Source: Rouxiella badensis
Lineage (GTDB): Bacteria; Pseudomonadota; Gammaproteobacteria; Enterobacterales; Enterobacteriaceae
Direction: 5' to 3'
Length of the DNA stretch: 62,007 bases
Assembly: GCF_002093665.1 (NCBI RefSeq)
Contig: NZ_MRWE01000033.1
Coordinates: forward strand, 1-62,007
This document shows positions 1-62,007 of the stretch, in pieces. The notes beneath the pieces are model-generated. The model was not told the DNA's origin. It made no database searches and worked only from the letters and a program-made list of their open reading frames with translations. A program made the translations under genes and the position numbers. How positions within the stretch are numbered: position 1 is the stretch's first letter; each line of letters starts with the position of its first letter.

Positions 1-72
1 GTTATTATTGCACTGAAAGAAAATGCGTCAGGTACCTGTGTCGGAATCAGTGCGGCTCAAATAACTTACTAG
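1..72 (+). CDS. 3' end of an unidentified gene (partial)
   Basis: Frame 1 is open from the window edge to a TAG at 70-72, giving 23 residues that end in AAQITY. The gene would begin outside the window. The piece is too short to assign to a family. It could also be a chance open stretch, although nothing else explains these bases and the AT-rich spacer that follows looks intergenic. Confidence 0.35.
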   Translation, partial: VIIALKENASGTCVGISAAQITY

Positions 73-241
73 TTTGAATAATTTAAAACGCATTGGAGAT
101 ATTTCTTAATAAAGAGTCTCTCTTTCTTTATATTAAATGGCGCCAGGGAGAATATTATATTTTTTCACGACGGTTATTTTTCGCAATATATCGTGAAAGG
201 CGTCTCTCTATCTAAAAATAGTGTGTTATCTAAGGGAAAGT

Positions 242-1453
242 ATGAAGTTTTTTGCTAATCAGTATTCACTTATGTCTCTATCGGTTCTACTTGCTCTGTC
301 TGGAAGTGCAAATGCAGCGGGCACATATATGGAAGCGCGCAACGACGCGATGGGAGGTACCGGTGTTGCTTCTTCCCGTTATGGAACGGCTCCATTGGCC
401 AACCCGGCACTGATGTCCAGCTTTGGTCAGAGTGATGATTTTAGTCTGATTTTACCCTCGGTCGGGGCTCAGGTATCCGATCCTAATAATATGCAAGACG
501 GCCTTAAACAGGTTAAAGATGCACGACAGCATTACGCAAATGAGCTTGGGACGGGCAGGATATCTGCGTCTACAGCCAAAGAATACAAAAGCAAATTGTT
601 GGACCTTAATAATGCCAAAACGACCGGGCAAGTCAGTGCCGGAATTATTGCAGCAGTGCCGAGCCGTGTGATGCCGTTTGCGTTGGTAATAAAATCCTGG
701 GGTACCGCTACATTAGAAGGCAAAGTCAACGGGCGTGACCTGAAATATCTTGACGGTGTTGCAAATGGCAGCATTAATCCCACTGATGCCGGTGAAAATG
801 CACTGACATCTCATATGATAGGCCGTGCAGCCACGATAACTGATGTGGGTATTGCTTTTGCTAAAGAATTTGAAATTAATGGCGTTAAGTCTTCGATAGG
901 TATTACGCCTAAATACCAGCGTGTCGATTTATATAACAACAACATGACGTTGAAGAACTATACCGGTAAATATTTAAGCACCAAAAATTATCTTAGCACT
1001 CAGTCAAACTTTAACAGTGACATTGGTTTTGCCTCCTATCTCACCGATCGCTGGACATTGGGGCTGGTTGCGCAAAATATCGTGCCACGCATGATGGAAA
1101 GTAAAGAAGTTAATGGTTTGAAAGAGACGTTTAAAGTGCGCACCCAGGTGACTACGGGTGTTGCCTGGCACAACGATTTCTTTACTAGCGCAGTGGATAT
1201 CGATCTCACGCCAGCCAGCGGTTTTGCTACAGATGAAAAGCGTCAATTTGCCAGCGTGGGGGCAGAGCTTAATGCGTGGGATTGGGCACAACTGCGCGCC
1301 GGTTATCGCCAAAACATGATGTCGAACAGCGGTAGCGCACTCACCGCCGGTGTGGGTCTTTCACCTTTTGGCGTGATACACGTAGATGTGGCGGCTATAA
1401 AGGGCACAGACCGTACTTACGGCGCTGTGGCACAGCTCAGCTTTACCTTCTAA
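242..1453 (+). CDS. TraF-like outer-membrane protein (conjugal transfer TraF_2 family)
   Basis: Predicted secreted outer-membrane-type protein of about 403 residues. The ATG at 242 is preferred over the upstream in-frame GTG at 221 because it has a purine-rich ribosome site (AAGGGAAAG) and opens directly into a signal peptide. That peptide is a basic start, a hydrophobic core and a probable cleavage site after ANA. The mature start carries the MGGTGVA-type motif seen in FadL-like and TraF_2 proteins, and alternating beta-like segments continue to a C-terminal aromatic residue (LSFTF), as in outer-membrane barrels. The family name refers to F-plasmid conjugation, but no other transfer genes are nearby, so a role in conjugation is not implied. 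It stands alone, with a terminator hairpin behind it. The family call rests on recalled similarity. Confidence 0.7.
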   Translation: MKFFANQYSLMSLSVLLALSGSANAAGTYMEARNDAMGGTGVASSRYGTAPLANPALMSSFGQSDDFSLILPSVGAQVSDPNNMQDGLKQVKDARQHYANELGTGRISASTAKEYKSKLLDLNNAKTTGQVSAGIIAAVPSRVMPFALVIKSWGTATLEGKVNGRDLKYLDGVANGSINPTDAGENALTSHMIGRAATITDVGIAFAKEFEINGVKSSIGITPKYQRVDLYNNNMTLKNYTGKYLSTKNYLSTQSNFNSDIGFASYLTDRWTLGLVAQNIVPRMMESKEVNGLKETFKVRTQVTTGVAWHNDFFTSAVDIDLTPASGFATDEKRQFASVGAELNAWDWAQLRAGYRQNMMSNSGSALTAGVGLSPFGVIHVDVAAIKGTDRTYGAVAQLSFTF

Positions 1454-1514
1454 TCGACAAAGTTGTTTGATTAACCTGCTGAGTGTTTTCAAACGATGTA
1501 AGCCTGTTACGCAA

Positions 1515-1542
1515 AAAGGCCCTTCTTTACAGGAGGGCCTTT
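1515..1542. terminator. Bidirectional terminator between the TraF-like gene and grxA
   Basis: An AAAGGCCCT arm is followed by a short loop and a GGGCCTTT arm. The hairpin has A residues before it and T residues after it, so it can serve the two convergent genes on both strands. Confidence 0.7.
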
Positions 1543-1568
1543 ACTCAATCTTTCGCTAAAAAATGTTC

Positions 1569-1835
1569 TTACTGCTGATAAAGCGCCAGATTTTCTTTTG
1601 CGTAAGCTTCAAAATCAGTGCAACCACCGATGTGTTTCTGGTCGAGGAAAATCTGTGGCACGGTTTCTACAGGCTTACCCACGGTTTTTTCCAAATCGGC
1701 TTTGCTGATGCCTTCCGCATGAATATCAACGTAGCGGAAATTGAAATCATCACGTTCTTCAGTCAGTTTTTCAGCCAACTCTTTTGCACGAACACAATAA
1801 GGACAGCCAGGACGCCCGAAAATTACTGCAAACAT
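1569..1835 (-). CDS. grxA: Glutaredoxin 1
   Basis: Cytoplasmic 88-residue dithiol glutaredoxin that uses glutathione to reduce ribonucleotide reductase and other disulfides. The redox site CPYC is at residues 11-14 after an MFAVIFGRPG start, and the TVPQIF cis-proline loop lies further on. The length matches the enterobacterial protein. A ribosome site (AAGGAG, spacing about 5) precedes the ATG. It is divergent from nfsA, as in E. coli, but the small ybjC gene normally between them is absent. OxyR control is known in E. coli; I could not identify an OxyR site confidently here. Confidence 0.95.
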   Translation of the reverse strand: MFAVIFGRPGCPYCVRAKELAEKLTEERDDFNFRYVDIHAEGISKADLEKTVGKPVETVPQIFLDQKHIGGCTDFEAYAKENLALYQQ

Positions 1836-2171
1836 GGAGACTCCTTAGATTTTAAAATGCCTGAATTTCAGGACTTGATAAATTTGAGAATGATATCGCA
1901 GAATTTTTTTGTAATTTAGCGCATAGCTCTCAATGCTTGGGGCTACTATGCCTGTCTCTTTTGAGAAAAAAAAGTAGGAATTACCTGTCGCTTTGATGTG
2001 CTGTGCCTATCTGCGCGAAAATACAACGCAATGGTGCAGCCTTAGGCAACGTCATCTCAGGCCGTTACGTCATTTAGTGCGGCGAGGCTTGCAAAGGCCT
2101 CTGCGAACATGAATCATTGATGTCTTGAGGGTTTATCTTTTACCCATCTCATTCTTTCAAGGATTCGTATT
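1836..2171. other. Intergenic region grxA / nfsA
   Basis: This 336-base gap should carry the divergent promoters of grxA and nfsA. No ORF resembling ybjC is present. An AT-rich stretch near 1880-1920 is a plausible grxA promoter zone. I see no clear OxyR or SoxS site by eye. Confidence 0.5.
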
Positions 2172-2894
2172 ATGACGCCAACTATTGACCTCCTTCGCGC
2201 GCACAGCTCCGTGCGTTCCTTTACCGGCCAGGCGCTGACCGATGAGCAAAGAGAGGCAATTATTGGCGCAGCTCAGGCTGCGTCAACGTCGAGTTTCTTA
2301 CAGTGCTCATCCATTATTCGTATCACCAACCCACAACTGCGCGAGAAGCTGGTGGAATACACCGGCGGCCAGAAATATGTCGCTACCGCTGCCGAGTTTT
2401 GGGTGTTCTGTGCCGACTTCAACCGTAACCTGCAAATCAATCCACAGGCCGAACTGGGCCTGGCAGAACAGCTGCTGCTGGGCTGCGTGGATACTGCGCT
2501 AATGGCGCAGAATGCGATGGTCGCTGCCGAATCTCTCGGGTTGGGCGGCGTGTTTATCGGCGGTATCCGCAACAGAATCGAAGACGTGATAGCGCTGCTG
2601 AACCTGCCTAAGTTCGTGATGCCGCTGTTTGGCTTTTGCGTGGGGCATCCGGCGCAGGTTAATGCCTTCAAACCGCGTATGCCACAGAGCATGCTGGTGC
2701 ATGAAAATAGCTATCAGCCGCTGGATAAAGACCAGCTGGCAGCCTACGACGCAGAGCTGGAAGATTACTATGCCCAGCGCGACAGCAACGCACGCCGCGA
2801 TAACTGGAGCGACCTGATTATCCGTACGCTCAAAAAAGAGCAGCGTCCCTTTATGCTTGAAGCGCTGCACAAGCAGGGCTGGGCAACGCGTTAA
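2172..2894 (+). CDS. nfsA: Oxygen-insensitive NADPH nitroreductase
   Basis: FMN-dependent two-electron reductase of nitroaromatics and quinones using NADPH; 240 residues, the usual NfsA length. It begins with the typical nitroreductase start (LRAHSSVRSFTG), which forms part of the FMN phosphate site. The GLGGVFIGGIRN segment lines the flavin pocket, and a basic C-terminal region follows. An AAGGATT ribosome site precedes the ATG. Only 18 bases separate it from rimK, so the two are probably co-transcribed, as in E. coli. SoxRS induction is known for the E. coli gene and was not demonstrated from this sequence. Confidence 0.95.
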   Translation: MTPTIDLLRAHSSVRSFTGQALTDEQREAIIGAAQAASTSSFLQCSSIIRITNPQLREKLVEYTGGQKYVATAAEFWVFCADFNRNLQINPQAELGLAEQLLLGCVDTALMAQNAMVAAESLGLGGVFIGGIRNRIEDVIALLNLPKFVMPLFGFCVGHPAQVNAFKPRMPQSMLVHENSYQPLDKDQLAAYDAELEDYYAQRDSNARRDNWSDLIIRTLKKEQRPFMLEALHKQGWATR

Positions 2895-2912
2895 TCGGCA
2901 ACGGAGTGTCTG

Positions 2913-3815
2913 ATGAAAATTGCCATACTTTCTCGTGACGGCAGCCTTTATTCCTGCAAGCGCCTCAAAGAGGCAGGGGAGTCTCGCGGTCATGAAATCG
3001 ACGTGATAGACCCGCTGTCGTGCTATATGAACATCAACTGCGCCGCGCCGAGTGTGCACTATCGGGGGAAGCAGCTGGACAAGTATCAGGCGGTTATCCC
3101 AAGGATAGGATCCGCGATTACGTTTTATGGCACGGCGGTGCTGCGGCAGTTCGAGATGTTAGGCAGTTTTCCATTAAACGAATCGGTCGCCATTACCCGC
3201 GCGCGCGACAAGCTGCGCTCAATGCAGATTCTGGCGCGTGAAGGCATTGACCTGCCGATTACCGGTTTTGCTCATTCGCCGGACGATACGTCCGATCTGA
3301 TAGCGCTGGTCGGTGGCGCACCGCTGGTGGTGAAACTGGTCGAAGGGACGCAGGGCATCGGTGTGGTATTGGCCGAGACCCGGCAGGCGGCGGAGAGCGT
3401 GATTGACGCTTTTCGCGGTCTGAACGCGCACATTCTGGTGCAGGAATACATTCGTGAGGCCAATGGTGCAGACATCCGCTGTCTGGTTATCGGTAAAAAG
3501 GTGGTCGCCGCGATTGAACGCCAGGCCAAACCGGGTGATTTTCGCTCCAACCTGCATCGCGGCGGCACCGCGCGGAATGTGGCTATTACGCCACAGGAAA
3601 AAGACATCGCTATCAAGGCTGCGCTCACGCTGGGTCTGGACGTCGCAGGCGTGGATATTCTGCGCGCCGAGCGCGGGCCGCTGGTGATGGAGGTCAATGC
3701 CTCTCCGGGACTTGAAGGGATTGAAACGACGACCGGATTAGACATCGCGGGCATGATGATCGATTACATTGTACAGCGCGCCAAACCGGGATTTAAACTC
3801 AAGTCTGGTGGGTAA
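2913..3815 (+). CDS. rimK: Ribosomal protein S6 L-glutamate ligase
   Basis: ATP-grasp ligase that adds glutamate residues to the C-terminus of ribosomal protein S6. It is 300 residues long, as in E. coli. It opens with a pre-ATP-grasp domain ([14 protein letters not shown]). The ATP-grasp core follows with [13 protein letters not shown] (glycine-rich ATP loop), the VQEYI hinge region, and the metal/ATP-binding end [16 protein letters not shown] lies upstream of the ATG. It follows nfsA closely and probably shares its transcript. A GC-rich hairpin at 3837-3855 after the stop lacks a T-run, so termination there would be weak. Confidence 0.95.
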
Positions 3816-3865
3816 ATCGATCGATAAACACACAACGCCGCCTTTTTGTGGCGGCAGTACCCATA

Positions 3866-3955
3866 TTTTAAGCGAATAACGGTTAATGTCAGGATTGATC
3901 GTGGCGCTCAACGGGAAATTTCCGTAAGCTGTCGCACTTAACTATTCGCTTAAAA
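3866..3955. repeat. 13-bp perfect inverted repeat upstream of ybjN
   Basis: The arm TTTTAAGCGAATA at 3866-3878 is repeated in perfect inverted orientation at 3943-3955, with 64 bases between. A second palindrome, GGAAATTTCC (3914-3923), lies inside the loop. It sits in the 235-base gap between rimK and ybjN. It could be a paired operator or the base of a large stem-loop in the ybjN leader; its function is unknown. Confidence 0.6.
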
Positions 3956-4050
3956 TGACTGACTGCGCAAAATTGGCGTAGAGTGATTTTCGAGTTCCGA
4001 TCTTTTTACGATTCATCATCGTGCTTTACCGACACACTGAGGCTGATTAT

Positions 4051-4533
4051 ATGGATTCACTCACCGTCCCTGATTTGGCGTTATTACGACGCTGGCTCGA
4101 TCAGCTGGGCATTTCTTTTTTCGAGTGTGATTCTTGTCAGGCTCTTCATTTGCCGCATATGCAGAATTTTGACGGCGTTTTTGATGCCAAGGTTGACCTG
4201 GTTGACGGCGTTATCCTGTTCTCTGCGCTTGCCGAAGTTAAACCGACTGCGCTTATCCCGCTGGTTGCCGATCTGAGCCAAATCAATGCCAGCTCGTTGA
4301 CCGTAAAGGCTTTTGTCGATATCCAAGACGACAATCTGCCGAAGCTAATCGTCTGTCAGTCGATTAGCGGGGTGGTCGGCATTACCCTCGACCAGTTCGC
4401 GCATTTCCTTCAGCAGGGCGAAGAGCAGATGTCGATGATAATCCTTGAGGCACATGCCAACGATCTGCTGTTTTTGGGCGATGACGATGAATCAGCGCCA
4501 CCGGTCAGTGTGAATATCCCGCTGCTGCATTAA
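4051..4533 (+). CDS. ybjN: YbjN family protein
   Basis: Small cytoplasmic protein of 160 residues (E. coli YbjN has 158). In E. coli it has been linked to stress tolerance and motility control, but its biochemical activity is unsettled. Strong similarity runs throughout, including the hallmark segment FFECDSCQALHLPHMQNFDG. The start at 4051 (MDSLTVPDL) is chosen because it aligns with the E. coli start and has TGAGG eight bases upstream. The in-frame GTG at 4021 would add ten unsupported residues. An unusual long inverted repeat precedes the gene. Confidence 0.92.
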   Translation: MDSLTVPDLALLRRWLDQLGISFFECDSCQALHLPHMQNFDGVFDAKVDLVDGVILFSALAEVKPTALIPLVADLSQINASSLTVKAFVDIQDDNLPKLIVCQSISGVVGITLDQFAHFLQQGEEQMSMIILEAHANDLLFLGDDDESAPPVSVNIPLLH

Positions 4534-4610
4534 TCATTAACGGGCCTAACGTTGGCCCGCTCAAAGACACTCCCGCCAGCCAGATTTTACTTCTGATGAA
4601 TTCTTAACCC

Positions 4611-4634
4611 GCGCAGCCATTCCGATGGCTGCGC
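4611..4634. terminator. Strong hairpin with TCCG loop
   Basis: GCGCAGCCAT, a four-base loop TCCG and the exact complement ATGGCTGCGC form a 10-bp GC-rich stem. A T-rich but interrupted tract follows (TAGCTTTGCTATGTTT). It probably ends ybjN transcription, but the lack of a clean T-run makes that uncertain. Confidence 0.5.
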
Positions 4635-4779
4635 TAGCTTTGCTATGTTTCAAAAAACATTATGCTAAATATTGCGCATTGTTGCGGGTCATTTCCCTTT
4701 GTATGGACATGAATGCCACACGGCATAGACAAAATTGCATAAAAAATCGATGAATGGTGTTTTTTTTCAACAGGTATGG

Positions 4780-4795
4780 TGTGATTTTGATCACG
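4780..4795. promoter_or_regulatory. Probable CRP-cAMP binding site upstream of potF
   Basis: TGTGA-N6-TCACG matches the CRP consensus TGTGA-N6-TCACA at nine of ten fixed positions. It lies about 280 bases upstream of the potF start, within the long leader region. The position relative to a start site is unknown because the promoter was not located. Confidence 0.55.
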
Positions 4796-5075
4796 GCGTT
4801 ATGCTGCCCATTGTGTACTAATCGTCGGATACCTTGAAAAGCCAAACGATTATTTCATCGGTGATGCAGCAGACAAGGTGCATGCCTATGCACCGTCTCA
4901 ATGCCAGGGTAGGCAACAAAAATATTCAGATCGGTAAAGTATTTACTCATCTACTTAATTACTGGTTATTTGACCTGTTTTATAACCACTGCGGGTTTAC
5001 AGATAGCATCCTGCAGACAGGCGCGACGACCAGAGTCCTTTTTATTTTTATCACCCCTGTTGGAGGTAATAACGG

Positions 5076-6182
5076 ATGTTTACCCTGCGTAAAAAGTGGT
5101 TGTCAGGCGTCATCGCGGGTGTGGCGATGGCTGCGTCAGTCGCCGCGTCTGCGGAAGATAAAACGCTGCATATCTATAACTGGTCAGATTATATTGCGCC
5201 AGACACCGTCGCTAACTTCCAAAAGGAAACCGGCATTAAGGTAGTCTACGACGTCTTCGACTCCAACGAGGTGCTGGAAGGCAAGCTGATGGCAGGGAGC
5301 ACCGGCTTTGATCTGGTGGTGCCTTCGGCGAGTTTCCTCGAACGCCAAATCTCTGCGGGTGTGTTTAAGCCGCTCGACAAGAGCAAACTGCCAAACTATA
5401 AAAACCTCGACCCAGAACTGCTAAAGATGGTTGCACAGCACGATCCGGGTAACAAATACGCTATTCCTTACCTGTGGGCGACCACTGGCATCGGCTACAA
5501 CGTCGATAAAGTAAAGGCCGCGCTCGGTAAAGACGCGCCGGTTAACAGCTGGGATCTGGTATTAAACCCAGACAATCTCACCAAGCTGAAGGGCTGCGGC
5601 GTTTCATTCCTCGACGCTCCGGCCGAAATCTACGCTTCGGTGTTGAACTATTTGCACCTCGACCCGAACAGCACTAAACCTGAAGATTACGCGGCTGCGA
5701 CCGACCTGCTGCTCAAGCTACGTCCAAGCATCCGCTACTTCCACTCTTCTCAATACATCAATGACCTGGCGAACGGCGATATTTGCGTGGCCGTGGGTTG
5801 GGCGGGTGACGTCATTCAGGCTTCAAACCGCGCAAAAGAGGCGAAAAACGGCGTAAATATCGCCTACAGCATTCCTAAAGAGGGAGCGCTGGCGTTCTTC
5901 GACGTGTTCGCGATGCCAGCCGATGCAAAAAACACCGACGAGGCGTATCAGTTCCTCAACTATCTGATGAAGCCTGAGGTGATGGCCGGTATCAGTAATG
6001 CGGTGTTTTACGCTAACGGCAATGCGGCGGCAACCCCGCTAGTCAAGCCAGAAATCCGCAATAACCCAAGCATCTATCCACCGGCCGATGTGCGCGCCAA
6101 GCTCTTCACCCTGAAAGTTCAGGATCCGAAGATTGACCGTCTGATCACCCGCTCTTGGACCAAAGTGCAAAGCGGTAAATAA
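5076..6182 (+). CDS. potF: Putrescine ABC transporter, periplasmic binding protein
   Basis: Periplasmic putrescine-binding subunit of the PotFGHI importer, 368 residues, the usual length. It starts with a signal peptide (basic MFTLRKKW, hydrophobic core, cleavage after ASA). It continues with the family motif [14 protein letters not shown] and the ligand-pocket segments [10 protein letters not shown] and GWAGDV. GGAGGT lies upstream of the ATG. It heads the potFGHI operon, but a 223-base gap containing a terminator-like hairpin separates it from potG. This fits the general need for more binding protein than membrane subunits. The leader carries a CRP-like site. Confidence 0.95.
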
Positions 6183-6257
6183 TCTCGCATCAGGCCGCTC
6201 CCCTGATTTTTTCAGGATTAATTCCTGATATTTATCTGATGAGGAGCGGTAAGTTCA

Positions 6258-6296
6258 ACGCGGCTCCGGGCAACACGACGGGGCCGCGTCGTTTTA
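6258..6296 (+). terminator. Hairpin between potF and potG
   Basis: ACGCGGCTCC pairs with GGGGCCGCGT (one G-U pair) and is followed by CGTTTTATT. A second inverted pair, CCGCTCC/GGAGCGG, lies just before it (6195-6249). It is likely a partial terminator or a 3' stabilising structure that makes potF mRNA more abundant than potGHI. Confidence 0.55.
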
Positions 6297-6405
6297 TTGA
6301 TTGAGCTCTGATTTCATTACCTAAGTTCGCAATCGGCCCGGCGTTATCTGAGCGGGCTGTTATGCTTAAATTATCCTGACCCGCTTCTGACGGAGGCATC
6401 ACTGA

Positions 6406-7569
6406 GTGAATGACGTTATTCCACGCCCTCAGCCGCAACATGCAGGCGAGCGATTTTCGGGCGAAAAAGTCCGCACAGGTTTTACTCCTCTGTTGGAAAT
6501 TCGCAATTTGTCCAAGTCTTTTGACGGCCAGCTTGCCGTCGACGATGTCAGTCTAACCATCTTCAAGGGCGAGATTTTCGCGCTGCTTGGCGCGTCGGGA
6601 TGCGGCAAGTCAACGCTGCTGCGCATGCTGGCCGGTTTCGAGTCGCCGACCAAGGGCGAAATCGTGCTCGACGGGCAGGACCTGTCGCAGGTACCGCCGT
6701 ATCAGCGTCCTATCAATATGATGTTCCAGTCTTACGCGCTGTTCCCCCATATGACGGTTGAACAGAATATCGCCTTTGGCCTCAAGCAGGACAAACTGCC
6801 GTCCGCCGAAATCAAGGCCCGCGTGGCGGAGATGCTAACGCTGGTACATATGGAAGAGTTCGCCAGGCGCAAACCGCATCAGCTTTCAGGCGGTCAGCGT
6901 CAGCGCGTGGCGCTGGCGCGAAGCCTGGCAAAACGGCCGAAGCTGCTGCTGCTCGACGAGCCGATGGGCGCGTTGGACAAAAAGCTGCGCGACCGTATGC
7001 AGCTCGAAGTGGTCGATATTCTCGAGCGAGTCGGCGCGACCTGCGTGATGGTCACCCACGATCAGGAAGAGGCGATGACCATGGCGGGGCGCATTGCGAT
7101 TATGAATCGCGGCAAGTTTGTGCAGATTGGTGAGCCGGAAGAGATTTATGAGCACCCCAACAGCCGCTTCAGCGCCGAATTTATTGGCTCGGTTAACGTG
7201 TTTGAAGGCCTGCTGGAGTCCCGCGAAGACGACGCGATAACCCTCCGTAGTCCGGGGCTGGTGCACCCGTTGAAGGTGGCCGCAGACGCCGCCGTCAGCG
7301 ACGGCGTGCCGACGTTTGTGGCGCTGCGTCCCGAAAAAATCATGCTCTGTGAGGCGGTCCCGGCCGACGGATGCAACTTTGCAGTTGGCGAGGTGGTGAA
7401 TATCGCCTATCTGGGCGACTTGTCGATTTATCACGTCAGGCTGCACAGCGGGCAATTGATTACCGCCCAGTTGCAGAACGGTCACCGTTTCCGCAAAGGG
7501 ATGCCGACCTGGGGCGATGAAGTGCGTCTTTGCTGGGAAGCCGACAGCTGCGTCGTGTTGACCGTTTAG
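6406..7569 (+). CDS. potG: Putrescine ABC transporter, ATPase subunit
   Basis: Cytoplasmic ATP-binding subunit of the putrescine importer; 387 residues. The Walker A GASGCGKST, signature LSGGQRQR, Walker B LLLLDEPMGALD and switch-region histidine (VTHDQEE) are all present. A C-terminal TOBE-type regulatory domain follows, ending ELRLCW-like before CVVLTV. The start is GTG at 6406: GGAGG lies nine bases upstream and the resulting MNDVIPRPQ start aligns with E. coli PotG. potH follows after 16 bases. Confidence 0.95.
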   Translation: MNDVIPRPQPQHAGERFSGEKVRTGFTPLLEIRNLSKSFDGQLAVDDVSLTIFKGEIFALLGASGCGKSTLLRMLAGFESPTKGEIVLDGQDLSQVPPYQRPINMMFQSYALFPHMTVEQNIAFGLKQDKLPSAEIKARVAEMLTLVHMEEFARRKPHQLSGGQRQRVALARSLAKRPKLLLLDEPMGALDKKLRDRMQLEVVDILERVGATCVMVTHDQEEAMTMAGRIAIMNRGKFVQIGEPEEIYEHPNSRFSAEFIGSVNVFEGLLESREDDAITLRSPGLVHPLKVAADAAVSDGVPTFVALRPEKIMLCEAVPADGCNFAVGEVVNIAYLGDLSIYHVRLHSGQLITAQLQNGHRFRKGMPTWGDEVRLCWEADSCVVLTV

Positions 7570-7585
7570 GGCGGGGAGAATAACC

Positions 7586-8539
7586 ATGACTGTGATAACA
7601 AAGAGTTCCGAGGCGACGCCTGCCGGTAAATCACGCTCGCTTTTCGACAGGCTGATGCAGTCGCAGGGTAAAAAACTGGTGATCCTGCTGCCGCTGCTGT
7701 GGTTTATCCTGCTGTTTGCCTTACCGTTTCTGATTGTCCTGAAGATAAGCTTTGCCGATATGGCGCGGGCAATCCCGCCCTATACCGACTTGATGACCTG
7801 GACCGACGGCGTGCTGGATATCGCCTTAAACTTTGGTAACTACCTTCAGCTGTCGGGGGATGCGCTTTATATCGAGTCTTATCTGCAGTCGCTCGAGGTC
7901 GCCGCCATCTCAACGCTACTGTGTCTGATCATCGGCTATCCGCTAGCGTGGGCGGTCGCGCACAGCAGTCCGGCGACGCGTAATATCTTGTTGCTGCTGG
8001 TTATTCTGCCGTCGTGGACCTCTTTCCTGATCCGCGTTTATGCCTGGATGGCAATCCTTAAAGACAACGGCGTGCTGAACAATTTCCTGATGTGGACGGG
8101 GGTTATCGACCAGCCTTTAATTATTCTGCATACCAATCTGGCGGTCTATATTGGCATTGTTTATTCCTATCTGCCGTTTATGGTGTTGCCGATTTATACC
8201 GCGCTGACCCGCATGGACTATTCGCTGGTCGAGGCGTCGCTGGATCTCGGCGCCAGGCCCTTTAAAACCTTCGTGAAAGTGATTATGCCGCTGACCAAGG
8301 GTGGGATTATCGCCGGTTCGATGCTGGTATTTATTCCGGCGGTGGGCGAGTACGTTATTCCTGAGCTGCTTGGCGGGCCAGACAGCATCATGATTGGTCG
8401 TATTCTTTGGCAGGAGTTCTTCAACAACCGCGACTGGCCGGTCGCCTCGGCGGTGGCCGTGGTGATGCTATTGCTGCTGATAGTGCCTATCCTCTGGTTT
8501 CACAAGTACCAGAATAAAGAGCTGGGGGACAACGCATGA
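7586..8539 (+). CDS. potH: Putrescine ABC transporter, permease PotH
   Basis: Inner-membrane permease subunit, 317 residues with about six hydrophobic segments, beginning near residue 30 after a polar N-terminus. The EAA loop that contacts the ATPase is seen as EASLDLGARPFKTFVKVIMPL. It overlaps potI by four bases (ATGA), showing translational coupling. It forms a heterodimer with PotI. Confidence 0.95.
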   Translation: MTVITKSSEATPAGKSRSLFDRLMQSQGKKLVILLPLLWFILLFALPFLIVLKISFADMARAIPPYTDLMTWTDGVLDIALNFGNYLQLSGDALYIESYLQSLEVAAISTLLCLIIGYPLAWAVAHSSPATRNILLLLVILPSWTSFLIRVYAWMAILKDNGVLNNFLMWTGVIDQPLIILHTNLAVYIGIVYSYLPFMVLPIYTALTRMDYSLVEASLDLGARPFKTFVKVIMPLTKGGIIAGSMLVFIPAVGEYVIPELLGGPDSIMIGRILWQEFFNNRDWPVASAVAVVMLLLLIVPILWFHKYQNKELGDNA

Positions 8540-9381
8540 ATTCATTACCGGTGGTTCGTTCGCCGTGGCGCATCGCCATTCTGGTGCTGGGCTTCGCCTT
8601 TCTCTATGCCCCCATGCTGATACTGGTCATCTATTCTTTTAACAGCTCCAAACTGGTTACCGTATGGGCCGGATGGTCGACCCAGTGGTATACGGCGCTG
8701 TTTCATGACTCGGCGATGATAAGCGCCGTGAGCATGAGTCTGACTATCGCGACTGCGGCGGCAAGTATGGCGGTGGTGGTCGGTACCTTGGCCGCGGTGG
8801 TCATGGTGCGCTATGGTCGATTCAAAGGATCGACCGGGTTTGCCTTTATGCTGACCGCACCGCTGGTGATGCCCGACGTTATCACCGGTCTGGCGCTCCT
8901 GCTGCTGTTCGTGGCAATGGGGCATACGCTGGGTTGGCCGGGCGAACGCGGCATGTTTACCATCTGGCTGGCGCACGTCACGTTTTGCAGTGCCTACGTG
9001 GCGGTGGTGGTCTCGGCACGGCTGCGTGAGCTTGACCGCTCCATCGAGGAGGCAGCGATGGACCTTGGCGCCACGCCGCTGAAGGTGTTCTTTATCATCA
9101 CCATCCCGATGATTGCGCCTGCGTTGGTTTCCGGCTGGCTGCTGGCGTTTACGCTGTCGCTGGATGATTTGGTGATTGCCAGTTTTGTAGCGGGGCCGGG
9201 GTCGACGACGCTGCCGATGCTGGTATTCGCCAGCGTGCGTTTAGGAACCAACCCGGAGATAAACGCCCTGGCGACGCTGATTCTGCTGGTGGTAGGGATT
9301 ATCGGCGTGATTGCCTGGGGGTTTATGCATCGCGCCGAGAAACAGCGCGCCAAAGACCGTCAGCGAGCGACGCGAATGTAG
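8536..9381 (+). CDS. potI: Putrescine ABC transporter, permease PotI
   Basis: Second inner-membrane permease of the putrescine importer; 281 residues, six predicted membrane segments. The EAA loop reads EEAAMDLGATPLKVFFIITIPM. The start overlaps the potH stop. A strong terminator follows immediately, so this is the last gene of the operon. The ybjO gene that follows potI in E. coli is absent. Confidence 0.95.
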   Translation: MNSLPVVRSPWRIAILVLGFAFLYAPMLILVIYSFNSSKLVTVWAGWSTQWYTALFHDSAMISAVSMSLTIATAAASMAVVVGTLAAVVMVRYGRFKGSTGFAFMLTAPLVMPDVITGLALLLLFVAMGHTLGWPGERGMFTIWLAHVTFCSAYVAVVVSARLRELDRSIEEAAMDLGATPLKVFFIITIPMIAPALVSGWLLAFTLSLDDLVIASFVAGPGSTTLPMLVFASVRLGTNPEINALATLILLVVGIIGVIAWGFMHRAEKQRAKDRQRATRM

Positions 9382-9383
9382 TC

Positions 9384-9425
9384 CGTCTGCCGGTTCTAAG
9401 GTCAGAGAACCGGCAGACGCCTTTT
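9384..9425 (+). terminator. Rho-independent terminator of potFGHI
   Basis: A perfect 14-bp stem (CGTCTGCCGGTTCT at 9384-9397 with its complement at 9406-9419), an eight-base loop and a following CCTTTTT. Confidence 0.9.
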
Positions 9426-9525
9426 TCGCGGGCGTGATAAAGGAGCCTTTCCCCGCGTGCGGTGGTACACTTCGCGCCAACTTTTTAACTGTCAGAATAC
9501 GCAACAGCGATAACGGTCATCATTT

Positions 9526-10653
9526 ATGCATTGCGCACAATACACCGCCGGAACCTGCCGGTCCTGCCAGTGGCTGGATAAACCCTACGCCACTCAGCTC
9601 ATCGACAAACAGCACGACCTGTCCGAATTGCTCGGCGGCCTTGAGGTGGGCGAATGGCGCGAACCTGTGGCGGGCCAGGAGCAGGCGTTTCGCAATAAAG
9701 CCAAAATGGTGGTGAGCGGCAGCGTTGAGCGCCCGCTTCTTGGCATGCTGCATCGCGACGGTACGCCGGTTGACCTCTGCGAATGCCCGCTTTATCCCGC
9801 CAGCTTCGGCGAAGTTTTTCGGCATCTTAAGACCTTTATTGCCCGTGCGGGGCTAACGCCGTATAACGTGGCGCGCAAGCGCGGCGAGCTTAAGCATCTG
9901 CTGCTGACGCAGAGCCAGCACAACGGCGGCCTGATGCTGCGTTTTGTCCTGCGCTCCGAAACCAAGCTGACGCAGCTGCGCGCGGCCTTGCCTTGGCTGA
10001 TGCAGCAAGTGCCTGACCTACAGGTGGTGTCTGCCAATATCCAACCGGTGCATATGGCTATTCTGGAGGGTGAACGTGAGATTGCCCTGACCAGCCAGCA
10101 GGCGCTGGAAGAATATTTTAATCAGGTACCGCTGTTTATCAGGCCGCAGAGTTTCTTCCAGACCAATCCGCAGGTTGCCGCCGCGCTTTATGCGACCGCG
10201 CGTGACTGGGTGGCCGAACGCGATATCTCAAGTATGTGGGATCTCTTCTGCGGCGTGGGGGGGTTTGGCCTGCACTGCGCAAAGCCAGAGACGCGTCTTA
10301 CCGGGATTGAAATCAGCGCCGAGGCTATTGTCTGTGCCAAAATTTCGGCCGAAAAGCTCGGGTTGAAGCACGTTGAATTTCAGGCGCTGGACTCCACGGG
10401 CTTTGCCACGGGTAATGAACAAGTGCCTGAGCTGGTATTAGTTAATCCGCCGCGTCGGGGAATTGGCAGCGAGCTTTGTCAGTATCTGGATAATATGGCG
10501 CCGGAGAGGCTGTTATATTCCAGCTGTAATGCGCAGACAATGGCTAAAGATATTCGCGAGTTGAAAAATTATCGCATCGAGCGAGTGCAGCTATTTGATA
10601 TGTTTCCTCATACCGCACACTATGAGGTGCTGACGCTATTGGTCCGCGTGTAA
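9526..10653 (+). CDS. rlmC: 23S rRNA (uracil-747-C5)-methyltransferase
   Basis: SAM-dependent RNA methylase that makes m5U at position 747 of 23S rRNA; 375 residues, as in E. coli RlmC (RumB). Cysteines for a 4Fe-4S cluster are visible at residues 3, 11, 14 and 85/87. A Rossmann SAM site follows ([12 protein letters not shown], then GIEISAEAI), then VNPPRRGIG. The catalytic cysteine is C334 in [10 protein letters not shown]. It follows the pot terminator and should have its own promoter in the preceding 100 bases. Confidence 0.95.
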
Positions 10654-10709
10654 GAGGATTATGACAGAGAGGTGATTGGCGGCCTGAGCAGACTGCCAAT
10701 TATCGCAAT

Positions 10710-10886
10710 TTAGAACAGTGAGAATAACATCACGACCGGCAGGCTCATCGGCCAGGTTAATCCAATAATACCTGATGTCAGCAAACGAATTTTAATCGTG
10801 TCGCGGCTCACCAACAGAGTGAACAACGCAGCAAGTGCTAAACCGCCCCAGTAAATTGTTTTAATGACTTCCCACCACAAATGCAC
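10710..10886 (-). CDS. GhoT/OrtT family small membrane toxin
   Basis: Predicted 58-residue inner-membrane protein. Its C-terminal half (IRLL, then TWPMSLPV, then LFSLF) matches the conserved core of GhoT and OrtT, which are 57 residues long and damage the inner membrane to lower proton motive force and ATP. I place the start at the GTG at 10886, with AGGGG five bases upstream; this gives the family length. The upstream ATG at 10952 would add 22 polar residues with no ribosome site. Two hydrophobic segments are visible. No GhoS-like antitoxin is adjacent, so it resembles the orphan OrtT arrangement. It lies convergent to rlmC, with a weak hairpin between (10675-10700). Confidence 0.75.
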   Translation of the reverse strand: MHLWWEVIKTIYWGGLALAALFTLLVSRDTIKIRLLTSGIIGLTWPMSLPVVMLFSLF

Positions 10887-11210
10887 GATAACCCCTGATA
10901 TATTAAAAACCCTAGCCAATGGCCGGTATTCTATTCGGTTAACATTTTGCAATCAATTGGTAAGTGACTATGTTCACACATTTACAAAGTTAACAAATTG
11001 TTAATATTGAAGGGGTTGTTTTCGTTAAGGATTATTTATAACCGTTTTCACGTTAGCAGCGTAATTGTTTCCGTAATCGATTGCGAAATGCGTAATCATG
11101 ACTTGTCCGACGATCCCTGACTGGTTTAAGCTGGGTGAGAGATTGAAAATCTTTGAACTAAAGGCCCAAAGAGGCCATCCGGAATTATCACTATTTGTTG
11201 GAAGTGAATT
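10887..11210. other. Intergenic region between the GhoT/OrtT-like gene and fliZ
   Basis: An AT-rich divergent promoter region. It contains a near-perfect palindrome TTAACA-AAT-TGTTAA at 10990-11004 that could be an operator. A 47-codon frame from 11098 to 11241 runs into fliZ in another frame and has no clear ribosome site. No fliA is present in front of fliZ. Confidence 0.5.
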
Positions 11211-11747
11211 ATGCCAGCGGGAAAAAAAACACGGCCACTGAGCCGTTATCTAAAAGATTATAAACATAGTCAGACGAACTGTTCACAGTGTGGGAAAGAG
11301 TTAGACAGAATGGCCCTGGTGTTTCGTGGCGAAGTCATTAATAAAGACGCGATTGCGAAAATGGACCAACCCATTGATGATGAGCTGTGGCGCGATCTCT
11401 CTAAAGAATTAACGGCGCTGTGCCGTTTTTGCAGTGAGATTTCATTTAATACCACCTCTTCTTATTTCGATATTGTTGCCTTCAAGCAGTATCTCTTTGA
11501 ACAGACAGAAATGAACCACAGTACGGTGCGTGAATATGTGGTGCGATTGCGCAGGCTGGATGAAATTTTGGCCGCCAACGAGTATCCTCTTGAGAAAATT
11601 CAAGGGGAGAGCATTCACCAGCGAATAATGGATGATTTGCCGGTCGCCGCATCAGATAACTATAGGATTGCCCTAAGAAAGTACGATCAGTACCTCGCCT
11701 GGCAAAAAGAGACATCGCCAGAGAGTTTTTACATGGCGCAGGCTTGA
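11211..11747 (+). CDS. fliZ: Flagellar/stress regulator FliZ
   Basis: DNA-binding regulator of 178 residues (E. coli has 183). In E. coli and Salmonella it represses sigma-S-dependent genes and raises flagellar gene expression. Similarity to E. coli FliZ is clear at RPLSRYLKD, LFEQTEM and TVREYVVRLRRL (the DNA-contacting region, related to tyrosine-recombinase core-binding domains), and again at NYRIALRKY. Two CxxC pairs (C24/C27 and C71/C74) could hold a metal. It normally follows fliA in one operon; here fliA is missing and fliZ has its own upstream region. A strong terminator follows. Confidence 0.9.
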   Translation: MPAGKKTRPLSRYLKDYKHSQTNCSQCGKELDRMALVFRGEVINKDAIAKMDQPIDDELWRDLSKELTALCRFCSEISFNTTSSYFDIVAFKQYLFEQTEMNHSTVREYVVRLRRLDEILAANEYPLEKIQGESIHQRIMDDLPVAASDNYRIALRKYDQYLAWQKETSPESFYMAQA

Positions 11748-11787
11748 AACCCTGCGGCGATTGCAGATAAAGTTATTCCTAATATCG

Positions 11788-11813
11788 ACAGGCGTCTTCG
11801 GACGCCTGTTTTT
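11788..11813 (+). terminator. Rho-independent terminator of fliZ
   Basis: ACAGGCGTC, the tetraloop TTCG and GACGCCTGT are followed by TTTT. The nine-base stem is perfect. Confidence 0.9.
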
Positions 11814-11920
11814 AGTTTGTCCGCCTGTCTCCAATGTCAGAGGCTAATTCACTGATATAGTAGAATGACATTTGGTCAACATAACGCATCAGTTTAAAAA
11901 CATAGCTTCGGGGGAACACC

Positions 11921-12943
11921 GTGCCTTCATCTTTGCCTGATTCATCTTCACTTTCTATTCTGAAACACCAGCTAGAGAATTATTCCCGCATTGATCTGGT
12001 CGGGAACAGTACGCCGCTAGAGCGTTTAAATCGTCTTTCAGACTACGTTGGCCGTGACATCTACATAAAACGTGACGATGTCACGCCGTTGGCGATGGGC
12101 GGTAACAAGCTGAGGAAACTGGAGTTTTTGGTGGCTGCGGCCATCGAAGAGGGCGCAGATACGCTGATCACCGCCGGTGCTATTCAGTCTAACCATGTGC
12201 GCCAAACCGCTGCCGTGGCGGCTAAGCTCGGTCTAAAATGCCTGGCCGTTCTGGAAAATCCGATAGGTACCGACGAACACAATTATCTGACCAACGGTAA
12301 CCGCCTGCTGCTGGACCTGTTTAACACCGAAGTCGTGATGTGCGACTCGCTGTATGACCCGATGGCACAGATGGAAGAGCAGGCCACGCTGCTCGAAGCG
12401 CAGGGCTTCCGTCCTTACATTATCCCCGTCGGCGGCTCAAATGCCCTCGGTGCGTTGGGGTATGTGCAGTGTGCTATCGAAATCGCCGAGCAAAGCTCTG
12501 CCGGATTTGTCGATTTCAGCGCGGTGGTGGTGGCCTCGGGCAGTGCGGGTACCCACGCCGGACTGGCGGTGGCGCTGCGTGAGCTGATGCCGTCCACCAG
12601 GCTGATTGGGGTGACAGTGTCACGCAAGGCGGAGGACCAGCGTCCAAAAGTTGAGACGCTGTCCAATGAGCTGATGCAACTGCTTGAGCTGGAAGGCGAA
12701 ACGCCAGAAATTGAACTGTGGGACGAGTATTTCGCACCGCGCTACGGCGAGCCGAACCAGGAAGGGCTGGCGGCTATCAAGCTGCTGGCCGAAAAGGAAG
12801 CGATGCTGCTGGATCCGGTTTATACCGGTAAAACCATGGCAGGCCTGCTCGACGGGTTGGAACGCCAGCGGTTCCCGGGTGATGGCCCGATTCTGTTTGT
12901 GCACACCGGCGGCGCGCCTGCGCTGTTCGCCTACGCGAAGTAA
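11921..12943 (+). CDS. dcyD: D-cysteine desulfhydrase
   Basis: PLP enzyme that splits D-cysteine into pyruvate, ammonia and sulfide; 340 residues. The PLP-binding lysine is K63 in [11 protein letters not shown]. The family segments [24 protein letters not shown] and [13 protein letters not shown] (cofactor phosphate loop) are present, and the end [11 protein letters not shown] is conserved. The start is GTG at 11921 behind GGGGGAA. In E. coli this gene lies inside the tcyJ-dcyD-tcyL-tcyN cluster; here the cystine importer is about 6 kb away, beyond mntH and a bgl operon. A weaker relationship to ACC deaminase is known for the family. Confidence 0.92.
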
Positions 12944-12950
12944 TCTGCGC

Positions 12951-12990
12951 CCTGTGGCTCGGTCGTTTAAGACCGGGCCGCAGGCTGTTC
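12951..12990. terminator. Bidirectional terminator dcyD / mntH
   Basis: CCTGTGGCTCGGTC (12951-12964) pairs with GACCGGGCCGCAGG (12971-12984) around a six-base loop, allowing two wobble pairs. A T-rich tract follows. It lies between the two convergent stop codons. Confidence 0.7.
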
Positions 12991-13007
12991 TTCTATTCAC
13001 GCGTTAA

Positions 13008-14318
13008 TCATGCAAAGCCTGGTATCTGCACACCGGCAATCTGCAACAACAGCACCACGTTGAGCGCCACAATGACCACTGTCCCGACAATCGAAGAAAC
13101 GGTGGTCAGACGGCTATTCACAAATTCGCCCATGATGTCGCGGCGGCGGGTAAACATCACCAACGCAATCATCGGAGCAGGCAGCGCCAGACTCAGGACG
13201 ACCTGACTGTAAACCAGCGCATCGGTTGCGTTAACCCCCATTGCGACGACGATAAATGCCGGTACCATGGTGACCAGACGTCGCAGCCAGATAGGAATAC
13301 GGAAACCGACAAAGCCCTGCATGATCATCTGACCGGCCATGGTGCCGACCACCGAGCTCGAAATCCCCGAGGCAATCAACGACAGCAGGAACACCCCGGC
13401 GGCGGCAATCCCCAGCAGCGGCGTCAGGGTATGATAAGCGGTTTCAATTTCGGCGACGTCGCTGTGACCGGCATGAAACGCGCTTGAGGCCATGATGACC
13501 ATGGCGATGTTCACCAGTCCGGCAATTGACAGTGCAACCACCACCTCGATGTTGGAGAAACGCAAAAGTTTGCGCCGCTCGGCCGGGTTTTTAACCAACG
13601 TTCGATGCTGCGTCAGCCCTGAATGTAGAAAAATGGCGTGCGGCATCACGGTCGCCCCAATAATACCGACAGAAATGGTCAGCGCCTCGGCGTTGGGCAA
13701 TTTGGGGACCAGCATCCCCATCCCTGCGGCCGCCCAGTCCACGGGCACGATGAACATCTGCACCAGATAGCAGAGCGCGATAACGGCTACCAGGCCGCCA
13801 ATCATCAGCTCTACGGGGCGAAAACCGCGCTTTTCAACCATCAGCAAAGCATAGGTAATGACGGCGGTGACGCCCATCCCGGCCAGCAATGGCATGCTAA
13901 ACAACAGCGAAAGGGCCAATGCGCCACCCAGGAACTCGGCAAGGTCGGTCGCCATCGCGGCAATTTCGCTCACTGCCCACATCCCCCAGACCACGGGAGG
14001 AGGAAGTTGGTCACGGCACATTTCGGCCAGATTTTTACGCGTGACAATCCCGAGTTTGGCCGACAACGCCTGAAATAGCATGGCTATCAGGTTAGCCATC
14101 ACCACCACCCACAGCAGGCTGTAGCCGAATTTTGAGCCTGCCTGAATATTGGTAGCAAAGTTACCGGGATCCATATAGGCGATGGAGGCGATAACCGCGG
14201 GGCCGACGAACAGCAGTGGCGTCATCATCCCGCGTTTACGCCCGGAAAGTGCTTCGCCTATCGCCTCGTTGGTGCGTTCTGTTAACGTAGAATTTTTACT
14301 CATCTCACTCATAGCCAC
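13008..14318 (-). CDS. mntH: Proton-coupled Mn2+ transporter, Nramp family
   Basis: Inner-membrane divalent metal importer of 436 residues with about eleven membrane segments. The Nramp metal-site motif DPGN is present after a hydrophobic first helix (IASIAYMDPGNFATN), as is the second motif MPHAIFLHS in the sixth helix. The N-terminal tail is slightly longer than in E. coli MntH; a second ATG at codon 3 or 6 could also be used. An MntR-type palindrome lies about 50 bases upstream, fitting manganese repression. The gene is convergent to dcyD and divergent from the bgl operon. Confidence 0.95.
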   Translation of the reverse strand: MAMSEMSKNSTLTERTNEAIGEALSGRKRGMMTPLLFVGPAVIASIAYMDPGNFATNIQAGSKFGYSLLWVVVMANLIAMLFQALSAKLGIVTRKNLAEMCRDQLPPPVVWGMWAVSEIAAMATDLAEFLGGALALSLLFSMPLLAGMGVTAVITYALLMVEKRGFRPVELMIGGLVAVIALCYLVQMFIVPVDWAAAGMGMLVPKLPNAEALTISVGIIGATVMPHAIFLHSGLTQHRTLVKNPAERRKLLRFSNIEVVVALSIAGLVNIAMVIMASSAFHAGHSDVAEIETAYHTLTPLLGIAAAGVFLLSLIASGISSSVVGTMAGQMIMQGFVGFRIPIWLRRLVTMVPAFIVVAMGVNATDALVYSQVVLSLALPAPMIALVMFTRRRDIMGEFVNSRLTTVSSIVGTVVIVALNVVLLLQIAGVQIPGFA

Positions 14319-14368
14319 CCCGGTTTGTTATGGGTCGTTATTGGGTTAGGTTATCCTCTGTTCGCTAA

Positions 14369-14384
14369 TATAGCATTGGCTATA
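14369..14384. promoter_or_regulatory. Probable MntR operator of mntH
   Basis: TATAGC-ATTG-GCTATA is a perfect inverted repeat, like the E. coli mntH MntR box (ATAGC...GCTAT). It lies 51 bases upstream of the mntH start, where a promoter is expected. Confidence 0.7.
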
Positions 14385-14579
14385 CTACATAGGTAATGCT
14401 ATTTATGACTAGAAATTGGGCTAATGTGTTTCTAAATATTTTTCTGGGGTGAGATAGGCTCAATGCGCTGCCGCTAAGGTCTCCATCGTGGAGTAGGTTG
14501 CAGGTTGGCTCACAGTTTTCACTTTGCTTTAGTCATTTAGTTTGACGAAACCGGGTCAATAACCCGATAACGTAACAAA

Positions 14580-14609
14580 GGCGTGTTACTACGTAAGTAG
14601 GCAAGACCT
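14580..14609 (+). promoter_or_regulatory. RAT antiterminator RNA site of the bgl operon
   Basis: A 30-base sequence very similar to the E. coli bgl ribonucleic antiterminator, with GTTACT near its start and GGCAAGACC at its end in the same spacing. Its last bases overlap the first arm of the following terminator, so the two RNA structures exclude each other. The BglG-family protein encoded as third gene is the expected ligand. Confidence 0.85.
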
Positions 14610-14658
14610 GAAGCCCCATCCTCTCGAGCGAGGTGATGGGGCTTCAGGTCTTTTTTTT
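14603..14658 (+). terminator. Leader terminator of the bgl operon
   Basis: The 18-base arm at 14603-14620 is perfectly complementary to 14635-14652, with a 14-base loop and eight T residues from 14651. It lies 25 bases before the bglF start. With the overlapping RAT this forms a sugar-controlled antitermination switch. Confidence 0.92.
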
Positions 14659-14682
14659 GGATTCGACTAGGGGGAGCTGGCG

Positions 14683-17966
<3,284 letters not shown>

Positions 17967-17993
17967 AGGCTAAGGTTGCCGCAGGGAAAACAC

Positions 17994-18824
17994 GTGATTA
18001 CAGTAAAAAAATCGCTCAATAACAGTATGCTGCTGGTAGAACAAGAGCAGCAGGAAATGGTGCTGTTTGGCAAAGGACTGGGATTCAACGCCAAACCGGG
18101 TACCTTGATTGATATTGCGCACGTCGAGAAGGTGTTTATACCGTTACAGGATTTGAAATCTCGACATTTTTTATCGCTGACCAGCAGTATCCCTGCGGCC
18201 TTTTTTGATCTCACCCATGACATTATTCAGCTTGCCCAGCACCGTTATGCCGAGAAGCTTAACTCAGTGCTATTTTTTACGCTGACCGAGCATCTTTATT
18301 TTGCGGTTGAGCGAAGCCAGCAAGATAACCCGTTGATTAATAAGCTAAGTTGGGAGATTAAACGCTACTATCAGAAAGAGTACGAGATAGGGTTACAGGC
18401 CAAGACCCTGGTTGAGGACCGATTCAAGGTTGCGCTTCCCGCCGATGAGGCGGTGAATATCGCCTTTCATCTTATTAACGGCAGCAGCAAGTCTGATAAT
18501 GCCACTGCGCATCAGCAGGTTGAGCTGGTCAATCGCATTGCCGAAATTGTGCGCTACAAGCTCAATAAAAATATCGACATTGAATCCATCAATTATGCGC
18601 GGTTTATCACACATCTGCGTTATTTCGCCGAGCGGATCCTTAACGGCAAAATCACCGGCGGAGAGACGGAAGACTTTTACCAGGAGCTGCTGCGCCATCA
18701 TCCGACCGCGATGGCGGTGTCCTGGGCTATCCGGGATTATGTGCTCGAAAAATATCAGCTAAATCTCCCCAAAGATGAGCTGACCTGGCTGAGTCTGCAT
18801 ATCAGCAGGCTGGAGCGTGAATAG
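17994..18824 (+). CDS. bglG: BglG family transcriptional antiterminator
   Basis: RNA-binding regulator of about 276 residues. The N-terminal CAT RNA-binding domain (VKKSLNNSMLLVEQ to about residue 55) is followed by two PTS regulation domains. PRD1 has the histidine in LTEHLYFAVER and PRD2 the pair in HLRYFAERI and LLRHHPTA. I choose the GTG at 17994, behind GCAGGGA, because it puts the RNA-binding start at the family position; the TTG at 17976 would add six residues. It should bind the RAT site at 14580-14609. Gene order F-B-G differs from E. coli bglG-F-B, so the regulator is itself downstream of the terminator it controls. Confidence 0.9.
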   Translation: MITVKKSLNNSMLLVEQEQQEMVLFGKGLGFNAKPGTLIDIAHVEKVFIPLQDLKSRHFLSLTSSIPAAFFDLTHDIIQLAQHRYAEKLNSVLFFTLTEHLYFAVERSQQDNPLINKLSWEIKRYYQKEYEIGLQAKTLVEDRFKVALPADEAVNIAFHLINGSSKSDNATAHQQVELVNRIAEIVRYKLNKNIDIESINYARFITHLRYFAERILNGKITGGETEDFYQELLRHHPTAMAVSWAIRDYVLEKYQLNLPKDELTWLSLHISRLERE

Positions 18825-19026
18825 CCTCACTGTCTATAAAACCCCCGTTCTGTCGCTTTAATCACCTCATTTTGTCGCTTTTAAAATTTTTTTACCAAAA
18901 TGGCGGATTACCTATTGATGTAATAAGCTAATTTTATGCTTTTAAGTGATAAGCTTTTAAGATTATATTCCAGTGAAAATATGCTCTCGCGGGGCATAAA
19001 AACTAAAAACAAACATTGAGGTGAGT

Positions 19027-19830
19027 ATGGCTTTTTCAACATTACGTCGTCGTTTGCTTCTGGGTGCGATGGCGGTAACTCTGTCAGCAGGCGTGGTTAG
19101 CCATTCTTTCGCAGCTTCTGAAAACTTGCTTAACACTATCAAGCAGCGCGGTACGCTAATTGTTGGCCTTGAGGGCACCTATCCCCCGTTCAGTTTCCAG
19201 GGCGATGACGGCAAGTTGACCGGTTTTGAGGTCGATTTCGCCGATTCTCTGGCGCAGCACATGGGCGTGAAAGCCAAGCTGTCGCCGACCAAATGGGACG
19301 GTATGCTGGCGGCGCTGGACTCTAAACGTATCGATGTGGTTATCAATCAGGTGACTATCTCTCCAGAGCGTGAGAAAAAATACGACTTTTCGACACCTTA
19401 TACCGTTTCTGGTATTCAGGTGCTGACCAAAAAGGGTAACGAGTCCAAATTCTCGACGCCGGATGACCTGAAAGGCAAGAAAGTCGGTGTGGGCCTGGGC
19501 AGTAACTACGAGCAGTGGCTGCGCGCCAATGAGCCGGGCGTCGATATCCGTACCTATGATGATGACCCAACTAAATATCAGGATCTGCGCGTAGGCCGTC
19601 TTGACGCTATTCTGGTGGACCGTTTAGCGGCACTGGACTTGGTCAAGAAAACCGGTGATACGCTGGCCGTTGCGGGCAAACCTTTCTCTCGTCAGGAGTC
19701 TGGCGTGGCTATCCGCAAAAATAACCCTGAACTGGTCGCGGCTATTAACAAGGCGATTGCCGATATGCAGAAAGACGGCTCACTGGCGAAAATTTCCGAT
19801 AAGTGGTTCGGTGCCGACGTCACCAAGTAA
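19027..19830 (+). CDS. tcyJ: Cystine ABC transporter, periplasmic binding protein
   Basis: Periplasmic L-cystine-binding protein (formerly FliY), about 267 residues. A signal peptide ending near SFAAS is followed by the family 3 solute-binding start LIVGLEGTYPPFSF. Nearly identical blocks to E. coli TcyJ include KWDGML and LDSKRIDVVINQVTIS. The C-terminal SDKWFGADVTK is conserved. The ATG at 19027 has GAGG five bases upstream; the GTG at 19021 overlaps that site and is less likely. It is the first gene of tcyJLN, with a 12-base gap to tcyL. The AT-rich region 18830-19010 should hold the promoter. Confidence 0.94.
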   Translation: MAFSTLRRRLLLGAMAVTLSAGVVSHSFAASENLLNTIKQRGTLIVGLEGTYPPFSFQGDDGKLTGFEVDFADSLAQHMGVKAKLSPTKWDGMLAALDSKRIDVVINQVTISPEREKKYDFSTPYTVSGIQVLTKKGNESKFSTPDDLKGKKVGVGLGSNYEQWLRANEPGVDIRTYDDDPTKYQDLRVGRLDAILVDRLAALDLVKKTGDTLAVAGKPFSRQESGVAIRKNNPELVAAINKAIADMQKDGSLAKISDKWFGADVTK

Positions 19831-19842
19831 GGTTTAAACCTG

Positions 19843-20511
19843 ATGCATGAGAGTCTACAACTGGTGCTGGATTCAGCACCATTTTTATTAAAAGGGACCG
19901 TCTTCACCCTCGAGTTGAGTCTCGGGGGGATGGTCTTTGGTTTATTACTGGGGTTCCTGCTGGCGCTGATGCGCCTTTCGCATTTCTGGCCGTTGTCATG
20001 GCTGTCGCGCGCCTACGTGTCGATTTTCCGCGGGACGCCGCTGATTGCCCAGCTGTTTATGATTTACTACGGTTTACCGCAGTTTGGCATCGAACTTGAC
20101 CCGATTCCTTCGGCAATGATTGGTCTGTCGCTTAATACGGCGGCCTACACCTCCGAGACGCTGCGTGCGGCCATCTCCTCTATCGATAAAGGACAGTGGG
20201 AAGCGGCGGCCAGTATCGGCATGAATTCTTGGCAGACGCTGCGTCGCGTGGTTCTGCCTCAGGCTGCCCGCACTGCGCTGCCGCCGCTTGGCAACAGTTT
20301 TATTGGCCTGGTGAAAGACACCTCGCTGGCGGCGACCATTCAGGTGCCGGAGCTGTTTCGTCAGGCGCAGCTGGTGACCTCGCGCACGCTGGAAGTGTTC
20401 ACCATGTATCTTGCCGCCTCGGTGATTTACTGGGTGCTTGCTACCGTGCTGTCCTTCCTGCAAAACCGTTTGGAAGACCGCGTTAACCGTCAGGATCAGG
20501 AGCCATCATGA
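19843..20511 (+). CDS. tcyL: Cystine ABC transporter, permease
   Basis: Inner-membrane permease of 222 residues with about five membrane segments, of the HisMQ type. [20 protein letters not shown] is the family N-terminal motif and [20 protein letters not shown] the EAA loop that docks the ATPase. It overlaps tcyN by four bases (ATGA). It acts with TcyJ and TcyN in high-affinity cystine import. Confidence 0.94.
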
Positions 20512-21260
20512 GTACCATTGACGTGAACAAGCTGGTTAAAAAGTTCCATGGTCAGACGGTGCTACACGGTATTGACCTACAGGTAAACGCCGGGGAGGTC
20601 GTGGCGATTATTGGGCCGAGCGGCTCGGGGAAAACCACGCTTCTGCGCAGCATTAACCTGCTGGAAATACCGGACTCCGGCACGATTACCGTGGGTAATA
20701 TTGAAATTGACGCCAGCGTGCCTATCAGTAAACAGAAAGAAAAGGTGCGTAAGCTTCGTCAGCAGGTGGGGTTTGTGTTCCAGAACTTTAACCTGTTCCC
20801 GCACCGCTCGGTGCTCGAGAACATTATCGAAGGTCCGGTGATTGTGAAGGGCGAGCCGCGTGCCCAGGCCGAGGCCGAGGCACGCAAGCTGTTGGCCAAG
20901 GTCGGGTTGTCGGGCAAAGAGAGCGCCTATCCGCGTCGTCTCTCTGGCGGACAGCAGCAGCGCGTGGCGATTGCCCGTGCGTTGGCGATGAATCCAGAGG
21001 TTATCCTGTTTGATGAACCGACGTCGGCGCTTGACCCTGAGCTGGTGGGCGAGGTGCTTAACACCATTAAGGCGTTGGCTCAGGAGCATCGAACCATGGT
21101 TATCGTCACCCACGAGATGAGCTTTGCTCGCGACGTGGCAGATCGCGCCATCTTTATGGATCAAGGCAAGATTGTCGAGCAGGGTCCAGCAAAAGAATTG
21201 TTCTCTGCGCCGAAGCACGAACGGACAAAACAGTTCCTGGAAAAATTCCTGCAAAATTAG
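20508..21260 (+). CDS. tcyN: Cystine ABC transporter, ATPase
   Basis: Cytoplasmic ATPase of 250 residues. Walker [11 protein letters not shown]-loop [10 protein letters not shown], signature LSGGQQQRV and Walker [16 protein letters not shown] are followed by the switch histidine in VTHEMSFA. It is coupled to tcyL by an ATGA overlap and closes the operon. It converges on katG. Confidence 0.94.
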
Positions 21261-21293
21261 AGTATTGTTTAGCTAAGCGGCCCGTCGTGCGGC

Positions 21294-21337
21294 AAAAAAA
21301 ACCGGCACATTCAGTCAATTCTGACCGTCTGTGCCGG
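21294..21337 (-). terminator. Terminator downstream of katG
   Basis: CCGGCACA (21302-21309) pairs with TGTGCCGG (21330-21337). Read on the minus strand, the stem is followed by a run of about eight T residues. It can also fold on the plus strand behind tcyN but lacks the T-run there. Confidence 0.8.
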
Positions 21338-21357
21338 CTATATCACTTCAGACTGCG

Positions 21358-23598
<2,241 letters not shown>

Positions 23599-23840
23599 TC
23601 ACCTCTACCCTATACGCGGGCATTGATAAGTCATACCTGAATTACTCTATGGATTTGATAGCCTTTTGCCTCGGTAATAACGCACGCATAAACGCTGCTT
23701 AAACCTGCCTTTGTCACAGAAACAGTGTGGATTAAACTTTTAACTAATTCACTATAAAAAAAACGGGCTCTATCACAAAAGATAGAACCCGTAGCCGTCG
23801 ATATTGCCTAAAGAGTAGGCGTTGCCTGTTACCGTATTAA

Positions 23841-26800
23841 TTAACCGATAGTCATCAGGCTGGCGTTACCGCCTGCCGCCGCGGTGTTGACGGAGAGCGA
23901 GCGTTCAATCAGCAGACGCTCAAGCAGCAGATTGGTCTCGCCGCGCGCAAAACCCTGCACCGACACGATAGGGCCTGAACGTTTCGCCAGCGTCTGACAC
24001 AGGTCACGCAGCTGATCCGCGTCACCGTGGTAAATCACCGCGTCGAACGCCAGATTACTGCTCTGCCAGTCGGCGGCAAAGTCGATGCGCTCCTGAACCG
24101 CTTTAGGCAGACGCTTGAACAGCTCGCGCTGTACGGTCGCTTCAGGCCACAATATGCGGCAGCCGGTTGCCGTTGCCGCGGCCAGCTGAATCAACGCGTC
24201 GTGCGCGTTGTCGGCCAGCGCCAGTACGCGCTCTCGTGGCAGCAGGGCGTAGGTATTACGCTCACCGGTCGGGCCAGGAAGTGTACGCAGCGTACCGCCC
24301 TGACTCCACTCGGCGAACTCGCCACAGACGGTCGCGATACCTGGCTCGTCTTTGGCCGCCCACTCGGTTAATGCCTGGTGCGGGACCAGCAGAGACTCGC
24401 GCACGGTGGCGTCGAGTGGCATCGGATTGTCGTTGCCGTTGAGCAGGGCGTTGACCGCCTCGTCAGGACGGCTTGCCAGCAGGCGATAAAGATACAGCGG
24501 ACCCCCGGCTTTCGGCCCTGTCCCTGACAGGCCTTCGCCGCCGAACGGCTGTACGCCCACGACCGCGCCGACCATATTACGGTTGACGTACAGGTTGCCA
24601 ACCTTGGCACGCATCGTCACGCGCTGAATAGTCTCGTCGATGCGGGTGTGGATACCCAGCGTCAGGCCGTAGCCTGCTTCGTTAATCTGATCGATTAATG
24701 CGTCGAGGTTCTGACGTGAATAGCGCACCACGTGCAGCACCGGTCCGAAGATCTCTTTCTTCATCTCATCGAAGCTGTCCAGCTCAATCAGCGTCGGCTT
24801 AATAAAGGTACCGCGTGACCACTCCTTGCTGTCGTCGGTATTGTTCTGCGCGGCCTGATACACCTTGCGGCCTTTGGCGCGCAGCGCTTCGATATGATTC
24901 TCGATATTGGCTTTCGCTTCGGCGTCGATAACCGGACCGATATCGGTAGAGAGACGTTCCGGATTGCCCATGCGGCATTCGGCCATCGCGCCGCGCAGCA
25001 TTTGAAGCGTGTGGTCGGCAACGTCTTCCTGAATACACAGCACGCGCAGGGCGGAACAGCGCTGACCGGCACTGTCGAATGCTGAGGCGACCACGTCGGT
25101 CACCACCTGTTCGGTCAGAGCAGAGGAGTCGACTATCATCGCATTCAGACCGCCGGTTTCGGCAATCAGCGGCGTCGGACGCCCCTGCGAGTCAAGACGA
25201 CCGGCGATATTGCGTTGCAGAATACCCGCAACGTCGGTTGAACCGGTAAACAGGACGCCGTGCACGCGTTCGTCGTTAACCAGAGCGGCACCGACGGTTT
25301 CACCCCGGCCCGGCAACAGCTGCAACACGCCCGCAGGGACACCGGCCTCAAGCAGGATGCGCACCGCTTCGGCGGCAACCAGCGGCGTTTGTTCGGCCGG
25401 TTTGGCCAGTACACTGTTACCGGCGGCAAGCGCAGCGGCGATTTGTCCGGTAAAGATAGCCAGCGGGAAGTTCCACGGACTGATACAGACCACCGGGCCA
25501 AGCGGACGGTGGCTGTCGTTGCTGAACGCTTGTTCAATCTGACCGGCGTAATAGTGCAGGAAGTCGACCGCTTCACGCACCTCGGCGATGGCGTTGTTAA
25601 AGGTTTTGCCCGCCTCACGCACCAGCACACCCAGCAGGTTCTGCATCTGTGATTCCATCAGTTCGGCGGCGCGTTGCAGGATAGCCGCACGTTCTTCAGG
25701 CGGCGTCGCGAACCAGATAGCGCCTGCGTGAGTCGCGCAGTCGAGCGCCAGGCTAATTTCTGCCTCGGTGGTTTCGCGTACCTGACCTACTACGTCGCTC
25801 GGCTCGGCCGGGTTGACCACGTTGTCGAAGGTCACGTCGGTCAGACGGTCTTCAGCCAGTTTTTCGCCCAGCATAGGCTCCGCGCGCAGCGGATGCGCGG
25901 CGCTTGCCAACAAGGCGCTGGAAAGGGACGCCAGACGGTGTTCGTTTGACATATCCAGACCCGCAGAGTTAGCGCGTTTTGCGCCATACAGATTGCGCGG
26001 TAGCGCGATACGCGGATGCGGCAGGCCAACCTGACCCTCTTCGGCGGCCAGCTGTTCCACGGCCTTGACCGGGTCAGCCACCAGCTCGTCGAGCGGCAGC
26101 GTGGCGTCGGCGATGCGGTTAACGAAGGAGGTATTGGCACCGTTTTCCAGCAGGCGACGCACCAGGTATGCCAGCAGCGTTTCATGGGTACCGACCGGGG
26201 CATAGATGCGGCAAGGGCGGTTCAGTTTGCCGTCGGCCACTTTACCCACCACCTGTTCGTACAGCGGTTCGCCCATGCCGTGCAGGCACTGGAACTCATA
26301 CTGCCCCGGATAATAGTTGTTGCCCGCCAGCTGATAAATCGCCGCCAGCGTGTGGGCGTTGTGGGTGGCGAACTGCGGATAAATAAGATTTGGCACAGAC
26401 AGCAGTTTGCGTGCGCAGGCCAGATAAGACACGTCGGTGTACACCTTACGGGTGTAGACCGGATAGTCTTCCAGACCGTCAACCTGAGCGCGTTTGATTT
26501 CGCTGTCCCAGTATGCGCCCTTCACCAGACGGATCATCAGGCGGCGACGGCTGCGCTGCGCCAGTTCGGTGAGATAGTCGATGACCATCGGGCAGCGTTT
26601 CTGATAGGCCTGAATAACGAACCCGATGCCGTTCCAGCCGGCCAGTTCAGGCTCGAAGCACAGTTTTTCCAGCAAATCGAGGGAGATTTCCAGACGATCG
26701 GCTTCTTCGGCATCGATATTGATGCCGATGTCGTATTTACGTGCCTGCAAAGTCAGGGCCAGAAGGCGCGGGTAAAGCTCTTCCATTACGCGCTCGTACT

Positions 26801-27812
26801 GCGCGCGGCTGTAGCGCGGATGCAACGCAGAAAGTTTGATGGAGATCCCTGGACCTTCATAAATACCGCGACCGTTCGAGGCTTTACCGATGGCGTGAAT
26901 AGCCTGCTCATAGGACACCAGATAAGCCTGCGCGTCCTTTTCGGTCAGCGCGGCTTCACCCAGCATGTCGTAGGAGTAGCGGAAGCCTTTATCTTCATGT
27001 TTGCGGGCATTGGCCAGCGCCTGTGCAATGGTCTCACCGGTCACAAACTGCTCGCCCATCAGGCGCATCGCCATGTCCACGCCTTTGCGAATCAAAGGTT
27101 CGCCGCTCTTGCCGATAATGCGGTTCAGAGAGGAGGAGAGTTTGGCTTCATTGTGGGTAGCGACCAGACGGCCGGTAAACAGCAGGCCCCAGGTAGCGGC
27201 ATTCACAAACAGTGAAGGGCTACGGCCAAGGTGCGACTGCCAGTTGCCGTTGCTGATTTTATCGCGGATTAACGCGTCACGGGTTGGTTTGTCGGGAATA
27301 CGCAGCAGCGCTTCGGCGAGGCACATTAGCGCTACGCCCTCTAATGAAGAAAGCGAGAACTCCTGCAACAGGCTTTGCACCATTCCGGCGCGTCCGTTTG
27401 CACTTTTTTGGTGCCGCAGTGCATTGGCGAGGTCGTAGGCCAGCTTGTGGGCAGCGGCATCCATAGGCGCATTCAGGCGAGCCTGTTCGAGCAACATGGC
27501 GACCGATTCTGGCTCTGGGCGACGGTATGCTGCGGTGATGGCGGCACGACTCACTGACTGTGGATGGATCTGCTCCGCGAAGTCGAGGAACGGCTGGTGT
27601 TCAACGGCAACGGGCACGGCGGTATCGTCGTTGTCAGCCCCGTGTGCACCCGCTATCTCGGCAAGGCTAGCGCCCGTCTCGAGCTGCTCCAGATAGGAGT
27701 AGATAGCCTGTTTGATAAGCCAGTGCGGGGTGCGATCGATGCCCTGCGCGGCGGTCTTAATTCTGTCACGTGTGGCTTCATCAAGCTTCACGCCCATAGT
27801 CGTTGTTGCCAT
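23841..27812 (-). CDS. putA: Trifunctional PutA: repressor, proline dehydrogenase, P5C dehydrogenase
   Basis: Membrane-associated enzyme that oxidises proline to glutamate and, when proline is scarce, represses the put genes. It has about 1323 residues. An N-terminal ribbon-helix-helix DNA-binding domain (TTTMGVKLDEATRDRIK) is followed by the FAD-dependent proline dehydrogenase barrel (about residues 90-570, with RLVKGAYWDSEI). The aldehyde dehydrogenase domain follows (GSTDVAG, ETGGLNAMIV, and the catalytic cysteine in GQRCSALR) and then a C-terminal tail. I choose the second ATG (27812), with GGAG nine bases upstream and an E. coli-like start, over the ATG at 27827. It is divergent from putP. 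Confidence 0.95.
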   Translation of the reverse strand: MATTTMGVKLDEATRDRIKTAAQGIDRTPHWLIKQAIYSYLEQLETGASLAEIAGAHGADNDDTAVPVAVEHQPFLDFAEQIHPQSVSRAAITAAYRRPEPESVAMLLEQARLNAPMDAAAHKLAYDLANALRHQKSANGRAGMVQSLLQEFSLSSLEGVALMCLAEALLRIPDKPTRDALIRDKISNGNWQSHLGRSPSLFVNAATWGLLFTGRLVATHNEAKLSSSLNRIIGKSGEPLIRKGVDMAMRLMGEQFVTGETIAQALANARKHEDKGFRYSYDMLGEAALTEKDAQAYLVSYEQAIHAIGKASNGRGIYEGPGISIKLSALHPRYSRAQYERVMEELYPRLLALTLQARKYDIGINIDAEEADRLEISLDLLEKLCFEPELAGWNGIGFVIQAYQKRCPMVIDYLTELAQRSRRRLMIRLVKGAYWDSEIKRAQVDGLEDYPVYTRKVYTDVSYLACARKLLSVPNLIYPQFATHNAHTLAAIYQLAGNNYYPGQYEFQCLHGMGEPLYEQVVGKVADGKLNRPCRIYAPVGTHETLLAYLVRRLLENGANTSFVNRIADATLPLDELVADPVKAVEQLAAEEGQVGLPHPRIALPRNLYGAKRANSAGLDMSNEHRLASLSSALLASAAHPLRAEPMLGEKLAEDRLTDVTFDNVVNPAEPSDVVGQVRETTEAEISLALDCATHAGAIWFATPPEERAAILQRAAELMESQMQNLLGVLVREAGKTFNNAIAEVREAVDFLHYYAGQIEQAFSNDSHRPLGPVVCISPWNFPLAIFTGQIAAALAAGNSVLAKPAEQTPLVAAEAVRILLEAGVPAGVLQLLPGRGETVGAALVNDERVHGVLFTGSTDVAGILQRNIAGRLDSQGRPTPLIAETGGLNAMIVDSSALTEQVVTDVVASAFDSAGQRCSALRVLCIQEDVADHTLQMLRGAMAECRMGNPERLSTDIGPVIDAEAKANIENHIEALRAKGRKVYQAAQNNTDDSKEWSRGTFIKPTLIELDSFDEMKKEIFGPVLHVVRYSRQNLDALIDQINEAGYGLTLGIHTRIDETIQRVTMRAKVGNLYVNRNMVGAVVGVQPFGGEGLSGTGPKAGGPLYLYRLLASRPDEAVNALLNGNDNPMPLDATVRESLLVPHQALTEWAAKDEPGIATVCGEFAEWSQGGTLRTLPGPTGERNTYALLPRERVLALADNAHDALIQLAAATATGCRILWPEATVQRELFKRLPKAVQERIDFAADWQSSNLAFDAVIYHGDADQLRDLCQTLAKRSGPIVSVQGFARGETNLLLERLLIERSLSVNTAAAGGNASLMTIG

Positions 27813-27868
27813 TACCGGGAACTCCATTTGTCAGTAAAACCTATAATAATTTCGCTACTATCTGCCAT

Positions 27869-28027
27869 GTTGCAACTTTGTGCAACCAAGTTAAATGCAG
27901 GAAATGTGCCGACTTTAAAATTAGTGATCTAATTAACAAAATAATAACGGCATGATTGTTGCTTAATCAATTTGAGGGTTGCACTGGGTGCAACTTTGTA
28001 AGAGTGGGTAGGAAAAAAAGATGCAAC
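27869..28027. promoter_or_regulatory. PutA operator cluster, putA/putP intergenic region
   Basis: The PutA recognition hexamer GTTGCA or its complement occurs at 27869-27874, 27871-27876 (overlapping, forming GTTGCAAC), 27881-27886, 27978-27983, 27989-27994 and 28022-28027. Clustering of this motif in the divergent put control region is known from E. coli and Salmonella. The whole gap (27813-28257) has no other gene. Confidence 0.85.
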
Positions 28028-28257
28028 CCGGCGTCACAACTTTGTGATTTTCGGGTTGGCAAGATGTATTGAAGGCGTTAAAAGTCTTGGCCTGTAACCG
28101 ATGCTCCACTAGTATCCTCAGGCCGAAACAGGCGTATGAACGCAAAACAGGACGATGACGCAGTACATTACGCGGCAATCCATCGAAAACGCGGGAGGGT
28201 AACCTGACGTTTTTAGGGCGGCATAGATAATTAAATATAAATACATGGAGAACTTGC

Positions 28258-29742
28258 ATGACGATGAACACACCCATGGTGGTGACATTTTGTGTCTATA
28301 TTTCGGGCATGATTCTAATAGGGTTGTTTGCGTATCTGCGCACCAAGAACTTTGACGACTACATCCTCGGGGGCCGCAGCCTCGGTAGTTTCGTCACCGC
28401 ACTGTCGGCAGGCGCATCGGACATGAGTGGCTGGTTGCTCATGGGATTGCCCGGCGCGATTTTTGTTTCGGGAATCTCAGAAAGCTGGATTGCTATCGGT
28501 TTAACTATCGGTGCCTATCTCAACTGGAAGCTGGTCGCTGGCCGCCTGAGGGTGCACACCGAGGCCAATAATAACGCGTTGACGTTACCGGATTATTTCA
28601 CTCATCGCTTTGAAGACAAGAGCAAACTGCTGCGCATCATCTCGGCGCTGATCATTTTGATGTTCTTCACCGTCTACTGTGCTTCTGGCGTGGTGGCCGG
28701 TGCTCGCCTGTTTGAAAGCACCTTCGGCATGAGCTATAGCACCGCGCTGTTTGCCGGCGCGGCGGCAACCATCCTCTACACCTTTATTGGCGGCTTCCTG
28801 GCGATCAGCTGGACCGACACCGTGCAGGCCTCGCTGGTCATTTTCGCGCTGATCCTGACGCCAATTATCGTGATTCTGGCGGTGGGCGGTGTGCACACCT
28901 CGATGCTGGTTATCGACACTAAGAACCCTGAATACACTAACATGTTCAAAGGTTTGAACCTGGTGGCTATCCTCTCGCTGCTAGGCTGGGGACTCGGTTA
29001 CTTCGGTCAGCCGCACATTCTGGCGCGTTTCATGGCCGCCGACTCGCATCACACCATTAAGAATGCGCGCCGTATCAGCATGACCTGGATGATCCTCTGC
29101 CTGTCTGGCACCATCGCAGTCGGCTTCTTCGGTATCGCCTACTTCTCCAGTAATCCAGGCGTGGCAGGTAATGTCGACCGCAACAGCGAACGCGTCTTTA
29201 TCGAACTGGCGAAAATCCTCTTTAATCCATGGATAGCGGGCGTGCTGCTCTCCGCCATCATGGCAGCGGTGATGAGCACCTTGAGCTGCCAGCTGTTGGT
29301 GAGCTCGAGCGCGATTACCGAAGACCTGTATAAAGCCTTCCTGCGTAAAAAGGCCAGCCAAAAGGAGCTGGTGTGGGTAGGGCGCGTCATGGTTCTGCTG
29401 GTGGCGGGCGTGGCAATTTATCTGGCCTCTAACCCTGAGAACAAAGTGCTGGGTCTGGTGAGCTATGCGTGGGCCGGCTTTGGCGCCGCCTTCGGACCGG
29501 TTATCCTGATTTCACTGGTGTGGCCGCGCATGACTCGCAACGGTGCGCTGGCGGGCATGATTGTCGGTGCCGTGACCGTGGTGGTCTGGAAACAGTTCGC
29601 CTGGTTTGGCCTGTACGAAATCATTCCCGGTTTTGCCTTTGCTGCTGTTGCCATCGTGTTGTTCAGCCTGATGGGACGCAAACCCTCGGCCTCCATCGAA
29701 CAGCGCTTCAATGACGCGGAAGCCCAGTATCGTACCGTTTAG
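28258..29742 (+). CDS. putP: Sodium/proline symporter
   Basis: Inner-membrane transporter of the SSS family, 494 residues with about thirteen membrane segments. The N-terminal region FDDYILGGRSLGSFVTALSAG and the following SDMSGWLLMGLPGA contain the sodium and proline binding residues conserved in PutP. GGAGA lies eight bases upstream of the ATG. A second in-frame ATG two codons later is possible. It supplies proline to PutA and shares its operator region. A strong terminator follows. Confidence 0.95.
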   Translation: MTMNTPMVVTFCVYISGMILIGLFAYLRTKNFDDYILGGRSLGSFVTALSAGASDMSGWLLMGLPGAIFVSGISESWIAIGLTIGAYLNWKLVAGRLRVHTEANNNALTLPDYFTHRFEDKSKLLRIISALIILMFFTVYCASGVVAGARLFESTFGMSYSTALFAGAAATILYTFIGGFLAISWTDTVQASLVIFALILTPIIVILAVGGVHTSMLVIDTKNPEYTNMFKGLNLVAILSLLGWGLGYFGQPHILARFMAADSHHTIKNARRISMTWMILCLSGTIAVGFFGIAYFSSNPGVAGNVDRNSERVFIELAKILFNPWIAGVLLSAIMAAVMSTLSCQLLVSSSAITEDLYKAFLRKKASQKELVWVGRVMVLLVAGVAIYLASNPENKVLGLVSYAWAGFGAAFGPVILISLVWPRMTRNGALAGMIVGAVTVVVWKQFAWFGLYEIIPGFAFAAVAIVLFSLMGRKPSASIEQRFNDAEAQYRTV

Positions 29743-29791
29743 TCTGCTGATTTAAACCGCTTCACACTTTCCCCTTACCGGGGATTGTCAG

Positions 29792-29825
29792 GGCAGAGGA
29801 ACTTTCATTCCTCTGCCTTTTCTTT
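29792..29825 (+). terminator. Terminator of putP
   Basis: GGCAGAGGAA and its exact complement TTCCTCTGCC enclose a six-base loop and are followed by TTTTCTTT. Confidence 0.88.
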
Positions 29826-29862
29826 GCCTCAGACTCCCCCGATACGCTTTATGCGTCTGGGC

Positions 29863-31884
29863 CTATCGCGCAATGCGCTCATGCCAGTACTTTGTGAACT
29901 CTTCTTCACCGTTCAGGCTGACCACCATATCGCCGCTGACGATAAAGTGCGTCAGGTCGCTGCGCATCTCCAGCGTGATTTCCGCTTCAATCCACCAGCC
30001 CTCGCGGCCGATGCTCATGGTTTGTGTTAACAGATAGCGGGCCGACAGCGGGTCGCTATTGTTCACGCTGAGCTCGCGGCGCAGGTTGTGGTCGACCGTG
30101 GTATCGATATCGTCGAAACGATAGACCCCTTCACCAAACACGCCTCCGACGCCGTGAGTGACCGAGGTCCAGTTGTCCTGCAGGAAATCATAGCTCAGCG
30201 TGCGGTCAACGCGGCCCGGCGACAGCAGGGTGACCGGGGTCAGAGCAGCGGTTTCAGGCTGCGGATTCGGCCCGTCTATTGCCACCGGCTCGGCGCACAC
30301 CGGCAGGGTAAGCTCTGCGCTGTGCAGGTCAAGCGTCAAGGTGGCGGCCTCGGCCATTGGCCAGACCATTGGCCAGTAGGTGGTGGCAAGCGAAATTCGC
30401 AGCCGATGGCCTGCCGCAAAGCGGTGGGCGATGCCATCGAGCTGCACGTTAACCTTGACCTTCTGGCCGGGCACCAGCGGCACCGATTTGTGCTGCCCTT
30501 CCAGGTGTGCCAGATTCATCCAACCGTGGGTAACGCGATTGACCGCGCCGTCCGGCGCGACGTCGGAAAGGCGAACATAGAGCATCGCTGCCGGTTTATC
30601 GCTCTGTAATTCGACGCTGAATTGGCTAAAGCCGAAGATTGACAGCGGTTCGGCGAGCGGCTCGCTGTCGAAGATTTCAGCCTGACCGTCGTCGACTCGC
30701 TGGTCCGGCGGAGTTTCACCGAGCACGCCAGCCCCCATCCATTCTCCGGCCATCAGCCCATGGTTCTGCGGCGAGCAGACGGAAAGCGTGGCGGGCAGAG
30801 CACTGGGTTCAAGATTTAGTTGGCCACGCGTCAGCCAGCGGCGTTGACCGTGGACGTTGCTGGCGCTCCCGGCGTCGAAACCGAGCCATTGCCCCTTGCT
30901 GGTAGGACGCTGAGCCGAAGGCGGTTGACTGTCCTGTTGCCAGGCCTGAATCATCGGGCCTTCCATCGCCGCGTTAGGGAGGTCTTTCAACCAATGGTCC
31001 CACCATTGCAGCGCCTCCTGCAGGAAGCCTATCGCCGGTTCTGGTGTGCCGTCCTGCGGATAGACATGCGCCCACGGGCCGATAATGGCACGACGCGGCA
31101 CCTCAAGGTTGTCCATAAGGCGGAAAATCGCGTTGCTATAAGAATCGGCCCAGCCGCCGACCGCCATCACCGGGCACTGAATCGCCGACCCGTCCTCGCA
31201 CACCGAACCGTGCTGCCAATAACGGTCGCGCAGCGGATGCTCCATCCACAGCGCCGGGAAGAACGGCATGTTTTCGAGGCGATGCAGCCACTCGTTGTAC
31301 CAGCCGTCGCCGACTAAGGCCGGGTCGGCCGGGCGGCTCTGGTAGGCCAGCATGATGCCGCCCCACCAGAGGTTATCGTTCAGCAGGCAGCCGCCCTTGT
31401 AGTGAATGTCGTCGTTGTAACGATCGTCGGTCGAACAGACGGTAATGATTGCCTTGAGCGCTTTAGGGCGGCGAGCGGCGACCTGCAACGCATTGAATCC
31501 TCCCCAGGATTTGCCCATCATGCCGACCTTGCCGCTGCACCACGCCTGGGAGGCAATCCAGTCGATCACCTCCAGCGCGTCGTCCTGCTCCTGCGGCAAA
31601 TACTCATCGGTCAACAGCCCGTCCGATTCGCCGCTGCCCCGCATGTCGACCCGCACCACCGCGTAGCCGTTTCCCGAGAAATAGCCGTGCATCGGTTCGT
31701 CGCGGGTGCGGGTTCCGTCGCGTTTGCGGTAGGGAATGTATTCAAGAATGGCCGGTACCGGCTGTTCGGCGGCGCTGTCCGGCAACCATAGCCGTACCGC
31801 AAGACGAGTGCCGTCGCTTAGCGGCAACCACAGGTGTTCTATCTGGGTGACGCTGTGCGGAAATTCGCTGATTATCTGTTTCAT
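29863..31884 (-). CDS. CocE/NonD family alpha/beta hydrolase (X-Pro dipeptidyl-peptidase S15-like)
   Basis: Predicted serine hydrolase of 673 residues. The N-terminal alpha/beta domain carries the nucleophile S126 in GMMGKSWGGFN, and YFSGNGYAVVRVDMRGSGESDG is the usual oxyanion/lead-in region. A beta-rich C-terminal domain follows, as in cocaine esterase and PepX-type peptidases. No signal peptide is seen, so it should be cytoplasmic. It is the last gene of a peptide-type ABC importer operon (30 bases after the ATPase), suggesting that it hydrolyses the imported compound: an ester, amide or proline-containing peptide. The actual substrate is unknown. A small C-terminal region ends in KYWHERIAR. 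Confidence 0.8.
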   Translation of the reverse strand: MKQIISEFPHSVTQIEHLWLPLSDGTRLAVRLWLPDSAAEQPVPAILEYIPYRKRDGTRTRDEPMHGYFSGNGYAVVRVDMRGSGESDGLLTDEYLPQEQDDALEVIDWIASQAWCSGKVGMMGKSWGGFNALQVAARRPKALKAIITVCSTDDRYNDDIHYKGGCLLNDNLWWGGIMLAYQSRPADPALVGDGWYNEWLHRLENMPFFPALWMEHPLRDRYWQHGSVCEDGSAIQCPVMAVGGWADSYSNAIFRLMDNLEVPRRAIIGPWAHVYPQDGTPEPAIGFLQEALQWWDHWLKDLPNAAMEGPMIQAWQQDSQPPSAQRPTSKGQWLGFDAGSASNVHGQRRWLTRGQLNLEPSALPATLSVCSPQNHGLMAGEWMGAGVLGETPPDQRVDDGQAEIFDSEPLAEPLSIFGFSQFSVELQSDKPAAMLYVRLSDVAPDGAVNRVTHGWMNLAHLEGQHKSVPLVPGQKVKVNVQLDGIAHRFAAGHRLRISLATTYWPMVWPMAEAATLTLDLHSAELTLPVCAEPVAIDGPNPQPETAALTPVTLLSPGRVDRTLSYDFLQDNWTSVTHGVGGVFGEGVYRFDDIDTTVDHNLRRELSVNNSDPLSARYLLTQTMSIGREGWWIEAEITLEMRSDLTHFIVSGDMVVSLNGEEEFTKYWHERIAR

Positions 31885-31914
31885 ACTGCTCCGGTATGCG
31901 GTTTATCCCAAGGT

Positions 31915-33540
31915 CTAGGCGACGTTTTTAGTCGCCGTCTGACGCAGACTGAGAACTTCATCGAGCCAACCCGTGCGCAGTTCCGGCACTGAGGTTAGCA
32001 GCTTTTCGGTGTATTCATGCATTGGCGGGCTGAATACCTCATGGGTGTCGCCACTGGCGACAATCTTGCCGCGATACATCACGGCGACCTGATGAGCGAG
32101 TCGTTTGACGGTGCTCAGATCATGGGTGATGAACAGGTAAGAAAGCCCCAGCTGGGATTGCAGTTTGCGCAGCAGGTTAAGGACCTCCTCGGCGACCAGG
32201 GGATCGAGCGCTGACGTTGCCTCGTCGCAGATAATCAGCTCAGGGTTGGCGGCTAAAGCACGGGCAATGCACACCCGCTGTTTTTGACCTCCCGAAAGTT
32301 CGCCTGGATAGCGGTCGATAAGCTTGACCGGCAGTTCGGTGAGGCGCAGCAGCTCCTCCACGCGGGCTCTGACCTGACGTTTGTTGAGGCCGAAGTAGAA
32401 AGCGACCGGTCTGCCGATAATCTCCAGCAGTGTTTGCCGCGGGTTGAGCGCGACATCAGGCAGCTGGTAAATCATCTGCATGCGGCGCAGCGTCTCTTTG
32501 TTGCGCTGGGCGTATTTATGTGACAATGTCACACCATCGAAACTCACCTGACCGACGGTATCCGGCAACAGGCCGACCAGCGCGCGAGCCAGCGTGCTCT
32601 TGCCGCTGCCGGACTCACCGATAATCGCCAGCGTTTTACCGCGCGGCAGGCTAAGATTGACCTCATCTACCACCTTTTTACCGTTGTAACCCGTACTAAG
32701 CTGTTGAATTGTCAGCAGCGGCGTCTCGGTCTGTCTGTTGACCTGCGTTGCCTCTTCAGTCATGCCGTGAATGCGTTCAGCCACCAGCCGCTGGGTGTAT
32801 TCCTGCCGTGGACGCGTGAGAATCGCCTCCGTGGTGTTGGTTTCTACCTCTTCACCGTGGCGCAATACCATGATTCTGTCCGCCAGCTGGGCGACTACCG
32901 CCAAATCGTGGGTGATATACAGAGCGGCGGTGTTGAACTCGCGCACCAGCTTGCGCAGCATCACCAGCACTTCAATCTGAGTGGTGACGTCCAGCGCGGT
33001 GGTAGGTTCGTCCATGACCAGCAGATCTGGCTGACACGACATCGCCATTGCTGCCATGGCGCGCTGAAGCTGTCCCCCTGAAAGCTGGTGCGGATAGCGT
33101 TGGCCGATATTTTCCGGGTCCGGCAGGTCGAGCGCGCGAAACAGCGTAATCGCCCATTCCCGGCTCTGCTGTTTGTTCATCAGGCCGTGACGAATAGGGC
33201 CTTCACAGACCTGACGCTCAATCGTTAGCGCGGGGTTAAAGGCTGCGGCGGCGCTCTGCGCGACATAGGCGACGCGTCGTCCGCGCCACAGGCGTTTTTC
33301 AGCCGACGCAAGTTTCATCATATCGGTGCCGTTGAGCAAAACCTCACCGGCGCTGATGCGACAGCCCTGTCGCGCGTAACCTAACGCCGCCAGTCCAATG
33401 GTGGATTTCCCCGCGCCGGACTCGCCAATCAGCCCGAGCACTTCGCCCGCGGCCAACTGAAGAGAGACGGATTTAACCAGCGGTGAGCCGTCGAGTGTAT
33501 CGACGCACAGTCCGCGAATGTCGAGCGTGGTCGCTTTCAT
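31915..33540 (-). CDS. Peptide-type ABC importer, fused double ATPase
   Basis: Cytoplasmic subunit of 541 residues with two complete ATPase domains in one chain, as in GsiA and YejF. Domain 1: Walker A GESGAGKST, signature LSGGQLQRA, Walker B LLVMDEPTTALD. Domain 2: GESGSGKST, LSGGQKQRV, LIICDEATSALD. Each domain is followed by an oligopeptide-type tail. Its start overlaps the upstream permease stop by four bases. It powers the two permeases encoded before it. The substrate class (peptides, glutathione, opines or nickel) cannot be fixed from the ATPase. Confidence 0.88.
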   Translation of the reverse strand: MKATTLDIRGLCVDTLDGSPLVKSVSLQLAAGEVLGLIGESGAGKSTIGLAALGYARQGCRISAGEVLLNGTDMMKLASAEKRLWRGRRVAYVAQSAAAAFNPALTIERQVCEGPIRHGLMNKQQSREWAITLFRALDLPDPENIGQRYPHQLSGGQLQRAMAAMAMSCQPDLLVMDEPTTALDVTTQIEVLVMLRKLVREFNTAALYITHDLAVVAQLADRIMVLRHGEEVETNTTEAILTRPRQEYTQRLVAERIHGMTEEATQVNRQTETPLLTIQQLSTGYNGKKVVDEVNLSLPRGKTLAIIGESGSGKSTLARALVGLLPDTVGQVSFDGVTLSHKYAQRNKETLRRMQMIYQLPDVALNPRQTLLEIIGRPVAFYFGLNKRQVRARVEELLRLTELPVKLIDRYPGELSGGQKQRVCIARALAANPELIICDEATSALDPLVAEEVLNLLRKLQSQLGLSYLFITHDLSTVKRLAHQVAVMYRGKIVASGDTHEVFSPPMHEYTEKLLTSVPELRTGWLDEVLSLRQTATKNVA

Positions 33541-34385
33541 GACTGATCTCCGTGTGCAAGGCTGTTGCGTGCCAGCAGCCAGTCAACCACCAGATTGACG
33601 CCGATAGTCAGCAGAGCAATCGCCGCCGCCGGATACAGCGGCGCATACTGGCCAAAGTTAATTGCCTGCGCGTTATCGCGCACCATGCTGCCCCAGTCGG
33701 CATAAGGTGGCTGAATGCCAAGCCCGAGGAAGCTCAAACCGGCGATAAACAGGAAGGTAAAGCAGAAACGCATCCCAAACTCCGCCAGCAGCGGCGGGAT
33801 GGCGTTGGGTAGAATCTCTTTGGTCAGCACCCAGCGTAAACCTTCACCTCGCAGGCGGGCGGCCTCAACGTACTCCTGACAGACAATCGCCTGCGCCACC
33901 AGTCGGGCCAGACGAAATACCCGGGTCGCGTCGAGCAGGGCGATAGTCAGCACCAGCACCGGGATTGAGGTGCCCATGACCGACAGCACCATCAGCGCAA
34001 AGATAAGCACCGGGATCGACATCAGGGTATCGACAATGCGTGACAACACCACGTCCACCCATTTACCGTAAATCGCCGCCGCAAAGCCGGTCACGATACC
34101 GATGATAAATGAGCTGATGGTAATCGCCAGGGCGATAGCAATGGTGGTGCGTGCGCCGTAAAGAATACGCGACAGCATGTCGCGCCCCAGACTGTCGGTG
34201 CCGAACGGCGTATGAATCGAAGGCAGCAGCCAGATATCGCCCACCTGTTCGGTTTCACTGTGCGGCGCGAGCCACGGCGCAAAAATCGCGCCCAGCAGGT
34301 TCACAGCGATAATAACGATCCCGACCCAGGCCGACAGGGGAATGGCGCCTAAAGAACGCCGTAGATTGATCTTTCTGTTCATCAA
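33537..34385 (-). CDS. Peptide-type ABC importer, permease (DppC-like)
   Basis: Inner-membrane permease of 282 residues with about six membrane segments and the N-terminal OppC_N-type helix near residues 15-38. The family hallmark HTPFGTDSLGRDMLSRILYG is present, as is the EAA loop EAARLRGEGLRWVLTKEILPNA. It lies 18 bases after the other permease and overlaps the ATPase gene. It pairs with the DppB-like subunit. Confidence 0.88.
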   Translation of the reverse strand: MMNRKINLRRSLGAIPLSAWVGIVIIAVNLLGAIFAPWLAPHSETEQVGDIWLLPSIHTPFGTDSLGRDMLSRILYGARTTIAIALAITISSFIIGIVTGFAAAIYGKWVDVVLSRIVDTLMSIPVLIFALMVLSVMGTSIPVLVLTIALLDATRVFRLARLVAQAIVCQEYVEAARLRGEGLRWVLTKEILPNAIPPLLAEFGMRFCFTFLFIAGLSFLGLGIQPPYADWGSMVRDNAQAINFGQYAPLYPAAAIALLTIGVNLVVDWLLARNSLAHGDQS

Positions 34386-34403
34386 TAGCAGGTCCTTATC
34401 AGG

Positions 34404-35354
34404 TTATCTGGCGTGGCGCAGGCGCGGGTTACACCAGATGGCCAGCAGATCGGCGGTGGTATTGAGCAGGATGTAGGTACCGCCAAACAGCAGCCCGCAG
34501 GCCTGTACCACCGGCAGATCGCGCTTGGTAACCGCATCGACCATGTACTGCCCAATCCCCGGATAGACGAACACGACCTCGACCAGGATAACCCCCACCA
34601 CCAGATACGCCAGATTAAAGGCCACGACGTTGATAATTGGCGCGAGAGCGTTAGGCAGCGCATGCTGCACCACAATCCGCCAGCGCGGAATACCCTTCAG
34701 CACCGCGCTCTCGATATACGGGCTAGACATCACGGCGGTGACCGATGCGCGGGTCATACGCAGCATATGTGCCAGCACCACCAGCGTGAGCGTCAGCATC
34801 GGCAGGGTGCAAACGTACAGTCGAGCCGAGAACGTGGTGCTCGGGTCTACCATCGCCAGACTCGGAAACCAGGTCAGCCGGATAGCGAACACGATGACCA
34901 GCACGTAGCCGACGAAGAACTCCGGCACCGAAATGCTCAGCAGCGTCAGGGTATTGGCGAGGCGGTCAAACACCGAGCCGCGCCAGATAGCGGAGGCGAT
35001 ACCGAGGCCGACCGCCAGCGGAATGGCAACAATCGCCGCATAGGCCGCCAGAAACAGCGTGTTGCCGAGCCGCGGCAGCAGCTCTTCGCTAATCGGACGA
35101 CCGTTGGCGAGAGAGTGCCCCAGGTCACCGTGCAGCACCGAGGCCAGCCAGTGCAGATACCGCAGCACCGGCGCCTGATCCAGACCCAGCTGCAAACGCA
35201 GCGCCGCGACGGTGTCAGGCGTGGCACTTTGGCCGAGAATGGCGGTAGCGACATCGCCCGGCAGCATCTCGGTGCCAATAAATATCAGCACCGAGACCAG
35301 CCACAGCGTGCCTATCCCCAGCAGTACGCGATAGAAAATTCGTTGTACCATCAT
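34404..35354 (-). CDS. Peptide-type ABC importer, permease (DppB-like)
   Basis: Inner-membrane permease of 316 residues with the DppB/OppB pattern: an N-terminal membrane helix, a long periplasmic loop carrying LGLDQAPVLRYLHWL, then five further helices. The EAA-type loop is IESAVLKGIPRWRIVVQHALPNA, and VFVYPGIGQYMVDAV is the typical C-terminal motif. The start overlaps the stop of the binding-protein gene (ATGA). Confidence 0.88.
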   Translation of the reverse strand: MMVQRIFYRVLLGIGTLWLVSVLIFIGTEMLPGDVATAILGQSATPDTVAALRLQLGLDQAPVLRYLHWLASVLHGDLGHSLANGRPISEELLPRLGNTLFLAAYAAIVAIPLAVGLGIASAIWRGSVFDRLANTLTLLSISVPEFFVGYVLVIVFAIRLTWFPSLAMVDPSTTFSARLYVCTLPMLTLTLVVLAHMLRMTRASVTAVMSSPYIESAVLKGIPRWRIVVQHALPNALAPIINVVAFNLAYLVVGVILVEVVFVYPGIGQYMVDAVTKRDLPVVQACGLLFGGTYILLNTTADLLAIWCNPRLRHAR

Positions 35355-36937
35355 CCCTCCAGCCAGACGCGCTCGGCTAAACGGCCACCCATAAAGTTGA
35401 ACATCGGATGCGGCTTAATGCCGCCGACCTTCTTGTTGGCCGCGTCGAGATAGTCGCCAAACAGCGGGATCATCGCGCCACCATCGTCACGGACGATACT
35501 CTGAAGCTCTCCATAAATTTCAGCGCGTTTGCTCTCGTCGAGCAGCGAGCGAGCCTGAAGAAGCAGGGCGTCGAACTGGTCGTTTTTCCAGTGAGTGTCG
35601 TTCCATTTGGCCGTTGACTGGTAGGCCGTGGAGAACATCTGGTCGGCGGTGGGACGTCCGCCCCAATAGCCCATGCAGAACGGGGCTTTCATCCACACGT
35701 CGTCCCAATAACTGTCGGCAGGCTGGCGCTTGATGCTAATTTGTATTCCACCCTGTTGAGCCTCTTGCTGGTAAAGTGCGGCGGCGTCTAGCGCCCCGGC
35801 AAAAGCGGCGTCGGAGGACGAAAGCTCCAGCTTGAGCTCCGAGAGGCCGGCTTTTTTGAGATAAAACTTGGATTTGTCGGGGTCATAGGTGCGCTGTTCA
35901 AGCTGGTGGTTAAAGAATGGATCGGTTTTCGGGATAGGGTGGTCATTGCCCAGTTGCCCATAGCCGCGCAACACCGTGTCGAGGATTTTCTGCCTGTCAA
36001 TGCCTTCCTTGACCGCCATACGGATATTGTTGTCTTTAAACGGGGCAACGCTACTGTCCATCAGGAAGGTAAAGTGTTGCCCACCGGAAGAGCGCACAAT
36101 GTTGAGCATCGGGCTGCGTTTAAGGAAATCGACGGTCTTGAAATCGACGCGGTTGATGGCGTGCACCTGACCTGAAATCAGCGCATTGGTGCGAGCGGTA
36201 GGATCGTTGATAACGATGACTTCAACGGCGTCGACGTAGGCACGATCCGGTTTCCAGTAGTTGGGATTGCGCTTGAAATAGGAGCGCACGCCGGGTTCGT
36301 ACTGGTCAAAGATATAACCGCCGGTGCCGATAGGGTGTGACCAGTCGGTGAAGCCATCGGGTACCACCACCAGATGGTAATCGGCCAGTAAATAAGGTAA
36401 ATCAGCGTTGCCACCTGAAAGGGTAATAAGAATTTGTTTATCGTTCTGTTGGGTAATATTAGTAATCGGCGCCAGCTGACTTTTGATGGCGCTTCGTGAT
36501 TTATCGCCACGATGCAGGTTGATTGAATAAATAATATCTTCGACTGAGAGCGTTTTGCCGTTATGGAAAGTGACACCTTCTCGCAGGGTAAATAACCACT
36601 CTGCTGCACCGGGTTTAGCTTCCCAGGAGGCGAGAAGTTCTGGCATGGCTTTATTGTTTTCGTCTATTTCAATCAGACCGTTCATCAGCATATAAGCCTG
36701 ATTTAACGGCACCCAATCGCTATATAATGTTGGGTCGAGCGTATCGCTGGTGTTACCCCCTGACATCCCCAATTTTAATACGCCCCCTTTTTTAGGTTCT
36801 GCGGCAAAGGCGTTGAGCGGGGAAAGTCCGTAAGCGGTGGTCAACCCAACGGCGGCGGAACGGGTTATAAAGTCGCGACGGCTTAATCTGGCGTTGTGGA
36901 TTAATTGGGACAGGTGTTTATCGTCATCATTAAACAT
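35351..36937 (-). CDS. Peptide-type ABC importer, substrate-binding protein (family 5), Tat signal
   Basis: Predicted periplasmic binding protein of 528 residues in the peptide/nickel family. A twin-arginine signal is visible (SRRDFI at residues 19-24, hydrophobic stretch, cleavage near AFA at about 46). This implies export in a folded state, less usual for this family. Family blocks include LASWEAKPGAAEWLFTLREG (shorter form EWLFTLREGVTFHNG), NPNYWKP and IDRQKILD. First gene of a five-gene operon with two permeases, a double ATPase and a hydrolase. The 189-base region before it (to 37126) should hold the promoter. Confidence 0.88.
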   Translation of the reverse strand: MFNDDDKHLSQLIHNARLSRRDFITRSAAVGLTTAYGLSPLNAFAAEPKKGGVLKLGMSGGNTSDTLDPTLYSDWVPLNQAYMLMNGLIEIDENNKAMPELLASWEAKPGAAEWLFTLREGVTFHNGKTLSVEDIIYSINLHRGDKSRSAIKSQLAPITNITQQNDKQILITLSGGNADLPYLLADYHLVVVPDGFTDWSHPIGTGGYIFDQYEPGVRSYFKRNPNYWKPDRAYVDAVEVIVINDPTARTNALISGQVHAINRVDFKTVDFLKRSPMLNIVRSSGGQHFTFLMDSSVAPFKDNNIRMAVKEGIDRQKILDTVLRGYGQLGNDHPIPKTDPFFNHQLEQRTYDPDKSKFYLKKAGLSELKLELSSSDAAFAGALDAAALYQQEAQQGGIQISIKRQPADSYWDDVWMKAPFCMGYWGGRPTADQMFSTAYQSTAKWNDTHWKNDQFDALLLQARSLLDESKRAEIYGELQSIVRDDGGAMIPLFGDYLDAANKKVGGIKPHPMFNFMGGRLAERVWLEG

Positions 36938-37126
36938 TATTATATTATCTCCCGGTCTGAAGTGATGGCATCGTGGGTTTTGTTATCTGCCTGAACGAGT
37001 TATATCAAAGCTCTCCCTGAAACAAGTATGAAAAATTATCATGAGAGTATGCGAAAATTGCGCAGCACGACACCGTAAAAAGTTTTATTTTCCTTGCAAT
37101 GAATCACAATAAAATGGGAACGATGC

Positions 37127-37405
37127 ATGGATTTGCACACGGTAGTCGGCTTAATTGGCGTGTTTTGCTATCTGCTGGCTTATGCGCTGGTTCAAATGCG
37201 CAAACTAGAGGTTGATGCTGATATTTATGCCTATCTTAATATTATCGGTGGGGTGTTTGGCCTGTATTCGTTGAGCCATGACTTTAATCTCGCGTCCTGC
37301 ATTTCGCAGTCAATGTGGCTGCTTTTTACCTTATTGGGAATGAAATCCGCTAGAAAAAGGCGCTTTCAGGATAAAACTAAAATTCCGCCGGTGGATATTA
37401 ATTAA
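37127..37405 (+). CDS. Small membrane protein, CBU_0592-like
   Basis: 92-residue protein with about three hydrophobic segments (residues 5-22, 36-50 and 56-75) and a basic tail (KSARKRRFQDKTK). The pattern resembles the CBU_0592-type integral membrane domain found in many proteobacteria, whose function is not known. It is divergent from the ABC operon and followed by an AT-rich gap before the LysR gene. Identification is by general resemblance only. Confidence 0.6.
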   Translation: MDLHTVVGLIGVFCYLLAYALVQMRKLEVDADIYAYLNIIGGVFGLYSLSHDFNLASCISQSMWLLFTLLGMKSARKRRFQDKTKIPPVDIN

Positions 37406-37559
37406 AAAAGAGTATAAGCAGCCGGATCCTTATTATCTAAGCACGCTGGGAAAGTGGGATTTTGTTATTTGATGAGCAGGTTAAAAACGTGGCATCAGCG
37501 TAAATTATCGCAGTTTTATACTTTATTGACCTAGTATGACCGTTTTGGTTGAAAATTAA

Positions 37560-38474
37560 TCAGCCCTGCATTTGGCACTCATCGATATTGTCTTTCAGCC
37601 ACTGGCTGACTCTACGGATTATGGGTCTGACGTATCTATCTTCAGGAATTAATAAATAGCATTTTCCGGCCGCCGCCAGTTTTCCTGGATGTGCGGCAAC
37701 CAGTTGCCCCGAACGCATCGAGTCCTGAACCAGTCCTTCCCAGCCCAGTAAAATACCGTCGCCCTGTACCGCAGCCTGTACCAGAAAAGGGTAGCTATTG
37801 GCGCGCCAGGTGAGACGAGGCGCAAAGTGATGAACGCCCTGTGAGCTGAACCAGTCACGCCAACCGGTCCATTCACGCTGAGGATCGTCCTGGATAAGCA
37901 GCCGTTGATGGATAATCTCCTCGGCGGTGATATTAGCCGACAGCGTTTTAGCAAAGGCGGGGGAACACATTGGATAGCAAATCTCGTCAAACAGCGCTTC
38001 AGCGTGAAACCCTTCAGGCGCTTCGCGTAAATAGAAAATTGCCATGTCGAATTCTGAGGTCTTGAGTGATGAAAAGCTGTCTGAGATCTTCAGGCGTATT
38101 TGCAGGTCAGGAAGCGATTCACGCAGTCTGGAGAGGCGTGAGGAAAGCCACAGTTGCCCCATGGCGCTGGTACAGGCCAGCGTGACCTGTGGCAGACCGC
38201 TCCAGCCCATCACCTCGGCGGTCGAGTGGGAGATATCGCCCAGCGACTTACGAATCTCTGCGGCAAAGGCTTCTCCACGCGGCGTCAGGCTAACCTGACG
38301 CTGCGAGCGGGTGAAAAGTTTACACCCCAGCATCTCCTCAAGTTGGAGTATCTGGCGACTGATGGCGCTTTGCGTGAGGTTGAGCTCATCGGCGGCGCGT
38401 GAAAAGCTGCAATAACGAGCCACGCATTCGAAGGCAATCAAGGTATTGAGCGGCGGTAAAGGTTCTATCTGCAC
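37560..38474 (-). CDS. LysR-type transcriptional regulator (GcvA/AmpR-like)
   Basis: DNA-binding regulator of about 304 residues. The N-terminal winged helix-turn-helix has the GcvA/AmpR-type sequence PPLNTLIAFECVARYCSFSR and SAISRQILQLEE. A periplasmic-binding-like effector domain follows from about residue 95. I choose the GTG at 38474 because AGGAA lies seven bases before it; the ATG at 38510 lacks a ribosome site. It is divergent from the 1855-codon gene, the classic LysR arrangement for controlling the divergent neighbour. The peptide importer operon, on the same strand, is the other possible target. Confidence 0.88.
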   Translation of the reverse strand: MQIEPLPPLNTLIAFECVARYCSFSRAADELNLTQSAISRQILQLEEMLGCKLFTRSQRQVSLTPRGEAFAAEIRKSLGDISHSTAEVMGWSGLPQVTLACTSAMGQLWLSSRLSRLRESLPDLQIRLKISDSFSSLKTSEFDMAIFYLREAPEGFHAEALFDEICYPMCSPAFAKTLSANITAEEIIHQRLLIQDDPQREWTGWRDWFSSQGVHHFAPRLTWRANSYPFLVQAAVQGDGILLGWEGLVQDSMRSGQLVAAHPGKLAAAGKCYLLIPEDRYVRPIIRRVSQWLKDNIDECQMQG

Positions 38475-38542
38475 TCTGAGTTTCCTGAAAATTGACGCTT
38501 CGCCGAGCATAACGCAAAGTCAGTGCACGAGAGCATTTTTTT

Positions 38543-38554
38543 ACATCATGATGT
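38543..38554. promoter_or_regulatory. 12-bp perfect palindrome in the lysR / giant-gene promoter region
   Basis: ACATCATGATGT is its own reverse complement. It lies 69 bases from the LysR start and 97 bases before the giant gene, where a LysR operator would be expected. A plausible -10 box TATAAA is at 38613-38618. It is a candidate only; the LysR T-N11-A pattern is not obvious. Confidence 0.4.
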
Positions 38555-38650
38555 CATTAGGGTCAGGGTAACGTTAAGCGTATTTTTAGAGTTTCAAAGT
38601 AATTTACTCTGCTATAAAAACCCCACGAAATTTCAAGGACGGGAGGGGAG

Positions 38651-41600
38651 ATGCCGCCGACTAATCAGGCTATTTGTAGCAGTACCGCGCCCCAGCATGT
38701 ACCCCATTTGACTGAAAGCACGGCTAGCCCGGGAATAGCATCACGCTGCGTCGAGTGGGCCCGCAATACCGCGCTGTTACCCACATCCTTTTCTTGTCCC
38801 CCTTCATTGAGTGCACTCGCCTGGAGAATGGGTGATGGAGCTTTCAGGCTCGCCGTTTCCTTTTTGCGTCAGTTTGAGCAGCGCACTGAGTGGCAAGATT
38901 GCGCAGAAATGGACGCGGTCGAACATCCGCTTCTCGCCAGTCTCAACCATTTTCTTTGGCAGCAGGGCTATGGACTCCCGGCGCTACCTTTATTGGGCCC
39001 GGCAACGGCCTTTTGTAGCGTTTACTACGCCGCCAGTCTGGCATTGGGCCATGCCGCTATGGCAGAAAATGACGACGTTTTTCATCAAACATTGGCGGCT
39101 TATCTGGCGGGCGCGTGCGGATTGTCCTGCGACGTCTTTGCCACCTCCAGCGACAGGCAAACGCCAACCTGGGAAAGTGATTGCTCTATTTTAGAAACAG
39201 ATCTGGAAGCAGGCAGCTCTTTTGACGAAATTCATTTGTTGGGCCTGCCCGCCACTGAGCCACTTTATGGTGCTACCGGCAGCCGCAGATATACCCTGGA
39301 TCCCGCTTCATCTGCACTGTTTATCGGCCAGGTCCGCACCTCACCAATGAATTTTTGCTCTGCGCAGATACCGCTAAATCAGACCTCGATAGCGAGTGGG
39401 TTAGCGGGAGTGCAAATGGCGGTGCACTTAGCCGAGCAGCAAAATCGGGCAATTTATGCCATCAGTACCGGCGAGCATGCGGTGGCGGTAGATACCAGTC
39501 CGCTGGCCGCGTCGGTGTTGTCCCTGCCGTCGTTCGGACTCAGCGATCCACTGGTGTTTCCCACCGCGCAATCGGCCGAAATTAGCGTTAACTTACCGCC
39601 GTGGCGGCAGCTAGAGGGGCATTCAACGAGCAAAACTGTGCATAAAAGAGGCGTGATCCACGATGGCCCGCTAGCGCTGATGAAAGGGCGGTATAAGGAA
39701 CCGTCGGGCTTTTTGCCGAGGCCTAACGCGCCTGCTCAACAGGAGCCCTCGCAGGCGAGTGTGCGTGAAGCACAGCTTTATGGGCTGAAGATTAACGCCG
39801 AAGATGGGCGACGTTATCCGCTGTTTGCGCCGCCGACCTCACAGATTGATTGCCTCAGTTGCCTTCCTGAGCCGTTGCCGCCGGTAAAAGCTCGCAGTCT
39901 GCTTGAGATGATAGAAAAGGTCTATTTCTGGGTCGAAGGCCTGAGTTCCCAGAGTAAACAGCGGGTCATTGAGCAATATATTCATCGTAAACCCGCTGCG
40001 GTTAGCAGTGATAGCCATAACAAAGCCCTGGAGGCCATTGTGGCTGCATGCGGTCTGCTGATGATCCACGATCCCACCCACGACAGGTGGCACAGCTCTT
40101 CTGCAGAGGTACAGACGCTCTTTTCTCTGCTGCTGATGCAGTCGCCGTTTGCTCATAACGAAGAATTAAAAATAGTGCTGGCGGCGTCTCCCGCCGGAGA
40201 GGCAATATTGGCAAAACTGCTACTCGACCAGCTGGATGCTTATCTTTCGCCGTCCTCTCAATTAATTAAAGCCAGTCATCAGCACGTCAGGGGGGTGATG
40301 ACGCAGCCTGAGCCGGTGACCTATGGCCGATTGGAGGCCTGTTTAAAGGACATTCAGGACGCGTTTATCACGCGCGTCTTTTCGTCGCTGAAGGGGACGC
40401 TGGGCTTACAGCAGGATGACCTGTCGGCGGAAAAAGTCAGCAAAATTGCGCAGTGGCATCTAAGACTGATTGAATTTGACTATCCTTTCATGCTGTTGCG
40501 TGACTTAACGCCCGTAAAAGGAATGCCCTGCTTGTCGAGCACCGGTCTGCTGATGAATATCGGCGTCAGGCGGGTTCAGGATAGGCAGAAAATGAGTATG
40601 CTGACGCCACGCGATCTAACCTCTCTGGGGGAAGACCTGCTTCTGAATAACGTTCCCGAGGCGTTGATCAGGGATTTCAGCCATCTTGAGGCGTTGCACA
40701 AAGCGGCGGGAGCGGGGACGATGAGCGGGATTGAGGACGCCGCGAATAAACTGAAGCGCAAGAGCGTACTGTTGATTCAATATAGCGAAGCCAAACGTAG
40801 GCTGACGGAGGTGCTTAAGGCTCCGGGCGAGGATGCACCGAGCATTGCGGCCTTTAAATATTATCGTGATACCCAGCAGCGACTTTACGCACTGGCGCTG
40901 GAAAGTATTTCCGGGGTAGACCGGGCCAGGATGCTGGTTAACTTGCATCGTATGCATGGGATAACGCTGCAGTTTATCCAAATGGAAGACACGCAGGGAA
41001 ATTCGTCGCTTTCACGTCCCCATATCGGATTTCTACTTTCCTCTGAAGGGAATATCAACCGTGCTGGTACGCAGGTCGAACCGCGTCACTACTTTATCTC
41101 TCTGATCCCGGCACAGAGCGATACAACACAGCCGCTGGTATTTCCTGTTCATTCAACCTTGCCCGACGAGCTACTCCAGCCTTTTAGTACTCAGGGAAAG
41201 AAGGAGTTTCTTGCACGTCTGTTTGACGATGCAACGGTCAATGATTCGCGCTATCAGTTTTATCTCCAGAATGAAGGCAGTCTGCATTCTGCCGTTCAAA
41301 TAACGGACTGGAGAAACGTGGCCGATTCGCTGGCAAATAGCATCATTGCCCGCCAGTACTCGGCCATTGCTATGCCTGCCATTGCCCCGATGCGTCATGC
41401 CGTTGTCACTGAATCCTCTGAAAGTCAGGGCCCCGTTTCTTCATGGTTTCGCTATTTATTGAGCCAATTGATTTACCTGACCCCGATTGGCAACTGCAAA
41501 GACGCTGCCGAAGATTTGATAAAGGCAGATTTAGCGCCGTTGGTGCTCGATGGGGCTTTTTGCCTCTATGCCTTTGCCCCTGGCGCCAGCGAAGAGGAGC

Positions 41601-44218
41601 AGGGGATCAAGTCAGTCGCCAACATCATCAAGAATGTGTTGAAAAAGACGCTGGAAGATAATATTGCCGTCAGCGAGCAAGAGCCGGTACTCACCCGGTT
41701 GGACAAGACCCTCCAGGAGGTCGAATGCCAGCTGAAGCCGCATAATCAGGCCATTGACCGGGTACGTTACCACCTTAGTGGTAATAGAGGATTACGCCCT
41801 TGGCTCCTCTTTTCAGCCCTAAACAATGCGCTGGTGATTGGTGAAATTCCTGATGAATATAAACCCACTCTGGCCTGGCGCGAACCTTTTCACGATGTGC
41901 TCTATTTCATCCTTGCGACGCCTGGTGGGCAACGGGCCTACCGCTTTGATGAGCTTAATCAACTGCTGTTGCCTAATCCGAGCTCATCGTTGCTGACGCT
42001 GATGGCCCGAGAGGCGCATATTGACGCTCTGCCTGTGCTGGAAGAAACGCTCAGCACGGGTAATACGCATCGGTTAAGAACAGAAATCTATCAGCATGAG
42101 AGAATGCGTCATGTTGCGTACTACGGCGTATGCAACTGCGAGACGCTAGACTCTCAATATGAGGTGGTTGCTCAACAGACCGCCTTAGGAACCTATTTTT
42201 TCCCGGGGATAAAAGTACCCGCAACCGACAACCAGTACCGGCTTGTTCCATCAGGAATGCCTGAAGATCAACAGCTGGTGGTCGAGAAAAATAACGGAAT
42301 ACTCCGTTATTTGAGTGACAACGTGATCTATTTTAAGACCTCGTCTACCGCCTCACAGTTTATTGCTTCATCAGATGCCGCCGAGAATTTATTGAACAAT
42401 CTGCAAAATATTCCTAACGGCTGGACCATGAAGGCGCTGTGGATAGAGCAGGGGGCGGGGGAGAGAATCGTGGTCGACTGGCAGGATACAGCAGGCAATT
42501 CACATCTACGTCACCCGGACAGGCAGGGGAAATGGCTAATCTGGGAAAGTCATCATCGCGGTATCTTTTGTCAACATTTATCGAGAGTAAGACGAAATGA
42601 TAGCCCTGACACTTCACGTGTTGCCGGGCTTTTCTCTCCGGAGCACTGCGGCTATTTAGAAGTACCTAAAATAAACAGCCCCGGGCGCGCCGCAGCGCTT
42701 AATGTATTAACCCAGCGTGCTAAAAAACTTGCGGGACCGATTGTTTTCGAGAAAATCAACTGTGCCGATTTAGCCAAAAATATTTGTGCAGAGTTTGAGG
42801 ATATCTGGGACACGATTCCTGACAGTATTCGTAAAGTTATTACGGATATTCGCGACTGGCGGATAGATGTGAAAGTGTTTAACGAGTTTGGCCGTTTTAC
42901 CAACGCCCTTGCTGATTATTCCTATGCCTTAAATAACGTAGAACCATTGACTCATGACGATAAACGAGTCAAAAACCGATTCTGCCAAAAAGTATTAAAC
43001 TTAATCAAAGAATATGAAAAGCTGAAGCTTAGCGTGCTGGAAAGTAAAAGGCTGAAAGAAGAGTTTCGAGACGCTAAAAAAGATTACTACGATACCTACA
43101 TTGCAAGAAACCTGAAGGCCAACAACTGGCTTAATCGCTGGTTTCAACGCGTCAAGTTTACCGATAAAACCTTGGGAAACTATATCGTTAAGGCAACGAC
43201 TCCAGAGCAGATCGTGCGCGATTATGAATTTCTCTATCAGGGGATTCAGGGAGCCATGACGCAACTTAATCACATGGCTGAATCCATCTCGGCACGTTTA
43301 AGTGAATCGTCAGCCGCTGGCTTCCTGAGTGGTGCATTGAAGGACTTTTTTAACGCCGATTTCACGCCGCCTCAGGTTGATGATTTTAGGGAGAAAATAT
43401 CTCGTTATCTGCATAAAATCGGCGGCTTTAACATCAGTCAGGTTGTGGTTGTCGCCGACAGATTGTCTGAGGGGCGACTCGCATCAGGCTGCTACGATAC
43501 GCCGATTGAAAAGCTAATTTATGGCGACGGTGCTTTCAGCTTCGTTTATAACAGCGAGAGCGATAAACATATTTATATACTGGATTATTTATCTAACCAG
43601 CAGTTTATTGAATATGCCCTAGCGCACGAACTTGGCCATTTGACCTTCGATGAGAGTAAGTATGCTTTTTCGGAGGAGATATATCTGAAGGCGAACACAG
43701 TTGTTAAAAACTTTAATGTTTCTGGCGCGTCAAAATTTGCCCGTCACCTGATGTCTGACAAGGGCTTTTTCCTCGACTATATCGCCAAGTACGACAGTTT
43801 TGGTGCCGCCTTCTATCGCCATTTTTTTGCTCATACCCGTAATCCCCATCATAGACGCGCACTGCGCAATTATCATGCTCTCTTTTTGGATAGAAGCAGT
43901 ATCGGGTCGCTGTACTCCAACGATGCTAAACTCAGGAAACGTGAGCTGGCTCCGGTGGTGGACTACTTTTTTTCGGTACCCGACATACAACTGAATATTG
44001 CCTACTATAACCCGGACATTTTTTGTGGTTTATTTAACTTTATCTATGAAAGAGCCCTCGGAATCGTCAATCAGGAGGCAGAAGAGAGGCGTCGTAAAAA
44101 GCGCCAAAGTGGGGAATCGTCTAAACAAGATAACAAGGAATTTTTTAAAACGTTGTTATTTTCGGCACTGTACGAAAAACATCTTCAGGACAATGACGCA
44201 CATTTAGCACATCAATGA
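38651..44218 (+). CDS. Giant protein of 1855 residues with C-terminal HELGH metalloprotease motif; possible toxin or effector
   Basis: I do not recognise the family. There is no signal peptide and no clear run of membrane helices, only one moderately hydrophobic stretch (about residues 933-948 and just after). A proline-rich linker near residue 350 separates an N-terminal domain that contains small-residue-rich helices. A charged, coiled-coil-like region covers about 1450-1485. The zinc-protease motif HELGH is at 1659-1663, followed by acidic residues (E1675/E1676 or D1667/E1668 as possible third ligands) and a histidine-rich patch (RHFFAHTRNPHHRR). The tail is strongly basic (RRRKKRQSG near 1815). 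Size, soluble character and a late catalytic motif recall large bacterial toxins or effectors, but no secretion genes are adjacent. GGGAGGGGAG precedes the ATG. A LysR gene is divergent. Confidence 0.85.
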   Translation: MPPTNQAICSSTAPQHVPHLTESTASPGIASRCVEWARNTALLPTSFSCPPSLSALAWRMGDGAFRLAVSFLRQFEQRTEWQDCAEMDAVEHPLLASLNHFLWQQGYGLPALPLLGPATAFCSVYYAASLALGHAAMAENDDVFHQTLAAYLAGACGLSCDVFATSSDRQTPTWESDCSILETDLEAGSSFDEIHLLGLPATEPLYGATGSRRYTLDPASSALFIGQVRTSPMNFCSAQIPLNQTSIASGLAGVQMAVHLAEQQNRAIYAISTGEHAVAVDTSPLAASVLSLPSFGLSDPLVFPTAQSAEISVNLPPWRQLEGHSTSKTVHKRGVIHDGPLALMKGRYKEPSGFLPRPNAPAQQEPSQASVREAQLYGLKINAEDGRRYPLFAPPTSQIDCLSCLPEPLPPVKARSLLEMIEKVYFWVEGLSSQSKQRVIEQYIHRKPAAVSSDSHNKALEAIVAACGLLMIHDPTHDRWHSSSAEVQTLFSLLLMQSPFAHNEELKIVLAASPAGEAILAKLLLDQLDAYLSPSSQLIKASHQHVRGVMTQPEPVTYGRLEACLKDIQDAFITRVFSSLKGTLGLQQDDLSAEKVSKIAQWHLRLIEFDYPFMLLRDLTPVKGMPCLSSTGLLMNIGVRRVQDRQKMSMLTPRDLTSLGEDLLLNNVPEALIRDFSHLEALHKAAGAGTMSGIEDAANKLKRKSVLLIQYSEAKRRLTEVLKAPGEDAPSIAAFKYYRDTQQRLYALALESISGVDRARMLVNLHRMHGITLQFIQMEDTQGNSSLSRPHIGFLLSSEGNINRAGTQVEPRHYFISLIPAQSDTTQPLVFPVHSTLPDELLQPFSTQGKKEFLARLFDDATVNDSRYQFYLQNEGSLHSAVQITDWRNVADSLANSIIARQYSAIAMPAIAPMRHAVVTESSESQGPVSSWFRYLLSQLIYLTPIGNCKDAAEDLIKADLAPLVLDGAFCLYAFAPGASEEEQGIKSVANIIKNVLKKTLEDNIAVSEQEPVLTRLDKTLQEVECQLKPHNQAIDRVRYHLSGNRGLRPWLLFSALNNALVIGEIPDEYKPTLAWREPFHDVLYFILATPGGQRAYRFDELNQLLLPNPSSSLLTLMAREAHIDALPVLEETLSTGNTHRLRTEIYQHERMRHVAYYGVCNCETLDSQYEVVAQQTALGTYFFPGIKVPATDNQYRLVPSGMPEDQQLVVEKNNGILRYLSDNVIYFKTSSTASQFIASSDAAENLLNNLQNIPNGWTMKALWIEQGAGERIVVDWQDTAGNSHLRHPDRQGKWLIWESHHRGIFCQHLSRVRRNDSPDTSRVAGLFSPEHCGYLEVPKINSPGRAAALNVLTQRAKKLAGPIVFEKINCADLAKNICAEFEDIWDTIPDSIRKVITDIRDWRIDVKVFNEFGRFTNALADYSYALNNVEPLTHDDKRVKNRFCQKVLNLIKEYEKLKLSVLESKRLKEEFRDAKKDYYDTYIARNLKANNWLNRWFQRVKFTDKTLGNYIVKATTPEQIVRDYEFLYQGIQGAMTQLNHMAESISARLSESSAAGFLSGALKDFFNADFTPPQVDDFREKISRYLHKIGGFNISQVVVVADRLSEGRLASGCYDTPIEKLIYGDGAFSFVYNSESDKHIYILDYLSNQQFIEYALAHELGHLTFDESKYAFSEEIYLKANTVVKNFNVSGASKFARHLMSDKGFFLDYIAKYDSFGAAFYRHFFAHTRNPHHRRALRNYHALFLDRSSIGSLYSNDAKLRKRELAPVVDYFFSVPDIQLNIAYYNPDIFCGLFNFIYERALGIVNQEAEERRRKKRQSGESSKQDNKEFFKTLLFSALYEKHLQDNDAHLAHQ

Positions 44219-44417
44219 TAATAATTAAAAAACAATTCAAAGTGCAATAAAGTAATTCAAACATTTCAGATTAATGAATTTTAAACATATTGGAAATAAA
44301 AAGAGATTAAATAACCTGATTATTATTAGATTGTTACTGGTCACGGAAAAAGGCTTACGCGAAAATCTCTCCACACATCCTGACCGTTCAATGTGCTCCC
44401 TGGAGAGTGAGTAATTT

Positions 44418-45605
44418 ATGACCATTAATCAATCCCGAAGAAAACTGCTGGTCTTTGGAATGGGCATGACTCTGGTATCGCCAAAGATATTTGCCGCACA
44501 AAAAATAGCTTTGTTGGATCTCAAATCAACCAGCGACAGTTTACATATTACTCTGCCAGCGAACGATCCGCATGCGCGGGTGTTCACGTTGGATAACCCC
44601 GACAGGGTGGTGATTGATGTTTCAATGACCGCGTTCTCGTCGTCATTAATGCACTCGCTGGTGGTGGTCAAACAAAAATTTCCGTGGATAGTCCGTGCTA
44701 AAATTGCGCACTTTAACCCGCAAACTGCGCGTATCGTTTTTGAGCTCAATCAGTCGGCGAAAATAAGCCATCAGAACGTTGAAGGGTTAAAAAGTATCAG
44801 CGTGACGGTAGCAAAAGGGGCGATGGCCGCTATTCCTGCGGTGGAAAAAGAAAATGCTCAGCCGGAGCCTGAGGCTTATAAACCTGAGGAAAAAATAAGC
44901 AACCGACCTTTGCTGGTAATGATTGACCCCGGCCACGGTGGTAAAGACCCAGGCGCTATTGGTGGCGGTGGAACCTATGAAAAACACGTGGTATTGGATA
45001 TTGCCAGACATTTACAACAGCAGCTGCAACGGCAGTATAAAATACACGCAGTATTAACCCGTCAGGACGATGTATTTATTCCTCTCTATCACCGGGTGAA
45101 TTTAGCACACCAGCATGAGGCAGACTTATTTATCTCTATTCATGCGGACGGTTTTAGTAACGATCAGGTCTCGGGTGCCTCTGTTTTTGCGCTGTCAGAA
45201 CACGGCGCGGGCAGTGCTATGGCGCGCTATCTCTCGCAAAGTGAAAACAGCGTCGATGCTATCTATGACAATGATGTACAAACCAATGATGCCTACCTGA
45301 AACAGACGTTGTTCGACCTCGATCAGACCGAAACCATTAACCGCAGCCTCGAGTTTGGCAAACATCTGGCAACCCATATCGAGACCGTTCATCATATGCA
45401 TAACCGTCATATTGAACAGGCCGGTTTTGTGGTGCTAAAATCACCGCGTATACCTTCCGTACTGGTAGAAACATCGTTTATTACCAATCATCAGGAAGAG
45501 AAATTGCTGCAACAGCCGGGCTTCCAGTTAAAAATGGCCAAGGCTCTGGCGAGCGGTATTCACGGTTATTTAAATCAGGAACGTAAAGAAAACTTGATCG
45601 CCTAG
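44418..45605 (+). CDS. N-acetylmuramoyl-L-alanine amidase, AmiC type, Tat-exported
   Basis: Predicted periplasmic zinc amidase of 395 residues that cuts the peptide stem from peptidoglycan during cell separation. A twin-arginine signal (SRRKLL at 6-11) leads to cleavage near FAA (about 27). An AMIN septal-targeting domain (about 30-130) and a variable linker (EKENAQPEPEAYKPEE) precede the Amidase_3 domain. Zinc ligands H173 (DPGHGGKDPGA), E188 (YEKHVV) and H242 (SIHAD) are present, and the catalytic E351 is in LVETSFI. The order matches AmiC rather than AmiA. It lies 199 AT-rich bases after the giant gene, so it may be a paralogue of the housekeeping AmiC. Activation by an EnvC/NlpD-type partner is expected. 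Confidence 0.88.
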   Translation: MTINQSRRKLLVFGMGMTLVSPKIFAAQKIALLDLKSTSDSLHITLPANDPHARVFTLDNPDRVVIDVSMTAFSSSLMHSLVVVKQKFPWIVRAKIAHFNPQTARIVFELNQSAKISHQNVEGLKSISVTVAKGAMAAIPAVEKENAQPEPEAYKPEEKISNRPLLVMIDPGHGGKDPGAIGGGGTYEKHVVLDIARHLQQQLQRQYKIHAVLTRQDDVFIPLYHRVNLAHQHEADLFISIHADGFSNDQVSGASVFALSEHGAGSAMARYLSQSENSVDAIYDNDVQTNDAYLKQTLFDLDQTETINRSLEFGKHLATHIETVHHMHNRHIEQAGFVVLKSPRIPSVLVETSFITNHQEEKLLQQPGFQLKMAKALASGIHGYLNQERKENLIA

Positions 45606-46297
45606 AAAGATCCTCGCGCTTAAAACCTTTCTCGTTTCATATTAGTGTCACATACCATGATGAAAACTATCCGGAAACATGGCATAAAGTCTCCGGGTGG
45701 TTTGATCAAAAAAAGGATCTGGGATCCTATTGACTCCTTCAAATATTTTTTTTACATTCAAGTAACACCGCTAGCGAAGTTTTCAGATATCGTTATACTG
45801 AAATTAACTAGCAGCAACTGCGGGGATAGCGAATGGTAAAGTCCATGTTTGGGCTAGGCTGTAAAAATAACGCTTCATCATTCTCCACTCGTTGTCCTGA
45901 TTTTTCAGCAGACGAGGGTCAGACCTCCGACTCTCTGGTATTAAGCAGTTTTCTATGTAGCAATAGTAAACGTTTATTCTCTCTATCCAAGACTTCACAG
46001 CGACCACGTTCTTTAACTGACCTGGCACCCTCACTGAAACAACCCTTCTCCTCTTTTGGTTTTTTTACTGGCTTATTGACTGTTATGGTCAGTGGTTTGT
46101 CATTCATGACAATGCCTCCTCGTGAAAAGAAATGGAGAAATAGATTAATTATTAATCGACGGTCTTTATTTTCTCTTCACGTTATTCATTGGCTCAACTT
46201 GGTCTAAAAGGAGACCAAAACCTCATCTGTATGTGAAACATAATCGTGCGGGCCTCCGGCCTATAGCGTTAAGTGAAACAAACTGTAAGGTGCCACT
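45606..46297. other. Intergenic region amidase / phoH with one possible small gene
   Basis: A 692-base region. The only credible coding signal is a 62-codon minus-strand frame at 45919-46107. Two plus-strand frames (45645-45839 and 45833-46207) have poor starts and improbable composition. A small GC hairpin (GGCCTCCGGCC, around 46254) lies before phoH. No Pho box was recognised. Confidence 0.5.
45919..46107 (-). CDS. Possible small charged protein, 62 residues
   Basis: The frame begins MNDKPLTITVNKPVKKPKEE and is rich in K, E and R. The start is preceded by a full AGGAGG Shine-Dalgarno (46115-46120) seven bases upstream of ATG, stronger than most in this window. It lies alone on the minus strand between the amidase and phoH. 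No family is recognised and no membrane segment is present. The frame conflicts with a plus-strand frame of odd, serine-rich composition, which I consider the shadow. Confidence 0.45.
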   Translation of the reverse strand: MNDKPLTITVNKPVKKPKEEKGCFSEGARSVKERGRCEVLDRENKRLLLLHRKLLNTRESEV

Positions 46298-47086
46298 ATG
46301 GGAAGACAAAAAGCAGTGATCAAAGCTCGTCGTGAAGCGAAACGTGTAATCAGACGTGACTCACGCAGTCACCGCCAACGTGAGGAAGAATCAGTGACCT
46401 CATTAGTGAACATGGGCGGTGTGGAATCCATCGGTATGGCTCGCGATACTCGCGACACCTCCATTATCGAAGCGCGTACGGAAGCTCAAGGTCATTACTT
46501 ATTAGCCATAGAGAATAAGCAGTTGATTTTTGCCACAGGCGAAGCAGGTTGTGGCAAAACGTTTATCAGCGCTGCGAAAGCGGCAGAGGCGTTAATTCAC
46601 AAAGAGATAGACAGGATTATAGTGACTCGCCCGGTACTGCAGGCCGATGAAGATCTCGGTTTCTTGCCTGGGGATATTTCAGAGAAATTTGCTCCTTATT
46701 TCAGGCCAGTTTACGACATTCTCGTTCGTCGTTTGGGCTCTTCCTTTATGCAGTATTGTCTGCGACCGGAAATAGGGAAGGTAGAAATTGCGCCATTTGC
46801 CTATATGCGTGGGCGTACTTTCGAAAATGCGGTGGTGATTCTGGATGAAGCCCAGAACGTCACAGCCAGTCAGATGAAAATGTTCCTGACCCGTCTCGGT
46901 GAAAATGTGACGGTGATAGTCAACGGGGATGTCACCCAGTGCGATCTACCGCGCGGCGTGGTATCAGGGCTTAGCGATGCACTGACTCGCTTCAAAGAAG
47001 ACGAGATGGTCGGCATCATTCGCTTCACTAAAGAAGACTGCGTACGTTCAGATTTGTGCCAACATGCGCTGAACGCCTACTCATAA
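46298..47086 (+). CDS. phoH: PhoH family ATPase
   Basis: Cytoplasmic ATP-binding protein of 262 residues, nearly identical in pattern to E. coli PhoH from MGRQKAVIKARREAKR onward. Walker A GEAGCGKT (about 81-88), Walker B VVILDEAQN and the arginine-rich sensor region LPRGVVSGL are present, as in the helicase superfamily 1 related PhoH group. The biochemical role in RNA metabolism is suspected rather than established. E. coli PhoH is phosphate-starvation induced; no Pho box was found here by eye. It is followed by a clear bidirectional terminator shared with chaA. Confidence 0.92.
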   Translation: MGRQKAVIKARREAKRVIRRDSRSHRQREEESVTSLVNMGGVESIGMARDTRDTSIIEARTEAQGHYLLAIENKQLIFATGEAGCGKTFISAAKAAEALIHKEIDRIIVTRPVLQADEDLGFLPGDISEKFAPYFRPVYDILVRRLGSSFMQYCLRPEIGKVEIAPFAYMRGRTFENAVVILDEAQNVTASQMKMFLTRLGENVTVIVNGDVTQCDLPRGVVSGLSDALTRFKEDEMVGIIRFTKEDCVRSDLCQHALNAYS

Positions 47087-47107
47087 CTCACACTGAAGTT
47101 TCAATAG

Positions 47108-47133
47108 AAAGGCCGCCAATTCTGGCGGCCTTT
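47108..47133. terminator. Bidirectional terminator phoH / chaA
   Basis: AAAGGCCGCCA, the loop ATTC and the exact complement TGGCGGCCTTT. A-rich before and T-rich after, between convergent genes. Confidence 0.9.
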
Positions 47134-47154
47134 ATTGTTTCTAAATGCTGAGAC

Positions 47155-48255
47155 TTACAGCATGATAATCATCATGTAGGCGCAGAATAAAGCCAGGTGC
47201 GCGGTACCGTTCAAAACGTTGGTCCTTCCGGTCGAGAAGGAAATCTGACACAGGATAAGCACGGCCAGCATGACCACAATATTGGCTGGGGCCAGGCTGA
47301 ACATCAGCTCTTGTCCGGTCAGGGTGGCGATAATGGTCACTGCGGGTACCGTCAAAGAGATGGTTGCCAGCACCGAACCGAAGAACAGGTTCATCGCACG
47401 CTGCACCTGATTTTTCAGCACTGCCTTCAGTGCGCCCAGCCCCTCGGGAGAGAGGATAAGTAACGCCACTAAAAAGCCGGTGAACTGTGCCGGAGCATTA
47501 AGTTCGGTGAGCAGCGTCTCGAGCGGGTTGGCGTTGAACTTGGTGACAGCAATAACCAATACCAGATGTACGACCAGCCAGAGCGCATGAGTCAAGTTTT
47601 TATGCGACGACGGCTTACCGTGAGGCGTATCCTCGTCTTCATCTTCGTGCTCATAAACAAACAGGCTTTGGTGCGTTTTGGTCTGAATCAGCAGGAATAC
47701 CCCATACATTGCCGCCGAAATAGCCGCCACAAATAGCGCCTGTAGCGTGGTGAAGTTGCCCCCTGGCAGCGCCGCGGGCAGCACCAGTACGATGATTGCC
47801 AGCGGGAAAATGGCCATTAAATATTGTTTGATACCGCCGAGATTCACGTACTGGGTGGCAAATTTGCGTCCGCCGAGCAGCAGCGCGAAGCCGACCAGGC
47901 CAGAGGTGACAATCATAATGATGGAAAACAGCGTGTCGCGCATCAGGGCGGGTGCCGCGTCGCCCGTCGCCATGAGTGCCGAGATCAGACTGACCTCGAG
48001 AATCACCACCGACAGGCTGAGAATCAGCGAGCCGTAGGGTTCACCCAAACGATGGGCCAGCACGTCAGCATGGCGAACCACGCTAAAGGCGCTGGCAAGA
48101 ATACCCAACAGTGCAATCAGGTTAATGCCTATCACGAAACCAAAGTTGCTGCTGTTGCCCCACAGCATTAGAACGATAAGGGCGATAATGGGGAAGACGA
48201 GAGAATACTCTTTATGACGGGATTTATGCTTGTGTTGGTCCTGTGCTGACACCAT
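47155..48255 (-). CDS. chaA: Calcium (sodium, potassium)/proton antiporter
   Basis: Inner-membrane cation/proton antiporter of the CaCA family, 366 residues, about eleven membrane segments in two repeats. The conserved acidic cation-site regions are visible in repeat 1 (VVILEVSLISALM) and repeat 2 (LLILSPEGLGALK). A hydrophilic acidic loop HEDEDEDTPHGK lies between them. AAGGAAA precedes the ATG. It is divergent from chaB across a 480-base gap; in E. coli chaA and chaB are also neighbours. Confidence 0.94.
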   Translation of the reverse strand: MVSAQDQHKHKSRHKEYSLVFPIIALIVLMLWGNSSNFGFVIGINLIALLGILASAFSVVRHADVLAHRLGEPYGSLILSLSVVILEVSLISALMATGDAAPALMRDTLFSIIMIVTSGLVGFALLLGGRKFATQYVNLGGIKQYLMAIFPLAIIVLVLPAALPGGNFTTLQALFVAAISAAMYGVFLLIQTKTHQSLFVYEHEDEDEDTPHGKPSSHKNLTHALWLVVHLVLVIAVTKFNANPLETLLTELNAPAQFTGFLVALLILSPEGLGALKAVLKNQVQRAMNLFFGSVLATISLTVPAVTIIATLTGQELMFSLAPANIVVMLAVLILCQISFSTGRTNVLNGTAHLALFCAYMMIIML

Positions 48256-48735
48256 GGTAGTAATTTTCCTTATAAATGATGCTGTTCGTCAGGCAGTAAA
48301 CGAGGATTTACCTGTGCGAAAAACATGGGGCCTGTCCGGAGAGAGTTTGATACCTCTATAATTAATAACAGTAATTTCTTGTTACATTGTAGCTTATGTT
48401 TCGGGCTGATGATACTAAAAATCCTATTGATGTGGTTTTTTATTTGTAGTGCGTATTTTAAGGGGTTAACTCTGTATTTACTGTGCCTTAACTAAGGTTT
48501 TTAGAAAGATAGCGTTAAATAAAGTCATTATTTAACAATGCTTTATTTGTGTTTTTTAGGTTAATGTCTTCTTTGAAAAGATAGGTAAATTAACGTGGTG
48601 GTAAGCGTGTTTGTCTCAGGTGTAAAAAAGTTGCCCGAATTTTCACGATTATGCCCAAATCCCGTTATCTTCAAGCGTAGCAGCTAGACTGATAGATGAG
48701 GCTAAACCGCCTGATTTGAAAAGAGGAGACTGCCT
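48256..48735. other. Intergenic region chaA / chaB
   Basis: A 480-base AT-rich divergent region without a credible gene on either strand. It must hold the chaA and chaB promoters. I see no recognisable operator or strong hairpin. Confidence 0.5.
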
Positions 48736-48963
48736 ATGCCTTATGAAAATAGAACCGCACTGCCGGACTCGGTAAAGCATGTTCTTCCTGCACATGCGCA
48801 GGACATCTATAAGGAAGCGTTTAACAGCGCGTGGGAAGAATATAAGAGCCTCAATGAAAGACGAGGTGACGCAGGGCGTGAAGAAACCGCGCACAAGGTG
48901 GCCTGGGCCGCCGTTAAGCACTCCTATAAAAAGGGAGATGATGACAAATGGCATCCAAAATGA
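48736..48963 (+). CDS. chaB: ChaB family protein
   Basis: 75-residue cytoplasmic protein of the ChaB family, described as a cation transport regulator; the molecular mechanism is not established. MPYENRTALPDSVKHVLPAHAQDIYKEAF and EETAHKVAWAAVKHSY match the E. coli protein in shape (shown here as two short landmarks: LPDSVKHVLP and AHKVAWAAVK). GAGGAG precedes the ATG. The chaC gene that follows in E. coli is replaced by an esterase gene 38 bases downstream. Confidence 0.93.
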   Translation: MPYENRTALPDSVKHVLPAHAQDIYKEAFNSAWEEYKSLNERRGDAGREETAHKVAWAAVKHSYKKGDDDKWHPK

Positions 48964-49001
48964 TTGTCGACCTGGCAACACTCTCTTAAGAAGGATTCAC
49001 C

Positions 49002-50528
49002 ATGCCCGATGAACACACCCCTTTGGTGACAACAGACGCCGGAACGGTCGCGGGGGAATGGGATGGCGGTATCGCCACCTTTAGAGGCATCCCTTTTGCT
49101 GCGCCGCCGGTCGGGCCATTGCGCTGGCGAGCGCCGCAGCCGCCAGAAAAATGGCAAGGTATAAAGGAAACTAACCGCTTCGGGCAATCGAGTTGGCAAA
49201 ATCGCGAATACTGTGTGGCGGTTGGAGGCGGTGACCCCGGTACCTTCAGCGAAGACTGCCTTTATCTGAACGTATGGACGGCATCGCCGGCGGCCGACGG
49301 TAAAAAACCGGTCATGGTCTGGATCCACGGCGGCGGCTACACCATCGGCTCCGGCGGTCTTTCTCCCTACATTGGCGCGCCGTTGGCCTCACGTGGCGTG
49401 GTGCTGGTTACCCTGAATTATCGCTTAGGGCATCTCGGCTTTTTTGCGCACCCGGCGTTAGACGCGGAATATGCCGCAGGAGAGGGGGTGAATAATTTCG
49501 CCCTGCTGGACCAGATTGCCGCGCTGCAATGGGTGCAAAACAATATTGCCGCCTTTGGCGGCGACCCTGACAACGTCACGATTTTTGGCGAATCGTCCGG
49601 TGCGCGCAGCGTGCTCTCCCTGTTTGCTTCGCCGTTGGCAAAGGGGCTGTTCCATAAGGGAATTGTCCAGTCGGCCTATACCTTGCCCGACACCACGCGG
49701 CATAAGGCGCTGCATCGCGGTAAGGCGCTAGCGCAGCACTTTGGCCTGACGCAGGCCACCGCCGAACAGTTGCGCGAACTCCCCGCCGAAAGCTTCTGGC
49801 CGCTGAGCGGAAAGCTGGGCGTTGCACCGGTCCCTATCGCGGGCGACAGCGTGCTGCCACAGCCGATGATAGAGACCTTTAACGCAGGCAAACAACATCC
49901 GTTGCCGCTGATTATTGGCAGCAACAGCGATGAGGCCAGCGTGTTGAGCTATTTCAATATCGATGTTGCAGGCGTGGTAACGCGGCTAAAAAAAGAGCAT
50001 CCGCTCGGCCTGCGGCTGATTAAGTGGCTTTATCCCGGCGTTAAAAGCTCCCAGGAGCTGGGGCGTCAAATCAGCCGCGACATGGCGTTTACCACCATGG
50101 GCTACGTCGCGATGCTGGGCCAACATAAAGCCGGCGCGCCGGGCTGGCGGTATTATTTCGATTACGTTTCTGAAAATGCCCGTGCGCTGTGCCCACACGG
50201 GACCTGGCACGGCAGCGAAATCCCCTACGTCATGAATAATATGCACCTGATTGACGACGCTCAGATCCTCGGCGGCGGGTTTACTCCACAGGACCGGGCC
50301 TTCGCCGACGTGGTCAGCGAATACTGGCTTAACTTTGCCCGTCACACTGCGGTGCAGAGCACGCATATAGACGGGGATATCCATTGGCCAGCGTGGAAGC
50401 CGCGCGGTGACAAGACGCTGCGCTTTGGTCATCAGGGGCACGTCGGGCTTAAAGTTGAACAGCGTTTTATGCGCATGCGGCTTCGGCTGTTCCGCCTGTT
50501 AATGAATAAATTAGTTAGTCTGGAATAA
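49002..50528 (+). CDS. Type-B carboxylesterase/lipase family protein
   Basis: Predicted alpha/beta hydrolase of 508 residues, PnbA-like. It opens with the family start FRGIPFAAPPVGPLRW. The oxyanion-hole segment is HGGGYTIGSGG, the nucleophile is S198 in FGESSGARS, and a late histidine lies in LCPHGTWHGSEIPYV. No signal peptide is seen, so a cytoplasmic esterase is expected. AAGGA precedes the ATG. It follows chaB by 38 bases and may be read through from its promoter, though no functional link is obvious. The substrate is unknown. Confidence 0.85.
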   Translation: MPDEHTPLVTTDAGTVAGEWDGGIATFRGIPFAAPPVGPLRWRAPQPPEKWQGIKETNRFGQSSWQNREYCVAVGGGDPGTFSEDCLYLNVWTASPAADGKKPVMVWIHGGGYTIGSGGLSPYIGAPLASRGVVLVTLNYRLGHLGFFAHPALDAEYAAGEGVNNFALLDQIAALQWVQNNIAAFGGDPDNVTIFGESSGARSVLSLFASPLAKGLFHKGIVQSAYTLPDTTRHKALHRGKALAQHFGLTQATAEQLRELPAESFWPLSGKLGVAPVPIAGDSVLPQPMIETFNAGKQHPLPLIIGSNSDEASVLSYFNIDVAGVVTRLKKEHPLGLRLIKWLYPGVKSSQELGRQISRDMAFTTMGYVAMLGQHKAGAPGWRYYFDYVSENARALCPHGTWHGSEIPYVMNNMHLIDDAQILGGGFTPQDRAFADVVSEYWLNFARHTAVQSTHIDGDIHWPAWKPRGDKTLRFGHQGHVGLKVEQRFMRMRLRLFRLLMNKLVSLE

Positions 50529-50599
50529 AACCTCTCTTTGCGTCCGGCGCAAATCGCCGGCCAAAGCGGTTTTATCCTCGAACTTATAAAGGACGCAGC

Positions 50600-51562
50600 A
50601 TGAAATTAGGATTCGCGTGTAAATACTTTGACTCTGAACTGCATCAGCCATTCCCTTTCAGAGCAACGACGCGCACTCGCTTTTTGAGCCTGAATAAAGA
50701 CCAGCAGACCGCGCTGCTTTATGAAATAGCCGAGTCAAATTTAAAGAATCTTTTTCTGACGTTGCAGACACTGGCTGAGCAACCGCCCGCGTTAAGGATG
50801 ATGAGAATAGGCAGTGATTTGCTGCCTTTATATACCGTTGTTCAGGCGGGGGCGTGCTATGCGGAATTCTTGCCAAGTTTGTATCCACTCTTTACGCGCT
50901 GCGGCGAGTTTGCCCGCGCACATGATATCAGGCTGTCGTTTCATCCCGGGCAATATACCGTGCTGGCGTCGGATAATCCGCAGGTGGTCGAAAGAGCGCT
51001 TGAGGACGTTGAATATCACGCGCTGTGTGCAAGATTAATGGGGTATGGGCGCATATTCCAGGACTTTAAAATCAATATTCACATGAATGGGAAAAAGGGC
51101 TTCGACGGTTTCAGCGCCTCTTTTAAAAGGCTAAGCCCGGAAGCGAGGCGGATGCTAACGGTTGAAAACGATGAAATTTCCTGCTCATTGGACGACGTGC
51201 TACAGGCGGCGGAATTATGTCCGATTGTGCTGGATATTCATCATCACTGGGTGAAGGAAAATGCTTTTATTCAGCCCGCCGATCCCCGCATCGAGGCGAT
51301 AAAATCATCATGGAAAGGGGTGAGGCCCGTTTTACATTACTCCATTTCTCAGGAGGGGATAATTCCTGATGGCGGTTATCCAGACCAAACGACGCTGGGT
51401 GTTTCAAAAATGAAACTCAGGGCGCATTCGGATTATTATTTTAATGACACGCTCAATGATTGGGCGCTGTCATTTAGCGACTTCGATATTATGTGTGAAG
51501 TTAAAATGAAGAATATTGCCAGAGACCGGCTTTATGATTATTTTTTGTCTAAAAAACAATAA
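50600..51562 (+). CDS. uvsE: UV damage endonuclease, UvsE/UVDE family
   Basis: DNA repair endonuclease of 320 residues that cuts 5' of UV photoproducts and other lesions, independent of UvrABC. It has a TIM-barrel fold with metal-binding landmarks FHPGQYTVL, INIHMNGKKG, LTVENDE and LDIHHHW, then LHYSIS. The start MKLGFACKYF is typical, with AAAGGA before the ATG. It stands alone between the esterase and the GNAT gene. The family is patchily distributed in Enterobacterales, and the gene looks more AT-rich near its 3' end than its neighbours, so horizontal acquisition is possible. Confidence 0.85.
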   Translation: MKLGFACKYFDSELHQPFPFRATTRTRFLSLNKDQQTALLYEIAESNLKNLFLTLQTLAEQPPALRMMRIGSDLLPLYTVVQAGACYAEFLPSLYPLFTRCGEFARAHDIRLSFHPGQYTVLASDNPQVVERALEDVEYHALCARLMGYGRIFQDFKINIHMNGKKGFDGFSASFKRLSPEARRMLTVENDEISCSLDDVLQAAELCPIVLDIHHHWVKENAFIQPADPRIEAIKSSWKGVRPVLHYSISQEGIIPDGGYPDQTTLGVSKMKLRAHSDYYFNDTLNDWALSFSDFDIMCEVKMKNIARDRLYDYFLSKKQ

Positions 51563-51714
51563 ATTGCCATCTCTTGCGCTAACCCCGCCAACTCGGGTTA
51601 ACCATCCCCCCTCTCTGGCACCATCGAATGCCGCCGGCTGGCGCTAACACCACTCCGGGTTCTGTGTTTTAAATGCCTTAACGTTTTTCACAGGGCAACC
51701 ACACAGGTAACGGC

Positions 51715-52245
51715 ATGGCTTGGGTTAATGATAATAAAATTGTCGAGTGGGTTCGCGGTGGCTATGAGCTCAGCACCGACCGCGACCGGCTCGACATCGA
51801 GAAGATTCACCATTTCCTTTCCGAACAGTCTGACTGGGCCAGAGGGCAGTCGCGCGATACGCTCATGCGTTCTATTGCCCACTCTTTGGCGCTCGGGCTT
51901 TATTATCAGGGCCAGCAGATTGGTTTCGCCCGTATCGTCACCGACTTTGCCCGGTTGGCCTATGTGATGGATATCTTTATCGACGAAGCCTTTCGTGGCC
52001 GTGGGTTGGGCACCTGGCTGTCGGCGGTGGTGCGCAGTCATCCCGATTTAGTCAATGTTTCGAAATGGATGCTCACCACCCGCGATGCGCAGCCGGTTTA
52101 TCAGCGCGCTGGCTGGAATCTGGTGACACATCCCGAGAGCATAATGGAAATTACCCGCGCTAATCCCGCCGCTCATTGCACGATACCGCTAGCCGAGACG
52201 CGTCTCACCGTTAAGCCATTCATAACAAAGGACGGCCCCCAATGA
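51715..52245 (+). CDS. GNAT family N-acetyltransferase
   Basis: Predicted cytoplasmic acetyltransferase of 176 residues. The acetyl-CoA pyrophosphate-binding motif A is FRGRGLGTWL, after the central strand YVMDIFIDEA. The late tyrosine in PVYQRAGW is a possible general acid. It overlaps hyuA by four bases (ATGA), so it is the first gene of the hyuAB operon. It might acetylate the amino acid product of ring opening, or detoxify a substrate; this is inferred from position only. Confidence 0.82.
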   Translation: MAWVNDNKIVEWVRGGYELSTDRDRLDIEKIHHFLSEQSDWARGQSRDTLMRSIAHSLALGLYYQGQQIGFARIVTDFARLAYVMDIFIDEAFRGRGLGTWLSAVVRSHPDLVNVSKWMLTTRDAQPVYQRAGWNLVTHPESIMEITRANPAAHCTIPLAETRLTVKPFITKDGPQ

Positions 52246-54314
52246 CTTACCGAATTGGCGTAGATATCGGGGGATCGTTTACCGATTTCGCCGTTCTTGA
52301 CGAGCGTGACAACAGTATTCGCACCCTGAAAGTGCTGTCGCGTCCCGATAGCCCCGGCAGCGAGATAACCCGCGGTTTAGGTCTGTTGAGAGAAAAGTTC
52401 GGCATAGAACCCGCCGAGGTGCATTACTTCACCCACGGCACCACGGTGGGGGTTAACGCGGTGATTCAGCGTAAGGGCGTCAAGCTGGCGCTGTTCACCA
52501 CCGAAGCCTTCGAAGACGTGCTGGAGCTGGCGCGGCTTAAAATCCCGCATATCCATGACCTGTTTTCCCGTCGCCCCGAGCCGTTAATCAGCCGTGACCG
52601 CGTATTTGCCATCAAGGAACGCACCGACGGTCAGGGCCGCGTGCTGCAAGCTGTCGACCGAGACTCAGTGATTGCCGCAGTGGAAAAGGCGAAAGCACTG
52701 GGCTGTGAAGGCATCGTGGTGGCTTTTCTGCACGCCTACCGCAATCCCAGTAACGAGGTGCAGGTGCGCGAAATGGTCGCCGAACTGGCCCCCGAGATGC
52801 TGACTTCATGCTCGGGCGAAATTTGGCCGATCATTCGCGAATACGAACGCACCATTACCGCAACCATCAACGCTTACGTACAGCCCAAGGTCATCAATTA
52901 TCTGGGCGCGTTTGAGCGCGCGCTCAGCGAGATGGGCGTGCCGGTCCCGCCGAGGATAACCAAGTCTAACGGCGGCGTGATGGGCGTCGAGCAGGCCAAG
53001 GCCGAGTGCGTACAGATGATTCTTTCAGGCACCGCTTCGGGTGTGATTGGGGCGGGCTACATCGCCGACCAGTGCGGCTACGACAAACTGCTCAGCCTGG
53101 ATATAGGCGGCACCAGCGCCGACGTAGCCGTCATCGTCGAAGGCAGACCGGAATACGGCAGCGGCGAAGCGATCGGCGAATTCCAGATTTTTATCCCTTC
53201 CGTTTCCGTCACCTCGGTCGGTCAGGGCGGCGGTTCACTGGCGTGGATAGACAGCCTGGGCGTATTGCAGGTTGGCCCCGACAGCGCCGGTTCACTGCCT
53301 GGCCCGGTTTGTTACGGGCGCGGCGGTCAGCAGGCCACGGTGACCGACGCCTTTGCCGCCTGCGGGTTGCTTGGGCACGGCTCACTGGGCTACAGCGCCG
53401 TCAGCGTCGACGTTGAGGCCGCGCGCCGTGCGGTAGCGCTGCTGGCAAAACCGCTGGCTATTTCGATTGAGGAGACCGCCGAAACCCTCATTCAGCTGGC
53501 TATCTCGAGCATGTATACCGACACCAGCGGGTTGATCTCACGCTTCGGCATTGACCCGCGCGAGTTCTATTTTTTGGCCTTCGGCGGCGCTGGCCCGATG
53601 ATGGGCTGCTATCTGGCCCGTGGACTGAACATGAAAGGCGTGGTGGTGCCGCCTACGCCGGGCGTGCTCTCCGCGCTGGGTGGATTGGTCGCCGACCTGA
53701 AAAACGACTTCATCCGCACGCTGTATCGCGACCTGAATACGCACAGCCTGACGGAGATGACCGAGGCGGCCGCGCAGTTGAAAGACGTCGCTGAGGCGTG
53801 GCTGCGGCGCGAGCACGGCGTTGATTTACCCTATAGCCTGCAATTTTCGGCGGATATGCGCTATCGCGGGCAGTCGTTTGAAATTGACGTTGCGCTTAAC
53901 CCAGACTGGCTGGCGCAAGGCGACCTGGACGCCATCAGCCAGGCGTTTAATCAACAGCACCTGAAGCTGTTCGGTCATTGCGATGCCCGTGCCGCCATGC
54001 AAATTATTAATTTGCGTCTGGTCATCAGCTCACCAACGTCACGGCCCGACCTGATAAAACTGCCGCACAGTAACGCGGCGGTCATTCCACAATCCATTGT
54101 CAGCGCATGGGTAGACGGCGCTCAGCGCGATGTGCTTGTGGTGCGCCGCGAGACCCTGCTGGCAGGCCAGCGTTTTACCGGTCCGGCCATTGTCTCGCAG
54201 GACGACTGCACCACCTGCATACCTACCGGAATGCAGGTCGAGGTAGATACCTTCGGCAATCTGGTCATTACGCCGTTACAGACAAACACTGAAGAGGTGG
54301 AACATGGCTATTGA
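52242..54314 (+). CDS. hyuA: Hydantoinase/oxoprolinase subunit A
   Basis: ATP-dependent ring-opening amidohydrolase subunit of 690 residues, of the N-methylhydantoinase A / 5-oxoprolinase family. The ASKHA phosphate loop is visible at the N-terminus (RIGVDIGGSFTDFAVLD). The Hydant_A region has LSLDIGGTSADVAVI and the cluster FGGAGPMMGCYLARGL, and a C-terminal beta domain follows. The subunit should act with HyuB to open a cyclic imide or lactam (hydantoin, N-methylhydantoin, 5-oxoproline) using ATP. It overlaps the genes on both sides, showing tight coupling. The real substrate is not known. Confidence 0.88.
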   Translation: MTYRIGVDIGGSFTDFAVLDERDNSIRTLKVLSRPDSPGSEITRGLGLLREKFGIEPAEVHYFTHGTTVGVNAVIQRKGVKLALFTTEAFEDVLELARLKIPHIHDLFSRRPEPLISRDRVFAIKERTDGQGRVLQAVDRDSVIAAVEKAKALGCEGIVVAFLHAYRNPSNEVQVREMVAELAPEMLTSCSGEIWPIIREYERTITATINAYVQPKVINYLGAFERALSEMGVPVPPRITKSNGGVMGVEQAKAECVQMILSGTASGVIGAGYIADQCGYDKLLSLDIGGTSADVAVIVEGRPEYGSGEAIGEFQIFIPSVSVTSVGQGGGSLAWIDSLGVLQVGPDSAGSLPGPVCYGRGGQQATVTDAFAACGLLGHGSLGYSAVSVDVEAARRAVALLAKPLAISIEETAETLIQLAISSMYTDTSGLISRFGIDPREFYFLAFGGAGPMMGCYLARGLNMKGVVVPPTPGVLSALGGLVADLKNDFIRTLYRDLNTHSLTEMTEAAAQLKDVAEAWLRREHGVDLPYSLQFSADMRYRGQSFEIDVALNPDWLAQGDLDAISQAFNQQHLKLFGHCDARAAMQIINLRLVISSPTSRPDLIKLPHSNAAVIPQSIVSAWVDGAQRDVLVVRRETLLAGQRFTGPAIVSQDDCTTCIPTGMQVEVDTFGNLVITPLQTNTEEVEHGY

Positions 54315-56292
54315 TGGTCGTAATTTACAAATTCTGGCGAACTACTGCGCCGCCGCCGCTGATGCAATGGCCTTTACCCTGATGCGTACTGCCCACTCGA
54401 CCTTCGTTAAAGAAACTGAGGATTTCTCCTGCCAGATAGTCACCCGCGAGGGGCTGGCCTTCGCCTCGCCGCGCAGTTTTGGTGCACCCTGGTACAGCGG
54501 CATCGATTATGCACCGGTTCTGACGCTTATCGAAGACTATCAGGAGGGCGATATCTGCATCACCAATGACTCTTACGCCGGAAACGTCGCCACCCATTCG
54601 CCGGATATTCACATTTGGAAACCGGTGTTTTATCAGGGGCAGATAGCATGCTTCGTGGTCGGCCACATTCACAACACCGACGTGGGCGGTGCGGTACCTG
54701 CCTCGCTGTCGCGTAGCCTGACCGAAATTGTGCAGGAAGGTTTGCGCATCCCGCCGATAAAGATCATCAGCGGCGGCCAGCTCAATGAAGATGTGGCACG
54801 GATTATGCGTCTTAATGTTCGTGCGCCGGACCAAAATTGGGGCGATTTCAACGCACAGATAGCCTCGGTAAACATCGGTGAACGCAAGGTGCAGGAGATT
54901 ATTGCCCGCTTCGGCATCGACGACTTCCTGCAAGGCGTCGAAGGCATCCTCGACTACGCCGAGCAGCAGGCGCGCAACATCATCGCCACGATTCCAGACG
55001 GAGAATACTTCTATGCCGATTATGCTGATGAAGATACTGACGGGGGCTATCCCTGCCGTATCGCGGTTACGCTGCGCGTTACGGGTGAAACCCTTGAGCT
55101 GGACTACACTGGCAGCGATCCGCAGCTCACGTCCTCACTAAATATGCCCACCGGCGGGCGAGAACGTCATCCGCTGGCGCTGGTAGGCGTGACTTACGTG
55201 CTCTCGACGCTTGACAGTCGTCTGCTGCTTAACGCCGGAACGCTGCGGCCAACACGGGCGATTTTGCCTGCCGGCACGGTGATGAACTGCGAGGAACCCG
55301 CCGCGGTGGGAATGCGTTCCTTGACCTGCGCGGTCTCACAGATTGCCACGCTGGGGGCGTTTTCACTGGCGATGCCCGAAAGGCTGCCCGCCAATTCGCC
55401 GGGCGGCAACTCTATCGTCAATATTAAAACCGTGGATGCACAAAGCCGCACGGTGGTGGCCTCGATAGGTCCAGTGGGCGGCGGTGCGGGGGGGACACCG
55501 CGTCACGACGGGCCGGACGGATCGGGAGGACTCTCGGCGTTTCTGAAAAACACCCCGGTTGAAATTAACGAAGCCGAGGTACCGATCCGCGTGCGCCGCT
55601 ACGGATTGTACCCGGACAGCGGGGGCGCAGGGCGCTATCGCGGCGGACTGGCAACGGTGATGGAGTTCGAAGTCACCGCACCCAATACCGTGGTCACGGC
55701 GCGTAACCGCAATCGCTCGGTGTTTGCCTCGGCGGGCGCGGCGGGCGGCAACGCCGGTAAAAACTCCCGTTTTCAGACCCATCCCGACACCGAACGGCAG
55801 GTTGAACACGGCAACATCGACGTTATCAAATGCGGCCCGGGTGACGTTGTGCGGTTGATTGGCCCTGGTGCAGGAGGCTATGGCCCGGCGCGTGAACGTT
55901 CGCCGCAAAGCGTACTGCGCGACGTGCAGTGCGGGTTTGTCACCGTCGAGGGCGCACGCCGCGACTATGGTGTCGTGATAGTCGACGGTGATATCGACGC
56001 CTTCGAGACGGAAATAACCCGCAGCGCGATGCCTGAACCGAACGGTGAACACTTTGACTATGGCAGCGCGCGCTCGGCGTTTGAGGCCGTCTGGACACGG
56101 GCACGCTATGCGATTCTAACCGAATTTCTCGCCACCATGCCGGTCGTCTGGCGACACTTCCTCAAGCATCAGGTATTTGCCGCAGTGTCCACACAGCCTA
56201 CGCCGCAGGATGAACAGCAGATGGCACGGCAAATGGCCGAGATTTTGCATGGTTTAACCGACAAGTTTCCGGCCATTCGCGGACTAGGCTAA
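54304..56292 (+). CDS. hyuB: Hydantoinase/oxoprolinase subunit B
   Basis: Partner subunit of 662 residues, HyuB family. Landmarks are MRTAHSTFVKETEDFSC, DICITNDSYAGNVATHSPDI, the histidine-rich GHIHNTDVGG segment and the ending region with GPGAGGYG. These conserved acidic and histidine residues are thought to hold the metal and substrate. It begins 11 bases before the end of hyuA. mocR follows after 28 bases on the same strand. Confidence 0.88.
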   Translation: MAIDGRNLQILANYCAAAADAMAFTLMRTAHSTFVKETEDFSCQIVTREGLAFASPRSFGAPWYSGIDYAPVLTLIEDYQEGDICITNDSYAGNVATHSPDIHIWKPVFYQGQIACFVVGHIHNTDVGGAVPASLSRSLTEIVQEGLRIPPIKIISGGQLNEDVARIMRLNVRAPDQNWGDFNAQIASVNIGERKVQEIIARFGIDDFLQGVEGILDYAEQQARNIIATIPDGEYFYADYADEDTDGGYPCRIAVTLRVTGETLELDYTGSDPQLTSSLNMPTGGRERHPLALVGVTYVLSTLDSRLLLNAGTLRPTRAILPAGTVMNCEEPAAVGMRSLTCAVSQIATLGAFSLAMPERLPANSPGGNSIVNIKTVDAQSRTVVASIGPVGGGAGGTPRHDGPDGSGGLSAFLKNTPVEINEAEVPIRVRRYGLYPDSGGAGRYRGGLATVMEFEVTAPNTVVTARNRNRSVFASAGAAGGNAGKNSRFQTHPDTERQVEHGNIDVIKCGPGDVVRLIGPGAGGYGPARERSPQSVLRDVQCGFVTVEGARRDYGVVIVDGDIDAFETEITRSAMPEPNGEHFDYGSARSAFEAVWTRARYAILTEFLATMPVVWRHFLKHQVFAAVSTQPTPQDEQQMARQMAEILHGLTDKFPAIRGLG

Positions 56293-56320
56293 ACCTTTAA
56301 AACAGTGAGGACAGGCTCGG

Positions 56321-57832
56321 ATGATCAACTTATCGATTCCGAAGACTCTCGACAGTAAATCGCACGGCTCATTGCAGTCGAAGCTGCGTGAGAAGATTTC
56401 CGAAGCCATCGCCTGCGGGGACTTCGAAGAGGGACAGACGCTGCCCGCGACCCGCACCATGGCCGAGCAGCTGAAGATTTCCCGCAATACGGTCACGCTG
56501 GTGTATGAGGAGCTGGCGGCGGAGGGCATCCTGATTTCGGCGCAGCGACGCGGATTTTACGTCGCGCCAGATGCGATGTCTCGCCTGCCGCAGAGTCGTC
56601 CGATGGCTCAAAGCCCTGCCAGCGTCGACTGGGACAGCAAACTGGTGATTAATCCTGCCGAGATGGAGCACATTACTCATCCGCACGACTGGCGCACCAA
56701 GAAATACACCTTTATGTATGGGCAGCACGACCGATGGATTTTTCCGATCTCCAGCTGGCGTAAATGCAGCCGCGATTCGCTCTCGTTGCACGATATGTAC
56801 GACTGGACCGTGGATTATGTTGATGAAGATGATCCCGTGTTGCTCGACGCGTTTCGTCGGCGGGTCTTGCCGCGTCGCGGGTTCAGTGCCGGTACTCAGG
56901 AAGTGCTGGTCACCGTCGGGGCTCAGCATGCGCTGTTTCTGGCGATTCAGTGCCTTATCCGCCCCGGCATGGTGGTAGGCATTGAGGATCCTTCGTATCC
57001 CGATGTGCGTAACTTGATGATTTTCCACGGTGCGGTGCTGAGGCCGCTGCCAGTGGATGAAGACGGACTGATTATCAGCGAGGCGCTACGCGGCTGCGAT
57101 ATTCTGTATGTCACGCCGAGCCATCAGTCACCGACCACCGTGACGTTGTCACCAAGCCGTCGTCGCCAGCTGCTGCAAATGGCTAAAGACTACGACTTTA
57201 TTATTATTGAAGACGACTACGACACCGAGTCGCGCTTCGGCAGATACCCGTCCAGCGCGCTAAAGTCTATCGACACAGACGGACGCGTGGTCTACGTCAC
57301 CAGCCTGTCAAAGCTGCTTTCACCGGGACTTCGGGTGGGGTTTTTGGTCGGTCCGGCGCCGTTCATTCGCCAGGCTCGTGCACTACGGCGCATGAGCATT
57401 CGCCACCCTGCGGCCAATAATCAGCGCACCATCGCGCTGTTTCTTAAAGGCGGTTATTACGAGTCGTTGCTCAAGCGCTTTCACGAGGAGTATGCATTGA
57501 GGTGGCGTACTTTGCAGGAAGCGCTGCGCCAGTTTATCCCCTGTGCCGAGGTGGCTAACTCAGAAGGCGGCAGCTCCGTATGGCTGCGCCTGCCTGCCGA
57601 GATAAACACCCGTGAACTCTCAAAGCGTGCCTATGCGCGCGACGTTTACATTCAGCCGGGCGAGAGCTATTTTCTGCCGCTTTCCAACTCGACCCAGACG
57701 AGGCCAACAAACTATATGCGCATCGGTTTTTCGTCGATCAAAGTCGAGGATATTGCCGAGGGTATTGCCATTGTGGGCGGCGTGGTGGATGAAATGCTCT
57801 CGCGCGAAACCAGAAAAAGAGTGGGCGAATGA
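56321..57832 (+). CDS. MocR-type regulator (GntR helix-turn-helix fused to aminotransferase fold)
   Basis: Predicted PLP-responsive transcription regulator of 503 residues. The N-terminal GntR winged helix covers about residues 10-85 (LREKISEAIACGDFEEGQ, TRTMAEQLKISRNTVTLVYE). A class I aminotransferase-like domain follows, with the PLP lysine K331 in VTSLSKLLSPGLRVGF and EDDYDTESR before it. Such proteins usually regulate the neighbouring catabolic operon in response to a PLP-linked amino compound. Its location directly after hyuB suggests that it controls GNAT-hyuAB, although it is at the 3' end of the same transcript direction. Confidence 0.88.
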   Translation: MINLSIPKTLDSKSHGSLQSKLREKISEAIACGDFEEGQTLPATRTMAEQLKISRNTVTLVYEELAAEGILISAQRRGFYVAPDAMSRLPQSRPMAQSPASVDWDSKLVINPAEMEHITHPHDWRTKKYTFMYGQHDRWIFPISSWRKCSRDSLSLHDMYDWTVDYVDEDDPVLLDAFRRRVLPRRGFSAGTQEVLVTVGAQHALFLAIQCLIRPGMVVGIEDPSYPDVRNLMIFHGAVLRPLPVDEDGLIISEALRGCDILYVTPSHQSPTTVTLSPSRRRQLLQMAKDYDFIIIEDDYDTESRFGRYPSSALKSIDTDGRVVYVTSLSKLLSPGLRVGFLVGPAPFIRQARALRRMSIRHPAANNQRTIALFLKGGYYESLLKRFHEEYALRWRTLQEALRQFIPCAEVANSEGGSSVWLRLPAEINTRELSKRAYARDVYIQPGESYFLPLSNSTQTRPTNYMRIGFSSIKVEDIAEGIAIVGGVVDEMLSRETRKRVGE

Positions 57833-57843
57833 GGGGGTAGACG

Positions 57844-58113
57844 GTGGCTAATCAACAGCGGCTGATTGCCGAGCCGGGTGATGCGGTGTTTGTGACTACG
57901 GGAACCGTCCATGGTTACCCGTTGAACTTTCACTTCACGCGTTTTATCGGCTTCCTGCCGGCCACGGTAGTCGAAAACTTCTTCCGTGTGCTGGGTGGCC
58001 CCTGGGCTGAACCGGTATTTCCGCACCGCCCGGGCGAACTGCATGTCGAACGGGTGATGGCTAAACTCGACCCGCTCGACCTTCATCTCTGCGGCGAGCG
58101 TCCGCAGCGTTAG
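57844..58113 (+). pseudogene. Truncated cupin (C-terminal remnant)
   Basis: 89 codons from a GTG start. GDAVFVTTGTVHGYPLNFHF and TRFIGFLPATVVENFFRVLG resemble the second half of quercetin-dioxygenase-like cupin proteins, including one histidine of the metal site (TVHG). The first cupin motif, with the remaining metal ligands, is missing. A stop codon lies in frame just two codons upstream (57838), so the 5' part has been lost. It may still be translated behind GAGGGGG, but a working enzyme is unlikely. It converges on the exporter gene with a four-base overlap. Confidence 0.6.
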
Positions 58114-60212
58114 CTTCCCAGCACAATCACGCGGTCAGCGGAGGCTATTGTTGAAGGACGGTGTGCGATGATGACACGCGTAACCTTTAGCGCAGCAATC
58201 GAGGCATTAATGTGTGCCTCGTTTTCAACGTCAAGATGGCTGGTGGCCTCGTCGAGGAACAGAATGCTCGGTCGGCGGTACAGCGCACGCGCAATCAGCA
58301 GGCGCTGTTTCTGGCCACCGGACAGACTGCCGCCCAGTTCACTTATCAGTGTTTCATAACCCATCGGCATCGCCATGATATCGTTATGAATATTACAGCG
58401 CTTGGCGCAGTCGATCAGGTGTTCGGGATCGTTCTGTTCTTCAAAGCTGGCGATGTTCTCTGCGATGGAACCGGCGAACAGCGTATCGTCCTGTAATACG
58501 CAGGCGATGCAGGCGCGGTAATTGTTGACGCCGGCCTTGCTGATGTCTATCCCGTTGAGGCGCACCTCGCCCGAGGTTGGCAGCAGCAGCCCGGAAAGCA
58601 GCTTCATCAGCGTGGTTTTTCCCATGCCCGAAGGGCCGGTTATCGCCACACTTTCACCTGCCGCGACGTTAAGAGTGAGCTCTTTAATCAGCGGCGCGGA
58701 CAGCACGTCATACTGGAAGGAGACATTGTGTACCTCCAGCGCGGCGGGCTCTCCCTGGCGTAGCAGGGCGCGCTCGGTAACGTAATGTTCCTCGTCGGTA
58801 AGGGCAATATCGGCGATACGCTCAGAGTGTAGAGACAGCATCCGCAGCTGCAACACCATGTTCAGCAGGTTCGCCGCTCTTTCCGAAAACTGTCCGCGAT
58901 AAGTGTTAAAAGCCACAAACATACCCAGCGTCATGTGGCCATCAATCACCTGATTCGCTCCCAGCCACAGCAGAACAATCTGGTCGAGGGTGGCTATCAG
59001 AGTGTTGCCACCCTGGAACATCATCTCGTAACGCGTCTTACGCACGGTCGCGTTAGCGGTGTCGATATTCATATTCAGCCAGCGCTGCGCACGATTGGAG
59101 GACAGGCCAAGCGCCTTCAGCGTGCCCATGCCGTACAGCGTTTCCATAAAGTGCGAGCTGGCGCGTGCGGTCTTCACCAACTGCTCCTCGGAAATCTGCC
59201 GATAGGTGGAGTAGGTACTGAGTCGGAACAGGCAGTAAAGGGTGGTGAATCCGAGGATAACCCACACCAGCCAACCGCCGTAAAGGATCATCATCACTAT
59301 CAAACCCACCGACATGATGCCGTCCATCAGGCTGTTCACTACGTTCGAGGTCAGCGTGCTGCGCAAGGTGTCGAGCGAAACGAAGCGGGACTGAATGTCA
59401 CCGAGTTTGCGTTTCTCGAAATAGGCCAGCGGCAGGGCGAGCAGGTGGTCAAACAGCCGGGCCTTCCACTGAACGTCAATTAGCGTGGTCATCACCAGCT
59501 GGGTCCAGGATTTAAGGACGCTGATGCCGGTTCGAAACAGCACGAAGAACAGCAGGCCCAGGCAAATGAGCGTGAGCAGATTGGCGTCCTGCGCCGGAAT
59601 AACGTGGTCCATGACCAGCTGCATGCCGACCGGCAGAAGCAAATTCACCGACTCTATCAGCAGCGAGAAACAGAACAGCTTAGTGAGGGTGCCGACGATG
59701 CCGCTGACGTTACTGGCCATACGACGCAGGTTGAGGCGGTTAACGTTTTTGGTGTGGCTAAAGTCGGCATCGGGCCAGACTTCGAGCGCGATGCCGGTGA
59801 AGTGGGCCGACAATTCCTGCAATCCCAGCACGCGTTTGCCGAAACCGGGATCGTGGATAACGATGCGACCACGTTTGACCGAGATAAGCACCACAAAATG
59901 GTTCATATCCCAGTGCAGAATACAGGGCGTTTTCAGCTCGGTGAGTTCGTCGAGGTCCAGGCGCAGCGCGCGTGACTTCAGATTCAGCTGCTGGGTCACG
60001 CTCATTAACGTTTTCAGGGTCACGCCGCGCGTCGAAACATCAAACTGCTGGCGCAGGCTCAGCAGATCGGTTTGCATGCCATAATATCCGCAAATCATCG
60101 CCACACAGGCCAGACCGCACTCTGCGGCCTCGGTCTGGATTATCTGTGGCACTCGGCGGCGGAAGCTAAAATGTAACTTTTGTACGAGTTCGTCCAACGG
60201 CTCTGTGTTCAT
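58110..60212 (-). CDS. C39-peptidase ABC exporter for double-glycine peptides (CvaB-like)
   Basis: Inner-membrane exporter of 700 residues that cuts the leader of a double-glycine peptide and moves it out. The N-terminal C39 peptidase has catalytic C32 (AECGLAC), H105 (DMNHFVVL) and D121 (IHDPGFG). Six membrane segments occupy about residues 160-440. The ATPase has Walker A GPSGMGKTT, signature LSGGQKQRL and Walker B ILFLDEATSHLD. It overlaps the HlyD gene by four bases and is last in the operon. It should work with the HlyD protein and a TolC channel encoded elsewhere. Family and architecture match CvaB/MchF of the microcin V type. Confidence 0.9.
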   Translation of the reverse strand: MNTEPLDELVQKLHFSFRRRVPQIIQTEAAECGLACVAMICGYYGMQTDLLSLRQQFDVSTRGVTLKTLMSVTQQLNLKSRALRLDLDELTELKTPCILHWDMNHFVVLISVKRGRIVIHDPGFGKRVLGLQELSAHFTGIALEVWPDADFSHTKNVNRLNLRRMASNVSGIVGTLTKLFCFSLLIESVNLLLPVGMQLVMDHVIPAQDANLLTLICLGLLFFVLFRTGISVLKSWTQLVMTTLIDVQWKARLFDHLLALPLAYFEKRKLGDIQSRFVSLDTLRSTLTSNVVNSLMDGIMSVGLIVMMILYGGWLVWVILGFTTLYCLFRLSTYSTYRQISEEQLVKTARASSHFMETLYGMGTLKALGLSSNRAQRWLNMNIDTANATVRKTRYEMMFQGGNTLIATLDQIVLLWLGANQVIDGHMTLGMFVAFNTYRGQFSERAANLLNMVLQLRMLSLHSERIADIALTDEEHYVTERALLRQGEPAALEVHNVSFQYDVLSAPLIKELTLNVAAGESVAITGPSGMGKTTLMKLLSGLLLPTSGEVRLNGIDISKAGVNNYRACIACVLQDDTLFAGSIAENIASFEEQNDPEHLIDCAKRCNIHNDIMAMPMGYETLISELGGSLSGGQKQRLLIARALYRRPSILFLDEATSHLDVENEAHINASIAALKVTRVIIAHRPSTIASADRVIVLGS

Positions 60213-61495
60213 TCAACCGGTCCTGTAATGCTTTTCTTCAGGCTGTAGTATGGGGAGAGCATCCATTGATACAGCGGGCGTTTTTCGAGAAACAGGGTGG
60301 TTTCAGCCTGCATTCCGCTCGACAAGGCTAAAGGTTGGCCGTGCCAGGAGAGCGTGCCTCGCTTCAGAGCGACGATGGCCTTGAAATAGCTGCCGTCGAC
60401 GGCGCCGGTGCTCATGCGCGGCGCGCTAACGTAGCCCGACATCTCTTTTGGCGTGCTAGGGGCGCTGGCAACCGAAATTATCGTGCCGGGAAATTGGCCA
60501 TATTTCTGGAAAGGGAATGCGGCATAACTGACATTTATGGTCTCACCCAACTTGACGTAAGGACGACTGGCATCCGGCACCCAGGCGACCAGATAAAACG
60601 CATGCTCGCTGTCTGGCACCAGCTGTACCAGACTATCCCCGGTATTAACCATCTGGCCGGGAGTCACGCTCAGTGACGAGATATTTCCCGCCGTGGGGGC
60701 GGTGATCATAATCAGATTTCGGGCATTAGCCTCTGCCAGTTCGCGATCCAGACCTTGTTGCTGGTAGATTGATTGGGAAATCTGATTGTCAAACTCTGCG
60801 GCCTTAGTCACTTTCTGGCTCTGCAAATTGCTGATTTGCAGAGACTGCTGGACCACCTGCGCGGTGAGATTCTGATAGGAACTCTGCTGCTGGTAATACA
60901 AGTAACGCTGGTTGTTCAGCTGATCGGAGGTGATTAACCCTTTCTTCAAGGAATCATTATAAGAGGCAAGGCTTTTTCCCATCGACTCCAGGCCGTCTTT
61001 TGCGGAAGCGAGCATTTTATTCAGGCCAATCTGCGCCTGCTGATATTGTTCGAGCTGCTGCTGCAGGTTGGCTAAGGTGGCAGCCTTATTGCTGCGCTGC
61101 TGGGCCACAATATCTTCGAGCTGCTGTTTCTGCTTATAAATAGCGTCCAGGGTGGAGGTGCTGACATTGCCCGACTGGCTAATCTGGCTGACGTCTATTT
61201 GATACAGCGACTCACCGGCTTTTACACGTTGACCGTTTTTAACCAGCAGCTTCGAAATAACGCCCTGCTGGGGAGAAAAAAGGTTAATGGTATACGGCTG
61301 AGTAATCACTTCAGCGCTGACGTTTATTCGACGGGTATAGTTGGCAAAGATCAGAAATAGCAGAAGTAAAACCATGAATAGGCTGGTCAGGGAGACGGTA
61401 ATCCATAGCGGCCAGCCTTTAAGCAATAGCGCCTTGCCAAGCCACTGAGTCTGCTGCTGAGTGGCGACTTCCTTACGGAAAAGTGCGGACATCAA
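60209..61495 (-). CDS. HlyD family adaptor for peptide export (CvaA-like)
   Basis: Membrane fusion protein of 428 residues. One N-terminal membrane helix (about 29-52) follows a short cytoplasmic tail. A lipoyl-type half (VISKLLVKNGQRVKAG), a long glutamine-rich alpha-helical hairpin (about 115-250) and the second lipoyl half and beta barrel (ITAPTAGNISSLSVTPGQMV) follow. It bridges the ABC exporter and TolC. The stop overlaps the exporter start (ATGA). A hairpin lies upstream, between it and the peptide gene. Confidence 0.88.
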   Translation of the reverse strand: MMSALFRKEVATQQQTQWLGKALLLKGWPLWITVSLTSLFMVLLLLFLIFANYTRRINVSAEVITQPYTINLFSPQQGVISKLLVKNGQRVKAGESLYQIDVSQISQSGNVSTSTLDAIYKQKQQLEDIVAQQRSNKAATLANLQQQLEQYQQAQIGLNKMLASAKDGLESMGKSLASYNDSLKKGLITSDQLNNQRYLYYQQQSSYQNLTAQVVQQSLQISNLQSQKVTKAAEFDNQISQSIYQQQGLDRELAEANARNLIMITAPTAGNISSLSVTPGQMVNTGDSLVQLVPDSEHAFYLVAWVPDASRPYVKLGETINVSYAAFPFQKYGQFPGTIISVASAPSTPKEMSGYVSAPRMSTGAVDGSYFKAIVALKRGTLSWHGQPLALSSGMQAETTLFLEKRPLYQWMLSPYYSLKKSITGPVE

Positions 61496-61521
61496 AATAC
61501 TCTGTCAGAGGGCTTATAAAA

Positions 61522-61547
61522 CCACCTATAGCCTGAACTATAGGTGG
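61522..61547 (-). terminator. Hairpin between peptide precursor and export genes
   Basis: CCACCTATAG and its exact complement CTATAGGTGG enclose six bases. Read on the minus strand the stem is followed by TTTTATAA. It is probably a partial terminator that makes precursor mRNA more abundant than exporter mRNA. Confidence 0.65.
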
Positions 61548-61625
61548 AGAATGTTACACGCTGGCCATGCTAAAGAGGACTGATGATTGACCAGTATGTG
61601 ACATGAATATAATAGGTTATGGATT

Positions 61626-61844
61626 TTATACCAGAGCTTCTAACGCGCCAGTCACACCCAGTGCGTTCAGTGCGCCGGTCACACCGGTGCCTACATTATC
61701 AAGTACGTCAGGAACGGTTGTGGTTACAACGGTTGATACGGTATTCAGAGCAACACCCACGGTATCGGCAACGTTAGAAATCAGGCTCGACAACAAACCG
61801 CCACCGGCAACTTGTTCAACTTCGATAGTGTTTAATTCTTTCAT
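61626..61844 (-). CDS. Class II microcin-like precursor with double-glycine leader
   Basis: 72-residue secreted peptide precursor. The leader MKELNTIEVEQVAGG (1-15) fits the double-glycine rule, with L4, E8 and V12 at -12, -8 and -4 and G14-G15 at the cut site. The mature part would be residues 16-72 (57 residues): rich in V, L, T, G and A, with three D and one E and no K, R, H, C, F, W or Y. It ends with a tandem repeat GVTGALNAL (54-62) and GVTGALEAL (63-71). GGAGG lies five to six bases before the ATG. First gene of an operon with adaptor and C39 exporter, so export by them is very likely. Antibacterial action is inferred from this context. No immunity gene is visible. Confidence 0.82.
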   Translation of the reverse strand: MKELNTIEVEQVAGGGLLSSLISNVADTVGVALNTVSTVVTTTVPDVLDNVGTGVTGALNALGVTGALEALV

Positions 61845-62007
61845 AATAACCTCCGAAATTATTGATAAAAGCTTAATAATGATCGCTGATTTTTTTCAGA
61901 GATACGCCAAGGCATCACCTTGCGATCATGGGTTTACTCTACCCTATCTTATTGAATTTGGCTTATTGTTATGTGAGAAAAGTGTAAAATTTCACATATT
62001 ATATTAA

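Follow-up and report, generated by a model that had tools for sequence, protein, structure and literature searches.

The window, the whole 62,007-nucleotide stretch analysed, is the entire contig C31 and would include that end of a genomic island which carries the exporter, the island making several short amphipathic peptides. The island is best read as encoding secreted, membrane-active, probably antibacterial amphipathic peptides that may do without dedicated immunity, a reading to which we give about an even chance. The window peptide is a member of a new family, and the export machinery beside it is of a well-known type. Its ORF, a HlyD-family ORF and a C39-ABC exporter ORF are consecutive in that order, all on the minus strand, as the original prediction had described. 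Only 163 nt of contig sequence precede the start codon of the peptide. The features are as follows:

61933–61962, minus strand: conserved promoter-like upstream block (putative function), with exact matches across genus genomes
61626–61844, minus strand: gene of the 72-aa double-glycine precursor, with its stop codon; supported by a ribosome site, purifying selection and an ortholog shared by two sister genomes
61800–61844, minus strand: 15-codon leader
61629–61799, minus strand: 57-codon core, with cleavage after GG predicted from the family
61522–61547, minus strand: 11-pair hairpin with a T-rich tail in the peptide–hlyD gap, a candidate attenuator or partial terminator
60209–61495, minus strand: HlyD/CvaA-type membrane fusion protein, 428 aa; TTG start as listed, with an ATG at 61492 equally possible
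58110–60212, minus strand: C39-peptidase ABC exporter (PCAT), 700 aa
59766–60149, minus strand: C39 peptidase domain (aa 22–149; Q26, C32, H105, D121), from Pfam and the CvaB alignment
56321–57832, plus strand: MocR-type regulator bordering the island

The peptide gene is preceded by a GGAGG ribosome site. In its leader, MKELNTIEVEQVAGG, positions −12, −8 and −4 are L, E and V, and GG closes the leader; these positions, pointed out in the original prediction, are invariant (L4, E8, V12, G14 and G15) in an alignment of nine peptides, the window peptide included, and the leader falls within the 15–20 aa of class II double-glycine leaders. Two sister genomes encode an ortholog with 68% identity across 72 residues. 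Compared with the G004 ortholog, the leader shows four synonymous and no replacement changes, and the core has a dN of 0.35 and a dS of 1.1, with synonymous sites near saturation. The orthology, the fixed leader and the purifying selection on the core show that the peptide gene is real. With a dN/dS of about 0.3, the core gives no sign of diversifying selection, an observation counted against an antibacterial reading. The peptide was not recognised in the original prediction, and no Pfam or NCBIfam family was found above cut-off by profile search and no match among 72,556 plasmid records at E values up to 10; Pfam Bacteriocin_IIc (PF10439) scored 11.9 bits with 71 aa of the peptide as query, against a gathering cut-off of 27.1.

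The core has 57 residues, with an average mass of 5451 Da if unmodified, contains no Cys, Lys or Arg, and ends in GALEALV. Its length lies just under the 60–90 aa of ten verified class II members, a range that describes those members in the available text of PMC10233263 and does not define the class. It shows a strong amphipathic-helix periodicity with a V-P break, its helical moment reaching a z of 4.7 versus composition shuffles, and it has no beta signal. The other eight aligned relatives have z values of 2.0–5.8, and 39 ordinary 50-aa segments used as a control gave a mean of 0.14. A 62-aa peptide on contig C54 has little amphipathicity (z 0.9), which was counted against the amphipathic reading. 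The core has neither the Cys-containing nor the Gly/Ser-rich C-terminal part of many microcins, a feature likewise counted against the antibacterial one.

Regarding the export genes, Pfam identified HlyD domains, Peptidase_C39 (1.8e-36), ABC_membrane and ABC_tran. The exporter shares 395 of 700 residues (56%) with CvaB and the adjacent membrane fusion protein, a component expected of class II systems, 167 of 428 with CvaA. Q26, C32, H105 and D121 align at the same numbers as in CvaB, so that the predicted catalytic C/H/D could be located exactly; triad and ABC motifs are intact. The two genes overlap by 4 nt. Annotated plasmid relatives of the exporter include CvaB and MchF, and in a tree without support values it branches apart from the CvaB/MchF group. 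A TolC-family protein is encoded on contig C35 of the same genome (430.8 bits, cut-off 225.15). Predicted export by the microcin V route is well supported because of the 56% identity to CvaB. Plasmid or viral carriage was rejected: the peptide has no plasmid match, and six exporter word patterns, which detect close relatives only, gave no match in viral_contigs.

The upstream block occurs exactly at four places in six genus genomes, always 5′ of such peptide genes. The 130-nt gap between the peptide gene and hlyD, whose fold has a z of −4.2, contains the strong hairpin, of which two pairs, read by eye, are altered on both sides in G004. A genome-wide repeat was considered and discarded, as exact matches occur only beside these peptide genes (contigs C31 and C17 of this genome, and G004); allowing up to one mismatch added a few scattered one-mismatch matches.

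An island lying between the MocR regulator and an aldehyde dehydrogenase (ALDH) probably encodes at least four such peptides, the window peptide among them, and the island of this genome appears to be split over two contigs. The originally proposed peptide-export module is supported, and its peptide does not stand alone: the same genome encodes at least four further full-length GG-leader peptides. The island is present in three of six genus genomes, with an empty site in two, a distribution that fits the expectation for an accessory competition trait. Two sister species lack it, and in G002 and G005 the MocR-type regulator adjoins the ALDH. In G003 a constant leader cassette carries unrelated cores. 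No direct repeats of 8–14 nt were found at the island ends between two segments of 120 and 130 nt (L064).

The class II layout comprises five parts, an adjacent immunity protein included, in the available text of PMC10233263 and PMC9746304. No immunity gene was found next to the precursor, either in the window up to the contig end or at the sister loci, nor an immunity candidate beside any of 14 distinct genus peptides (0 of 14); at the two control loci these criteria did recover the annotated Cvi. The operon can therefore not be called complete, as first proposed, and its resemblance to class II microcins holds for the export module and not for immunity. The microcin label for the peptide is still a guess, because the peptide family is new and no self-protection gene is visible. 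An initial set of 75 cores showed a strong split, cores with immunity genes tending to be non-amphipathic and cores without them amphipathic; the rule was abandoned when held-out loci gave exceptions and significance was lost after redundancy removal.

Several known systems share parts of this architecture. Microcin V (CvaC/CvaA/CvaB/Cvi) and other class II systems have the same 15-aa GG leader, HlyD adaptor, C39 exporter and catalytic residues, whereas the window locus has a short Cys-free core, several peptides and no immunity gene found. Cdz-like bacteriocins are also small hydrophobic GG-leader peptides with a type I exporter, defined in the accessible part of PMC5380434 by 60–151 residues, a leader ending in G[G/A/S] and one or two glycine zippers, and their immunity proteins are called harder to identify there. 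The window peptide agrees in size and leader (72 aa, GG), but its core has no GxxxGxxxG or even GxxxG and no charged or polar C-terminus; membership was rejected for lack of a glycine zipper. Bacteroidetocins, as far as covered in the text seen of PMC6671954, likewise combine GG-leader peptides and a peptidase-ABC exporter, and no immunity protein has been found for them. They are kin to Gram-positive class IIa bacteriocins, and their four-gene region also encodes a TM protein and a thiol oxidoreductase, neither of which is seen beside the window peptide. This precedent fails to explain producer protection, because bacteroidetocin producers inhibit themselves on agar.

By homology, the peptide would be translated with its 15-residue leader. 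The exporter's C39 domain would recognise this leader and cut after GG, and the exporter, HlyD and a chromosomal TolC would secrete the 57-residue core; these predicted cutting and export steps are strongly supported. Outside, the anionic amphipathic-helical core may attack the membranes of other bacteria; it would most likely be a bacteriocin that has no immunity gene of its own, and differences in target or envelope may spare the producer, wholly or in part only. The hairpin 3′ of the peptide gene might yield more peptide mRNA than exporter mRNA.

The peptides may instead be no weapon, but be secreted to serve the community of the producer itself in surface activity, aggregation, autolysis or signalling, which we regard as unlikely though worth weighing. 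The lack of an immunity candidate and the anionic, amphipathic cores agree with it, and the Neisseria Nap island (available text of PMC11798529) also has several GG peptides with a C39 peptidase, the gonococcal ones promoting autolysis with no detectable antimicrobial activity. However, Naps are cationic, and their island has a FapF-like outer-membrane protein and an immunity-like gene, unlike the window locus; competition explains the patchy island, and the G003 leader shared by unrelated cores, better than a conserved signal does. It is improbable that this is a classical class II microcin with an overlooked immunity gene, one too divergent, not membrane-spanning or in the contig-end assembly gap. 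The exporter clearly belongs to the class II microcin family, the contig end is close, and immunity proteins are hard to recognise according to the reviewed part of PMC10233263; yet no candidate adjoins the peptides at the orthologous loci of G003 and G004, and each locus would need protection against six to eight peptides. A relaxed scan around 19 peptide genes in five genus loci, which accepted any start codon on both strands and required no ribosome site, yielded one 61-aa ORF with a TTG start, antisense to the upstream region of a peptide in G004, which differs from the G003 copy by four replacement and two silent codon changes and therefore shows no sign of coding. Decay or silence, suggested by a 23-aa leader-like ORF beside a second exporter on C54 and an in-frame TAG in the G003 copy of hlyD, is very improbable given three open window genes, an exporter dN of 0.058 versus a dS of 1.24, and the conserved ribosome site and upstream block.

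A broader and tentative proposal is that one Enterobacterales "microcin" exporter clade might serve a distinct cargo, immunity-free amphipathic-helix peptides in arrays that keep the leader cassette constant and diversify by core exchange; many loci listed as class II microcins by their exporter would then be a different kind of secreted peptide system. In current genome searches, a GG-leader peptide accompanied by HlyD and a C39 exporter counts as a class II microcin; if a whole exporter clade carries immunity-free peptides of another architecture, such calls would need a second criterion. The presence or absence of the island between sister species, together with a constant leader bearing different cores, provides a natural test of the role of the peptides and of producer survival.

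The three genes of the window's export system lie in order on the minus strand, at the positions given in the original prediction:

61626-61844, minus strand: 72-codon open reading frame (ORF) of the peptide precursor, from ORF reading
60209-61495, minus strand: HlyD-family gene, with Pfam support
58110-60212, minus strand: C39-peptidase ABC exporter gene, with Pfam support

The latter two genes overlap by four bases. The catalytic C/H/D read earlier in the exporter peptidase was confirmed as C32, H105 and D121, which, like Q26, are in register with CvaB, the exporter of microcin V, and the ABC motifs are intact. Identity to CvaB amounts to 395/700 residues, and that of the HlyD-family protein to the adaptor CvaA to 167/428. 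The nearest NCBIfam models of the exporter are peptide exporters, with scores under their cut-offs, and its relatives with solved structure include bacteriocin-type PCATs (4ry2, 8vp3) and ComA. A TolC-family protein over cut-off is encoded on contig C35 of the same genome. The system resembles a class II microcin in that it works like one in export, and export and cleavage of the window peptide are highly probable. Among related loci, the copy of the window hlyD in the genus relative G003 carries an in-frame TAG (L065 13300-13460), and a Photorhabdus exporter ORF is split (L029 6290-6762).

On sequence grounds, the window peptide gene is genuine. An ortholog with 68% identity across 72 residues is present in two sister genomes. 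Between the window and the copy in the relative G004, the leader differs by four synonymous changes and not a single replacement, and the core has a dN of 0.349 and a dS of 1.115; since dN is 0.058 for the exporter and 0.076 for HlyD, the core protein sequence evolves about five to six times faster, with purifying selection retained. A block, GCCAAATTCAATWAGATANNNTARAGTRAA, has exact matches at four places across six genus genomes, upstream of the window peptide, of the first peptide on contig C17 of the same genome, and of the window-peptide orthologs in G003 and G004. No further match was found in these genomes allowing up to three mismatches, and a control pattern gave zero matches. We infer that this block is a promoter; a sigma-70 scan returned 3 sites vs 3.1 in shuffles, none of them at the block. 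A terminator scan was not enriched (4 sites vs 4.5 in shuffles), its strongest site being an 11-pair hairpin at 61522-61547, between the peptide gene and hlyD, in an intergenic stretch with a folding z of -4.2. Two stem pairs are changed on both sides in G004 with pairing preserved, as judged by eye. A hairpin that follows the first C17 peptide (L054 6785-6840) shares the loop motif of the window hairpin only inverted relative to the gene, and quasi-palindrome template switching could produce such an inversion.

Three more double-glycine (GG) peptides of the same kind are encoded at the end of C17, and contig C54 of this genome contains a second exporter pair, its ABC protein 83% identical to the window's, accompanied by a 62-aa peptide and a 23-aa leader-like ORF. 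An island flanked by an aldehyde dehydrogenase (ALDH) and a MocR regulator is present in G003, with eight peptides, and in G004, with six; each has two exporter pairs. These flanking genes are ~0.2 kb apart in G002 and G005; neither flank was found at the thresholds used in G001, which carries a different locus with a single peptide. The window makes up all of contig C31, which ends with MocR-exporter-peptide, and C17 ends with peptides-ALDH, in matching orientations; we therefore infer that C31 and C17 carry opposite ends of a single island split by an assembly gap. An 89-aa ORF (57844-58113, plus strand), in a stretch of G+C 0.61 that separates MocR from the exporter stop, has a weak, partial resemblance to Cupin_2 (Pfam E 0.032, under cut-off) and is possibly a gene remnant at the island edge; the MocR and exporter ORFs of G004 overlap at this position. 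The longest ORF of the window has 1855 codons (38651-44218, plus strand).

Passages of two papers state that class II microcins are expected to have an adjacent immunity protein (PMC9746304, PMC10233263), and one by Cole et al. that perhaps not every one does (PMC9746304). In our scan, an ORF counted as an immunity candidate if it lay within 400 bp on the same strand, had ATG/GTG and a minimal ribosome site, and encoded 40-220 aa that included a predicted membrane segment. The annotated Cvi, the immunity protein of microcin V, was recovered at both colicin V control loci, L117 and L118; at L118 a different 51-aa ORF outscored it, and Cvi shows one segment only. Beside the genus peptides, the scan gave candidates at 0 of 14 distinct peptides, and a relaxed scan of 19 peptide genes in five genus loci returned one ORF only, a 61-aa antisense ORF with TTG in G004 that has no coding signal. 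Because the immunity feature, when tested, was not found, the window system is not filed as a classical class II microcin. The window peptide may about equally well have an antibacterial role or lack one. The Cdz paper reports that many bacteria have GG glycine-zipper systems whose immunity proteins are hard to identify (PMC5380434). A literature search joining Rouxiella and microcin found only a colicin Z paper; supplementary microcin lists, where the window peptide could stand, lay outside the search.

Among 75 hand-curated peptides from 54 loci (loci without a detected peptide excluded; near-identical Rahnella-type loci represented by L066, L080 and L081), a candidate lay on the same strand at 16 vs 6 on the opposite strand. 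In a midpoint-rooted tree of 64 exporters, branch support not considered, the window's group joins Rahnella/Ewingella loci, a Pantoea MAG and LSJC7 group and most glycine-zipper loci, with CvaB apart. Candidates with at least two segments occur at 0/22 loci in this group, two of them (L054, L031) assigned without tree placement, vs 9/32 outside (p 0.007), under a threshold picked after the data were seen and which would miss Cvi at L118; with at least one segment the counts are 3/22 vs 12/32 (p 0.07).

The window core is devoid of Cys, Lys, Arg and GxxxG, and its net charge of -4 is not odd, since most microcins are neutral or anionic according to a passage of PMC10233263. Its mean helical hydrophobic moment lies 4.7 standard deviations over composition shuffles; a beta-strand signal is absent. 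The corresponding z is 2.0 to 5.8 in the other eight aligned relatives, 1.5 to 2.5 in four clade-A cores and only 0.9 in the C54 peptide; 39 ordinary 50-aa background segments averaged 0.14, one HlyD coiled-coil segment reaching 3.3. The word "amphipathic" is absent from PMC13174018, PMC13101503, PMC9746304, PMC11494933 and PMC10233263. Across the 75 cores, median z is -0.2 with an immunity candidate (n=16) vs 3.1 without (n=59; p 1e-4). After removal of redundancy and recoding of four loci (the one-segment candidates of L082, L083, L088 and L039 counted as none, as decided after seeing them), 11 cores with a candidate vs 54 without gave p 7e-6. In cores of at most 80 aa, the difference is significant for the maximum moment (p 0.002) and not for the mean (p 0.23; 0.56 on the Kyte-Doolittle scale). 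All these p values are optimistic because the sets contain related sequences, which are not independent.

A held-out set comprised 60 previously unused loci from 392 family genomes, 95 of them with an exporter at 1e-180; the matches not included were mainly Rahnella-type loci, together with some of the 40-46% group. Without an exporter filter, 39 of the 60 loci yielded 47 peptides, many closely related to the first set: six with at least two segments had a median z of 0.12 vs 2.64 for the 41 others (p 0.007), and at least one segment separated 13 from 34 (p 0.008). For cores unlike the first set and one another, the comparison was not significant with at least two segments (3 vs 18, p 0.31) or at least one (7 vs 14, p 0.40). 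A candidate accompanies a high z at L155 (two segments, z 3.0), at L185, L190 and L192 (one segment, z 1.9-3.1) and, in an exporter-filtered pass that dropped 16/60 loci, at L153 (one segment, z 2.3), and the same pass contains low z without a candidate at L152, L168, L178 and L179. Given these exceptions both ways and the non-significance among non-redundant cores, the split amounts to a trend rather than a rule, and no new class is claimed on it.

By the first exporter of G003 lie three peptides whose 15-aa leaders are identical and whose cores are unrelated. Two units there are 89% identical over 383 bp, a similarity that sets in 328 bp ahead of the ATG and breaks off 10 nt beyond the leader; the first unit shares 60 identical bp with the second, covering the ribosome site and leader. 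G004 has the G003 leader (96.6% across 58 bp) with a fourth core. In these relatives it looks as if cores were replaced behind a conserved leader cassette, which was not observed in the window's own contig. Repeated spacers of the G003 array (L065 5000-6220) include, as judged by eye, what seems to be a decayed 5' end of hlyD and, after it, the 3' end of an old peptide core, possibly a trace of array growth. One divergently oriented GG peptide (MKQLTE.D.EMVNGAG...) is highly conserved in Rahnella, Ewingella, Hafnia and Rouxiella aceris loci (L006-L017, L019, L023, L043, L066, L080, L081), beyond expectation for a bacteriocin.

A profile built from the nine genus peptides had hits in 25 of 198 family genomes at E 0.01; in this draw only its two genus members passed 1e-15, the next best reaching 9e-10. 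On this sampling the peptide family is nearly confined to the genus, and the exporter is common.
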